Assembly (NCBI GenBank): GCA_036426205.1
Contig: CM071570.1
Location: 72,122,728-72,186,727 of the forward strand
DNA: 64,000 bases
Source of the DNA: Ascaphus truei
Lineage: Eukaryota > Chordata > Amphibia > Anura > Ascaphidae
Direction: 5' to 3'
Shown here: in pieces, positions 1-64,000 of the stretch
Position numbering within the stretch: position 1 is the stretch's first letter
Layout of the letters: each line of letters begins with the position of its first letter
Notes under the pieces: model-generated
Told to the model about the DNA's origin: nothing
The model's database searches: none
The model's input: the letters and a program-made list of their open reading frames with translations, nothing else
Translations under genes and position numbers: made by a program

Positions 1-337
1 GATTCGTTCAAACTGATTGTTAAACTTTGAATGACTCGAACTTGTGGGTAACTAGGGAGAACAGTTTCACAGTGAACAAAGAAATAACCTGGGTTTTGGA
101 ACTTGCACGCTTTAGAAACTTAGAAACTAAACTCGGCAACTTCTTGATGTGCAGGTTGTCGTGGTCATTGTGGCTTGGTCGAGTTGGAAGATGTGTTCCA
201 GGTACCACAACCGTTGATTAGTTTTTAGGTGGGTTGCTGGAGTGGGCCGCGACTCGATTAGTACCTTATATCCAGACCACGTTTTGGCTTGCCTGCCATC
301 TTAAATGGGTGTTAAGTAAGAATCCAGCTCTAGTTTT
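1..337. other. No recognisable feature
   Basis: No gene, repeat terminus or simple repeat could be recognised here. The stretch lies beyond the C-terminal end of the L1 ORF1 relic on the reverse strand and may be the 3' part of that decayed element. Confidence 0.4.
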
Positions 338-700
338 TCAAGTGGGTTGGGTCTTTGCTCGCCCAGAGGTTGGAGTTTTCACCCATGCCTGGCGTTGTGC
401 CTTAGGTGAATGACAGGGTCTTTGAGAGGCCTCCGGATCCTCTGGTTCGAGTAGACCCAATGATCGTAGTTTTTCCTCACCTTCTTCTGGTGAGAGTAGA
501 ATATACATCGTTTCTTGATAAGTGAACAATAGTTTGCACGGGAAACCCCAGCGATAGCGGATTTTATTGTTCCGCAGTGAGTTGGTGATCTGCGCGAACA
601 TTCTCCGCTTATTCAGCGTGATTTGAGCTAAGTCCGGAAAGATGAGGAGTGGAACGTTATCCTGCTCTATCTTTGGGGTGGTTCTAGCGGCTCTCAATGG
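338..700 (-). pseudogene. L1-type ORF1p C-terminal domain relic
   Basis: An open stretch of about 119 residues on the reverse strand resembles the C-terminal nucleic-acid-binding domain of L1 ORF1p. The visible hallmarks are LLIFPDLAQITLNKRR, then a stretch ending in IRYRWGFPCKLL and a short TYQETMYIL strand. In the family this domain binds RNA with the trimeric coiled coil and acts as a chaperone during target-primed reverse transcription. The coiled coil and RRM parts are not seen, so this is a truncated relic. The downstream L1 ORF2 relic at 2560-3850 is on the other strand, so it belongs to a different insertion. Confidence 0.65.
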
Positions 701-794
701 CTTATCTTATTTTTACTGTATGTAATATTGTGATAAATCAGTTTGATTAAAAAAAATAAAAAAAGTGTGTGTGTGCCGAGCACGCGCATTTTAA

Positions 795-1358
795 GTGAAA
801 CTTCTTTGTCTTTTGTCACTGTTTTGTCACAGAAATTGTATTTGTGATGGTGATGTTTTAATTAAAAATCAAAACACAATTTCAGTGACAAAGCGCACAC
901 ACCCCGTGTTTTAGCTATTTGCACATGTATAGTTATACTTATACTAACTGTGAATTCCTTGTGTGTGTATCTCTGTCTCCTTCTTCAAAAGTGTGCCGGT
1001 GTTGCTGCTGCTCATGTACATGTACCCAGCGCCGGGGGCTGCTGCGCATGTGCGCACTGAGCCGTGGCTGCTGCGCATGCGCATGGCATCTTTTGCCCAC
1101 AGTGACGCACGCCGACGGCCTCTTTTGCCCACAGTGACGCGCGCCAACGGCCTCTTTTGCCCACTGTTACGTCACTTCTGTGACTACTTCTGTCACCATG
1201 AAGGTAATTTGTGCCAGCAAAATTTTTCTACGCGCATCGGTGACGCGCGGCACGCCGAGGTGATGCCACTAGCAAGCCCGGAAATCTCCCGGCTTGCGGA
1301 ACTGGCCGCAGTGCAATAAAATGTGTCGCCAGTGTAGGTACCAGCAAAGAGGTTTCAC
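795..1358. mobile_element. TTAA-flanked MITE with GTGAAACYTCTTTG termini
   Basis: The segment is flanked by TTAA at 791-794 and 1359-1362. It has inverted termini: the left end begins GTGAAACTTCTTTG and the right end, read inward, begins GTGAAACCTCTTTGC. No transposase is encoded, so it is non-autonomous. TTAA targets are typical of piggyBac and Kolobok elements; which applies is undecided. Its left subterminal sequence (about 795-890) recurs inverted at the right end of the larger element at 12631-14520, so the two are one family. The middle is CpG-rich and carries CGCATGCGCA-type palindromes. Confidence 0.75.
1015..1165. promoter_or_regulatory. CpG-rich patch with NRF1-like palindromes
   Basis: Inside the TTAA MITE there are GCGCATGTGCGCA and TGCGCATGCGCA motifs at about 1040-1085 and a repeated block TTTTGCCCACAGTGACGC. 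TGCGCATGCGCA is the known NRF1 recognition palindrome. Whether the element is transcribed from here is not shown. Confidence 0.35.
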
Positions 1359-1381
1359 TTAAAAAATGCAGCAATCCATCC

Positions 1382-2450
1382 TCAGAAGGCATGTATGTAT
1401 GTATGTATGTATATCTTTATTTGTGTAGCGCCGTCCATGTATATAGCGCTTTACAGCAGTAACACACGTGACATGATAATTGGAGACATTATAGGAATAA
1501 GCGCGGCAGACATAAAAGTAACATTAGGAAAGGGAGTTCCTGCCCCGAAAAGCTTACAATCTGATTGGTAAGTAGGTAGAATTTAGAAGCAGTAGGAGAG
1601 TGGTATGGTAAGTGCGTCTACAAGGGGTCATGGTAAATGCATATGCGATGTATAGTATCAGACTAGAGAGCTACCTAAATGCGTCATTAGAGAGGTGTGT
1701 TATAAGATGGGCCCTGAAGGTAGGAAAGAGAGGGTGCTAGTTGGATATTGGGTAAGGGCATTCGAGTTGAGCCGTGAGTAAGAAGGTTTTAGGCAGGAGA
1801 GGGCTTTTGATACAAAAGGGGTAGACAGAAGATATCCTTGAGCAGAACGCGAGAGTTGGGCAGGTGTATAGTGAAAAATTATGGCTGAGTAGAAAAGGGG
1901 CAGAAGAGTAGAAGAGCCTTAAAAGTGAGGAGGAGAATGTTGTAAGCAATACGGGATTTAATAGGAAGCCAGGAGAGGGATTTCAGCAGGAGAGACCCTG
2001 AAACAGATTTATTGGTGAATAAAGGGATTCTAGGAGCAGCATTTAGGATAGATTGAAGGGGAGACAGAGGAGAGGAAGGAAGGCTGGACAGTAGAAGGTT
2101 AGAATAGTCGAGACGAGAGAGAATGAGAGCCTGCTTTAGAGTTTTAGCAATAGTGTGACAGAGGAAATGGCGTATCTTTACAATGTTGTGAATGTGAGGG
2201 AGCAGTCAAATGTGACACCTGAACTTGCGTGCTTGTGATACTGGGTGTATGATAGTGCTGCCAACAGTAATGGACAAGGGGCAGTAGGGTCAGGCATGGG
2301 AGGATGTATGAGGAGCTACAACTTTGACATGTTTCAGAGGGACATGCAGGATGATACAGCAGAGAGGCATTCAGTGACTTTGTTTTGGACAGCAGGTGTA
2401 AGGTCAGTGGTTGAAAAGTAAAGTTTTATATTCCTACACTTTGAAGCAGT
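1382..2450 (-). mobile_element. CR1/L2-like LINE 3' end (RT C-terminal relic plus tail)
   Basis: Read on the reverse strand, about 2130-1900 encodes a decayed LINE C-terminal segment including SRLDYSNLLLSSLPSSPL and later KSLSWLPIKSRIAYNILLLTFKALL, a signature seen downstream of the RT palm in CR1/L2-clade LINEs. The 3' end (about 1565-1390) has a GCGCTATATA-type block followed by AATAAAG and a (CATA)n tail at 1388-1412. The same tail in forward orientation is at 31859-32010. Frameshifts and stops make it inactive. The clade assignment is from motif memory only. Confidence 0.6.
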
Positions 2451-2519
2451 TATTTATGCACTTATGTCACTTAACATAAAAAATGATAAACTCAAGGGAT
2501 TATGGTTTGGTGATTTAGT

Positions 2520-3850
2520 GGAGAAGTTGAATCTCATCTCGGCTCCATCCAGGGATTTGGAATATATAAGAAAATAATCCTCATATCATCTCGCCAGACA
2601 TGAGAAGTGCTGAAAAGAAAAAGGGGACCCAGTTTACAATCCAACTGAAATGAACAATTTTACACAATATTATTATAATCTTTACAATTTAAATACAAAT
2701 GGGGGCACTGATCAGGTAAAAGCTGAACTTAGTGATACATTTTTAAGTAATGTCTCTTCACAAGAGTAATGAAACAGACTTAGCAAATCTATGTTCTCCT
2801 ATAAAACAGGAAGAAGTCACCTCTGCCCTTAAAGATGTTAAATCTCAAAATCCCAAAGCCCAGATGGCTTTTCAAATAAATAGGTCTTTGGTAGATATAC
2901 TATCCCCTCATCTTGGTCTTTTGTTCAATAAATGTATTTCCTTGTCTAAACTTCCCTCTGAGATGCTACAAAAGACCATAGTCACTTTTCCTAAGGAAGG
3001 AAAAGATCATAATATTTGCTTGAATTATAGACCCATGTCTTTACTTACCGGTAATAAAAAACACAAAATTATATGCTAAAATTCTGGCAAAACAGTTGGG
3101 AGAGATCCTTCCTTCACCGGTACACCCTGACCAGGTGGATTTCATACCAGGAGGCTATCAACAGACAACACTAGAATAAATGTTGATCTTCTTCATTATG
3201 TGTGGTCCAAGAAAATTCCCCTAATTCTTCCTTCTTTAGACACAGAGAAGGCCTTGAACAAGTTAAACTGGCAGTACATTTTTAAGGTATTGATGACCAT
3301 TTATTTTGGAGTTATTTAGACTCTCTATGGATCCCAATCTGCGAGGGTGAATACAGTGGGCAATACATCCGAACCCTTTCCCTTTATCCAATGGTACAAT
3401 CCAGGAATGTCCTCATTCCCTGTTGATTTTCGTATTGGCTATCGCGCCATTGGTTATTAGTATCAAGAGCAGTCCTGACATCTCTGGAATCACCTTAGTC
3501 CAGACGGAATACGAACTGAGTTTATAAACAGTTGATATTCTTTTGACATTAATGAACCCTGTAATTCCATGCCAAATGTACAAAATGTATTTACTGGTAT
3601 ATAACTTTAGTAAGATCTCAGATTATACCATTAATGTCAACAAGTCTGAGGGTGCAGCAAAAGTTGGAGGAGGCCCTAGATTTTTCATTCTCTTTCTGTT
3701 GGAAAAAATATTCCATAAAATACCCCCAACCCCCTCCAGAAGCCCATATTAGTTTCTCATATAATGTTAGCATTTTGCCCCTGAGCATGTCCTGCTTTTT
3801 ATGTTTTCCTAGTATTAGAAATCCTTTTCTAATCTCTAGTTTCTGATGCT
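2520..3850 (+). mobile_element. L1/Tx1-type LINE ORF2 reverse transcriptase relic
   Basis: Several short in-frame blocks on the forward strand match L1 ORF2 RT. One is a segment with IKQEEVTSALKDVKSQNP leading to NYRPMSLL at about 2750-3055. After frameshifts come KLYAKILAKQLGEILPSP and QVDFIPGG near 3065-3160, SLDTEKALNKLNW near 3235-3275, and LLVYNFSKISDYTINVNKSE at about 3590-3650. In L1 this protein nicks the target and copies its own RNA. Reading-frame breaks between the blocks and absence of the endonuclease show a dead, 5'-truncated copy. Confidence 0.7.
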
Positions 3851-6689
3851 ACTATGGTAACCTTTAGACTAAACTGGGCTCTGGGGAGAGCTCATTTTAA
3901 CCTCCCGGACACTTAAAATTATAAACGCTTATATCTCACAAACAAAGCAATAGATTAAAAGAAAATACAGCATTCGAAATGCAGGAAGTGATCTTTTAAA
4001 GCAAGTAAAAAAAATAAACTGCAAAAAAGGGCGATCATTGTTGACTGCTGCTTTCAAATCTTACACAAATTGCTGATGTACTGAGATTGTGAATGTAAAC
4101 AAGTTGTATATTGTTGGTTAGAAGCATATGAAGAAATGCCACTTGTCAACAAGTTACTGAACTTGATGTGCAAAGCCAAGTCCATTACCTATATGTAATA
4201 CTATATTATATTTATCAAGTGACTAGTACCCTAAACTTTGTAAAGCTCTATGTAAATACTCCTATTACTTTCTGTTAAACACAGAAAAAATGTTCTCTGT
4301 ACCTTGACATTAAAAATTGGCATCACTTTATCTCTTATTTCTTTAAGCAGCAATCCCAACCATTTACAGTAACTTTCCTTGGAGGTGGTTTGAATAAAGG
4401 GGTCTGCTGCTGTAGGGGATTACCTGTTTCCAATATTTTGTTGCCCTCTTCAAAAGTCAATTTCTGACTGGTAACAGTTAAATGGAGGTAGGTGGCACCT
4501 CCCCCTAGAGCTCACCCCTCCCCACCTTTTTAACTTGGGAGGTTCTGGCATTTTGCTGAATGGACAAGACTCACTGTAGTTGCTTCCCCTCATACAGAGG
4601 TAAAAGGAAGGGTTCACAGTTTTAGTGTTAGGACCTGCATTAATTTTGTTTACCTTGACGTGGTATGCAGGCTTACGATACTTTGGCCGGAGGGCTAACT
4701 AAATAACCAAGTAATTAATATTATAATTGAAGTATTTACACTTATTACCATATATGTTTTGTCAATTTGATATAGAATTGGGCACCTCTGTCTTTTGTTC
4801 TCTTCAAAGGTCGTTGGTGGTCAACTCCTGCCTGAGGATCATAGGTCAAAATCCCTAATTGCCTCACCATCATCTTATTTTGCCATTATAAGCTCTTGAA
4901 CATTGTCTAACATTGCAGCTGAATATCAGAAATGTATGAAGTTGTCCCACTTTGTGTCATGAAAGTCCAAGGAGCTATGAACAAGAAAGTTTGCCATCAA
5001 AATGATGTTTGCCATTTTTATTCCACATTCTTCCTTATGCAAACATTTTCTGCCTTAGCAAAACTGGAAAAAGTCAACAAAATTGGTGAATCATATGGAT
5101 TTCTACGAGGAAATAAGTGTTGGTGACATATTTGCAACTTTTCCATCCTCCATGAATATATTGAACTTGGAAGGTTTTGCCCATCTTAAGCGTGGGGCTA
5201 TGCAGATATTATTGAGCTTTTATGTGGTACTCTTGAATCATGGAGCAGATATTAATGTTCTTTGGTAATCTGGAATCACGGAGAGGCGTATGTACCAATG
5301 GTAGCCGCTGATATGATTCTTTTGGATACCAATCAGGCAATTCTTGCTAAATGGCTTCATAACATTCCCCCAACTATTTGACAACTAAATATAATCTTAT
5401 TCACAATCGTGGTAAATGAAACATTTGAAGTAATGTCAAAAATTAGTCTCCCAGCATGTAATATTTAACTAGATGGGAACAATATATCAAGCAGTTACCT
5501 GATAACGTTTAAAAAAAAAAAGCTAATGGAACCATTTAAATTCATAGCTTGGTCACTTGCTCAGCTAAGAGAGACCGGCTGTTTAAGTTTTACTGCACTA
5601 CATTCACACGGTTATATATGAAACTGGGTACAAATCTGGCCTCTTTCACCATTTTTCCCCAGCCCGCAAACACATTTTTTTTTCTCCCTCTCTCTTTTAT
5701 GATCATTTTCTTTTTTTTATGTTTTAGAATGTTACGCGCACATGTATATGTTCAAATGTTTATCTTCTATCAAATATATCTTTGAAAGTGATATCAATGA
5801 TTAAGAAGGAAAAAAATAAGAACATGTCAGTTGCCCCGTATAAATAAAGACATGTATTAAGCCGTGCCTATTGCTGCTTTTATTCAGGGCTTTAATATGA
5901 AAATGGTTCGCTAGCCCCAACTACTCCATGTCTGGAGTGGCTGTGTCTGTGCACATTATGTAGCATTCGTAGGAAGAAGATAACCTCTCAAAGAGAATGT
6001 GGGATGTGCATGAGTTAATATCCAGTTCATTTAAATAGCCATCAGCAGAAAAAAAAGTGTTTCTATCTAGTGCTTGCGTGCTGATTCAATGGACACCAAT
6101 ATCTTGTTTTCAGCACTGTGGCCCTTGCACTGTGATATGAATAGTGAGCCACTCCAGTTTGCTGAAAGGAAGAGGCGTTTCATTTAGAAAACATATGCTC
6201 AGTGCTTTACAAAGACATGTCGAAGGACAACGTGTTCAGCAGCTGGGACTTTCAGTTTGTATATAAGCTAATTTCTTCTGTGTATACACCAAGCGAGCGT
6301 GTTGGCATCATTACATCATGCCACTGAAGCACACAATTGATACCTTTGAATCATGTCCCTTTATATACATGCACATTCATCTGCCAGAAACAAATACATT
6401 CCCATGCTAGCCTTGGAAATAATATTCTGTCAGCGAATTTCCATTCTTTCGAGAAATGTAATAGTTGGGGAAGAAAAAAATAAGTAAATTCTGTATGATA
6501 GGACCAGTAAACGGGAGGTGTAATAATGATCAATATTCTATACTAACAAAATTGCAAAACTGAACAAAAATGATTTCAATTATTAATTACATTTATAGTA
6601 TATTATGAGCAGGGCGTTCATTACATTTTGTTTCTATTTGCGCTTGCTTTTCCTGATTTGGTATGTCATTCTGTTTTATTTAATTGATA
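3851..6689. other. Low-complexity AT-rich DNA, no gene seen
   Basis: No coding signature was found. A possible TTAA-type element end, TTAAGCAGCAATCCC, is at about 4343, similar in style to the MITE at 9195-9596. A segment at 4655-4710 resembles part of the inverted-repeat element at 7560-8150 (GCAGGCTTA..., then CTTTGGCC..., then AACTAAATAACC). The remainder looks single-copy as far as can be judged within this window. Confidence 0.4.
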
Positions 6690-6755
6690 CCACTCTGTTC
6701 CCCCATTGTACTGTGCTACGGAATATGTTGACGCTATATAAATAAGCAATCATTT
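6690..6755 (+). repeat. Retroposon 3' tail fragment
   Basis: A short block reading TTGTACTGTGCTACGGAATA and then GACGCTATATAAATAA resembles the 3' tails of abundant amphibian retroposons. It is the same style as the tails at 1390-1565 and 31859-32010. No associated coding part was found. Confidence 0.4.
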
Positions 6756-7095
6756 AAAGAGGCCGTCCACGATGCCCTTTAAAAAAAGTATATCAAAATT
6801 ATTATAAATACTTTTTTTTTTTTACAAAATAGAGCTATGGTGCACTGAGAAGCATTATCAATGTATGATATATAATAGTCCCACGAATGGACCAAACAAT
6901 ACAATGAACAATTACAATAAAACAATGTGAACTTACAACTATCTATAAAGGATAGGTGGAAACCGGGCGTTCCAGAAGTCAAGCCGTGGGCACAGATGTT
7001 GCAGGTCCGGACCCGCGCTTCTCCATTGGCTGAAAGTTCCTCTCTGCTACCGGTATCTCTCTCTACCAAAGGCGCTCACATCGCAGCCCCTCCTG

Positions 7096-7134
7096 ACCTC
7101 AACGCGTTTCGCATTGCGTGTTTCGTCAGGAGGT
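7096..7134 (-). ncRNA. Hammerhead-like motif of a Penelope-type relic
   Basis: The reverse strand has CTGACGA (7123-7129) and GAAAC (7106-7110), followed by GCGTT. The outer helix I is formed by ACCTC/GAGGT (7096-7100 with 7130-7134). Both conserved core boxes and the NUH triplet (GUU) are present, but helix II is weak. PLEs are known to carry hammerheads, and the GAAACGCG block is shared with the PLE at 59197-63790. Confidence 0.5.
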
Positions 7135-7545
7135 GTTTTAATATATGCAGCCTTTGATTACTTATATTGAAAACAAATTACCTAATCTGTCCATTGATTT
7201 CTTCGCCCGTAATCGATCAGCAAATATCCTGCTTCCCAGGGTTTGCTCAATGGCTGCCTTACAGTTTCAATCAATCCTTCAGTCAGTGCAACTCAGCAGC
7301 TACAATGTATTCTTATATTACTAAGGTAATATTATCTATTGTTACAGTTTGCAGCTCAAACTGCTGGGAACAATTTATCACAAACAGGAAAGTGTTACAA
7401 AGATCTTGCACTGCTGGGGAGGTGTGCTAAAACCTGCTATAGAAATAAACAGATGCTCATCGTATTTAAACTCATACAAAATGGCTTAAGAGTTGAATTT
7501 GAAAAAATGTAGTAAGTATTATCTAATACTACAGAACTCATTTTT
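7135..7545 (+). repeat. Dispersed repeat, copy A (copy B at 40004-40430)
   Basis: About 410 bp aligns colinearly with 40004-40430. Shared blocks include ATATGCAGCCTTTG, CAATCAATCCTTCAGTCAGT, CTACAATGTATTCTTATATT, CAGCTCAAACTGCTGGG and GTAGTAAGTATTATCTAATA. Both copies are on the forward strand, carry many small differences and encode nothing recognised. The sequence after each copy (GGATATTG / GAATATTG) is also alike, so the true element may extend into 7560-8150. Confidence 0.75.
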
Positions 7546-7559
7546 CCTTTTGAACCCCA

Positions 7560-8150
7560 CGTAGGATATTGTACATATTACCGCGCTCCTCCCTATAGAA
7601 GTTTGCCGCTAGTAAAAAGATAGGCCTTACATATAGAAAATAATGATTCCTGCGCTACTACCAATTAGGCTAAAATAAAATAGTGATCTCATGAATAAGG
7701 GTTATTTTGTTAAAACCTTTGGCCAAACCCCTGCAGGGATTAAATAAAGCATATGCTGACAGAAAGGAATATATATAAGTTTTATTATATTTACACCAGG
7801 GAATTTGTGCACGCACAGTTTACCTCTATAGTAAGGTAACTATGATACTGGCATTGGCCAGCTTTTAATTGCACTACTCACAAAAGCATATGCTTTATTT
7901 AACCCCTTCAGGGCTTTCTCACATTTTTCACTAGTCCATGGGACAATAATTACATATATTCAGTGTAGGTACCTGCAAATTCGGTTATGCCTTGATGTTG
8001 GCTGCAGGCTTATAATGCTTTGGCCAAAGGGTTTAACTAAATAACCCTTATTCATGAGACCACTATTTTAGTTTAGCCTAATTGGTAGGAGCACAGGAAT
8101 CGTTCTTTTTGTTCTCCATGTAGGATATTGCATGGATTGCTCCTTTAAAA
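7560..8150. mobile_element. Inverted-repeat (foldback) element
   Basis: The left arm (about 7637-7756) is repeated inverted at about 7920-8110. Blocks shared between arms are CCAATTAGGCTAAA, CTCATGAATAAGGGTTATTT, CTTTGGCCAAA and TTAAATAAAGCATATGCT. No transposase or clear target duplication is visible. A fragment of the same family is at about 4655-4710. Confidence 0.6.
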
Positions 8151-8842
8151 TATATATGTAATAATTAAATAGATAAAAATTATATAAATACATGGTATAA
8201 GGCATGTGTGGTTTTCATCATTTTCACGTTGGTTAAACTGGTTTATTTGTGTGGTTTTAGAAAACAAATGTTAGGTTTTATAAAGCAGGAGCTCTTGTAA
8301 AAAAATTTAATGTAGTTACACTGGAATTTTTTCGTTTGTTGTAATACATAGTAGTGTTTAGAATTAATTTATTGGGCTTAAAGCCGTAGGGGGTAAAAGA
8401 AAAAGTACTAACATTTTTTACACCGTAAGAACAGCCTGATAGTGGCTTTAACTTAACATATCTATTCACTGGTTAAAAAAAGAATGGATGCTCTATTTTT
8501 GTAGCAATTTATATTAATGACTACAGTGAAATAAAAATGTCATATTTTAACAATTGTGTTAATTGTAGTATGATTGTAAAAAACAATATGTATAGGGAAG
8601 GTACATTAGAAAAACATACAGAAAAAATATAATACATCTTCCTATCCCTTTTATTGCTGTCTGAAATTGTCTGATCTCGTTACTTTACTGAATGATGACT
8701 CTTCTGTGGCTTATCATATATGAACAACACATCAGAATGGATATGTCAACAAAAAATAAAATGAACTAGCCCTCGCCCTGTCTTATATTATTCAGCTGGA
8801 GGTGCTATGATCCTGCATCTATACCGCTAGATTCATACAGGC
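8150..8842. other. AT-rich DNA, nothing recognised
   Basis: No gene, repeat boundary or RNA motif could be supported here. Confidence 0.4.
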
Positions 8843-8880
8843 CTGACGAAGGGGCCAGGGGGCCTTGATACGTTGCTCTA
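8843..8880 (+). ncRNA. Degenerate hammerhead-like motif (PLE relic)
   Basis: CTGACGA at 8843-8849 is followed by a GGCC/GGCC helix II candidate and GATAC at 8867-8871, where a working core needs GAAAC. The layout matches PLE 3' ends elsewhere in the window. The core substitution predicts no activity. Confidence 0.4.
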
Positions 8881-9194
8881 TTGTTCACATACATACAGTA
8901 TAGCAGTGTGTCTGCTAATTTTCCTTTCCCTGTGCGTGCTGATATTTTTTCTGTATTGCTGCTTTATTTGATACTTTGAAGTGACCAAAAGGAAAACGTC
9001 AGTCTCATTTTCTTTGATTTCCTTTTTAAGTGCTAATTAAAGTATAATGCTAAAAAAAGTATAATTTTTTTTATACTATGTCAAAAAATCCATGACAAAT
9101 AAATACACCAATATAATATTTTTTTTACATCAGCCAGATGCTCCAAGGATGTAATGAGACCAATTGGATCACCCACCTACAGACACCAATTTAA

Positions 9195-9596
9195 AGCTGC
9201 AATCCCAACTAAGTGGTATTTTTCTTTACCCCCTTCCCATCCCTTTGTTTTACAGGATGGGGACATGGGTATCTCCCCAGAACTGAATTGAGCTATTTAA
9301 GCTCTGGCATCCCCCCCCCCCCCCCCCAGTTTCAGAGATACTTTCAATCTCCCTCCAGGGACACAAAATTGTCACTAAATATCAGCGCACCGGGCAGTAG
9401 CAACATCATTGGTAGGTGGCGTCCTGTTTGGGTGGCCATTTAAATCCCCCTTAAAAAACAAGAAATAACTTCACCAGTAAATATCTCAGGCACCTGAGAG
9501 TCCCCAGAGATTAAAATACAGAGGTTCAACTCTGGTGGACTCCCCGGTTACTCATCCTGTAAAATGATGGGGGTATAGTTAAGGGGGGCTGCTGCT
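9195..9596. mobile_element. TTAA-flanked MITE with AGCWGCA termini
   Basis: TTAA at 9191-9194 and 9597-9600 flanks inverted ends beginning AGCTGCAATCCC (left) and AGCAGCAGCCCC (right, read inward). It has a poly-C run at about 9310-9328 and no coding capacity. TTAA target sites point to a piggyBac or Kolobok-type transposase acting in trans. Confidence 0.6.
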
Positions 9597-9599
9597 TTA

Positions 9600-10480
9600 A
9601 GCACAGCTTGGGAAAACCGCTACAGACTAAAACCCCAAAGCAAACGGTGGTGTCAGTTTGGTGTCATCCAGTATGGGTCTTTAAAAACAAAATTGCATGT
9701 GTATTTTAAAAATCTGTGACCCTATGTGGGAATAGGGGGATCTGCACTGAAACATTTGCATCTAAAAATAAAATTTTCTTTGTGTGATTTTTACCATATG
9801 TATGAGAATTATTTATACTGTTGACATACAGGAATGTGGAGCACAGACAAATAATACATAGTCGCTTGTCATCAGAGATATAATACAGGGCAATTTGTGA
9901 CAAAGTAAGGACTTTTGTAAGCGTCTGATACATAGATCCCCTTAACCGTGCTTTAGTTTAGATTATATACAGTATTTAAGAAAGGACCAATATATGACTT
10001 TAATACATCACCCTCTTGTACAGAACAACCTAACATCCCACTACAATTGTACATTTCATTCTTGCTCTAAGCAGCCGAAATCTTCTCCTGCATGGGAGAG
10101 ACCACTTCACAGCATATTGAATAAGGGCTTTATTCAGACAAAAAAAAATATTTTCTTATACATTGCCTTTGCTTTCTTTTGGCTTTTTTTGTTGTCAATT
10201 TAATCCATAACTTACATGCAAACCAAAAGAATCCACGATGGTACACACTTGTTTCTGTAACATTCCACATTCTTACAGGTCGAGCACCATTGAAAGTCCG
10301 ATCCAGAGATGTGCTTTTTCTTGGCAACATTCAGACAATTATTACTATTATCCTTTATTTAAAATGCCTCAGCATATTCTGTACCCTAGTACAATGGGAG
10401 AATGAAACGAATAAAATATCAAACGTTAACATACATTAAAATGGTAGGTGTTCCTAGCACTCAAACCGTAAGTAAATGTA
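9600..10480. other. No recognisable feature
   Basis: AT-rich sequence with short open stretches that lack any family motif. No repeat termini were identified. Confidence 0.4.
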
Positions 10481-10619
10481 GGAAATAATATTTCAACACT
10501 TTGTTGTATCAAAAATGTAAATTGTATTGAAAACTAAACAATTTAAAAGAGGGACAGATACCGAATGAATACACATATCTAGGGAAAAATGTACAAAAAA
10601 TAATGTACAGGAAGGCCCT

Positions 10620-10910
10620 GCTTCTCGGCGATCCGCTGATACGGCGTTACCGAGAAGGGGGCTGCCATGTCTGCGCATGCGCAGAATGGGTAAGTCAGGG
10701 GTCGTGCATGCGCAGAACGGGCGGTTGATGAGGGTGCGCATGCGCAGAATGGAGGTTGTGCACGCCGAACGGAGGTTGCGCATGCACAGAAGGGGGGAAT
10801 TGCCAGTATGCGCATGCGCACATTCCGAAAATCGCCGGTTCCGCCTTCCGGCGATTTTTGCTTTGCGGCGGGCCCATAGAACGGAACCCGCCGCATCCCC
10901 GGGGTCCTCC
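10620..10910. promoter_or_regulatory. CpG-rich cluster of NRF1-like palindromes
   Basis: Five or six copies of GCGCATGCGCA or close variants (for example CGTGCATGCGCAGAA, TGCGCATGCACAGAA) occur in about 150 bp. They are followed by an inverted repeat around AAAATCGCCGG and CCGGCGATTTTTG. The long open stretches through this block on both strands are a by-product of its composition. It probably is the 5' or internal promoter part of a transposable element, because a hammerhead-like PLE motif follows at 11041. Confidence 0.4.
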
Positions 10911-11040
10911 TGTAAGTCTAACCGGCACATGGGGGAGGGGAGTGGGGAAAAAGGGAAAACAAAAAAAGGGGTGGGGGGAAAGAATAGGGAAAACAAAAGC
11001 CAAAAAAGGGCAATACAGGGAGCAGATGTGGCGGAAAGAA

Positions 11041-11085
11041 GGGGGCAACATTTCGAGGCTAAATGCCCCGTCCTCAGGCTCGTTA
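11041..11085 (-). ncRNA. Hammerhead-like motif (PLE relic)
   Basis: The reverse strand reads CTGAGGA (11071-11077), then a 5-bp helix II GGGGC/GCCTC closed by ATTTA, then GAAATGTT. All core bases are compatible with CUGANGA...GAAA and a GUU cleavage triplet. Helix I is poor. Likely a PLE 3' region relic. Confidence 0.45.
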
Positions 11086-11099
11086 CCATGGCGCCTCTC

Positions 11100-12630
11100 A
11101 AGAGGGACACATGGTACTTCCCTTTGACCCAAACGACAAAAGTCTCCCTCCGTAAAAATAGGATAACTGCACCAGATGGATCTAACAAATTCTAAGAAGC
11201 ATGAAGATCACTGTAACAGGGAACACCCTGTTACGATCAAATAGCATTGGCAGACTAGAAGGAAATTCAAAGTATGGCCTCTAAGGTAACACTAAACCTC
11301 TGTACAGAAGTCGCAGTGGTAAGTGGTTCAAGCTAATGCTCCTTAATGGATAATGTCAGTCTGGTACGATAAAGCAGAAACAGCCACTGTGCCTCATAGA
11401 ACGAACAATGCAAAGGCCATACATTACAAAATCAGAGTTGTCAGTCCGTTTGAGCAACTGCCAGCAATGTGTACCAGCTGCTTTGAGATCTTTGAAGGCA
11501 GGCGGTCCACACACTAGCCGGGTGGGCGGAGACAATCCCCTTCAGCAGTTCCTATAGGTGGCTGTGTGATACATCTCAACTGCAGGGTGATCAAGGTGAA
11601 AGCTGCGGCTTCTCCGGCGTCTGATGTCACACGCAGGCCTCACCCCATGGGTGCTGACGGGTCCGCTCTTACCGTGGGATGGGAGAGTGCTCTATCTGTG
11701 GTTTCCATAACTACCAGATAGCTTCCCAGAGAATGCACGCGCAATCGCCTCGGCAACCCATGTATCCAATCACCCCACGTAAATGAAGTAACCACAGGGA
11801 AGACAAGCAGTGGGTTAGTGGGGATAGCATGATGAGGGGGACCCTACTACACAATGGAGATGCACTACTAAAAGGAACTAATACAGGGCCCCCCATACCG
11901 AGTAAACCCTATGGTGACCAATGATAATCAAACAAACCTTGCAGAGCAAAGTGTAGTGTAAACTAAGTGTAACCTAGAGCAGCACGGATGCGAAAACAAT
12001 AGTCACTAAATGAAGTGTATACACAAACCAGCACACTAAAGAGTTGGAATGAAAGTCAAATAAAGTTCTAATGAAGCAAATGATCCCCAAATTAGTGCAT
12101 TTTAGGTTCAAGGCTGAGAGAAGGGCCGAGGTGAGAGAAGATCTCAAAGGTCAAGGAAGGTTCTCTGGCTAGATGCAACATTTTGACCAGAGGGCGCTGT
12201 GGGGGGGTTACCTCAGCAGCACCCTTCCATGGTCACGGAGAACGGCACAGCCTCCAAATCGAATGGTCTGTGGAGGTGATGGGGATGGTCAACTAACGTT
12301 TTATTTGGAGGGTTATAGTGACCGTTATCAAGTCATACAGTATGGAGAAGTATCGGCGAGTGGGTCATCTGACTCGAAAGCTACTACAGAAAGAGTCTAG
12401 ATGGATAAGGACATTGGGCACCCTAATCCCAGGGGGGATGAATAAAGAACTTGATCTAAGCTGCTATTTTTGATTTGCTGCTTTTATAGATTTGGAACAC
12501 AGGCAGCCGTCTCTGGGGTTGTCTTACTATTGGTGTCACTTCACCCCCCTCCTTTTTTTTGTTTCCCCTTTTTCCCCACTTCCTCCCCTCCCCAATATGC
12601 CAGTTGGGCTTACATCATTTTTTTTTTGAA
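11100..12630. other. Moderately GC DNA of unknown nature
   Basis: No coding or repeat signature was recognised. The only open stretches lack known motifs. Confidence 0.4.
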
Positions 12631-12839
12631 GTGAAACTTCCTTAGTGGCACCTCATTCGAACTGGGGCAAAAATGGATTGTGGAGACAGAAATGAAACGG
12701 ATGTGACGTCAGTGCTGGCAGTTGAGGCCGGGCTGTGTTCTGGCTCAGCCCGACCCCAACACTGACATCACACCCGCTATCGCCGCCGCTCCTAATGGCC
12801 ACCACTCCCCCTACACAGCCACAGACATGCCGCTCCTAA

Positions 12840-13690
12840 CGTCCGCAATTTCCCCCAGGTGGAGATGCGCACGGGCGGCATCCGGGGCAACCAGCTGACC
12901 GGCTCCTGGGACCAGGCCCGCTCTCTGTCCCAGCCGCGTGCTCTGCCGGGCTGGTGACTCAGACAGAGCCCCCCTGCGCATGCCATTCCTCCCACACGTC
13001 CGTCGCCGCCGTTCCTAACTGCCGCCGCTGCCCACGCCCGCTGACATGCGCGGTAGTCATGGCGACACTCACTGACAGCTCGGAGACCTCCTTGCGCTGC
13101 CGGGTGAATGAGGAGGACGGCTTTCCCTTCTCCTCCTCCTCCTCCCCCGCTCCCCTCTCCCCCGCTCAACATTTACTCACAGCTGAGATCCTGCACTAGT
13201 GCGGCTGCGCCGAACTGCTGCTGCTCTCCGCGTGGGCCGTGGACGTGGTGCGGGACGTGGTGAGCCAGAGCTCCTTCCAGTACTGCGGGCTGGTGACGGC
13301 GGTGAGCCCCGGGGAGGCCGAGGGGGCCACCAGCAGCTGGAGGAGTGGATGGGGAACATGAACTTCACGGCTGAGGTGATGTGGGCGCCGCTGCTGCTGA
13401 TCCCGATCTCCCCGCACCTATTCCTGGCCCCGGCCTTCTCCTCTCTCTTCCCGCTGCTACCTGGCAGAGACCTGCAGGCTCTCAACTGCAGCTGGCCAGA
13501 CAAGAAGAGGATCCCGGGGCTGGGGGACGTGGAGCTGCCCTCCTTGCCCCCCGAGCTACAGCTTCACATCCGGAGACTCAACCGCCTGATGGAGGGTATT
13601 GGGATGAGAGAGGAGTGCTTCTCGTGGAGCACCTGAGTAGGATCATTGCGGGGGAGCTGGCCAGCTATCCTCAGGCGAGAAACCGCAGGA
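12840..13690 (+). pseudogene. GC-rich gene-like segment inside the transposon
   Basis: The segment has coding-like composition and amino-acid patterns without low complexity. A stretch at about 13205-13320 reads ELLLLSAWAVDVVRDVVSQS. A longer frame at 13325-13636 includes MWAPLLLIPISPHLFLAPAF and LPSLPPELQLHIRRLNRLME. A third frame then gives RIIAGELASYPQARNRRK. Changing frames at about 13320 and 13630 imply frameshifts. A TTTCCCCCAG stretch at 12850-12859 could be a splice acceptor. The protein family was not recognised. It may be a captured host gene fragment or a processed pseudogene. Function is unlikely given the frame breaks. Confidence 0.4.
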
Positions 13691-13694
13691 AGCA

Positions 13695-14130
13695 TACACT
13701 GACACACACACACAAAGACTGACACACACACTCACACATTCACTTACTGACTGACACATACACACTCACTGACTGACACACATACACACGCACTCACTGA
13801 CTGACGCACGTACACACGCACTCACTGACTGACGCACGTAGACACGCACTCACTGACTGACGCACGTACACACGCACTCACTGACTGACGCACGTACACA
13901 CGCACTCACTGACTGACGCACGTACACACGCACTCACTGACTGACGCACGTACACACTCACTGACTGACGCACGTACTCATTCTCTGACTGACGCACATA
14001 CACACTCACTCACTGACTGACGCACGTACACACTCACTCACTTGACTGACGCCGTACACACACACTCACTGACTGGACGCAAGTTACACCACTCACTCAC
14101 TGACTGACACATACAGACTGACACACACAC
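13695..14130. repeat. CACTGACTGACGCACGTACA minisatellite
   Basis: Tandem units of roughly 26-28 bp built from CACTCACTGACTGACGCA and CGTACACACG follow the gene-like segment. Units degrade toward the right edge, where single-base irregularities appear at about 14040-14100. Confidence 0.85.
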
Positions 14131-14896
14131 CCCAGTGATGCGCCCCCAAGTGATGTGCCTACTCCCCCCGCTGCGAGCACCTCCCATGTCCCGTACCTCC
14201 GCTGGGGGGCTGGCTGCAGCAGGAAACACAGCCCACAGCTCCACCGGGGGGAGGAGACTCAGACAGAGTTCCCCGTGTCCGCAGCTACCTCGTGGTGGGG
14301 GTAGGTCACAGAGAGAGACATACACACCACAGAGAGACACACACAACACCAAACACACTGACTGACACACGCAGATAACAAGAATTCAGTTACTATAAAT
14401 AGAAGTGCAAATAGCTAAAACATGTGGTCAAACTTTTGTGTTTGGAAGTGAAATTGTTTGTGATTTTTAATTAAAACTCACCCACAAATAAAATTCTGTG
14501 ACAAAAACAAGAAGTTTCACTTACTATGCGCGTGTCAGACACACCAGCTTTTTTTTTTACATTTTTTTCCCGAGATGTGTATTATGCAGTATATGTCATT
14601 TTTAATATTTAATATAATATATTATTATAATATATTAGCAACTGTAAATATTACTGTATGTTCATTTGCATGTCTTAGACAGGTCTGCAACCCTGTCTTT
14701 CCCCATTGTCACCCAGCATACAGCGCTTCCACTGCAGCAAGGGATTCTGGGAAATGACATGCAAATGAGCACTCAGTGCCACCTTTTGTCTCAAGCTCCT
14801 ATTACACAAGCCAATCCTCAAGCCAATGCATGCTGTTTTAAACACAGCTTTTAGACAGAGGCTGGGATGAGATGAGATGCAAAGCCATTAGACCCA

Positions 14897-14939
14897 CTCA
14901 CATACATGTTTCAACCTTGATGGGTATCATCAGTGTGAG
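14897..14939 (-). ncRNA. Hammerhead ribozyme, type I (HHR1)
   Basis: Read on the reverse strand, helix I is CTCACA/TGTGAG (6 bp, 14934-14939 with 14897-14902). The core is CTGATGA (14927-14933). Helix II has ACC/GGT closing CATCAA, with flanking U-U. GAAAC lies at 14908-14912, and a minimal helix III AC/GT precedes the GUA cleavage triplet. Cleavage is predicted between 14903 and 14902. All invariant core bases are present. Confidence 0.8.
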
Positions 14940-14990
14940 GCTGTTCTTAATGGCTAGCAGGTTTGAGACTAGACTAGGTAATCACCACTG

Positions 14991-15008
14991 TCATTTAGGT
15001 TATGGTGG
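14991..15008 (-). promoter_or_regulatory. Candidate PSE-like box
   Basis: The reverse strand reads CCACCATAACCTAAATGA, close to the vertebrate PSE pattern TCACCNTNANNNNAAARNG over its first half. It lies 136 bp downstream of the DSE-like block at 15144-15177 and 52 bp upstream of HHR1. Both spacings fit an snRNA promoter initiating near the ribozyme. No TATA box follows, which would favour RNA polymerase II. Confidence 0.45.
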
Positions 15009-15143
15009 GTAAAAAAAGTGACAAAAACCCTCCACAGTAAAGCATAAAGCAACTGTAAATATTACTGTATGTTCATTTGCATGTCTTAGACAGGTCTGCA
15101 ACCCTGTCTTTCCCCATTTTCACCCAGCATACAGCGCTTCCAC

Positions 15144-15177
15144 TGCATCAAGGGATTCTGGGAAATGACATGCAAAT
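15144..15177 (-). promoter_or_regulatory. Candidate snRNA-type DSE (octamer plus STAF-like site)
   Basis: On the reverse strand ATTTGCAT (15170-15177) is followed after 4 bp by TTTCCCAGAATCCCTTG (15165 downward). Octamer and STAF/ZNF143 sites together form the distal sequence element of vertebrate snRNA and U6-type promoters. The block is repeated in unit 1 (14737-14766), where the STAF-like part reads TTTCCCAGAATCCCTTGC, and in the other hammerhead repeats. Function is inferred. Confidence 0.5.
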
Positions 15178-15302
15178 GAGCACTCAGTGCCACCTTTTGT
15201 CTCAAGCTCGTATTACACAAGCCAATCCTCAAGCCAATGCATGCTGTTTTAAACACAGCTTTTAGACAGAGGCTGGGATGAGATGCAAAGCCATTAGACC
15301 CA

Positions 15303-15345
15303 CTCACATACATGTTTCAACCTTGATGGGTATCATCAGTGTGAG
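15303..15345 (-). ncRNA. Hammerhead ribozyme, type I (HHR2)
   Basis: Identical in every helix and core position to HHR1, one unit away. Predicted cleavage lies between 15309 and 15308. Cleavage at both sites of a read-through transcript would release a monomer of 406 nt. Confidence 0.8.
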
Positions 15346-15429
15346 GCTGGTCTTAATGGCTAGCAGGTTTGAGACTAGACTAGGAAATCACCACTGTCAT
15401 TTAGGTTATGGTGGGTAAAAAACCCTATA

Positions 15430-15840
15430 CAGGCATACCCCGTTTTACATACACTCGCTTTACGTACACTCACTAGTACGTACATTTTTTTTTGTTGCAC
15501 CTTACCCCCTGTGTACGTACGCGTGCTTCGCGAGTACGGACACCAGGGGGCGGCGTGCGCACCTCAACACTCCTGCAACCTCCTTCATGCTCGATCTCCC
15601 TGTTCCCTCTGCCCTCCGATCTGTCTCTGTTACCCCTCCCATCTGTCTCTGTTCCCCCTCCCATCTGTCTCCGTTCCTCCTGCACCCAAGCTCCATAAAT
15701 CTGCAGCTTAACCAGCAATTCTGCCCGCACTTTCTGCAGCCCGTGATTCTGCTTCCTCCGATCCCCCGCTCCTCCCCCCTCCTCCCTCCTCAGAGCTCGC
15801 TCCTGTCTGCTGTGAGGGGGAGGAGAAGATCGTCTGCTGC
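15430..15840. mobile_element. Tigger/pogo-like terminus and unidentified interior
   Basis: CAGGCATACCCCGTTTTAC starts at 15430 immediately after TA (15428-15429). This resembles the terminal repeat of Tigger (pogo) elements, which target TA. The interior is pyrimidine-rich. The matching right terminus was not found, and the sequence passes into GT repeats. Confidence 0.5.
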
Positions 15841-15999
15841 TGTGTGTGTGTGTGTGTGTGTGACTGAGTGACAGTGTGTGTGACTGAGTGACAGTGTGTG
15901 ACTGAGTGACAGTGTGTGACTGAGTGACAGTGTGTGACAGTGTGTGACAGTGTGTGTGTGTGTGTGTGTGTGTGTCTGAGTGAGTGTGTGTGTGTGTGT

Positions 16000-16039
<40 letters not shown>

Positions 16040-16095
16040 CTGACAATGTATGTGTGTGTGACTGAGTGACAATGTATGTGTGTGTGACTGAGTGA

Positions 16096-16126
<31 letters not shown>

Positions 16127-16148
16127 ACTGAGTGACAGTGTGTGTGAC
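15841..16148. repeat. GT-rich microsatellite with GTGTGACTGAGTGACA units
   Basis: Alternating (GT)n and GACTGAGTGACA units fill this interval. Long open stretches on both strands here are artefacts of the repeat. Confidence 0.9.
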
Positions 16149-16480
16149 ATGCAAATGAGCACACAGTGCAAGTTTTTGCTTCAAAAACCATTTTTAACAT
16201 GGTTCCCTATAGGCTTAAGCTTGCTGCACGGTCACAGCTTTGAGCACAGCCAGGGTTAAGGTGCATACCCAGAAAACCACCCACAGACAGCTGTTTCGAC
16301 CTTAATGGGTCTCATCAGTGTGGGGCTGATTAACTGGGTATGCAAAGAAGCTAAAGGATAGGCCAACCATAATACTGGGTTAAGGCGGGGTTGCAGACCT
16401 GCCTAAGACATGCAGATGAGCATACAGTTGTATTTACATTTGCATATTTGCTTTGCTGTGGAGGGTTTTTGTCACTTTTT
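16149..16480 (-). repeat. Hammerhead repeat, second subfamily
   Basis: A non-tandem copy related to the 14637-15427 units (ACATGCAAATGAGCAC at its left, then hammerhead), but with a diverged middle. From about 16385 a segment related to the opposite orientation follows (GCAGACCTGCCTAAGACATG, then GTGGAGGGTTTTTGTCACTT), so the locus is partly inverted. Its right side merges with a GTATGT microsatellite and the gap. Confidence 0.65.
16280..16324 (-). ncRNA. Hammerhead ribozyme, type I (HHR3)
   Basis: The most regular hammerhead in the window. Helix I is CCCACA/TGTGGG (16319-16324 with 16280-16285) and the core is CTGATGA (16312-16318). Helix II GACC/GGTC is fully paired, then GAAAC, helix III AC/GT with an AGCT loop, and a GUC triplet. 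Cleavage is predicted between 16286 and 16285. Confidence 0.85.
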
Positions 16481-16507
16481 TTACTCACCCTAACTTAACT
16501 CAGTATT

Positions 16508-16515
16508 ATGGTATA

Positions 16516-16594
<79 letters not shown>

Positions 16595-16596
16595 GT
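16508..16596. repeat. (GTATGT)n microsatellite
   Basis: A perfect hexanucleotide run that enters the assembly gap. Confidence 0.95.
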
Positions 16597-16902
16597 NNNN
16601 NNNNNNNNNNNNNNNNNNNNNNNNNNNNNNNNNNNNNNNNNNNNNNNNNNNNNNNNNNNNNNNNNNNNNNNNNNNNNNNNNNNNNNNNNNNNNNNNNNNN
16701 NNNNNNNNNNNNNNNNNNNNNNNNNNNNNNNNNNNNNNNNNNNNNNNNNNNNNNNNNNNNNNNNNNNNNNNNNNNNNNNNNNNNNNNNNNNNNNNNNNNN
16801 NNNNNNNNNNNNNNNNNNNNNNNNNNNNNNNNNNNNNNNNNNNNNNNNNNNNNNNNNNNNNNNNNNNNNNNNNNNNNNNNNNNNNNNNNNNNNNNNNNNN
16901 NN
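16597..16902. other. Assembly gap
   Basis: 306 undetermined bases, bounded by the GTATGT repeat on the left and by TGCAAATGAATATACAGG, a hammerhead-repeat fragment, on the right. Confidence 1.
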
Positions 16903-16950
16903 TGCAAATGAATATACAGGAATATTTACAGTTGCTATTTATATATATAG
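16903..16950 (+). repeat. Hammerhead-repeat end fragment
   Basis: TGCAAATGAATATACAG and AATATTTACAGTTGCT match the end of the 0.4-kb hammerhead units in forward orientation. The remainder of this copy presumably lies in the gap. Confidence 0.6.
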
Positions 16951-17131
16951 GCACAATTGTCAGATGGCACTCACATATAATCTTAAAATGCAGGTGCTTG
17001 TCCCATAGGTAATGTGTAGATAAATAGTTCCTTACCAGGCAGACCTCGAATCCCAGGACACCACAGCAAAGAAGAGACAGCACTCAAGGTAATCCTGTGT
17101 CAAAAGTGTATTCAAGGAAACATGGCACAAT

Positions 17132-17177
17132 CACCCGACGTTTCGGTCCTAAGAAAAGGACCTTTCTCATGGGAGTG
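17132..17177 (-). ncRNA. Degenerate hammerhead-like motif (PLE relic)
   Basis: On the reverse strand ATGAGAA is followed by a strong helix II (GGTCC/GGACC), then GAAACGTC. Helix I is CACTC/GGGTG. C3 and G8 of the standard core are both A. The lineage matches other PLE motifs here. The flanking 16990-17190 is probably the PLE relic itself. Confidence 0.5.
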
Positions 17178-17189
17178 CTGGGACTCTAT

Positions 17190-18000
17190 AATCTATAGGT
17201 CAAGCATTTCAATCATTTATAGTGAACATATAAAGCACTACCACTTCTGAAAAGGTGGTTATAGGGGGCAAGATGCATCAAATTTGCTTGAAATCTCCCT
17301 TTTTAGAAAAAATAAAGAGAACACAAGGAAATCAGCGGCAAACCACATTTGATATAGTATTGGATTTGCAGAATTTTAAGCAACTTTTCTTTTTGCAATG
17401 GGGGAATTCCTAAAATTTTTATTGGTGGCTTTTCTCCATCTAATTAGCGCTGACAATATTAACTAATAGACACTGATAATGAAGCAATCTGAGACATGTT
17501 CACACATACATTGTCTTGGTTTTTTGGACAATTAAAGAGGTGATCTATCATAGCTGTCCTGATGCTAAACTGGCATAATATTGATGTGCATAATAGCACC
17601 AGATTTATGAGGGTCAAAAATGACTTGGAATTTCTTTTTATTTTTTTTATATATAAAGTATGTAAATCATGTGCTTTTTTAAGCATCAATGTGGCATCAG
17701 GTTTGCACCAGAGAAACACATATATATCAGATAACCTTTTTTCAAAGGTTTTGTGAGAAGCTCCCAGATTGACTGTTTTAGCATTTAATCATATCTGCAG
17801 AGGAAAATTGCATGAAATATCTATTACATTTGATGCAAATTCTACTATATAAAATATTAATTACACAAGGAAGAGCAAGACCCTTGTAAAGACTATTTTG
17901 CACAAAACCCTTAAGGTATACAGTGGGCTAAATGACTAACTCAGTCCTATATGGGGCTCTGTTGAGTATAGAATTCAAAACAAATCAAACTATATATATA
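17190..18000. other. AT-rich DNA, nothing recognised
   Basis: No gene or repeat terminus was recognised apart from a short TATATA tract near 17990. Confidence 0.4.
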
Positions 18001-18002
18001 TA

Positions 18003-18580
18003 TTGTTGAATTAAAAATAATGTAAGTGTATTTTTTTCAAACCAACTATTTTTATTCAAAGCTACAAAGCTGTAGAAGTTAAACTGAACATGGTTATATT
18101 AGGAGGAGGTTAAATGTCAGCGAAGGGGGGGGGGAGTGAAAAATACTGGTTGCATTAGTATTCAGCCCCTTAAGTCAGTACTTAGTAGAAGCACATTTGG
18201 CAGCAATTACTGCTATGAGTCTTTGAATAGGTCAGTACTAGCTTTGTCCAGTAGGATGGTGACATTTTTGCCCATTTTGCCCTGCAAAATTGATCCAGTT
18301 CTGATTAGTTTGTTGATGGCCTGCAGTCTTCAACTCGCGCCATAAATGTTCGATTGGATTCAAGTCAGGACTTTGACTGTGCGACTCAAGAACATTAATT
18401 CTCTTCTTGTTCAACCACTCCAGTGTGACTTTGGCTTTGTGCTTCAGGTTATTGTCCTGCTGAAATGTGAATTTCCTCCCCAGTTTCAGAGTCTTTGCTG
18501 ACTCAAACAGATTTCCCTCAAGGATTCACCTGTACTTTGCACCATCCATTCTCCCCTCTATCCTGACAAGTTGTTACGCC
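18003..18580 (-). pseudogene. Tc1/mariner transposase C-terminal relic
   Basis: Read on the reverse strand from 18580, the sequence encodes LVRIEGRMDGAKYR, then [19 protein letters not shown], then [17 protein letters not shown] and a terminal LIAVIAAKCASTKY. These are the C-terminal half of a Tc1-family DD34E transposase. The second catalytic Asp (in QQDN) and the Glu (in NPIE) are visible. The first Asp and the DNA-binding domain are missing because another element abuts at about 18573. In-frame stops occur, so it is dead. The 3' terminal region lies at 18003-18150. Confidence 0.85.
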
Positions 18581-19170
18581 GGTGCTGCCCGCAGACCAGA
18601 CCCGTCCCCTGTGCTGAAGGGGGAGGTAGGAATACATGCACCCGCAGCAAAGGGAGCGTGTCCGGAGTGTGGTATTAAGCATTGCCAGGCCAGATATAAG
18701 TAACGTAGACAACACTTGCCGGTACCGGGTAGGGAGTAGAATAGTGATTGCCTTGCCGAGGTCAGGGAGCGGAGAGATGAGGAAGGTTGAAGTCCAAGCC
18801 GTGATCGTGGGATACCAGAGTATACGTATTCCGAGGAGAGCCGAAGTCGAGAGCCAAAGGGGGAAGTCGTACGAGCCGTGTCAAAACCTGTAGTAACCGA
18901 GAGAACACCAAACACTTCCATACAGAGACTATGTCGAGCGATGAGTGAGGGCTCAGAGATGCTAGAAAAGGATGGACTGACAAATCAGGGATGGGGGCGG
19001 GTCAGGAGGACTGCAGGGAGCCTGTCTGGATATGTGTGGCTGATACAACCCAGGTGAGCACTGGTAGCACTCTGATTACACCCGTGCGGTGTATGGGGGC
19101 GGAGCCTCACAGCAGGAGTAGAAGTAGAAGAGTGAATGCTGGGCGCGCGCTCTGTAGCGGAAACATATAT
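18573..19170. mobile_element. GC-rich unit, possible solo LTR
   Basis: It begins TGTTACGCCGGTGCTGCC directly at the break of the Tc1 relic and ends in a GC-rich stretch near CTGTAGCGGAAACA. TGTTACG is a common LTR start and the end is compatible with a CA terminus, but no second copy or target duplication is present here. It encodes nothing recognised. Confidence 0.3.
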
Positions 19171-19985
19171 TGTCCAATACAATACATTAAAGCTGGGAGA
19201 AATGGACCTCAGAGGACCTTTGTCAGAGAAAGCACCAGATTTGGGTGCGAAGTGCATAAGGACGGTCCACTTGCGTATGGTACTACTGAATAAGACCCTT
19301 TCTGGCAAAGGCAAACACATAACCAGGGCCACCGATGGGGAGGAGAGCATAAGACGAGTGTCTCAGGCCCGGCTGCTATGGGGAGCCTTGCCGGCACCGG
19401 AAGTTGGGTTCGGCCAGAGCTGGAAGTTGGGCCCAGCCAGAGGTCAGTCCCAACCACTGCATCCGCATCCCTGTAGTTGCAGAGCTTCGGCTCTCCCCAG
19501 ATGCTGTTGGCCTGCCTCGCCCACCTGTGGTGGGCCTCTGATTGCCACCTGTGCAACCCATAAGCGGAGTGCGACTTTCGGGTGGACCCAGGTTCCAGCG
19601 CACACCGGCAGGAGAGAGGCTTGGCAGCAGCTGGGGGGAGGTACGTGTATTGTGCGTGTGTGTGGGAAGGGGGTATTCAATTGTGTGTGGAGGGGGGTAT
19701 ATTGAATTGTGGTGGGAGGGGAGTATATTGAATTGTGTGGGGAGGGGGATTATGTGTGTGTGTGTGTGTGTGTGTGCGTGTGTGTGTGTGTGTGTTTGCA
19801 AGGCCGTTGACACAGGAAGGGGCCCCGGTCAAAACTCTGGTCCTGGGCCCCAGGAAAGCGGTCAGTGGCCCTGTACATTACAGTGCATTCAAGGGAATCA
19901 GTCTGAAGATGTCTTCCGGAATCAGAAAGTGTCTTATGGAATAGCACCACTTAGTGAATATGGCACAATGTCCATAGATGCAGAA
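19171..19985. other. Unassigned sequence with GT repeats
   Basis: Short open stretches lack motifs. A (GT)n microsatellite lies at 19750-19797 and short purine/GT repeats at 19640-19750. Confidence 0.4.
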
Positions 19986-19989
19986 TTAT

Positions 19990-20644
19990 GGGGTAGATCC
20001 TCGGGTCGCTAATTTTTTAACGTTACGTTAAGGTCAATTTAACGTATCCATATCCGTAACACATATCCCCAAAAGGTGCTTTGCGATACGATGTTCTGAC
20101 ATTTTCCTTAAAAATAACGGGCCCTTACATTTTAACTGACCGTAGGCTCACTCATATGCAAATCCTATGTTAATGAGCAGTTTACCTAACAATGGAGATC
20201 CTCAGACGGAGGCTACTTCATTTATTTTAATTGTACATTAATCTATATGAAATATGAATCAATATTGTTGAGGTATGTATGGGTATACATTATTGTACCC
20301 CCTCACCTTATACAGTCATTATCACAGTATATACCATATAATTAAGTGAAGAATTGTTACATTTCTAATTGTATAACAAGATTTGCATTAGCTTTGGTAA
20401 TGCACATGAAAATCTCTGTTAATAGGCCAACTTTATAACACACCTTAAAGTTTGACCAATACACATGTGCAGTGTACTGGGAAACGCAGGCAACATAACG
20501 TTGGTGGTTTTGCTAACGGACATTATTTATGCATGGGATTGGGTTTGAGGATCCCTGTTAAATGAAGGAAAACTAAAGTCCATTACCTAATTAGGTAAGG
20601 TAACGTTATTTGCCCTCATTTAGGGCACTTCTGAGGATCAACCC
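19990..20644. mobile_element. Harbinger-like MITE (TAT target duplication)
   Basis: The termini are GGGGTAGATCCTCGG (left) and GGGTTGATCCTCAG (right, read inward). TAT flanks both sides (19987-19989 and 20645-20647). A 3-bp duplication and G-rich ends are typical of PIF/Harbinger elements. There is no coding sequence; the interior has an ATATGCAAAT octamer and AACGTTA motifs. Confidence 0.55.
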
Positions 20645-21555
20645 TATAGTGTATTCTATGAATAAGAAGCATTATTATGCAATAATGTCACTCCCCATAC
20701 AACCACACCCCAAATCTGCTGCAGTGTTAACACAGGTAGGTGCCAAGAAACGTGATGCATTTACTAAGAAACTCTTATTCGGTATGACTCCCTGATTGCA
20801 AAACTGACCACACAACTGCTGTTATACAGCTAGATACCGCCCCAAATGCTTTATATTGCAGCATTAGGAACAGTTGATTAGAATGGAAAAGAAACCCACT
20901 TGAGTGCATGCATATTTAGAACATTCTTCATAGAGCTTGACATTAATCAGGATGGAAAGTGGTTAACTATCCTATTCCCCATCGCAAGTAAAAAAATAAC
21001 TACTTGACCCGCATGTTAAGATTAAAAAAAAAATGTTAAAAATCAGACTGTGGGTTGAGTTAGGGAGGGAAGGAAAGTTGTGGAAGTAAAATATGTTTTT
21101 TTTTTTCAAGGTATAGATGAATGCCTCTCAAAATAGATAAATCTGTGAGTGCCTATTTAGAAACCAGTTTCCTATTTACATAAGAAACGTGGTGTTAATA
21201 TGCATGAATAGGTTGACTTTTAGCTAATTTTGAGCAGCATCATAACAGTATATGAAATATACAGCACATGCAGTAAGAATTATTTGTTAAAATCAATCTT
21301 AAAGTGCTATTGATTTTTAATAACCACATAATAAACAATGAATAAATGACACGTATACGTCTGTAATATATAAAGTCCCTGATATCATTAGTATCCGTTC
21401 ATACTATTCTCTCATTCAGCAGCAGTCATGGTAATAAGAACATCATCAACAGTTTGGGGGGATAGAGCACCCGCTTCATAAAAACTAGTATATGTTTAAA
21501 ACATACAAATTATGAATGTGAAAAATGTATTACAAACATATATATATATATAATA

Positions 21556-21600
<45 letters not shown>

Positions 21601-22920
21601 ATAAATATATATAAAACACACATATTATAAATATAAACATGTGTGTGTGAGCACAAAAGCGGTTTTATGTTTATATAAACATATTATCTCATAATACTTT
21701 TAGAAACTGAACGTGTTACATGTGAACCAAAATGTGCTAAAGAAAATGTGTCACATGTCAAATAAGTCCTGCTAAATATACAGTATGCAGTGTGAAGTTA
21801 ACATCTAAGGATACCAGAATCCGATGATGAAATTGGAATATGTTGCGTAGCTTGTTACATTTATAGAAAATAGTCAATGCATATAATGTGAAACAGCAAA
21901 CAGAGTACGTGGGTGAAAGGACATTGAAGCTTATTACTGCAAAAGTAACATTATTAAACAGAAGTATTCTAACAGAAAATATACGTTTTTATATTAATGT
22001 TTTTTTTTAATACAAAGCAGTCAAAATTGTAAGTAGCTTTAATCTTACACATATTTAAAAAAATGCATGCAAAAAAAGGAGACATTGACTTTCAAGCTGT
22101 AACAAACACTTATAATATTTTAAAGCAATCTGTCTAAGTAAATCTTCTCTGTCAGCAGTGAGTGTAAATCCTGTTTGACAAAAAAAAATCCGAAATAAAG
22201 CAATGGGTCCGTTTGTTCTGGAGCTGATACAGGCAGGAAGAAGGCTTGTACTGGAGAGGTGCAGAGCTCACAGGCTGGACCAGAGCACACACAATGAGCA
22301 TGCTGCAATTCTGTCTTCAAGTCTCTCTGAGGGTCTGACCTTTTTATGTGAACATCTTTAAACTGCCAGAAGAGGAGGTTTGTGACTTTGGACCAAAATG
22401 TAACCACTGGGATATATATCGCAGCTCAGAAAAGTCACGAAGATATGAAAACATTTGACATACTCCTTCAAACAGATATTCTTTATCAGTGACTTGGAAA
22501 ATCAATGTTGGTGTTGGTTTTATCTTTTTAATCTCAACATATAGATGTCAGATTGTTTTTTTTTTTTTGTTTTGTTTTATTTTGTGCTTTTGCCTTTCTT
22601 CCTTATTTGAGTTATTCTCTATTATTGTGGGCACAGGTTGTGGGGAGTCTGTTTCTCTCCCGCGTGTAGATGTAGGCACCAGATGACTCAGTCAGTTGTA
22701 TATGGAGCACTTTCACGCCAAACAGCCATGTCTCTATCTCAGCCATTGTGATATCATTTAAACCCTATTGTCCTAAATTGTCAGGTTTGCACGTTCACTG
22801 AGTTATTTTTTGTGGTAAAGTGTGGGGATTCAAACTGTAATGTTAATACATTGTAATTTAAAATTCGAGCATCTGATTAATAATTTCTGCGTTTCTGTTT
22901 ATAGGCATTGAAACTCGTTA
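20645..22920. other. AT-rich DNA, no gene seen
   Basis: Contains a TA microsatellite at about 21538-21600. Otherwise nothing was recognised on either strand. Confidence 0.4.
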
Positions 22921-22939
22921 GACTGCTTTTGCATGTGAA

Positions 22940-23225
22940 ATGTGTGTGTGTGTGTGGTGTGCGTTGTGTAATATATATAGTGTAATTGTGTAATATATAG
23001 GGAGTCGCTCTGTGTCTCTCTCTATATACTATGTATCTCGATATAGTATCATCTCTCTCTCGATTCCCTCTACTCCTATATCTCTACTTCCGTCTCTGTG
23101 TGTGTGTATCTCTCTCTCTCTCCCCCTCCCTATGCACCTCCCTCCACGCCCGCCCTGCTATCTGCTCTCTCTCTCCTCTCTTCTCCTCTCTCTCTCTCTC
23201 TCGCTCTCCTCTCTATCTATAATAT
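22940..23225. repeat. GT and TC-rich simple repeats
   Basis: GT runs at 22940-22970 are followed by CTCTCTCTC-rich sequence through 23215. Confidence 0.85.
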
Positions 23226-23555
23226 ATAAATAGTATTATCAGAATTTTGATATTGACTACAAAAGCAAGCAAACACGGAGATTGATTCATCCAACAATTA
23301 AAAGGATAGAGTATATGCCCTGACACCAACCTCTTGTCTCCCTCATGAAGTTTAAGTACCTTCTATTCCTTCTAGGAAAATCCCTTCTATTACAATCACA
23401 TCACATCAGCCCAGCATTGAAAATCACTTGGAGCCTGGAACTGGAAGGTAAGTCTCTGGCTTCTGTTTCTAACATCTTCTCCCATTTTTTATTTCTCTTT
23501 AGTAGTTTTGATTGTGTCTTCAGCAATTTGTCATTTGAAATATTGACAGATGGCT

Positions 23556-23645
23556 AGAGAGAGAGAGAAAGAAAGAGAGAGAAAGAAAGAGAGAGAAAGA
23601 AAGAGAGAGAGAGAGGGGGGGAGGCAGGAGGAAAGAGAAAGAGAG
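23556..23645. repeat. (GAGA/GAAA)n purine tract
   Basis: A mixed GAGAGAAAGAAA repeat about 90 bp long. Confidence 0.9.
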
Positions 23646-26600
23646 AAACAGAACAAAGATTAGGAAGTTCAAAATAACATTTCCCATAGAATGTGAACAA
23701 TTATAAAAATGTTCAAATGAACAAATATTCTTTGAAGGTTTTTTTTACCCCCACAAGGTGAAATTGGTTATAATTTGTTGCTGAACAAAACGTGTTACAC
23801 AAAGGAAAATATATCCTAACATTAGGAAAAGACAAGTGTAGATAAAATGCGGATTGATTGACTGCTTTAGAATAGAAATTGACAAACAGATTGGGTCAAT
23901 CCTGCTGCTTTTGTGCTATCCTTACATTTAAGAGATGAGGCACTTACACATCTGAAAATCTATCAACATCTGCAAATTGTTGACTACAACGGCAAGAGGA
24001 TATTAAACTCGTTAGATTTGAGTAAAAATGCACGCGTTAATTGTGATATTTTCACATTAATCAGCCTGGAAAGGGAAAATGGAAAAATACAATTACCAAT
24101 ACACATTGTATTATGGGAGTAGCACTGTTTTGTGAAGTTTACATTACACAATAAATGTTATTAATAGCAGCAACTGATACCACAACTTGTGAATAGCTTT
24201 GCAGCAAAAGTAGAATCAAATGTATCATTTATGAAACCTTAAAATATATTATCAATGAACAATGTATTTATATATTTTGTGGATTTTCCATTCACAAATA
24301 TTGAAACTTGCCAGAATTTGTCTCAATGAATTAATCAATCACACGGGATCGGATTCTTTTGCGGTTGTTCTTAAAAGCACTTAGCAGCTTAGCTAGAGAA
24401 AATATCCACCAGGTACTTAGCCTGATAAGAAGTTTCTAGCACACTATGCAAAATACTTAACTAAGCGATATGCTCAGTAAAAGTCAATTATCTGTGTTAG
24501 ATATAGAAAATAAATATGTATGCAGTATGCGTTGGTATGACAATATATAATAGGTTATTCCTCCCAATAAATAGTCATTATTTCCCTAAACAATAACACT
24601 AGAGACCCAATAGGTCCAGAAATCTCATGCACTACATACATGTAATACGATCTCTGATGTAAAGCTATTGAAATCCATGCTAAATGAAAGAAAAAAATAC
24701 AATAACAAAAAACACCTTATATTGTATGTCTTTATTTATTTTAAAGGAACAGAATGCTATCTCCCCATATGGTACAAACAGTGTTATGATGAGCACATGC
24801 ACACATTATTAAATCGGTGATATAAGTATGATGGTATACAGAAATATGCTACAAGATAACACAATTGATTAGTGAGCAAACCCTATCTGTATTTTTTAAG
24901 CATAACTTTAATTGTCTTTAGAATTAGTGTCTCCTCAATGCGGCCCTATACCTTCTGTGACTGACCCCCAATTAAATATTTGAAAGTGTTTAAAAGGTAG
25001 CATTAAGGTAATAAATACAGCATTTCGTAATTTTTAGAAAGAAAATCAGTTTATATGTCAAGGTACAGAAGCATGCATGTGACTGCATTTGTAACTACTT
25101 TTGTGTAATGATTGGGGGCTTAAAACAGGAGTTTCACAGTTGAAGGTTGAGGTAAAAAGTTCCTTTCTTGTCACTGCTAAACACTGGCGTGTGATTTCAT
25201 CCACTTCAGAATCCAACATGAATAGAGCTATAGGACTCCGATCCTAGTTACTCGAATTAACTTGTTAAATGCTGAGTTTTGTGTTGATTTCCTTTTATTT
25301 TCAGCACCGCGACCGAATGCCATTAAAGCCAAGATGGGGTATAATGGAAATATCATCAGGAGACAATTACCATTTCACAGTATTCACTTCTACTCACAGA
25401 CACTGTCATTTGAGAAATAGGATCATTTGATTTCGCATTGCACTAAATAACACCCAACGGTTTCAAATTGCCAGTTTCTTAAAAACCACCCATTGGAATA
25501 AATTGCTGCGCTTCTCTTTCCTTTTCAGAGAAATATTAGGTGAATCGTGTATATAACTAACAAAAAAAAAAAAAAAAAGAAAGATAACAGGGAACAGACA
25601 TCACTCTTGGGAACTGACCAAATCAGAGATGGTGACAGTGAAGGTGTTATAGATGGATGACAGCATACTGTGACTGGAGTTTTTTTCCCTTGTGAAAATA
25701 ATTCTCTTTTTAGGTAAAACCTGTCATTCTAATATAATGCGCATTCTTTCAAATAAAAAAAAGTACGTGGAAATGTAACGACTTCCAATCATTCCTATCA
25801 CAGATGTGATGACCTGTGTTCACTCTGTTCAGGACCATTGGTGCAGTCCCTACTCCAGTAAATATATGATATCTTTACTGTTGTCCCATACCTCCTCTTC
25901 TGTCTTCTGCAGCAGATCACTTCCAGGTATTGATCTTTTCACATGCCATTTTAATTCAAGAGTCCACTTTATAGTCCGCGTCTGGCAGATGGATGGTGTG
26001 AAACTGCTCGCCTAGACCTTACAGGAAACAGTAAGAGCGCTGTTATCCACCGAGCCACCATATTTCCATCACAGGCTGTGGACATTTGCTATACTCATGG
26101 TCAGAATAATTCAAAAATCATCTGGATGTTGTCTTTTAACTAGGTGCATGATTTTGCAAGAAATCTTCTGCGTGGGCCTGGTTACGTTGATGTGTCTTAT
26201 TTGTTCTTTATACTAAACAGAAGTTTGAGCAACATATTCAATTTTCATATTGACTTTTCTCTAGGTGAACGTCTTCTAATTCGTAACTAATGGCCTCATT
26301 GGTACCATATACTTTATTTGAACATATATATCTGCTACTCTATGAAAGTCATATTCAACAAGACCCCAATCTCAGCGTACGAGTTGGCAAAATCACTCAA
26401 TGCATTGACGTGGTTTTATAGGATCAATCAATTTGGGAGGTCACGTGTGCAGAGGTTATTTTCAGTCTTGGGCCGAATTCCTGACACATTCACTCATGGG
26501 GACAAGTCACATCTGTACTAGTAAACAGCATAAGAACAAGAATATCTGAATATTAGAGGAGCAAGCTACCGTCGTCTCAAGAATACCAAAATAATATGTT

Positions 26601-27636
26601 CATAAACCAGTTTAGTAAAAAAAAAAAAAAAATGGTGTAATTAGGCAACAGAGACAGAAATATAGTAATGTGACGTTTATATTTTGTAATTACAACATAT
26701 TGTTGGTTTTGCTACTTTCACACACAGTTGACAGTGCATTTGGATTGGTATATTAGATTATTGTGGAAACCACTTTCAGTCTAAGCACTAAGAGAAACAT
26801 TGTACATATAAGTTATGACTGAATCTCCCCCCACCTTGTGTCCTGTATGCTGTGTTTGTTGAGGAGTACTTTAAAGGGCGTATCTGGTATGTTTTAGGCT
26901 AATGGTACATTTGACACATGCATAACATCTGCTACCATATGGGTCACGTTTGATTTTGAATAAGAGTAATGAAGAAGAAGTATTAGCTATGACAAATCTA
27001 GCAGATCGATGTTGATGTTTGACAGTTCATTGGCTCCGTATTGGATCGCTTGTGTCAAAGGAGTCTATGCATATAGTCTCCAGGCTTTCACACTGCAGCA
27101 AACAGACCACCTGCCACATCAATGTCCCCGCTTTACAGGGAATGTTCTCTCTGAGCTGCTATTTTTGCCCCGCACTTGCATCCCTATGATGTTGACACAT
27201 AGACCCAAGTGTCTTCCAACTATAAATTCCTGAATCCAAAATAAAGTGAGTATTTGAAAGGCCATTTCCCCATGTATGGGTGGACATTTACTGATGCTCT
27301 GTTTGAAGTAGTCTGACCATCATAGTATTATTTTTCCAGTTAGTCCTGCTTTTGATGATGTTTCATGTGGGATGTTGATGTTAAACTTCCGATATTTGAG
27401 CTGACTTGAAGAGCAGCTGATGGCTGGACTTAAAATAATCATAATCAATCCGAAGTGCAAGACCGTGACCCTCATTTACTACAAAACGGTAAAGAGTGAG
27501 TTGGTAAGGTCTCCAAATCGGCATTAAACACACCCCTCTAGTCACACACACACAAATAGCAATCTCCCAGTGTGGAAAAATGCAAGGATGGTCTGAAAAT
27601 TACAAATATCTGCTAGGTGTTAGTAAATGATTCAAA
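23646..27636. other. Low-copy-looking DNA without recognised genes
   Basis: No transposon terminus or protein motif was found. An A-run lies at about 25561-25580. This is one of the longest stretches free of identifiable mobile elements in the window, so regulatory sequence is possible but not shown. Confidence 0.4.
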
Positions 27637-28762
27637 GGGGCCGAATCCGTAATTGCGAGCTGTGTGTGTAGGAGCGCGATAAATCTCCTGTGTTTGGCGG
27701 GAATTTGCCGCTAAATGCAGGTAAATAGCGATTGTGAGATACAATGGTGAGTTGCAATGTTGCGAGTTCCTGCAGTCAGTGGCGGATGACGATGTATCCG
27801 TATTTCACTTGAAGTGGCGTCACCTCTGCAATAAATAAAAAAAAACTCCTTCTTGTTAAAGCATTCAGTTACTCACCGTAGTGACTGTCTTGCTGTTACT
27901 GACATTAGCAAACCTTTTACTGCTGTCCCTAATTAGATATTTTGAAAATCACCTGGTGCAGTGCTACAGTGTGTCTTCTGTTCTTTGACACGTGAAGAGG
28001 TGATACATGTGTTGCGTGTCTTGTGACATTTCATGTACATTTGGTCTGTGTGTTGGACTCTGTTGAAAGCTTACAGTACATTTCAGTGAGTTTGCTGTGT
28101 GTACTGTAACCCGTGCATGCAGCAGTGGGGAATCACTTCATGCATCTGTATTGAAGAAGAATTTGGCGGCAACTTTTGAACATGAAAAATCACCTCAGTA
28201 GTTTGACATTACATTCTGTTACTCACAGCAGTGTGGTTTCTGCTGCTAGTGACATTAGCAAGGCTTTCACAGCGCTGTCCCTCAATAGATAGTTTTAGGA
28301 ACATACCTGTTCTTGTCATTCACAAGACAGACACCTTGGCTAACATTAATAAGTATTTTATATAAACAACACATGTAACAGGTTCTGAATGACATGTAAT
28401 ACATTGGCAGCTGCGCTGCCAGCAGCAACAGTACAATGACACTAACAATGTCACTAGCAGATGAAATTTTCGGCTCTCGCCTGCTGTTTGGTTGCCGCAG
28501 CTATTTTGGCGCTTTTTCTCGCAAGGAGTTTCTCCCCGCCACTCCCCGAGATCTTACTCGGCATCTACGCATCTGCGTGTGCTTTTAATATGGCGAAATA
28601 GCCATTCTCCGCCACCGCCCAGCGCTTGATTTCCTGGCAACAATTGCATATGCGTGTTTTTTCAGGTAACTCGCACACATACCGCCATCAACTGCGACTA
28701 CATGCCAATCTCGCAATAAAACAGCCAAATTCAGCCTTCTCGCAAGTTACTGCATCGGCCCC
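27637..28762. mobile_element. Harbinger-like non-autonomous element (AAA target duplication)
   Basis: The left end is GGGGCCGAATCCGTAATTGC and the right end, read inward, is GGGGCCGATGCAGTAACTTG; both continue to TTGCGAG. AAA flanks both ends (27634-27636 and 28763-28765). The interior has an imperfect direct repeat near 27895-27960 and 28245-28305 (GACATTAGCAA..., CTGTCCCT...). No transposase was recognised. It shares its terminus style with the elements at 19990 and 62086. Confidence 0.65.
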
Positions 28763-28879
28763 AAAGGCTCATAAAAACTATTTTTGCAATAGCTTTGCAG
28801 ATAGTAATAATCCAAAAGATTGGAGTGGGTGCTCCTGCTAACGTACTAAACTGTACTATGTAGAAAGGTAAAAAAAAGA

Positions 28880-29140
28880 AAAGAAGAAGAAGCAGGTACA
28901 CCAATTGGCACAATAAATGTGTCTTTACTAACTCAACGTTTCAAGATACACTGATCTCTTCTTCCGGCTGTGTTACAATGGATAAAGCAAGAAAGGTTTA
29001 ACTAAAAAACAGTGCATCTTGGAAGGTATCTATCCCTCGCTGTATGCGATTTATGACTTGAGGTGTTAAATGGTCCCTGAATGTTAGTGATGTAAGAGTG
29101 TGTAGCATTAGTTTTTGATTATTAAGCTCGGCTAACGCCT
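28880..29140 (-). mobile_element. PLE 3'-end relic with hammerhead-like motif
   Basis: On the reverse strand a CGGAAGA block, helix II AAGAGAT/ATCTT and GAAACGTTGAG occur at about 28935-28975, followed by TTTATTGTGCC. The same block order, with GAAAGCTCGCAC, is at 44755-44800 and 47627-47672. U4 of the standard core is G here, so activity is not expected. A tail block GCTCGGCTAACGCCTAACAC is at 29125-29150 in forward orientation. Confidence 0.55.
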
Positions 29141-29154
29141 AACACGGTACAATA

Positions 29155-29225
29155 ATATATATTAGTCTATATCATAATTTGAGATATAATATATATTATA
29201 TATATATATATAATAATATATAAAC
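29155..29225. repeat. TA-rich microsatellite
   Basis: Imperfect (TA)n with TATATAATATA interruptions. Confidence 0.85.
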
Positions 29226-29774
29226 AAAAAAAAAAGAGTCCCACTTAAAGACTCACGCAAAATACTGAAAAAGGATATTATTCAAGGAAAAAATACATGA
29301 ATTACACAAAATGAATTAAAACAGTCCCCTCGGAACCCTGAGACATAAATTCTGGTGTAGGCACAAAATATAAATGTAATATAGTATAGAAGTTGCCCTA
29401 AAGACCAAAAATAATGTTGCAAGTTAGTGAAACCAAACAAATATTATAACCTTCTCAAATATCATAGACCGTCCTGTCAAATGGAGATCAAAACATGGAT
29501 AATAAGTGTACCTCTACCTATATGCTGCTTGAAATGATATAACTATATGACAGTACCACTCATCACCAACAGTAGTCATGACATATAAAAAGAAAACCAC
29601 AGTAGAGGAACTAGGCAAGATATACTGAATAGTCACACTAAGATGAAGAATGTGAGTCCTGAGAGGGAATAGTGATGGCATAAATTGCAGAGATAGTAGC
29701 GACAATATGGCCATAGCAGGTTGATTGAGGGTTTTGTACGTAGGGGCTATCAGTAACAAAAGCACAGCCGAGTC
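29226..29774. other. No recognisable gene
   Basis: AT-rich; probably the body of a decayed retroelement because a hammerhead-like motif follows, but no protein motif was found. Confidence 0.35.
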
Positions 29775-29818
29775 GTTTTCGAGCCCCTTGCTTCGTAAAG
29801 GGTGGCTTAAGCATGGTG
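29775..29818 (-). ncRNA. Degenerate hammerhead-like motif
   Basis: The reverse strand has TTTACGA where CTGACGA is expected, an AGC/GCT helix II around AAGG, and GAAAACG. Layout matches PLE ends; the core is mutated. Confidence 0.35.
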
Positions 29819-30284
29819 GCCGATCAGTGCTTTAAAGTGACAAAACAGTTGAGTGTAATCCAATACGTCATCAGGTATGTTTTATAACTATAGTTTGAAT
29901 TACTTTTGATGTAAGCAATTTTGGGTGTTTTATTTCTAGTGTTGCAGGTTATTTGTTGTTTTGATATCCATAGGTCCCCAGCAACGTCCATTAGGTTTAT
30001 TATAACTATTAGTTTAATTTACTATTGATTTAAGCAATTGGGGTTATTTCTATGTTTTTTGTTTGCAAGGTATTTGTTGTTTTTGAGATTATATATAGAT
30101 TATTATATCTATATATATATATCATAAGATTACCAATGCACAGCCGGCACACCATATGCAGTAAATAAGTTTTGGGGGCTTATCCCATAAAGCAAACAGA
30201 CCTACGATACCGTTTGCAGCACGACATCAAGGACAGCACGCAGGTAACAAATCATGAATTTTCTATATTTGATAGAAGACACAA

Positions 30285-30395
30285 AAACCGTAGGTTTCGG
30301 TCCCCCAGTGGGACCTTTCTCCAACGCGTTTTGACTAGAACCGACTCCGACGAAGACGGTTCTAGTCGAAACGCGTTGGAGTGGGAGTCTGCTGA
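30285..30395. mobile_element. PLE-derived palindrome with hammerhead-like motifs
   Basis: A near-perfect inverted repeat has arms CTCCAACGCGTTTTGACTAG (left) and the complementary CTAGTCGAAACGCGTTGGAG (right), separated by a short spacer. In forward orientation CCGACGA precedes a GAC/GTC helix II and GAAACGCGTTGGAGT, a hammerhead lacking U4. A reverse-strand relic (GGTCCC...GGGACCGAAAC) lies just to the left. Confidence 0.6.
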
Positions 30396-30905
30396 GGGGG
30401 GGCCCTACCTTCCCTTACCGATACATGAGGGCTCTGACGTACCCTTCTGCCCATGGATCCCTACACTGAGTGTGTGTATACCAGCACATTGCTACCTGAT
30501 TCTCTTGTATCACTCCATGCAACTAATCATAACGATTGTTGGTGATCTCTTAATGTGGATATTTCTTTTTCTACAGTGTAGGTTCTCATTCCACAGATGT
30601 GCTTTCACAGAGTCCGTGTCCTGTGCATGTGCTCTATGTTTTAGGAACCCTGCCTCCAGGTTCACATTGTTTGGTAGAGTGTGAGCCCCCCCCTCACGCT
30701 TTAACTTATCTGTTTTACTCACTTAATAAAATTCTTTGTTCACTTAAGGTATGTCCGTGGCTTTCTACAAGTTGCTTTTCTTGTTGTGTTCATAAATATT
30801 TATAACCTTAGCACCACTTGTTGAGTTTGATTTACTTATGACTTATTGACAGTTTGAGGGACACTAATTATGGGGTAGTGTTGAGCGATATTTTGTTGTG
30901 TGTTC
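30396..30905. other. No recognisable gene
   Basis: Contains short open stretches without motifs. Likely adjoining retroelement remains. Confidence 0.35.
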
Positions 30906-30909
30906 ATCA

Positions 30910-31014
30910 TAGATATATATATATATATCTATATATATATATATATCATTATATTATATATATATATTAATATATATATATAATATCTGAGGAGAAATGA
31001 GAGAGAGAGAGGAG

Positions 31015-31045
<31 letters not shown>

Positions 31046-31060
31046 GTATATATAATACAT
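30910..31060. repeat. TA and GA simple repeats
   Basis: TATATATC tracts at 30910-30985 pass into GAGAGAGAG tracts at 30995-31050. Confidence 0.9.
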
Positions 31061-31069
31061 GTAGTCGCG

Positions 31070-31858
31070 AGTTCACTGCTTACTCAGGTGGGGGGCACTG
31101 CTGGGCTGATCTGGATACATGGAGCTCCGCACGAGTGGGGTGGGGGAGGGGGTGGAGGACTGCTGCGGACTGTGTTGCGCAGCCTGCGCAGTTGCGGCTG
31201 AGACGGTGGCCATTTTGAATGCCCATAAGGCAGGCAGGAAAAAGGCGCAAGGGCTATTTTGTCTCAGGACTCCTCCGCGGGATCCAGAGAGGCGACGGTT
31301 TAGTCCGCGAGGGAGCTGGAGGAAGAGAAGGTTGTGTCCAGGGAGCAGTAGCCTCCTGGACTAGGCCAGAGACTTGCCTCCTTAGGCCCCAGATAGCCCC
31401 TGTCATCTATTGAGTATTGCATGGACTGAACAGACTACAGGGATCACCGCTTATGTTAGACTGCAGGGATGAGAGACTTTGCGTTAGACCTCCGGTCTGG
31501 AGCTCACCCACGATGGCGGATCAGGATCCTTAGGAGAGAAGGGGATTTGGTTGGAGGCCCGCTACGTGGGACCAGCTCCGACTCACCACGCGGTCAGCAC
31601 CTGGGTACTGCAGTACCAGGCAGGGTACCCAGTGCACCTAACTCCACAGGGGGTAGCGCTACCTCACATTTGGGTGGAACTTGCTGGGACAGGACCCAGG
31701 GGTATTGGTGGCACAGCACCCTCAGTGCTTTGGGGAACCACCAAGTGTGTGGGTCACTGGGTTATACTGTGGGCACCGTGTGTTTATATTGTTGAGTGTG
31801 TGTGACAGTAACGCTTAGTAGTTAGTAGCTTTGTTCTGGGTGGTGTATTGTGTTATCT
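31070..31858. other. GC-rich repeat of unknown class
   Basis: CpG-rich sequence with open stretches that lack recognisable domains. It is interrupted by a retroposon tail at 31859 and may resume at 32011. It could be an LTR or a 5' untranslated region of a retroelement. Confidence 0.35.
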
Positions 31859-32010
31859 TAGATTGTAAGTCTTCGGGGCAGGGATTCTCTTTCCTAGTGT
31901 CTGATTTTGCTGCACTTATGTATAATTATTTAATGCCCTGTACTGTATTCTTTGTGAAGCGCTAGTACACTTTGGCGCTATATAAATAAAGACATACCAA
32001 TACAAGACAA
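31859..32010 (+). repeat. LINE 3' tail (same family as 1390-1565)
   Basis: AGATTGTAAGTCTTCGGGGC, then GCGCTATATAAATAAAGACA match, in the opposite orientation, the tail of the LINE relic at 1382-2450. Only the 3' end is present. Confidence 0.7.
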
Positions 32011-32219
32011 TACTGTTATTGGGTCTGTGGAGGGTGTTATCCCAACAACGCTAGGATCCCTTCAGTAGGTGGAGGCGTGCATGCACGGAGAAAGACCTCA
32101 CCCCAGGCTCCCTGAGGTGGAGGCTTAGGCCCTGTGAGGCAAAAAGGTACAGCAGCACGTGTAGTCTCTAGGCATAAGGAAAGGGGGGGTACATACATAA
32201 CGTAAAAATACATGTCACC

Positions 32220-33240
32220 AAATTCCTAAAGCGCTATTGTTCAGGGCATCGTGTATAAATGTGTGTGCAGGCCTTTCTCCTGCTGCGGCCTGAACAATTG
32301 TTTATTGCAGTGTCTTTTTCCTAGCATCAAAAGTTTCTCCTGAGATTATTTGCCAGTTACGATTCGTGCTCCATCAATAATATACCTTATTGACACATGC
32401 GCGTTTGTTTCCTAGTCAGGATTCCATGAACCGAGGTGGCTCTAATTGTGATCTCTTCCACAGCCGCTAATCAACCATAATTTCCCCCATCCCAGCCCCA
32501 TCAATTGCTCTTTAGTTTGAATGAATGTGGAGTCTGCTTCTTTTGTACATGTAATAAACCTACATTCAGCATCTCTCGGTGAGGCTATTTGAGTGCGAAC
32601 GTAAATCTACCGTTTGCTTGCTGAGATTAATTGATATTGTTGGTGGCTTGCTTTTGTTGTGCTGCAGAGAGCTGAAAAGGCCCAGTGACATATTGCGCGA
32701 GTGAGAAAGGAGCCCCCAAACATCCAAATTCTCACTGCTGAGGTTCTTTCGAGGTCGAGGGGTATAGACTGATCACATGTTTCATTCTTTTCTATTTTTA
32801 TACATTAGAAAAGATGATCGAAAGAATAAAGGACGGGGCTTTTCAACATTACACTAAATAGCTCCTGATGTCATGGAACGGCTCACATTTCAAAAAAAGA
32901 CAGAAGCACAGGCTCTCTCTATCTAAGACCCAGAGGTATGTCTGTTTTGCCCACCCCTACACCCAGGCACTTACATTGTATTAATTTGTATCGCTCATTA
33001 ATAATGGGTAAAGTGTTTTCTTTTGGCGTTAAATATAGAACATAAGCCGACTCATTGCCCTAGCATCAAATAGCTTGTTGCAAGATGTTGTAAGTACATA
33101 TAAGTATCCTGTTTTTTTTTATTTTATTAGGGGCCTTAGCTCAATATACTTTACTGGACAGCAACAGATAGAGGTATACATGAAAATATTATCTGATTTT
33201 AAATGTTTTACGTAATCCATGCCTCAGATCAATAGAGGTG
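32220..33240. other. Low-copy sequence, candidate regulatory DNA
   Basis: No transposon or coding signature. The part at 32400-32670 has several homeodomain-type TAAT/ATTA cores and an even, non-repetitive composition, as in conserved noncoding elements. Conservation cannot be judged here. Confidence 0.25.
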
Positions 33241-33427
33241 GAAAAAGTTGTCGTGTGTGTGGATATAACACACACACCACACACAACAACATATATATCT
33301 GATACATATATATCTATTAGATCTAATACCATATGGAAGATATACTACGATATATATATATCATATCATAATATATATATATCTAACACGTGTTTGTTTA
33401 ATTTGATACAGTAAATATCGTAATAAA

Positions 33428-33459
33428 ATGTTAAACAACACACACACACAGAGACAGTG

Positions 33460-33512
<53 letters not shown>
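33428..33512. repeat. (CA)n microsatellite
   Basis: Nearly perfect CA repeat with one GAGACAGTGG interruption. Confidence 0.95.
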
Positions 33513-33513
<1 letters not shown>

Positions 33514-33899
33514 TATAATGTCACATAGAACTGTGGAGGACCATTGCCATACCTGTGGGCATTGCTAACGTTGGCGATTCTTCCTACAGCTCCACGTAAA
33601 AACATAAATGTTCTTTCCCAAAGGTTTTGTTATGGATTTTCTGGGCAGCATTTACTGAGATTCCCCTCAATAGTCACAGATGTGCAACCAATTAAGACGA
33701 TTCATTTACTTCTTTCTTTATTTGTTCATTGTTTTTATTCCCCCGAGCCATCATACCAAGTTTAGGGATTCAATTAAACAATCCCATGATGTTCGTGTTC
33801 TTTACAAACCCACTGCTTATTGCAAATATTTTCCTTTTCTAAGTTCTTTAAAAAAAAGAAGAAAAAAAAAAGGAAACTGTCTCCTTTCTTTTTCATTAG

Positions 33900-34180
33900 A
33901 TGCAGGGTAATTGATAGTCTCTATCAGGGGTCAGGATTTGCATAGGAATTAAGAACAGCAAATTAATTTGATATTCCATGCACATCTCCAATTATTCCTG
34001 CAGACCTTTGTCTGTATCTCTGGCTCAGAGAAGGTTCAGCTGCTCTTCAGCCAAACAACATCTGTGCAGTTAATAATTTGATAAACACATAATCCAAATA
34101 GTTTCTGAATGATCTGCCAAGCAAAGGACTGTTTTACCATTAGTCAAAGCTTAATATGAATGGGCGATGTGGGTTTAAAA
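33900..34180. other. Low-copy sequence, candidate regulatory DNA
   Basis: Non-repetitive, AT-rich, with blocks such as GGATTTGCATAGGAATT and AATTAATTTGATATTCC. No gene. Conservation not testable here. Confidence 0.25.
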
Positions 34181-34362
34181 GATGGACTCCTTCAATTACC
34201 AAATATAGATGTCTGGATGAAAAATACTATGTTATACACTGCCAAAGTAAATAATTCAACACAATACATTTTAAATAAGGCGTGTAAGTGTTAATAATGA
34301 GGCTCAAATAAAGATATACAGTAGGAAGATGTGCTAATGTAATGTGTCACACATTATGTAGT

Positions 34363-34596
34363 CCGGGGATTCTCAATTCCAGTCCTCAAATCCCACCAAC
34401 AGGTTAGATTTTCAGGATATCCCAGCTTCAGCACAGGTAGCTCAATCAGAGGCTCAGTCAAACACTGCCCCACCTGTGCTGAAGCAGGGACTGATTGGGC
34501 CAACTGTGCTGAATCTGGGATATCCAGAAAACCTGACCTGTTTGAGGGGGGGAGGACTGGGGGGGGGGACTTGAGGACTGGATTTGAGAACCTCTG
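34363..34596. mobile_element. hAT-type palindromic MITE
   Basis: The ends are CGGGGATTCTCAA (left) and CAGAGGTTCTCAA (right, read inward), with inner blocks GATATCCC and CTTCAGCACAGG and their complements. The same interior occurs in the element at 36335. An 8-bp target duplication is not clear. Confidence 0.65.
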
Positions 34597-34599
34597 ATC

Positions 34600-36326
34600 T
34601 AGACTACTGTATCAAGAATAATTTGGGGTAATATTGACTCAACAGACATTTGATTAACAGACAGGATAACAGACCTCTCATCCTCAGTGTATCAAGTTAT
34701 CTGATCACAGTTTACCCTCATTGTGCCAGCTTCTTAGTTTGGGGTTTCATGTTATCAAGTAATATTATTTAGAATATTGCTTTGGATAATGTACAGTGTT
34801 GGAACACATCAAATTTTACTTGCAGGGCTGTGATTTTCCCCATATTTATCATGGATGGGTAAATTCACAGACCAAAATACCAACGTTGCGAACTTCGATG
34901 TTCATTCAGGCTTCGAAACGACGTTTCGTATCCGAGCAAAAATCCAGCCCAAAAAATTGAGAAGACCTCAGATTCATGTTGTTTTTCTTCCCCCAGGACT
35001 TTTTTTTTTTTTAGTTATTTTAATAAACTGGCGGAACTTTTGAGTTAACAAATGAACTAACAATTCAACTTTTGTGAACATTTCAAAATTCGAAACAATT
35101 CGGCCAGATTAAAAAAATAAAAAAATAATCTGTTGTTTTTTCCTATTTTTTTTTCTTTTACAAAACCAAAGCGCTAAACATTTGTACAACCAAACCCCCC
35201 GTGGCTATGGGCATCATTCCTAGTTACCACTATTTGGGGCAACAATGACTGGACATACACCTCCATTCAAGAAGTGATGCCTCAAATGCAAGAAACCTCG
35301 TTATCGGGATTCTTATATGTGGGGTGGCAGTAAGGCAGAAGACTAAAAATATAATGAGCATTTATTTGGAAAGTTTGAAAAATTAACACTTTTTTTTTTT
35401 TTTACATTTTATTCTTCGTTTTAAGTCTGCCCTACTTTTTATACAGATGGTCCTACATTTGCTTCTCACACCTCTGTCTTCATAACTAGTCCAATTAGGT
35501 AGACTTTGATCAATTTTGATCCCCATGTTGCATAGCTGTTTCATATATAACCCTTTATCAAATTAAACATATGCTTTTCTAGGTCGACCTAGTGTTGTTT
35601 TTTCAATCACAATAGTTTTTCAGCAGCAACACCGTAACAAAGAATCCGCATTTACTGTATGTTACAGTGTAGTTTGAGTCCTAATTACATGTAAATGACA
35701 CAGAGTGAGAGTGGTTTATACACATTCTGATATTCTCCCCACACTGGGATGATGGGCTAGTTGGCAAAATACATATCATCAAAATAATCAATCGAATTTT
35801 AATAAAAGAAGGATCATTTCCCGTATAGAAGAAAACCAAAGAAACGTTTTGTCAAACAAAAGTATATGGTTTCTTTCAAATATCATTAATTGAGGACGTT
35901 ATAAACAATTTAAAAAAACCCATCCAGGGATTTCTCCAGACTTCGAACAAATACACAAGTAAAACAATTCTTGACAATAATTACTTGGCACAATAAATAA
36001 ACTTCTGATACTTTTAGTTAACCTACATTAAAGTATAACATATCACAACAGGCACAACGTTACACCGCTCCCAGTGTTGAGACCTCCATGTGCACATACA
36101 TGCATCACATGCTATGAAGTGTAAATCAACTTTAGCTCTATTTTTACATGAGAGTTCTAACAAGCATGTCTCTTTTCCAAATTAATGTAGATCCAGCTAA
36201 ATATCACAATTGAAATGGAATGAATAATACGCGCATGTAAAAAGTCGTCAGCCTGAATGTACAATACACGTGCTATGAAACCTACAATGCCAGTGTTAGT
36301 TCTTGTGCAGTATTCTAGAAAGTCTC
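34600..36326. other. AT-rich DNA, nothing recognised
   Basis: No protein motif, RNA motif or element terminus was found, apart from T and A runs. Confidence 0.4.
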
Positions 36327-36334
36327 TTGTACAA

Positions 36335-36490
36335 CAGTGGTGCCCAACTCTAGTCCTGGTCAGGCTTTCAGGATATTCCTGATTCGACACAGGTGGTGCA
36401 GTCTTTGACTGAGCCATCTGTACTGAAGCTGGGATATTCTTAAAACCTGACCAGTTGGTTTTTTTTGAGGATGTTAGTTTAGCACCACTG
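36335..36490. mobile_element. hAT MITE with perfect 8-bp target duplication
   Basis: Inverted ends CAGTGGTGC and GCACCACTG are flanked by TTGTACAA at 36327-36334 and 36491-36498. The 8-bp duplication is diagnostic of hAT transposition. At 156 bp it is non-autonomous; its interior is a diverged version of the element at 34363-34596. Confidence 0.9.
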
Positions 36491-36698
36491 TTGTACAAGG
36501 TGACACCGAGCTGGACTCTATAAATCAGCAGGTGGAATATTTATTGTGTATCCCTTAAACCGTATGATATTTCCAGCAGACCGGACAGAAAAGGGGACTA
36601 TTCATTATGAATACATTTGTTCAAGAAGTGACCAGAATAATAAAGTTTATTAACAGGACTCCAACATGATGCCTGATCCCTAATATCTAAAAATTAAG

Positions 36699-36702
<4 letters not shown>

Positions 36703-36763
<61 letters not shown>
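36703..36763. repeat. (GA)n microsatellite
   Basis: Perfect dinucleotide repeat of about 60 bp. Confidence 0.95.
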
Positions 36764-36767
<4 letters not shown>

Positions 36768-38147
36768 AATATATAGATATAATGTAGATGAAGGACCAGC
36801 CATATTTGTTTTCCCAACAGAAGAGCTGTCTTCCGGCCTGTATTGTATGACGTACGGGTCCTCACCAATATTTAGATTAAAATACAGATCTAATTTCTGC
36901 CCAGTGGTTTGATGTTTTTGACCTGCTATCCCTAACCACAACTCCAAGATTGAAAATAATATCCTCGGAGTGGACAATACCATTAAAACAGAAGTTCACA
37001 CACAGGACTAGCTATGGACCTGATGCCTTGACCATATAAATGAGAACAGGCAAAGTGTTTTCAGTATTACTCAATCAATTACAGTATCAGTGACATTAGT
37101 TAAAACCAGCCATAAGTTTACCTGGACCGAGTGGGATTGCACATTTAAGGCACAATGAGGTTGGGTGATGAAAAACAAAGCTTTATAAAATATTCCAAGT
37201 ATTCCTTGGAAAATGTGACACTATTGATCAACAGTTCCACTATCATTTTGGAGGAGGTACCTTTGAGAACCTGATCCACAGGTAAGAATAAAGAAAAGGG
37301 CATCATTCTGAGGTGGATAGTTCATCCTTTTTCATTATGCATTATATGATATTTTGATAGACACACACAACAATAAATGTTGAGTTTATACAGATAACAG
37401 AGTGTGACTTACTTGGTTGACACACAACGCTCTCTGCATATGTTATGTGCTGCTGTTTACTTTATAACACAAATTGTACATTATATTACAACCCATTTCG
37501 TTACGGAGAGAACTGGAGCACTATCCAATGCGTTTGAAGTATTTCTGGAGATAGAGATAGTTCGTCAATCTATACTATGGACAATTCACCCTATCTCATT
37601 AATCTGTTCATGGACAATTCCCTTTACACCTTTTCCCTTTCTCTGGGGTTTGAACTCATTCCCCATATTTACATAGCTTAACTGGGCAAATACATAAGAC
37701 TATCCCTCAAAATGAAAGCTGTACACAAGGTAATTACACTACTTGCTTAATATCGCAATTAACACCCTCCCCCCACCCCCACACCAACCCTCCTGTTGTT
37801 TCCCAAGTCAATGAAACGAATGTACTGTATCTACTTGTCCATTTCGTTTTTAAACTGTCGGTGATATAGACAGAAGCGGTTGTTTTACCTTGCACAGTAC
37901 TACATCCACTAGCAAGGCTATATCACGGTAAACGATGATCACTTAATACATTGGTTAATTGTCGCCTTTGCTATAAAATCATGATGCTCCTGACCAGTTT
38001 TTGACAATAAAGAAAACTGATATTTGCAATTATGCAAATTTCTAAGGATGTCATAGGCTGACTGCCAGGTTTAAAGGGCATTTATAATAGGGGAGCTGTC
38101 CAACACAACTTAGAATGGTGTTATGTATACACACACACACAATCAAA
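36764..38147. other. Low-copy DNA, no gene seen
   Basis: Nothing recognised on either strand. Confidence 0.4.
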
Positions 38148-38286
38148 AAAGGGACAGGCACACCAATGCAAACAAGGTGATGTTTAATGACTTAACGTTT
38201 AGGCTCACACATGGCCTTTCTCAAGAACTCGCATGAGATTTGAATCATTAAACATCACATTTTGAGCACTGGAGTGCCTGTCACTT
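38148..38286. mobile_element. PLE-derived palindrome centred on a hammerhead-like motif
   Basis: The arms (GACAGGCACACCAATG and GTGATGTTTAATGA, with complements at 38247-38285) flank a reverse-strand hammerhead-like core: TTGAGAA (38218-38224), helix II GGC/GCC, then TAAAC where GAAAC is expected. Core positions 3 and 8 are U and A rather than C and G. This layout recurs at 50442-50680. Confidence 0.6.
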
Positions 38287-38289
38287 TTT

Positions 38290-38985
38290 TGATTCTGTAT
38301 CTATTCTTATGGATCCAATTTCTCTCAATACATAATCCATATTTGCTTTGTAGTTCAGTATGCAGTATATTGGGGGGCAGATGATATCGATGATACACAC
38401 ACACATATAGTAAGTACACTGCCAGTTCAAATTACTATCGTATAACGAAGATCCGAAATAAGTATGCGTGCCCTGTTACCACACATACTGATTGTCACTT
38501 ATAGAGCCATCATAACAGAATACCAGAAACCAAATAATTATTTCACCTCTTACCAATTCCCACTCTTACAAAACGTCGGCTGGACCTCATGCATTGCAAA
38601 TTATGGAACAATAATGCTTATATTTTCTGCAGGCGAGAGAGAGAGAGAGGAGAGGAGGGGGGGAAATTGCAATTTCCACTCTGTCAGATTAATGGATACT
38701 TTGAGAAAGAAAGGTTAGGAAGAAGTAGTAAATGACACTGAGCTGATGTGGGAGCAACAGACCTGGTCAGGGATCAAGCCACCCAGCAACATATCGGATA
38801 ACATCTAATTGGAAGGTCACTTCCAAATGAGTGTAGTCATGCCCCATCTGGAAGGCTACTGCTGGTGATAAAGACACTTGTAAACAATTCAGTCAGTGAA
38901 CATGGCAATAATATGTTTATCCAGCATGTAATGAGTGTTCCTGGAATCAATAAACTAGTCCTGTAGAGCACAGAGCAAGGTCAGC
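38290..38985. other. Low-copy DNA, no gene seen
   Basis: A short GA-rich tract lies at 38632-38660; otherwise nothing recognised. Confidence 0.4.
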
Positions 38986-39530
38986 GCCTGCCTTTCGTGA
39001 TGACCTTTCCCTTCCCAGTGAGGAGATCATATACTCTGAAGAGGACTTTTCTCAGATTGCAGCAAGCTCTGAGTGTCACAACTTTCATTCTCAGCAAGCA
39101 AATGAACAACCAGGCTCTGCATGCTAATGAAGTCCAGGCTATTTTCCACCTTTTCATCTGCACATTATGCTCTTGACTTTGGAGAAGGTGGGAATTAGGT
39201 TGGACCCTGGTGTCAGACTGCCTGATGGCTTGGCTCCGGAAAACTGGTAATTGAAGCTGATGACTGATGCGGAGGAGGCCTGAATTTGGAAATAAACAGT
39301 TTCAAGCACTGCATGTCATTTCTAGAGAGACTGCTGAGTGAATGGAAATCAGCTCTGTTTCTTCAATGTAATGCAGTTTCTCAGCAGGAAAAACACTGCC
39401 TTTTAGACAACAATGCCAGTCATTAAGATTTAAATGTTCTGCTGATAATGTAAGGCATAGCTTCTGCTTTTCACAGACAGCAATTATGTAAATGTCCCTC
39501 AACCCTGAGCTCTATATTTAGTCTACTACC
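38986..39530. other. Candidate conserved noncoding sequence
   Basis: Balanced, non-repetitive sequence without open-frame motifs, bounded by AT-rich DNA. Blocks such as GCATGCTAATGAAGTCC and GATTTAAATGTTCTGCTGAT look like ancient regulatory DNA. This is an impression from composition only. Confidence 0.25.
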
Positions 39531-40003
39531 CCCAACCTCCCCCCCCCAACCAAAAAAAAAATAACGGTTTCTGAAAGGTGTAACTCAATATAATTCAAAT
39601 TCTGGAAATATTCATGGGAAGATAGGGGAAGCTGTCCTATTATTATGCATGCTGGATATGTGAAAGCTGCCTCCGTCTGTATATCAAATAAGATGAGAAA
39701 GCAATTGGGACACTAGGAAATCTATTGCTATGATATGTTGCTGTTGAACCATTATGCTCTGCACCCAAATTATAGAAAGATAGATTGACTGAATATTAGT
39801 GTTTATGATGTATAACTCATTTAAAAAGAGGATTGTCATAAAAGGGCCACTTTTTACATAGTGGAATAAAAACAATGAACACTGGCTGGAGTTTGCAGAG
39901 CTGTTCAAGTTGAGGTTAAACTTTTAACAATCTGTGCTTTGTTACCGGCAATGATAAAAGAGGCAATCCAAGCAGTATACATTGTTTTTTAAAATATTTT
40001 TTT
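39531..40003. other. AT-rich DNA, nothing recognised
   Basis: A C-run and A-run lie near 39536-39562; otherwise no feature. Confidence 0.4.
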
Positions 40004-40430
40004 GTTTTAATATATGCAGCCTTTGTTTACCTTTATTTAAAACTAATGACCTAATCTGCCCATTGATTCCTTCTCCAGTGATTGATCAGCAAAGATTCTG
40101 CTTCTAAGTGTTCATTTAATGGCTACCTTTCCGTTTCAATCAATCCTTCAGTCAGTGTAACTCAGCAGCTACAATGTATTCTTATATTACTAAGGCAACA
40201 TCTATTGTTACAGTTTGCAGCTCAAACTGCTGGGGATATTGGCAACAATGTATCACAACCAGAAAAGTGTTGCAAAAATCTTGCACTGCTGGGGAAGTGT
40301 GCTAAAACCTACGATAGAAATCAAAAGATGCTCAGTATATTAAAACTAATTAAAAATTGCATTAATAGTTGAATAATAAAAAAAGGTAGTAAGTATTATC
40401 TAATACTACAGAACAGATTTATTTAAAAAA
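40004..40430 (+). repeat. Dispersed repeat, copy B (copy A at 7135-7545)
   Basis: Colinear with copy A over its full length with scattered substitutions and small indels. It lacks the inverted-repeat sequence that follows copy A, apart from a short GAATATTG block near 40443. Confidence 0.75.
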
Positions 40431-40734
40431 CACACGCATGCAGAATATTGCTTGGATTGCTCATTTAGGCAGAAATAACTACTACTGTTGTTGAAGTGTG
40501 CAACACATTGCAATCCCCAAATCTAGGGCACAAATTTGGGCATAAAGCACTCAAATGTGCTTCTAGAATGATAAAGGTTTTCCAAAAAAAAATATTTTTT
40601 GTTTGTGTCTATGTCAAAAGTGATACAATTTTGGTGACAATTGTCTTACATTTGATGCAGAACACACACGCGCACACACACACGCACACGCACACACTTT
40701 AAGTTATGGTGGTGAAAAAGGCTCCCACTGCAGC

Positions 40735-40985
40735 AAGGGATTTTGGGAAATGACAAGCAAATGAGAACATAATGTGTCACCTTTTGCCTGGAATATCCAT
40801 TCACATAGAGCCCATTTAAGCAAATGCATCGCCGTTCACACAGCTTTTAAGCACAGCATGGGACTAGCAAAGCAAGTCAAACCACTCACAGACATGTTTC
40901 AACCTTGATGGGTATCATCAGTGTGAGGTTGGTTTATATTTGCTTTGCAATATTTCTAGGCTGGGTAGGTTTTCAAGGGATTCTG
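40735..40985 (-). repeat. Hammerhead repeat, reverse-oriented arm
   Basis: Carries the STAF-like TGCAGCAAGGGATTTTGGGA block, the middle region and hammerhead HHR4 on the reverse strand. At about 40970 the orientation flips, and a forward-strand copy begins near 41000, so this forms one arm of an inverted pair with 41000-42485. Confidence 0.7.
40885..40927 (-). ncRNA. Hammerhead ribozyme, type I (HHR4)
   Basis: Helix I CTCACA/TGTGAG (40922-40927 with 40885-40890), CTGATGA (40915-40921), the same helix II as HHR1, GAAAC, helix III AC/GT with AT loop, and a GUC triplet. All core bases are intact. Cleavage is predicted between 40891 and 40890. Confidence 0.8.
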
Positions 40986-41110
40986 GGAAATTACATGTGA
41001 ATGGATATTCCAGGCAAAATGTGACACATTTTGTGCTGTCATTTCCCAGAATCCTTTACTGCAGTGGAAGGTGATAATGGTTGAAAGGCAGGGTTGCAGA
41101 CCTGTCTAAG

Positions 41111-42042
41111 GCTGAGTTCAGGGTGCCAGAGACAGGAGGTGGAGGGCGCGCGTCAGTCTGCTGGGCGATGTGTGCACATCATCCCCAGCAGACCTTTTCA
41201 AGCTTTCAGGAGGTGGGGCGACAGACAGCAGCTTAGGGATCGGTGTTGCTGTGTTGAAATCATTCTCAAGAATGATTTCATTGGCTGCCGAAGTACCAGT
41301 GATGCTGCTGCAGCTTCAAAAAACAACTTGGGTTGTTTATTGAAACTGTAGCAAGCGTCAACTCCGTTCTTCGGCGACAGGGCAGCTGCTACCCTGACAT
41401 CTGCTATTCAGTTGAAACAATTTATATCGAACGTCCGCCCGCGCGTAAGCATGCCTCCCCTCCAAAGCTGGCTTCCTGAACGAGGCCCAAGGCCTGGGTC
41501 CCGCTGCTTCCGACAGCCCGTGCGGCAGCGCGGCAGTGGACCACCTTTCCTGTAGTGTGGAGGTCCCCGCTGGCTCCTTACTACTTGGCTGACTGTGTGC
41601 TGTGACGCGTCAGCCGGCCGATGCTGCAAGCTCCTAGTGATTTGCAGCTCTGACGCGTCACATTGTGCGGCAGTCAGCCAATGCGGGAAGGAGGGGAGGG
41701 AAGGCGCTACGGATGGGAGGCGCCTTGGGAGGGGAGCAGGGAAGAAGCTGCGGGGGAAAAGTGTGTGAGTGTATATGTATGTGTGTATGTATGTGTGTGT
41801 GTATGTGTTGTGTGTATGTGTTGTGTGTATGTGTTGTGTGTGGGGGCGGTGGGGGGGGGGTGGACGGCACCACGGACCACGATCTTTACGAAGTTTTACC
41901 ATGCCCCCCCTCCCACTCCCACTCCCGCCCCCCCCCACTCCGGCTCCCGGCCCCCTACAGACCGCATATCGCGGTCAATTGCCTGTCAGCGTGCCGCCTG
42001 TCTGCAGTGCGGGCGCGCTGACTGAGGGAGCGGGGCCGTAGC
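41111..42042. mobile_element. CpG-rich insertion flanked by CTAAG
   Basis: A 932-bp segment interrupts the hammerhead repeat and is flanked by CTAAG at 41106-41110 and 42043-42047. It begins GCTGAGTTCAGGG and ends GGGGCCGTAGC. It contains an inverted TGACGCGTCA motif pair (about 41600-41660), a GT tract and C-rich sequence. Open stretches across it reflect composition. Superfamily not recognised. Confidence 0.6.
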
Positions 42043-42194
42043 CTAAGACATGTGAATGTGCTCACAAGTGATATTCTTTATTGGCTATATGCTAACGGTG
42101 GAGGTTTTTTATTGCCCTTTTCACCCACCATAACTTAAAATGTGATGGCAAACCTAACCAGCCTAGAAATATTGCAAAGCATGTATAAACCAAC

Positions 42195-42237
42195 CTCACA
42201 CTGAGGATACACATCAAGGTTGAAACATGTCTGTGAG
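42195..42237 (+). ncRNA. Hammerhead ribozyme, weakened (HHR5)
   Basis: Helix I CTCACA/TGTGAG, CTGAGGA (42201-42207; the variable position is G), GAAAC and a GUC triplet are intact. One helix II pair is lost (ACA opposite GGT), which should reduce activity. The PSE-like CCACCATAACTTAAAATG lies 53 bp upstream at 42125-42142. Confidence 0.65.
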
Positions 42238-42485
42238 TGGTTTGTACTTGCTTTGCTATTCCCATGCTGTGCTTAAAAGCTGTGTGAACGGCGATGCATT
42301 TGCTTAAATGGGCTCCATGTGAATGGATATTCCAGACATAAGGTGACACGTGTGCTCATTTGCACGTCATTTCCTAGAATCCCTTGCTGCAGTAGGAGCG
42401 CTGTATGCTAGGTGATAATGGTTGAAAGGCAGGGTTACAGACCTGTCTAAGACATGTGAATGTGCTCACAGGTGATATTCTTTAA

Positions 42486-42727
42486 TATATATATACTAAC
42501 TGAGAGACCTGGCGTTGCCCGGGATGTGAATCCCTAATAATTGTTTGGTGGGGATGTGATTGTACTTCTGTTAAGTATACATTAATTACTTTTTATTATT
42601 GTTTAAGGTCTCATGCTTGTGTGCACCCAGCATTTCTTTGTTTGTGTGTGTGTGTATATATATAAACAAAGAGAAAGAAGGAAAAATCCCACGTAAAGCC
42701 CTCAGGTATACAAAAATATAAAGCAAG
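42486..42727. other. Short repeat remnants
   Basis: Includes ACCTGGCGTTGCCCGGGATG, a motif found in dispersed animal repeats, and GT/TA tracts. Confidence 0.35.
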
Positions 42728-43322
42728 TGTGACAAACGGCTTACTCCGGGGCTCCACCGTCTGTCCGGGACTGTTAGAACACAGTCTTTTAGGGTAGGTT
42801 AAATGACGAGGCGTAACGTGCTGTTCCTTCAAACAGGCTATGCCTGGTTTATTCAGTCCCAGGCACTGAGACTGCCACAGTGCATACAAAAGAAACACAA
42901 GCAAAACAAAAGCCTGCTCACCTGAGCAATAACTTAACTAAGGTTTTCCCTGACTCAGGGTTGGAGTGGCTTTTTCCACTTCCAACAACAAAAATAAGGA
43001 ACTTCGCAGTTTTAGAAAAAAGGAGCAGAATGATTTAACCTGTTTGGGGAGAGGCTTTCCCCTCTCTGCTTTCAGCAGCCTTCCTGCCTCCAAGCTCTTG
43101 GGGAGAGGGAAGAGGAACCAGGTAATCAGTCTGAAATACCTGATTTCTAACTAGCAGGACAGGTGACAGAAATCAGGCAGCAGACAAACTCTGGTCTGGA
43201 TCCCTCATCCCTCAGTTCCAGCACTTGCCAAACTGTGGGATGGAGTACATGTATTATGAGGCTGCACTTTCCAGCCTAAACAGGATAGAAACTGTTCAGT
43301 ATCCTGGGAGCCCTATATCACA
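42728..43322 (-). mobile_element. Solo LTR of the Ty3/gypsy element
   Basis: A 595-bp unit with terminal TGTGA...TCACA. It is highly similar to 52019-52606, which lies at the 5' end of the gypsy element. On the reverse strand a TATTTAA-type TATA box and a CTGAATAAACC polyadenylation signal are placed as in an LTR. No internal sequence adjoins either side. No target duplication was detected; the right side enters a CA-rich minisatellite. Confidence 0.7.
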
Positions 43323-43605
43323 CACACTCACCCACAAAATCACCCACCCACACACACAATCACCCGCACACACTCACCCACAAAATCACCCACACACACA
43401 CTCACCCACACACACACACACACACACACACCCACAAAATCACCCCCACACACTCACCACCCACACACACAATCACCCACACTCACCCACACACACAATC
43501 ACCCACACGCACACACAATCACCCACACACACACCCAATCACCCACACACCCACACGCACAATCACACACACACAATCACACACACACAATCACACACAA
43601 TCAGC
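43316..43605. repeat. CACACAATCACC minisatellite
   Basis: Irregular tandem CACACA, AATCACCC and CTCACCCA units. The open frame across it is an artefact. Confidence 0.9.
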
Positions 43606-43767
43606 TGCAAGAAGTGACAACTTGAGATGCATGCGATCATACAGTCATTTTATGGGGGCTCTGCAAAAGTTAATCATACAACTTGTATTGAAGTCAAGGA
43701 GACCAATGATGCTGGGATTAGGCTGCGTCAATGCTAGCGCTGAGCGGGCGGCGCTTGGTGAGGTGAC

Positions 43768-43768
43768 T

Positions 43769-43808
<40 letters not shown>
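43768..43808. repeat. (TA)n microsatellite
   Basis: About 40 bp of TA. Confidence 0.95.
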
Positions 43809-43811
<3 letters not shown>

Positions 43812-44650
43812 CACACATCAACAGGTTGATTACTAAAGTTGTCTGCATAACCTACTTGACTGGTGCCTACCTATATCAGAGAACTGTAATTTGACAGGTC
43901 TCCATGTCTAACAAGCACATAACACACTGTTCAGAACTTGGCAAATCTGTTCTGGTTGAAGGTTACAAATCGCGCTCTAGTTTTCTCCTGGCAACTATGT
44001 AAGCAGCTTACAAACAGGTCTCAGTAGGTTAATAAAAATTTTAAGCGGTCTCAAAGGGGTGTTGCCATGCAAAATCGGTCTTTCAACTTGAAGTCTACTA
44101 CTTGATGTCCTTATTAATTAGAAAATTATGGTATATATAAACTCTATGATGTGATGGGTCATTTAATTCACTTTTAAACGCTTTAACCGACACAAGGTAG
44201 GTCTTTGGGTGAAAGGGTTAATCCTTTGGACAGACAAAGGAGGGACTAAATGAAAGTGATGCAGAACAAGCATTTAGGAGGCATTTAGGAGGTGATGTGG
44301 ATTGAGGTGGATATGTAACTTAGATCAATCTAATTTATTACTTAAATGACCTGGTCTTCAGCCCTGTGTAAAACTTCTATATTAAAGCAGCAGTGCTATC
44401 TACTTACCATTTTTTTTTTATTTGGAGGTGCTGCAAATTGGAAGTGCTTTTTATGCAGATGCAGTGCAATAATAAATTATCAGAATAGCATTTAGATGCT
44501 TTTCAATGCAAGATAAGGTATTTACCGATTACCGATGTTTCAGTCTAAAATGTGGAGTTAAAATGTTAATTATTATTCCTATATTTGCATTAAAAAACAC
44601 CAATGAATCTATTCTTCTTTATTACTGCACATTGAGTAACTTGTTCCTAA
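43809..44650. other. No recognisable gene
   Basis: AT-rich; no motif or terminus identified. Confidence 0.4.
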
Positions 44651-44656
44651 ACTGGA

Positions 44657-44698
<42 letters not shown>

Positions 44699-44700
<2 letters not shown>

Positions 44701-44858
44701 AAAAAATAAATAGATGATACCGTTCTGTGGCTAACGAAATGCTTTTATTTGTGCGAGCTTTCGAGATACACTGATCTCTTCTTCCGGCGATGTTACAATG
44801 AATGAAGCAAGGATTACTTAAAAACAGTGTCTCTTGGAATGTTATCTGTGCTGGTCCT
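44699..44858 (-). mobile_element. PLE 3'-end fragment, copy 1
   Basis: About 160 bp nearly identical to 47571-47733. It has a reverse-strand hammerhead-like block (CGGAAGA, helix II AGAGAT/ATCTC, GAAAGCTCGCAC). U4 is G, so the core is off-consensus. It ends at CTGGTCCTTCC, exactly where copy 2 ends, and abuts a hAT-like terminus. Confidence 0.7.
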
Positions 44859-44917
44859 TCCAATGATTTTATAAATATCAAAATGGCCCTTGGCAGAAAA
44901 AAGGTTCCCCACCCCTG
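44859..44917. mobile_element. hAT-like terminus
   Basis: Ends GGTTCCCCACCCCTG, whose inward reading CAGGGGTGGGGAACC is a typical hAT end. The same end closes the element at 47734-48295. Confidence 0.5.
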
Positions 44918-45014
44918 GGTTAAGAGAATCGTGATTTTTAAAATAAAGGACATGTTTAGGGGACAAGATGGAAACAATTTGTGAGTTGAACTCATATAGG
45001 TTTCTAGGGAGGAT

Positions 45015-45370
45015 TGCTGTTTTAAAGGAGCATAGGGGGGGGGGGGAAATCTCTAATGGGTATGAAGCCGGGGTGAAGTGAACCGCGTTCATTTCAGCTC
45101 CGATTACCCCCCTGCTTCCAGAGATACTTACTTCTGAAGGTGCATCCGGTTTCTTATGTAGGTTTAAACCTCCTGTGTCAAACGGGCCAATACGCCTGAT
45201 GACGTTGCAGCTTCCTATTGGCCCGCAGGACATTTGAACCTCCATATTCTTTACCCAGCCCGGGCTGGTGCCAGCATGGCCTACGGGAGGGTAAGTATCT
45301 GGGAAAACAGGAGGCCCCCAGAGCTGAAATTAACTCCGTTCCGTGCCTGAGACCCCCTGCTTCATTCCTA
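45015..45370. mobile_element. Inverted-repeat MITE
   Basis: The left block (about 45070-45135: CATTTCAGCTCCGATTACCC, AGAGATACTTAC) is repeated inverted at about 45290-45355 (GTAAGTATCTGG, CAGAGCTGAAATTAAC). No coding sequence; target duplication not resolved. Confidence 0.5.
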
Positions 45371-45745
45371 GAAGAAGAAAAAAAATACTCTAGGCAGAAC
45401 CACTTCTTTTAATATCATTGTTTTAATGCAGGTGTGAAAGGCACTGAAGAAAGAATATGCCCATTCTGTTTTCAATTCTTCATGCCGGATAACCACAAAG
45501 TGCGTCTAAAACCAAAAATGAAAATAACGCCATGCATTCAAAGTCTCCTGCGGAAGGAATCGAAGAGCCACCGACTCAACCTGAAGCAAACAAAACTCCT
45601 GCGGAAATACAAACTTGCAAAGAGTGTGCTGGTAAGACTTTTTTTTTGTTGTTGTTTTTTACTGTAGTAAAATCAAATGGTCGTACCAGTTGTGGAGTGG
45701 TCACTAAAGAACCCTATTCAATATGCCCTGAAGTATTGGTTTAAA
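45371..45745. other. No recognisable gene
   Basis: Open stretches lack family motifs. Confidence 0.35.
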
Positions 45746-45747
45746 GC

Positions 45748-46050
45748 ATAGCCGGTAACCATCTTCAAGGTTGAAACAGCTGTCTTGAGTAAGTTTATTT
45801 GATATGCACCTCTGTAACCCAGGCAGTTCTGCGTAATATAGCAGACATAAGCTTAAAGGGGTCCATGTTAAAATGGACATAAAGCAAAAGGTGACACTGA
45901 GTGTTCATTTGCATGTTATTACCCAGAATGCCTGGCTACAGTGGAAGCACTGAGAGATTATGGGGAAAAGCAGGTTTGTGGACCTGTTGAGACGTGATTG
46001 TGCTCATACATGGAATTTTTATTTGCTGTACCCAGTACTGGGAGAAGAGC
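45748..46050 (+). repeat. Hammerhead-repeat relic, 5' part missing
   Basis: The 3' half of a hammerhead (CAAGGTTGAAACAGCTGTC) is followed by the usual downstream half, with TTCATTTGCATGTTATTACC and CCAGAATGCC. The CTGATGA box is lost (ACCATCT instead). It is closest to the HHR3 subfamily by its AGCTGTC helix III. Confidence 0.65.
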
Positions 46051-46560
46051 AGCTCTGTTCAAATAATTGGGACTAAAATCTGCTTCAGTACAGGGAAGAG
46101 GTTTCCCAGCATATTAAATAGTGGTTTACAAGTCTGAAACCATTTTCTCGTGTGGATTATGGAAATCATTTATATTTAAGAATTCCGTTTTTCATTATTT
46201 ATTCTTTTGTAAAATCAATGTTTATTGTTTTTTTGTTCTGGTGTTTTATTTTTAAATAGCAGATAAGGTGTATATCAGTGTAAACAATGAAAACAATTTG
46301 CGATATATTTAAATTTGGTAACAAATCTACGTAAGTACCAGCACTCGCTGTGTAATAGCTAAATGATGAAAACAGTTGTAATGCAGAATAAACATTTATT
46401 AATAAAATGAACCAGAAATAAATCAAATGTGTTTGAAGAAACCAGTATCACAAATGGGCATGTCACAAAGTGAGGGGTGGGGAGGGGGGGGGGGGGGAAG
46501 GAAAAGGGGAAAAAACATGAAACACAAAGAATATAACACAAAAAACAGAGAACGGAAAGT
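46051..46560. other. AT-rich DNA, nothing recognised
   Basis: A G-run lies near 46483-46497; no other feature. Confidence 0.4.
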
Positions 46561-46571
46561 ATGCTAGAGGG

Positions 46572-46612
46572 GTGATGTTTCGAGGGACTACCTCTTCATC
46601 TGGCCCATTCCC
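46572..46612 (-). ncRNA. Degenerate hammerhead-like motif (PLE relic)
   Basis: The reverse strand has CAGATGA, helix II GAGG/CCTC around TAGTC, and GAAACATCA. U4 is A. A PLE relic probably extends to about 46900. Confidence 0.45.
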
Positions 46613-47440
46613 CCTGGTCCCAGAGGTACTTCCCTAAGCCTCCCTTCCTCTATAACTGGTCAAATCAGACACAGGCTAAATACAGCTAAACAGCTAATAG
46701 CAGGGCAGCAAGAATCCACTAAAGTCAATGCCAGTAGTTCAAGTACCACAAGAAACTGTGGGGAATGGTACAGTAAAGGCTGAACACAGTTTGCAAGAAA
46801 GCAGCTTGCAAAGAAGCACTAGGAGTCCACAACAGTCAATGAAAGGTTAATGGGAATAGCAAATGAAGACACACAAGCACAAGCCACAGAGGGTTTGATT
46901 ACTGTCTTCATTTGCTATTCCCATTAACCTTTCTGATACCTAAGAGAGCCGTCTGCCACCCAAGCCTTCGGAAGATTGCAATCCGGAAGTACGGAGACGT
47001 AAAGCGCCGACGGAGCCGAGCCACAGAAGGGAGAGAGATCCTCCAGGTTCCGGTTGTTGGCGTGGATCTTTAGATCAAATTGCTTATATCAATATAGCAC
47101 CATGTGAGTGTTTTTCGAATATCTTTTTCATACATAAAAGTGTCATATCAGTCTATGCTATGTCTGTTTTTTAATTGCCCTATAAAGGTTCCGTCAACAC
47201 ATGTTCCTTGATCAATATACCCTGAAGCACCGCTGAGAAAGATACCTTTACGTGTATTGTGAAAGTTTGGAATCTGTGAGTAACATTCTCATAGGGATTG
47301 GGAAGATTTAACACCTTGATGTTCAAAACATATTGCACTATTGGATATATGTTTTTTCTCTTATATGTGCGCTCCCCATCAACTCGGAGACCATAAGAAT
47401 ACTACTGGGATTGAGAGAGCAATCCACGTTTGGGTTGCGG
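46613..47440. other. No recognisable gene
   Basis: An internal inverted repeat (TTTGCTATTCCCATTAACCT near 46911 and its complement near 46850) suggests a small foldback. Otherwise unassigned. Confidence 0.4.
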
Positions 47441-47475
47441 CATATATATATCTATATATATCTATATATATATAT

Positions 47476-47509
<34 letters not shown>

Positions 47510-47533
47510 GTATATGTATATGTATATGTATGT
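47441..47533. repeat. TA/GTATAT microsatellite
   Basis: TATATATC and GTATAT units adjoin the 3' tail of the PLE fragment. Confidence 0.9.
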
Positions 47534-47733
47534 AGAGGTATCAGTACCGTGTTAGCCGAGCTTCAATAATCAAAAAATAAATAGATGATACCGTTCTGTG
47601 GCTAACGAAATGCTTTTATTTGTGCGAGCTTTCGAGATACACTGATCTCTTCTTCCGGCGATGTTACAATGAATGAAGCAAGGATTACTTAAAAACAGTG
47701 TCTCTTGGAATGTTATCTGTGCTGGTCCTTCCC
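47534..47733 (-). mobile_element. PLE 3'-end fragment, copy 2
   Basis: Contains the tail block (GAGGTATCAGTACCGTGTTA and GCCGAGCTTCAATAATC) missing from copy 1, then the 163 bp shared with 44699-44858, including the hammerhead-like core. It ends at CTGGTCCTTCC as copy 1 does. Confidence 0.7.
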
Positions 47734-48295
47734 CCGATGTGGATGTGTTTTATGGCTAGAGGTGTCAAAGGGTTACTGAAAGCAAGTGAAGAAAGAGTGT
47801 GTATGTGTATCAGTGTGAATAAGGGGGGGGGATTCTGAGCAAGGGGGGATCGGAGCATGTGCCCTCCTCCACAACTGCTGCCCGGTGTGTGGTGTGTGGA
47901 GGAGGACCGTGTAAGTGCGCGGGGGGGCATTCTGAGCATGGGGGATCGGAGGAGGTCCGTGGACATGCGCAGGGGGGGGGGGAATCGGAGCAGGAGGGGA
48001 TCGGTGCAGGTGCCCACTTCCGCAACTGCTGCCCGGTGTGGAGATTCAAGTTTCTTCCTCTGCAGACTCGCTCTTCTGTGGACGTGCTTTGTAGGGAAGG
48101 GGGGTCTTGGCAAAAAAAAAAAAAAAACTCTTGGCAATATGCCAACACGAGGCAGCCAATCAGGAAAGGGGAAGTTTTATTTTTTTTTTCCCTCCTTTCT
48201 TTCGAGCGCGCAAACAGCCGCCTGACTCACGGGGGCAGGACCAAAACAGTTGGCGGGCCGTATACGGCCCGCGGGCCGGATGTTCCCCACCCCTG
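47734..48295. mobile_element. hAT-like element interrupting the gypsy integrase
   Basis: Its right end at 48295, read inward, is CAGGGGTGGGGAAC followed by a GGGCCGTATACGGCCC palindrome. It lies inside the integrase reading frame. No transposase was recognised. The left end coincides with the PLE fragment, and an 8-bp target duplicate of CACTAAAC was not found, so the boundary may be a rearrangement. Confidence 0.5.
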
Positions 48296-48296
48296 C

Positions 48297-48885
48297 ACTA
48301 AACCATCTGTTTGTGGATGATAGACTGAGGTTCTGAGATGCTTGAGTTTTAGGAGTTTACATAACTCTTTTGTTACTTGGGACATAAATGGTGTTCCCTG
48401 GTCAGTTAAGATCTCTTTAGGAATTCCGACCCGGGTAAACAGGACTATTAACTCTTTTGCTATGTTTTTAGCAGAGGTGCTACGTATGGGAATTGCCTCC
48501 AGATATCGGGTGGCATAATCTAATATTACCAATATATGCTGATGTCCCCTAGCCGACTTTATTAGGGGTCCTACTAGATCCATAGCAATCCGGTTAAATG
48601 GTACATCTATTATGGGAGGGGGTACCAATGGACTACGATACGCTTTGAACGGGGCGGTGATCTGATATTCTGGGCATGAGGAGCAATAATTTGTAATTTC
48701 TGCCAGAACCCCAGGCCAATAGAAGCTTCGGAGAACCTTTTCTTTTGTCTTTTCCACCCCTAGGTGTCCCCCCAATGGGTGACTATGTGCGAGGTGTAAT
48801 ACTACATTACAGAATGTCCGTGGTACCAACAATTGTTTAGTTATAATTGATTTCCTTTTATCAACCCGATATACTAGGTCATTCT
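48297..48885 (-). pseudogene. Ty3/gypsy integrase, truncated
   Basis: The reverse strand encodes the N-terminal zinc-binding HHCC (H18, H23, C50, C53 counted from the Met at 48832) and the catalytic core with MDLVGPL (Asp about 85) and TDQGTPF (Asp about 144). Reading ends just after HPQTDGLV, one or two residues before the expected catalytic Glu, at the hAT junction. Integrase joins retroelement cDNA to host DNA. It lies directly downstream of protease with a frame change at a CCCC run (about 48893) and no reverse transcriptase between. That order is known for Gmr1-like gypsy elements. Non-functional as it stands. Confidence 0.85.
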
Positions 48886-50426
48886 CTACCTCGAAGTAGG
48901 GGTAGCAAGTGACCTATCTGGTTGGCCAGGAGTACTATTCTGGTCCCATATATTCCCCCTTGCTTCCGCTAATGTGGGGTCTTCCCACTGGGCCTTCTTA
49001 AAACTCCCAGGACTGACCTCTAGGTCAGCGAAGGTCTTATCCTGTTCTGGGGTGGTAAGCACCTGTTCAACATCTTGATTTGGGGTATTCCCTACGAAGG
49101 TGGCCATGGGAAAGGGGATTTTACAGCACTCTTCCTCTTTCCCCTTTTTATTTGGGCCCTCGTCAACCTCCATTTCTGAAAAAGGGAAAGGATTTGTTTC
49201 TTCTGTTACTTCTTTATGGTCCGCTATTGAACTCTGGGTGCTATTCTGAGAGGAGGACCACATTTTTAGAAAATGGGGAAAGTCGGTCCCTATTAACACA
49301 TCATGTGCCAATTTGGGTACTATACCCACTTTGAAATCTAAAGAACCAAACTCTATTTCAATAAGAACACCAACAGTGGAATATTCATGATTATCCCCAT
49401 GTATACAACAAATTGCCACTCTTTGTGACCTGTTTACCTGTTTTTTCCCAATGGGCAACAGGTATACGGACACTAGTGTAACCATACTCCCAGAGTCAAG
49501 TAGTGCCCGAACCCTCTTACCATTTACCTTTACAAATGCCCAGAGATGGTTATTCAAGGGGTCCTCTGGGCTAGGGCCCATACATTGAGACCACAACGAA
49601 TAAGGTTCAACGCTGTTGCATTGCATTGGTTCAATATTTAGTGGGCAAACTTTCACGGTGTGGCCCCTCTCATAACAATTTACACATTTAGGTACATAGT
49701 CTGTGTCCCACTTAGAGCCCTTTTTCGGCTCTCCATGTTGGCGGTTGCCCTTAGTATGCGAGCCACTGTTTCTGGTGCTGTGTGAAGGTGGTCGTCGCTC
49801 TTCAGCCCCCCTTAACCCTGGTACCCTTTTACTGCCTTTGGAAGAGTCCTGGAACCTTGGGTAGTGGGGATAATCCATGACTGTGGGTTGCAGGTGCTCT
49901 TCTGCTGCATTGTACCTTTCTACGAGGGCCACCAGCTCATCTGCATTGTGGGGTTCACTCTGACTGACCCAACGGCGTAGGGCAGAGGGAAGTTTCCTCA
50001 AGAACTGGTCCATGACCAACCGTTCCACGATGTGGCTTGCTGAGTTGATCTCGGGTTGTAGCCACTTCCGAGCGAGGTGGATGAGGTCATACATCTGGGA
50101 TCGGGTTGCTTTATCCAACGTGAAGGACCATGCATGGATCCTTTGGGCGCGAACGGCCGTGGTTACGCCGAGGCGGACGAGGAACTCGAACTTCAATTTT
50201 GCATAGACGTTAGCTTTGGCTGGCTCTAGATCAAAGTAAGCCTTATGGGGTTCGCCGCTTAAGAAGGGTGCAATTAGACTGGCCCACTCAGCTTCTGGCC
50301 AACCCTCTCTCTGTGCCGTGCGTTCAAACATGAGAAGATAGGTTTCAACATCATCCGAGGGCCCCATCTTCTGAAGGTAGTGGCTTGCCCTGGTCATTTT
50401 CGGGACTGGGACTGCCTCTGCCAGTG
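48886..50426 (-). pseudogene. Ty3/gypsy gag-protease with SCAN-like capsid domain
   Basis: One long frame covers the C-terminal part of Gag and the protease. Residues about 15-165 (from the Met at 50397) form a SCAN-like helical capsid domain, with YLLMFERTAQREGWPE and LVMDQFLRKLPSALRRWV. A basic linker leads to a CCHC knuckle (CVNCYERGHTVKVC, about 237-250), then a retropepsin with ALLDSGS (catalytic Asp about 300) and a VLIGTDF strand. Mammalian SCAN domains are thought to derive from Gmr1-like gypsy capsids, so this element is of that type. The upstream Gag is cut off by the insertion at 50442-50921. A partial indel-rich copy is at 53781-55076. Confidence 0.85.
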
Positions 50427-50441
50427 GAGTCTTAATGATAG

Positions 50442-50921
50442 TATATGTGTGCAGCGCACAGCCAAGGAATATAGAAGCTGGTCTGGCAAAAAAATCTTTT
50501 ATTGATTAGGAGATCATAAAAATAGAGGGTGGTAAAGCCTTCTACGCGTTTCGTGCAATGGATAGCACTTTATCAAGAACTTCTTGATCTCCTAATCAAT
50601 AAAAGATTTTTTTTGCCAGACCAGCTTCTATATTCCTTGGCTGTGCGCTGCACACATATACTACATTGGACTTTCCCTTCCGGACACAGCAGCACGCCTA
50701 AGGAGAGAGGGACTGGAGGAAGCATCAAGTGTGAGTACGTTATACCTGGGGCCATCCCAATGAGGTTAGGGGGGGTGTTTTCTTACATTTTCCCCCTGCC
50801 TTCAGGGTAATTGGAGCCTCTATATAGGTTTAGTACCATTATTATACAATTCCCAGTACCATCTCTCTCCCATTATTATCCATGTCAGGTCCATGTACTT
50901 GAGCACCATTCTTATCACTGT
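50442..50921. mobile_element. PLE-derived insertion in gag with 15-bp target duplication
   Basis: GAGTCTTAATGATAG flanks the 480-bp segment at 50427-50441 and 50922-50936. The left part is a palindrome (about 50442-50665) whose arms carry GCCAAGGAATATAGAAGCTG and its complement. At its centre the reverse strand has TTGATAA (50570-50576), helix II GTGC/GCAC and GAAACGCGTA (GAAAC at 50548-50552). Variable, longish duplications and hammerhead cores are known for Penelope-like elements. Confidence 0.8.
50548..50576 (-). ncRNA. Hammerhead-like core with U3/A8 exchange
   Basis: Core TTGATAA, one extra A, a perfect 4-bp helix II (GTGC/GCAC), GAAAC, then GCGTA with a GUA triplet. Positions 3 and 8, which pair in the full-length ribozyme, are U and A rather than C and G. 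Helix I is imperfect. Confidence 0.5.
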
Positions 50922-50936
50922 GAGTCTTAATGATAG

Positions 50937-51229
50937 CCTCTCTCAGGATCTCGAGTTCCTGCTGTAAGCCCTGGGTGAACCATTGTTGGTCCTCTCTCAG
51001 CAAGCGGTTTGTCTTGCTGGTTTGCATCCGCGATTTGCAGAGCTGCATTCGCCTCTTGCAGGGCTGCATTCGTCTGTTGCTGGTTTGCATTAGTCTCTTG
51101 CTGGGCTATTAACAGCTGTTGCTGGGTTGCATTCGCGTTTTCCAGGGCCGCATTTGTCTGTTGCTGGTTTTCATTCGCGTCTTTCTGGGCAGCGACATTG
51201 CGTACCAGCGCACTCACCACGTCTTCCAT
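50937..51229 (-). pseudogene. Ty3/gypsy Gag N-terminal segment (coiled coil)
   Basis: Starts MEDVVSALVRNVAAQ and continues with Q/N/A-rich heptads (NQQQTNAAL repeated), predicting a coiled coil as in the N-terminal part of Gmr1-type Gag. The frame shifts at about 51010 and resumes to the target duplication at 50936. Removing the 480-bp insertion with one duplicate leaves the frame open into 50426, so both halves are one former gene. The start Met at 51229 is the first in frame. Confidence 0.75.
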
Positions 51230-51298
51230 CTTGTTTGGAGAGAATTTTTTTATTTATTTTTTAAAGTTCTTTAACCCGCAGACCTTTTAGTGTTCTGC

Positions 51299-52016
51299 CC
51301 GCATTCTCCAACAAATCCTCACTAAGTCTCCTGGTCAGAAAGCGTATCGCACAGCAGATCCTAATGCCAATTATTGACTATGGAGACATAGTATATGGCA
51401 CGGCACCTCAAACCCACCTTAGCAAACTTGACACCCTCTACAATTCAATTTGTCGTTTTGTTCTCCAATGCAACTACAACACACATCACTGCGAAATGCT
51501 CAAAGAACTAGATTGGTCATCACTAGAGTCTAGGCGCAAAGTTCACCTTTCCTGTCTTATCTTTAAATTCTTTATGGGCAAGCTACCCACCTATCTGAAC
51601 AAACTCCTCACCCCTACCACATGCAGCACTTATCATCTGAGATCTGACTCCAAAAGACTGTTCATGGTCCCAAGGCTCAACAAAGTATCCGGCCGTTCCT
51701 CCTTCTCTTACCATGCACCCCAAAACTGGAACAACCTACCAGAGACTCTCACATCCACCACCAGTTTAAGTTCTTTCAAATCTAAGGCTGTCTCACATTT
51801 TAATCTGGTCTGTAACTGTTACATACGCCCATAACATATATTTTCTTTAACTGTGCATGCAATGTCTTGTATATAATGTATACCCTGTTCATTTATGTAA
51901 CTGTATTTGTAACCATGTATTATTTGTCTTAACTCTGTGCCCAGGACATACTTGAAAACGAGAGGTAACTCTCAATGTATTACTTCCTGGTAAAACATTT
52001 TTTTTTTATAAATAAA
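51299..52016 (+). mobile_element. CR1/L2-like LINE 3' end
   Basis: Encodes LLVRKRIAQQILMPIIDYGD through LSCLIFKFFMGKLPTYLNKL and ends near 51830, the region downstream of RT in CR1/L2-type LINEs. The 3' untranslated region ends with TTACTTCCTGGTAAAACATT and an AATAAAT tail. It is 5'-truncated and inserted between the gypsy LTR and gag. The open frame of about 156 residues suggests a fairly young copy. Confidence 0.8.
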
Positions 52017-52018
52017 TA

Positions 52019-52606
52019 TGTGACAAATGGCTTACTCCGGAGCTCCGCCGTCTGTCCGGGACTGTTAGAACACGGTCTTTTAGGGTAGGTTAAATGACGA
52101 GGCGTAATGTGCTGTTCCTTTAAACAGGCTATGCCTGGTTTATTCAGTCCCAGGCACTGAGACTGCCACAGTGCATACAAAAGAAACACAAGCAAAACAA
52201 AAGCCTGCTCACCTGAGCAATAACTTAACTAAGGTTTTCCCTGTCTCAGGGTTGGAGTGGCTTTTCCACTTCCAACAACAAAAATAAAGAACTTTTCAGT
52301 TTTAGAAAAAAGGAGCAGAATGATTTAACCTGTTTGGGGAGAGGCTTTCCCTCTCTGCTTCCAGCAGCCTTCCTGCCTCCAGGCTCTTGGGGAGAGGGAA
52401 GAGGAACCAGGAAATCAGTCTTAAATACCTGATTTCTAACTAGCAGGACAGGTGACAGAAATCAGGCAGCAGACAAACTCTGGTCTGGATCCCTCATCCC
52501 TCAGTTCCAGCACTTGCCAAACTGTGGGATGGAGTGCATGTATTATGAGGCTGCACTTTCCAGCCTAAACAGGACAGAAACTGTTCAGTATCCTGGGAGC
52601 CCTGTA
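52019..52606 (-). mobile_element. Gypsy 5' LTR (truncated at its outer end)
   Basis: Highly similar to the solo LTR at 42728-43322, beginning (forward) TGTGACAAATGGCTTACTCC. Its position upstream of gag and same orientation identify it as the element's 5' LTR. The outer end diverges after GGGAGCCCTGTAT, so the outer terminus is lost. The primer-binding site is not visible because a LINE sits at the LTR-internal boundary. Confidence 0.7.
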
Positions 52607-53780
52607 TATGGAATGTATTACCATCCCCTGGTTTCTTTCACACAAGTTTATTAAAAACATGACACAAATACAAATTTTAAACAGTCTCATAATCCTCCTG
52701 TGTGACAAACACTCGGGCTGAATGCAGTAGAATCCTATCTGGTAAGTGCCAACACATAAGATATTGTATATAAAGACACTCTACCAACAGGTGGTAAAGG
52801 CAAAAATAATGCCTCCCACCTGTATGACCGGCCGGTCACGCAATAAAGACTGACAGTCAAAGTAAAGCAAACAGCCAGAAATCCTGCACTAACTAAGGAT
52901 CTGACAAATGAGGTCAGATGCTGGGATTGAAATACAGTAAACTTATATAATCAAATGGGAAGGAAATAAGCTATGCAGGGGTGTGAAGGTGAAAGGATAA
53001 TACAATTAATGATGAACACACACTGGGGACCCAATAGGCAACACAATATGAAATTGGTAACCAGGCGGCACTCAGACATAAAACAGAGGTGAAGGTAACA
53101 GCTAAAGATCTCATTGCTGTGTGCTCCAAAGTCAGGCTGGGGTAAGTATCAAAAATTTCAGCAAGATGAGGCAGTACTTAGCCAATAAGTCCTCCGTCAG
53201 TCTGAGCACAGCAGTCCCGCATGTGTGGTGAACAAACAGGTTCCACTGCAGATAGGAGAGTCAATCCCGGAAGTGCAGGAGGCCACACGTGGTGGCGATG
53301 TGAGAGGACAAACAGGACAAACCCCGACGTACGTTTCGCCTCCGCTTTGTCAAGGGGCTTGTTGGAGAGATGTACAACCAAGGTTTAACTAGCACCTCCC
53401 TGTGACATGAGCCAATAGGAAACGGAGCGCACTGAGGTAAGAAATCTGATTGGAGAGAGGTATAACCAAATAGAGTGGATATCAAACAATGACGTGTCCT
53501 ATAGCCTGCTGGACTAAAAGTTAAACATGGTTAAAAAGCAGAACAGCTAATGAGACACATACAAGGCACAGTGAACGGCATAATAATCATAATAAGACTA
53601 AAGCTTAATATCAAGACAAACAATTACAAATAACTTACATTAATAAGCAAACCATGCTATTGTTTCCTAGACATAACTCACAACGATATTGCTTCTCAAT
53701 TACTGTAACGACTACAAAAACTCAACAATGAACACGATACCAACAAATAATTTTAAGAAAAGAGAAACTTACTGTTATGA
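52607..53780. other. Repeat-derived region with PLE relic
   Basis: No gene. At 53318-53361 there is a reverse-strand hammerhead-like motif with an 8-bp helix I (CAAGCCCC/GGGGTTTG), TTGACAA (53347-53353), GAAAC (53333-53337) and a GUC triplet; helix II is short. The remainder is unassigned. Confidence 0.5.
53318..53361 (-). ncRNA. Hammerhead-like motif with U3/A8 exchange
   Basis: A strong helix I and the ACGTACGTC helix III/cleavage block are present. The core reads TTGACAA. Helix II has only two or three pairs. The duplicated segment carries the same motif near 57935-57980 with base losses. Confidence 0.5.
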
Positions 53781-55076
53781 TGAAAGGGGATGTTACAGCA
53801 CTCTTCCTCTTCCCCTTTTTATTTGGGCCCTCGCACCTCCATTTATTCTGAAAAGGGAAAGGATTGTTTTTCTTCTGTTACTTCTTTATGGTCCGTCTAT
53901 TGAACTCTGGTGCTATTCGAGAGGAGGACCACATTTTTAGAAAATGGGGAAAGTCGGTCCCTATTAACACATCATGTGCCAATTTTGGGTACTATACCCA
54001 CTTTGAATCTAAAGAACCACCTCTATTTCAAATAGAACACCAACAGTGGAATATTCATGATTATCCCCATGATACAACATTGCCACTCTTTGTGACCTTT
54101 TACCTGTTTTGTTCCCATGGGCAACATGTATACGGACACAGTGTAACCATACTCCCAGAGTCAAGTAGTGCCCGAACCCTCTTACCATTTACCTTTACCA
54201 ATGCCCAGAGATGTGTTATTCAAGGGGTCCTCTGGGCTAGGGCCCATACATTGAGACCACAACGAATAGGTTCAACGCTGTTGCATTGCATGGTTCATAT
54301 TGTGGTGGCAAACTTCACGGTGTGGCCCCTTCATAACAATTTACACTTTAGGTACATAGTCGTGCCCATTACGTAGAGCCCTTTTTCGGCTCTCCATGTG
54401 GGCGGTTGCCCTTAGTATCGAGCCACTGTTTCTGGTGCTGTGTGAAGGTGGTCGTCGCTCTTCAGCCCCCCTTAACCCTGGTACCCTTTTACTGCCTTTG
54501 GAAGAGTCCTGGAACCTTGGTGTAGTGGGGATAATCCATGACTGTGGGTTGCGGTGCTCTTTCTGCTGCATTGTACCTTTCTATCTTCGAGGGCCACCAC
54601 TCATCTGCATTGTGGGTTTCCTCTGACTGCCCAACGGCGTAGGCAGAGGAAGTTTCCTCAAGAACTGTCCATGACCAACCGTTCCACGATGGTGCTTGCT
54701 GATTGATCTCGGTTTGTAGTCCCACTTCCGAGCGAGGTGATGAGGTCATACATCTGGGATCGGGTTGCTTTATCCACGTGAAGACCATGCATGGATCCTT
54801 TGGGCGGCGAACGCCGTGGTTACGCCGAGGCGGACGAGGAACTCGAACTTCAATTTTGCATAGCGTTTAGCTTTGGCTGGCTCTAGATCAAAGTAGCCTT
54901 ATGGGGTTCGCCGCTTAAGAGGGTGCATTAGACTGGCCCACTCAGCTTCTGGCCAACCCTCTCTCTGTGCCGTGCGTTCAAACATGAGAAGATAGTTTCA
55001 TACATCATCCAGGGCCCCATCTTCTGAAGGTAGTGGCTTGCCCTGGTCATTTTCGGGACTGGGACTGCCTCTGCCA
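53781..55076 (-). pseudogene. Duplicate gag-protease fragment, frameshifted
   Basis: Copy of 49114-50410 broken by many frameshifts. Only short pieces of the gag frame stay readable. Not independent evidence of a second element if the duplication is artefactual. Confidence 0.75.
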
Positions 55077-55096
55077 GTGGAGTCTTAACTGATAGT

Positions 55097-55575
55097 ATAT
55101 GTGTGCGCGCACACCAGAGGAATATAGAAGCTGGTCTGGCAAAAAAATCTTTTAGATTAGGAGAATCATAAAATAGAGGGTGGTAAAGCCTTCTACGCGT
55201 TTCGTGCAATGGATAGCATTTATCAGACTTCTTGATCTCCTAATCAATAAGATTTTTTTTGCCAGACCAGCTTCTATTTCCTTGGCTGTGCGCTGCACAC
55301 ATATACTACATTGGACTTTCCCTTCCGGACACCAGCAGACACGCCTAGAGAGAGGGACTGGAGAAGCATCAAGTGTGAGTACGTTATCCCTGGGGCCATC
55401 CCAATGAAGGTTAGGGGGGGTGTTTTTCTACATTTCCCCCTGCCTTCAGGGTAATTGGAGCCTCTATATGGTTTAGTACCATTATTATACAATTCCCTAC
55501 ATCATCTCTCTCCATTATTATCCATGTCAGGTCCATGTACTGAGCACCATTCCTCACTGTGAGTCTAAGATAGCC
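55097..55575. mobile_element. Duplicate of the PLE-derived insertion
   Basis: Copy of 50442-50921 with indels, including the palindrome and hammerhead-like core (about 55195-55225). The 15-bp duplications are damaged (GAGTCTTAACTGATAG, GAGTCTAAGATAG). Confidence 0.7.
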
Positions 55576-55935
55576 CTCTCAGGATCTCGAGTCCTGCTGT
55601 AAGCCCTGGGTGAACCATTGTTGGTCCTCCTCTCAGCAAGCGTTTTTGTCTTGCTGGTTTGCATCGCGCATTTGCAGAGCTGCATTCGCCTCTTGCAGGG
55701 CTGCATTCGTCGTTTGCTGGTTTGCAATTGTCTCTTGCTGGGCTATTAACAGCTGTTGCTGGGTTGCATTCGCGTTCCAGGGCCGCATTGTCTGTTGCTG
55801 GTTTTCTTCGCGGCTTTCTGGGCCGACATTGGCGTACCAGCGCACTCCCAACGTCTTCCATTCTGTGTTTGGAGAGAATTTTTTTATTTTTTTTAAAGTT
55901 CTTTAACCCACGCAGACCTTTTAGTGTTCTGCCCG

Positions 55936-56650
55936 CATTCCTCCAACAAATCCTCAACATAGTCTCCTGGTCAGAAAGCGTATCGCACAGCAGATCCTAA
56001 TGCCATTATTGACTAGGAGACATTATATGGCACGGCACCTCAAACCCACCTTAGCAACTTGACACCCTCTACAATCAATTTGTCGTTTTGTTCTCCAATG
56101 CAACTACACACACAATCATCACTGCGAAATGCTCAAGAACTAGATTGGTCATCACTAGAGTCTAGGCGCAGTTCACCTTTCCTGTCTTATCTTTAAATCT
56201 TTATGGGCAGCTACCCCACCTATCTGACAATACTCCTCACCACCTCACCCCTACCACAGCAGCACTTATCATCTGAGATCTACTCCAAAAGACTGTTCAT
56301 GGTCCCAGGCAACAAAGTATCGGCCGTTCCTCCTTCTCTTACCATGCACCCCAAACTGGAACAACCTACCAGAGACTCTCACATCATCCACCACCAGTTT
56401 AAGTTCTTTCAAATCTTCAATCTAGGCTGTCTCACATTTTAATCTGGTCTGTAACTGTACATACGCCCTAACATATATTTCTTTAACTGTGCATGCATGT
56501 CTTGATATAATGTATACCCTGTTCATTTATGTAACTGTATTTGTAACCATGTATTATTTGTCTTAACTCTGTGCCCAGGACATACTTGAAAACGAGAGGT
56601 AACTTCTCAATGTATTACTTCCTGGTAAAACATTTTTTTTTAATAAATAT
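55936..56650 (+). pseudogene. Duplicate LINE 3' end, frameshifted
   Basis: Copy of 51299-52016 with frequent single-base deletions that break the otherwise open frame. Confidence 0.75.
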
Positions 56651-56651
56651 A

Positions 56652-57235
56652 TGACAATATGGCTTACTCCGGAGCTCCGCCGTCTGTCGGGACTGTTAGA
56701 ACACGGTCTTTTAGGGTAGGTTAATGACGAGCGTAATGTGCTGTTCCTTTAACAGGATATGCCTGGTTTATTCAGTCCAGGCACTGAACTGCCACAGTGC
56801 ATACAAAAGAAACACAAGACAAAAACAATGCGCTCACTCTGAGCAATAACTAACTAAGGTTTTCCCTGTCTCAGGTGTGAGTTGGCTTTTTCCACTTCAA
56901 CAACAAAAATAAAGAACTTTTCAGTTTTAGAAAAAAGGAGCAGAATGATTTAATCCTGTTTGGAGAGGCTTTCCCTCCTGCTTCCACGCAGCCTTCCTGC
57001 CCCAGGCTCTTGGGGAGATGGGAAGAGGAACCAGGAAATCAGTCTTAAATACCTGATTTCTAACTAGTCAGACAGGTGACAGAAATCAGGCAGCAGACAA
57101 ACCTGGTCTGGATCCTCCTCCCTCAGTTTCCAGCACTGCCAAACTGTGGGATGAGTGTGCATGTATTATGAGGCTGCACTTTCCAGCCTAAACAGACAGA
57201 AAACTGTTCGTATCCTGGGAGCCCTGTATATGGAA
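56652..57235 (-). mobile_element. Duplicate gypsy LTR
   Basis: Copy of 52019-52606 with indels; third LTR copy in the window. Confidence 0.7.
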
Positions 57236-58384
57236 TGTTTACCATCCCTGGTTTCTTTCACACAAGTTTATTAAAACATGACCACAAATAACAAATTTTA
57301 AACAGTCTCATAATCCTCCTTGTGACAAACACTCGGGCTGAATGCAGTAGAATCCTATCTTGGTAAGTGCCACACATAAGATATTGTATATAAAGAACAC
57401 TCTACCAACAGGTGGTAAAGGCAAAAATAATGCCTCCCACCTGTATGACCGGCCGGTCCACGCAATAAAGCTGACATGTCAAAGTAAAGCAAACAGCCAG
57501 AAACTCTGCACTAACTAAGGATCTGACAATGAGGTCAGATGCTGGGATTGAAAATCAGTAAACTTATAAATCAAATGGGAAGGAAATAAGCTATGCAGGG
57601 GTGTGAAGGTGAAAGGATAATACAATTAATGATGAACACACACTGGGGACCCAATAGGCAACACAATATGAAATTGGTAACCAGGCCACTCAGACATAAA
57701 ACGAGGTGAAGGTAACAGCTAAAGATCTCATTGCTGTGTGCTCCAAGTCAGGCTGGGGTAAGTATCAAAATTCAGCAAGATGAGGCAGTACTTAGCCAAT
57801 AAGTCCTCCGTCAGTCTGAGCACAGCAGTCCCGCATGTGTGGTGAACAAACAGGTTCCACTGCAGATAGAGCCATAGTCAATCCCGGAAGTGCAGGAGGC
57901 CACACGTGGTGGCGATGTGAGAGACAAACGGACAAACCCCGACGTACGTTTCGCCTCCGCTTTGTCAAGGGCTTGTTGGAGAGATGTACAACCAAGGTTT
58001 AACTAGCACCTCCCTGTGACATGACCAATAGGAAAGGAGCGCACTGAGGTAAGAAATCTGATTGGAGAGAGGTATAACCAAATAGAGTGGATATCAAACA
58101 ATACGTGTCCTATAGCCTGCTGGACTAAAGTTAAACATGGTTAAAAGCAGAACAGCTAAAAAACACTACAAGGCACAGTGAACGCATAATAATCATAATA
58201 AGACTAAAGCTAATATCAAGACAAACAATTACAAATAACTTACATTAATAAGCAAACCATGCTATTGTTTCCAATACAATACTCACAACGATATTGCTTC
58301 TCAATTACTGTAACGACTACAAAAACTCAACAATGAACACGATACCACAAATAATTTTAAAAAAAGAGAGACTGTTCTGTATTT

Positions 58385-58397
58385 GATAATATATATA

Positions 58398-58440
<43 letters not shown>

Positions 58441-58455
58441 TATATTTATATATGG
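58385..58455. repeat. (TA)n microsatellite
   Basis: Imperfect TA tract between the duplicated block and the hammerhead repeat. Confidence 0.9.
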
Positions 58456-58915
58456 AGAATGGGGAAAGACAGGGTTGCAGACCTGTCTAAGACATGCAAA
58501 TGAACATACAGTAATATTTACAGTTGCTTTATTCTTTACTGTGGAGGGTTTTTGTCACTTTTTTTACCCACCATAACCTTAATGACAGTGGTGATTACCT
58601 AGTCTAGTCTCAACCTGCTTGCCATTAGACCAGCCTCCACCTGATGATACCCATCAAGGTTGAACTGTATGTGAGTAGGTCTAATGGCTTTGCATCTCAT
58701 CTCAGCCTCTGTTTAAAAGCTGTGTTTAAACGCATGCATTGTTGTGTAATACAGCTTGAGAAAAAGTTGGCACTGAGTGCTCATTTGCATGTCATTTTTC
58801 CCAGAATCCCTTGCTGCATGGAAGCGCGGTATGCTGGGTGACAATGGGGAAAGACAGGGTTGCAGACCTGTCTAAAAATGACATCATGAACATACAGTGA
58901 TATTTACAGTTGCTT
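58456..58915 (+). repeat. Hammerhead repeat, forward, one and a bit units
   Basis: GGGGAAAGACAGGGTTGCAG occurs at 58461 and 58846, giving a period of 385 bp. It holds the octamer (58493-58500), PSE-like box (58568-58585), ribozyme remnant (58635-58675) and a downstream DSE-like ATTTGCAT plus CCCAGAATCCCTTGC block. It lies between TA-rich tracts. Several one-base losses relative to 14637-15047 suggest sequence error continues here. Confidence 0.75.
58635..58675 (+). ncRNA. Hammerhead ribozyme, damaged (HHR6)
   Basis: CTGATGA (58641-58647) and helix II are intact, but GAAAC reads GAAC and helix I is altered. The missing A abolishes the core as written. It may be a sequencing error, given the adjacent error-rich block. 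Confidence 0.6.
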
Positions 58916-58924
58916 ATATATGTA

Positions 58925-59196
58925 TATTAGACAACACAAAAATTAAGTAGCGCCAAAGAGATGTGAAATAACCCTAATAAATGATAAATATAACATATTT
59001 AAAATATTAAAATAAATAAAATTACCACAATTTACATAATAAATTCTACAAACCATAACGTGTAAGTGAAAAAAAGGAAAATCCAAATTGAATGTTCCAC
59101 TCAACAAATATCCAAGAGAAATATAGTCCAATAGAAGATCCAGGGAGCGTCTTTGCAGCTTTAAGGGGAGTGTTATAGCCAACCACTTTTGGAATC
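58925..59196. other. AT-rich flank of the PLE palindrome
   Basis: No feature recognised; not part of the inverted repeat. Confidence 0.4.
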
Positions 59197-61233
59197 TATG
59201 AACAAAAAACAAAACAAAGCGCAAGCTCCATAGCACGTAACTGAGTAAAAAATAAGGTACATTTATTTTAAAAAATCAGCAACCCATAAGTAATGTGCAC
59301 TTACAGGATTTCAAACAGAACCATTCGGGGGAGAGAATCTCTTATTGTGGTCATCTGCGGTGGTAGGGTGAGTCCCGGTTTCAGAGTGGATGTAAACACC
59401 CAGGTTCACCATGAATTGCAGCAAGATATAAAGGCATTCCAATGCCTGCCACGTCCTTGCTCCCTCATACAATGATTGCTAACACTTGAAATTACCGCCA
59501 GCCGGAGCGCAGGAAGCCAGGGACTCCAAATACACCACACAAACGTGATGACGTCACAGCTCTACGCGTTTCCTCACACTGCGGCGACTTCGTCAGGAGC
59601 TATGTGATTGTCAGGGACAGCCGTTAAATAGGCTGGATCAAGTAAACCTTTTTCACATTGGTATATAAGTTTCACCACAATCGTATAACTCTAAATTACT
59701 ATAATATCAACATACAATGAATAACAACAAAAAAACATCAATAACTATGTTGTTCACATCATACAATGAAAATAGCTAAAACTAAACAATTTAATTATGT
59801 ATAACTCAACTAACACAATGACATGTTAGAAAAAGCTGTCCCACTTTACCAATCTAAGTTTCATCATATGGAAAAACATATATATACCAAATTGAAATAT
59901 AAAACCTAAACCTATAATTTTAGTTTCACAAGATATAATAAATCAATATATTATATTAATATAATAAATGATATATAACAACCAAATACCACTACACCAT
60001 ATAAAAATGAATGATAGAAAAATCTAATAAAATTAAAAAAATATTAAATCAACCTATTTAATTCCTGTGTGATGAGACAACATTCACAAAAACATCTTTA
60101 CATATATGTACTAACAAAAATTATTAGATTAAATTCACATAGTGCATTATTAAAATTATAACTAATTCATATATAATAACAACAATGGTTAATAATAAAA
60201 TAACATATTATAAAAGATAAGGAAAAAAATGGATTAACTATAAATAAAAAACACCTACTTTAAGGAAATATCATATAATATGAGGAATCCCTCCAAAAAC
60301 ACAGAACCCCATCCTAGGATAGGGGGAGAGGAACAAAATAGCAACCAGAGCAGAAAGGCAGAGAACAGCAAGGCAGGAACTAAACCAGTGTGTAGTATCC
60401 AAGCACTCATTAAGACCCCTGGAGAAGTGTACCAAGTGAGTATTATCCAAAAAGACTCTCTCATACATAGTGTCTTAAATCTATCTCCACCTAATAGGTC
60501 ATACTCGGAATACTCTCAATACCCTAATAACAAGTCCCTTGGGACCTTTGTGTGACTTGGGAAAAATGTCGAGGAACACTGTGTGCCAGCACTCTCTTAT
60601 TGATGGAACGTCTGTGTTCCAGGAATCTGACACACAGAGCTCTTTTAGTGCGACCCACATATTGCAATTGACATGGACAAGATAAACATACACTAATATG
60701 TGGAGAGACAGTTGATTGAACTTTAAATGTATATTCAGACTTGTTGCTAAATGAAGAGAAAGTATCCGACAGATGCAGATGTCTACACATGACTCTAGAT
60801 CTGTCACATCACACAAGGTTCCAGAACCTAACTGTGAACCACTATTCTCACGACAGTATCACTATCACTTGGGGCCAAGATGTTCTTGATATTACCCTGC
60901 AGAAGACCAGTGGTGCCACAGTGGACAACTGGACTGCTGAGGTGCGGTCTGAGAGCAACAACTTTCCAGTGCGATTGATATTTGTCTAATTTTGTGGGAA
61001 TAACCATTACATTTTGTAATAAACTTAACCCCATAGTTTTTTTGTGTTGATATCTGCCAAAGGCATGGATTGTTTGCACTGTTTGAGCTTTGATTTAGCT
61101 AACAGATCCACACGTTCAACCGACCTGACCTTCTTGAATGCTCCTTCCTCCCGCAAGACATTCATACCCCTTTTGTTTGAAATAGTCCGATGAGACGACC
61201 GGCTTGCAGCTCAAACACCTGGTTGGACGAGCA
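59197..61233 (-). mobile_element. Penelope-like element 3' half, left arm of inverted repeat
   Basis: This arm is the reverse complement of 61304-63790. On the reverse strand it encodes, with frameshifts, the PLE C-terminal region: a GIY-YIG-like segment (QYVGRTKRALCVRFLEHRRS, about 60670-60590), then RESFW and GLNECLDTTHW near 60470-60390. A 3' untranslated region with a hammerhead (59558-59601) follows. It retains the uninterrupted site of the Harbinger-like insertion seen in the other arm. Confidence 0.8.
59558..59601 (-). ncRNA. PLE hammerhead, left arm
   Basis: Identical in sequence to 63384-63427: CTGACGA, GAAAC, GCGTA and helix I AGCTC/GAGCT. Helix II is imperfect (TCGC/GTGA with mismatched neighbours). 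Confidence 0.6.
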
Positions 61234-62085
61234 AAAAAGAGCACATTATTCCAAATGGCTAAGCAATATCCCCCTCAGTCAGTTTAATAGACTGAGGAGG
61301 AATTGCTCGTCCAACCAGGTGTTTGAGCTGCAAGCCGGTCGTCTCATCGACAATTTCAAACAAAAGGGGTATGATATGTCTCTGGTGCAGGAGGCATTCA
61401 AGAAGGTCAGGTCAGGTCGGTTGAACGTGTGGATCTGTTAGCTAAATCAAAGCTCAAACAGTGCAAACAATCCATGCCTTTGGCAGATATCAACACAAAC
61501 AACTGTGGGGTTAAGTTTATTACAAAATTTTATGGTTATTCCCACAAAATTAGACAAATTATCAATCGCCACTGGAAAGTGTTGCTCTCAGATCCGCACC
61601 TCAGCAGTCAGTTGTCCACTGTGGCACCACTGGTCTTCCGCAAGGGTCTAAATATCAAGAACATCTTGGCCCCAAGTAGACTTAGTGATACTTCAGTTGA
61701 GAATAGTGGTTCACAGTTAGTGTCTGGAAACATTAGGTGTGACAGATCTAGATGTCTAATGTGTAGACATCTGCATCTGTCGGATACTTTCTCTTCATTT
61801 AGCAACAAGTCTGAATATACATTAAAAAGTTCAATCAACTGTCTCTCCACATATATAGTGTATGTTTTTTCTTGTCCATGTCAATTGCTATATGTGGGTC
61901 GCACTAAAAGAGCTCTGTGTGTCAGATTCGTGGAATACAGACGTTCCCTCATTAAGGTAGTGCTGGCACACAGTGTTCCTCGACATTTTTCCCAAGTGCA
62001 CCAAAAGGATCCCAAGGGATTTGTTATTATGGGTATTGAGAGTATTCCGAGTACCCTATTAGGGGAGATAGATTTTAGACACTAT
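61225..62085 (+). pseudogene. PLE reverse transcriptase thumb, connector and GIY-YIG endonuclease
   Basis: The first frame (61225-61440) has IPLSQFNRLRRNCSSNQVFE and a helical stretch typical of the PLE region after the RT. The frame changes at a stop near 61440. The next frame (61429-62085) carries HWKVLLSDPHL, a Cys/His cluster (CDRSRCLMCRHLH) and the GIY-YIG core (IVYVFSCPCQLLYVGRTKRA, then Arg in LCVRF). In Penelope-like elements this domain nicks target DNA. The C-terminal helix is cut by the MITE at 62086; the left arm retains its counterpart. A stop, a frameshift and the missing palm make it inactive. Confidence 0.8.
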
Positions 62086-62485
62086 GGGGCTTATGCAGAG
62101 AGGAACGTTAAAAAAGTGTAAAATGGCTATAAAATAGCCACAGATTTGCCGTTAGTGAAGGTGTTATGCAGAGAACGTCGTTACCTCTGGTTACACATTT
62201 CGCCGAAAAACTGCTACTTGCCAACTTTTCCTGGAGACTTGAAACTCGCCATACTAATGCACATATTGGCGCGTTTGCGCGCTTCGGATCTTCTGGAATA
62301 GCACAATATATTAGCATGGCGAGTTTCAGGTTATCGCCAGGTGTTTGGCGACTTTTACTCTGCTGAAAACTTTTCTGCCGGTTTTAAAAAAACGCGCCAT
62401 TTTCTCCCGAGTTAAAGGATTTCTGGCAAGTTTTTTGGCCAGAAGATGGCGCAATTCCCTTTTAGATCCTCTCTGCATAAGCCCC
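62086..62485. mobile_element. Harbinger-like MITE with verified TAT target duplication
   Basis: Inverted ends GGGGCTTATGCAGAGAGG and CCTCTCTGCATAAGCCCC are flanked by TAT (62083-62085 and 62486-62488). The left arm of the palindrome shows the empty site with a single TAT (complement near 60473), so the insertion and its 3-bp duplication are directly confirmed. No coding sequence. Confidence 0.9.
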
Positions 62486-63383
62486 TATGTATGAGAGAGT
62501 CTTTTTGGATATACTCACTTGGTACACTTTCTCCCAGGGGTCTTAATGAGTGTTTGGATACTAGCACACTGGTTTAGTTTCCTGCCTTGCTGTTCTCTGT
62601 CTTTCTGCTATGGTTGCTAGTTCAGTTCCTCTCCCCCTATCCTAGGATGGGGTTCTGTGTTTTTGGAGGGGATTCCTCTATATTATATGATATTTCCTTA
62701 AAGTAGGTGTTATTTAATAGTTAATCAATTTTTTTCCTTTATCTTTTATAATTTTAGTTATTTTTTAATGTAACAATTGTTGTTAATATATGTAATTAGA
62801 TATAATGTTAATTAATGCACTATGTGAATTATTAATCTAATAATTTTTGTTAGTACATATAATGTAAAGATTGTTTTGTGAATGTTGTTCTCATCACACA
62901 AGGAATTAAATAGGTTGATTTTAATATTTTTTTAATTTTATTTAGATTTTTCTATCTTTCATTTTTATATGGTGTAGTGGTATTTGGTTGTTTATATATT
63001 CATATTATTATATTCTAATTAATATATTGATTTATTAATATCTTGTGAAACTAAAATTATAGGTTTAGGTTTTAATTTCAATTTGGTATATATATGTTTT
63101 TTTCCATATTTGATGAAACTTAGATTGGTAATAGTGGGACAGCTTTTTCTAACATATCATTGTGTTAGTTGAGTTTATACATAATTAAATTGTTTAGTTT
63201 TAGCTATTTTCATTGTATGATGTGAACAACATAATTATTGATGTTTTTGTTGTTGTTATTCATTGTAATGTTGATATTTATAGTAATTTTAGAGTTATAC
63301 GATTTGTGGTGAAACTTAGTACCAATGTGAAAATAGGTTTACTTGATCCAGCCTATTTAACTGGCTGTCCCTGACAATCACAT

Positions 63384-63427
63384 AGCTCCTGACGAAGTCG
63401 CCGCAGTGTGAGGAAACGCGTAGAGCT
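63384..63427 (+). ncRNA. PLE hammerhead, right arm
   Basis: AGCTC (63384-63388), CTGACGA (63389-63395), an imperfect helix II, GAAAC (63413-63417), GCGTA with a GUA triplet, then GAGCT (63423-63427). Helix I could extend with CAC/GTG beyond a small bulge. All core bases are intact; weak helix II lowers confidence in activity. Confidence 0.65.
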
Positions 63428-63785
63428 GTGACGTCATCGCGTTTGTGTTGGTGTATTTGGAGTCCCTGGCTTCCCTGCGCTCCGGCTGGCGGTAATTTCA
63501 AGTGTTAGCAATCATTGTATGAGGGAGCAAAGGACGTGCAGGCATTGGTTGCCTTTATATCTTGCTGCCAATTCATGGTGAACCTGGGCTATTTACATCC
63601 ACTCTGCAAACCTGGGACTCACCCTACCACCACAGATGACCACAATAGAGATTTCTCTCCCACGAATGGTTCTGTTTGAAATCCTGTAAGTGCACATTCT
63701 TATGGGTTGCTGATTTTTAAAATAAATGTACCTTATTTTTTACTCAGTTACGTGCTATGGAGCTTGCGCTTTTGTTTGTTTTTTG

Positions 63786-63787
<2 letters not shown>

Positions 63788-63832
<45 letters not shown>
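63788..63832. repeat. (TA)n microsatellite at PLE end
   Basis: TA repeat directly after the PLE right arm, the usual 3' neighbour of several elements in this window. Confidence 0.9.
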
Positions 63833-63836
<4 letters not shown>

Positions 63837-64000
63837 ATAAAAACACGTTAGAAAATGTACGATTATTACAATAATTCACATGAATTGTGAATACACAATC
63901 AAACGATATGAAAAAACCCTGCTGCTTCAACAAAAATAAAAGGTAAGATACTGAAATCTTTTATACCCTTCTGCAGGGATAACCAAACTAAGACCCGTGG
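63833..64000. other. No recognisable feature
   Basis: AT-rich sequence up to the window edge. Confidence 0.4.

Follow-up and report, generated by a model that had tools for sequence, protein, structure and literature searches.

What is the tandem repeat that occupies positions 14637–15422 of this DNA, and why does each of its units carry a hammerhead? The stretch analysed, called the window here, is 64 kb from the genome of Ascaphus truei, an anuran of the family Ascaphidae, which branch early among frogs. An earlier note, made from the letters alone, had described a dimer of a 0.41-kb repeat and had read it as an amphibian retrozyme. Our own reading, to which we give a probability of about 85%, is that it belongs to a family of dispersed, non-coding repeats in which every 0.41-kb tandem unit has its own type I hammerhead motif, most likely a non-LTR retrozyme of a frog, predicted to be self-cleaving and mobile.

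The surrounding sequence agrees with the amphibian host that had been proposed. All 16 database matches of an ORF at 51265–51831, part of a plus-strand repeat (51265–51834) for which no Pfam family was found, come from Ascaphus truei, the best at 88% over 99%, and frogs are among the relatives of two other ORFs. One of these is the gag ORF (48889–50505) of a gypsy-type retroelement on the minus strand (48230–50505), which has a SCAN-domain gag, protease-like and integrase domains and frog relatives; its 36 matches include Pelobates, Leptobrachium, Pseudophryne, Xenopus and other frogs, and also fishes, coelacanth and turtle. The other, at 61375–62118, gave no family in Pfam or PDB searches and was placed by its two homologues, a frog among them. 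Fragments at 61241–62058 (plus), 60706–60402 (minus), 62476–62574 (plus) and 12339–12461 (plus) are relatives of two GIY-YIG/Penelope-like proteins, one of them from the bullfrog.

The tandem dimer and its copies in the window

The two units lie in direct order and their hammerheads are encoded on the minus strand, for which the earlier note had given no strand. Unit A (14637–15047, minus) is a complete unit of 411 bp with a GC content of 0.436, and unit B (15048–15422, minus) is a 5′-truncated unit of 375 bp that starts at unit position 32. By blastn they are 97.4% identical, with five substitutions and one gap over 375 aligned bases, and the proposed period of 411 bp stands. In the sense of the hammerhead, unit A ends at 14637, with AT-rich DNA beyond, and the far edge of the repeat is 15422, not 15427 as had been given. 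The longest ATG frame overlapping the dimer encodes 75 aa, and both the length and the GC content of the unit lie within the range of retrozymes, which consist of tandem non-coding units of about 150–450 bp with less than 50% GC. By eye, no target duplication was seen at this locus. Inverted octamer arms also occur within the unit.

The element is dispersed: blastn located it at five loci in the 64 kb (A/B, E, C/D, G and F), with at least three subfamilies among the copies. Locus E (16145–16936, mixed orientation) is rearranged, since its segment 16365–16145, on the minus strand, carries an intact hammerhead (inner core 16280–16324) and is followed by 16376–16498 on the plus strand, an assembly gap at 16597–16902 and a 3′ end at 16936. 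A perfect (TATGTG)n array, 16514–16902, enters this 306-base gap inside the copy. Locus C/D is split by an insertion at about 41111–42040. Its left part (40697–41110) comprises the inverted copy C on the minus strand, with a hammerhead core at 40885–40927, and then 41037–41110 on the plus strand; its right part (42041–42484, plus) is copy D, with a core at 42195–42237. The inserted sequence is GC-rich, about 930 bp long, has CTAAG at either side and is likely a DNA transposon. In inverted copy C (40974–41037) the unit seems to omit the region from about 313–411/1–61, and again about 326–411/1–30, and it appears as if a shorter variant of the unit may have existed. Locus G (45765–46026, plus) is decayed: the octamer, a Staf-like site and the 3′ point remain, but of the hammerhead only its 3′ half is left. 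Finally, locus F (58455–58915, plus) consists of 1.2 units with a broken hammerhead, and it is the only locus with a candidate target duplication, the 9-bp TTATATATG, which lies within a simple AT repeat.

Divergence is low within loci and high between subfamilies, which are about 25% apart: 1.3% between A and B, 6.8% between C and D and 25.4% between D and A. The partial unit of locus F differs by 10.8% from the full unit of the same locus and by 1.4% from A. In viral contigs and in contigs of prokaryote genomes, exact-pattern searches gave no match to this sequence, as expected for a vertebrate repeat.

Hammerhead structure, covariation and recognition

Hammerhead A, including its outer helix I (AGCCAUUA/UAAUGGCU), spans 14883–14955 on the minus strand, with an inner core at 14897–14939 and a predicted cut at 14903/14902; hammerhead B, likewise with its outer helix I, spans 15289–15361 (minus), with an inner core at 15303–15345 and a predicted cut at 15309/15308. 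The predicted cuts are 406 nt apart, the spacing already noted from the sequence, and not 411 because of the 5-bp gap in unit B. Both cores read CUCACA-CUGAUGA-UACC-CAUCAA-GGUU-GAAA-CAUG-UA-UGUGAG and are of type I, and the features attributed to them earlier (complete core, 6-bp helix I and GUA in each unit) are all present: CUGAUGA, GAAA, the A15.1-U16.1 pair, the GUA triplet and an inner helix I of 6 bp, CUCACA/UGUGAG. Helix I is extended by a bulged outer stem and loop II has six bases, between which the loop 1–loop 2 contacts expected of an animal retrozyme may form; helix III is a single pair closed by a palindromic CAUG loop. A U.U mismatch opens helix II beside the core in A and B. In copy E this mismatch is replaced by a G-C pair, and the inner helix I is CCCACA/UGUGGG.

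How often would such a structure arise by chance? A descriptor requiring CUGANGA, at least three consecutive helix II pairs, GAAA, UH and at least five of six helix I pairs matched the window four times, in copies A, B, C and E, and did not match once in 200 first-order Markov simulations of the window. A chance hammerhead was rejected on this ground. All core bases are kept in five of the seven hammerhead copies examined (A–E), with helix II weakened in D; the hammerhead of F is broken by small changes and that of G is without its 5′ half.

From one subfamily to another a different sequence has taken over the outer part of helix I, whose arms nevertheless still pair, as AGCCAUUA/UAAUGGCU in A and B, GCAAAGCAA/UUGCUUUGC in C and UGCAUACCCAG/CUGGGUAUGCA in E. 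Cognate 30-nt arms pair with −14.9 (A), −21.3 (B), −19.6 (C), −26.8 (D) and −25.0 kcal/mol (E), against a mean of −11.5 and a best value of −15.4 kcal/mol for the 16 between-subfamily pairings. Shuffled arms were as stable as the observed ones in 35 of 1000 cases for A, in 1 of 1000 for B and in none for C, D and E. The outer stem of copy A is thus modest, one foreign pairing (the −15.4 just given) being more stable, and the stems of the other copies are strong. Among A, D, E and G the region of the 5′ arm is the least alike part of the element (identity 0.25–0.33 in 16-base windows, positions ~77–108), and the most similar stretches include the 3′ half of the core (0.94). Taken as a whole, the hammerhead block is not significantly conserved, being equalled by 135 of 410 circular shifts, partly because G is without the 5′ half. 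The covarying stems point to selection acting at the level of the RNA, as far as the comparison of copies can tell.

Recognition by covariance models, which the earlier note had put forward as a check, gave a divided answer. At gathering threshold an Rfam scan of the whole window returned no match, not even for E, presumably owing to the faster filters of that scan, and a scan of 1.1 kb with E-values up to 10 returned five matches, no hammerhead among them. In narrow scans, with 111–151 bases around each core, four of the five cores were called hammerhead, one of them above gathering: in a 151-base scan copy E reached 35.3 bits with RF00163 (Hammerhead_1; gathering 34), a family with which A, B, C and D were not listed. 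For A, B and C, Rfam's top match was RF02275 (Hammerhead_HH9), the hammerhead of the RECK intron, at 18.9 bits (E-value 0.012), 23.9 bits (2.8e-4) and 28.5 bits (9.6e-6), respectively, but none of the three reached its gathering score of 52 bits. For copy D the narrow scan matched no Rfam hammerhead family. That A and B score below gathering, an outcome which the earlier note had named as refuting, and carry a U.U beside the core counts against the retrozyme reading, and mispairing next to the core is given among the exclusion criteria in the accessible text of Perreault et al. (PMC3088659). Nevertheless, the gathering threshold is not decisive for A and B, because the sister copy E passes RF00163.

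Each of the segments that form helix III, ACAUGU and ACAGCUGU, is a palindrome. When two E cores were co-folded without constraint, a double hammerhead was obtained (−35.5 against 2 × −15.0), in which helix III and both arms of helix I pair in trans, helix II pairs in cis and the core bases stay free. Two A cores also paired helices I and III in trans, with a UGAUG/CAUCA hairpin displacing helix II. Free co-folding gave the double hammerhead in one subfamily. A dependence of amphibian hammerheads on dimers is published, in the portion of the source available (PMC7229834).

Insertion anatomy and a predicted split promoter

At all five loci the 3′ ends, which were placed by eye, fall within about 6 nt of one point. 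The common 3′ point (ACAGTTGC or equivalent) ends A, F, E and G, and copy D stops about 6 nt before the 3′ point of A, at a ATATATATA run. Beyond these ends the DNA is AT-rich in A, F, E and D (four of five loci) but not in G; over the five ends, the mean AT content of the next 20 bases is 0.79, against 0.59 in the window (resampling P about 0.001). The 5′ ends vary between loci. At four of the five loci (A/B, F, C/D and E) the copy is longer than one unit, its units stand in direct order and the junction from position 411 to position 1 is present; the copy contains the assembly gap in E and the insertion in C/D. At both E and C/D the 5′ part has the opposite orientation to the 3′ part. A constant 3′ end combined with truncated or inverted 5′ parts is the trace left by target-primed reverse transcription in non-LTR elements. 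The anatomy of these insertions suggests that target-primed reverse transcription begins inside the unit and not at the ribozyme cut. The 3′ end of the element lies 266 nt downstream of the cut, and the copies run through the cut site; therefore, the template would be a circle or an uncleaved multimer, read from an internal start. Likeness within loci (A–B and C–D compared with D–A) is what a single template would give. The divergence within locus F does not fit one circle as template, and a mixed multimer would be simpler there.

Can the unit also direct its own transcription? In unit B a predicted distal sequence element (DSE; 15147–15177, minus) joins an octamer, ATTTGCAT (15177–15170), to a Staf/SPH-like site (15164–15147) that fits 16 of the 18 positions of the consensus; the same pair of sites recurs in unit A (14736–14766, minus), where the Staf/SPH-like site fits 17 of the 18 positions. 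A predicted proximal sequence element (PSE), ACCCACCATAACCTAAATG, a PSE-like site, lies in unit A at 14992–15010 (minus). Its start is 167 bp downstream of the start of the unit B octamer, across the unit junction, a spacing that falls between the octamer-PSE distances of ~137 and ~177 bp derived from positions in the accessible part of PMC3958870. The octamer is ATTTGCAT in A, B, F, E and G and ATTTGCAC in D, and the pattern used found none in copy C. Copies A, B, C, D, F and G each have a Staf/SPH-like site, fitting 16–17 of the 18 consensus positions, at one and the same unit position; E has lost it.

Staf-like sites of this quality number 15 in the window, eight of them inside copies, and simulated windows had a mean of 3.2 and a maximum of 8. 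An exact octamer is accompanied by a Staf-like site no more than 30 bp away in four places, all of them in copies, against three in 200 simulations pooled. The copies are related and hence are not independent evidence for a promoter. Their conservation was compared with circular shifts of the unit: 4 of 410 shifts were as conserved as the block of octamer and Staf-like site (to which E contributes in part only), 26 of 410 as the octamer part alone and 125 of 410 as the PSE-like block alone, which is not significantly conserved. Together, the octamer with its Staf-like site and the PSE-like site suggest a putative snRNA-type promoter, as in newt satellite 2. A 2020 review, in the sections available, has retrozymes seemingly without promoters (PMC7761336).

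A life cycle can be proposed from these elements. Transcription would start near the hammerhead, from a promoter that is whole only across the junction of two units or in a circle. Self-cleavage of the transcripts, chiefly by hammerhead dimers, would yield RNAs of unit length; it would occur after GUA or GUC and be aided when two hammerheads pair through their ACAUGU or ACAGCUGU palindromes. A host ligase would form RNA circles. Reverse transcription of a circle or an uncleaved multimer would begin at one constant site within the RNA, near unit position 411, and read about 1.2–1.9 units, and the RNA would be copied back into AT-rich sites. The enzyme would be supplied in trans, and the leading candidate is a Penelope-like element. 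In vitro, a Penelope-like enzyme started internally and preferred AT-rich DNA, and insertion in that system did not need hammerhead cleavage (PMC11167929).

Alternatives and known relatives

Could the units instead be pseudo-LTRs, left behind by an autonomous Penelope-like element after the loss of its coding part, and not an independent retrozyme? The tandem pseudo-LTRs of Penelope-like elements do contain type I hammerheads, and their targets are AT-rich (PMC11167929 and, in its accessible part, PMC7229834), and remnants of a Penelope-like endonuclease are present in the same window. Against this, none of the five loci is joined to recognised coding sequence, blastn (E-values up to 0.001) found no unit beside the Penelope-like fragments in the window, and helix I is here extended and bulged, whereas Penelope-like hammerheads are described as minimal, without helix III or loop-loop contacts, in the available text of PMC7761336. 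We consider this origin quite improbable. Far less probable still is an ordinary satellite, or a segmental tandem duplication, in which something resembling a hammerhead arose by chance. Unequal exchange can yield an array of two units; however, the silence of the descriptor in the simulations, the covarying stems and the shared 3′ point of five loci speak against it, and a simple satellite was rejected as contradicted by the structure seen between loci.

Whether the family is still active is a different matter. A fossil, once a retrozyme and now dead, would overlap with the retrozyme reading and dispute nothing but present activity. The broken hammerheads of F and G and the distance between subfamilies would suit such a fossil; the complete cores of A and B and their divergence of 1.3% would not, and the latter value makes this insertion rather recent, provided that the two units started out identical. 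On balance, we regard a dead family as unlikely, though it carries appreciable weight.

The retrozyme reading of the earlier note is supported in part: it fits the tandem, dispersed and non-coding arrangement and a type I hammerhead with covarying stems. Its novelty was overstated. Salamander retrozymes of ~330–350 bp, in up to 120,000 copies, and interspersed hammerhead repeats of Xenopus tropicalis, linked by Perreault et al. (2011) to the RECK and C10orf118 hammerheads, were already published, as described in the available parts of PMC7229834 and PMC3088659. Cervera and de la Peña (2020) reported two non-LTR retrozyme families in the axolotl, HHR_Amex1/Rtz_331 and HHR_Amex2/Rtz_353 (PMC7229834, from the same portion). 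Compared by description, the frog element resembles these in its tandem units, which measure a few hundred bp and are low in GC, in its type I hammerhead and in an expected action as dimer; it shares with Amex1 the one-pair helix III with a palindromic tetraloop and with Amex2 the U.U mismatch at the base of helix II. It differs from them in its unit of 411 bp against 331 and 353, in its host, a frog and not a salamander, and in the union of both peculiarities in one ribozyme. The Xenopus tropicalis repeats, as far as their published description goes, are similar in being dispersed, hammerhead-bearing and of a frog. In open-licence literature, judged by titles and the openings of abstracts, we found no description of this hammerhead family in Ascaphus or other frogs.

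Two further systems invite comparison. Newt satellite 2 was reportedly described by Epstein and Gall in 1987 and by Coats et al. in 1994. Both that satellite and the present unit combine a hammerhead with an snRNA-type promoter, here a predicted one; the satellite's use of an snRNA promoter is reported in the accessible text of PMC2220036. In contrast to satellite repeats, the frog element forms dispersed insertions of about 1.2–1.9 units. Penelope-like elements resemble it in their AT-rich targets, in their tandem partial copies and in insertion ends that fall at one constant site inside the RNA (Frangieh et al. 2024, PMC11167929), and differ in that the frog element has no coding part and its hammerhead is extended, not minimal.

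Retrozymes are very small retroelements of animals and a source of natural RNA circles. Animal retrozymes with a type I hammerhead are established, and what this frog family adds is the anatomy of its insertions and a predicted split promoter. A bolder view, which we hold tentatively and think rather doubtful, is that an early-branching frog keeps a live retrozyme with an snRNA-type promoter that is whole only at the tandem or circular junction and with one internal start of insertion, and that this retrozyme comes from the ancient amphibian lineage of hammerhead retroelements to which the HH9 (RECK) ribozyme of amniote introns also goes back. If that were true, the element would need its tandem structure in order to be transcribed, and that structure would be no by-product. 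Three points are open to test: a promoter that the unit junction splits, a constant start of insertion at a distance from the ribozyme cut, and the covariation of hammerheads among subfamilies of a single genome. The frog family would also join the retrozymes of salamanders to the interspersed hammerhead repeats of frogs.
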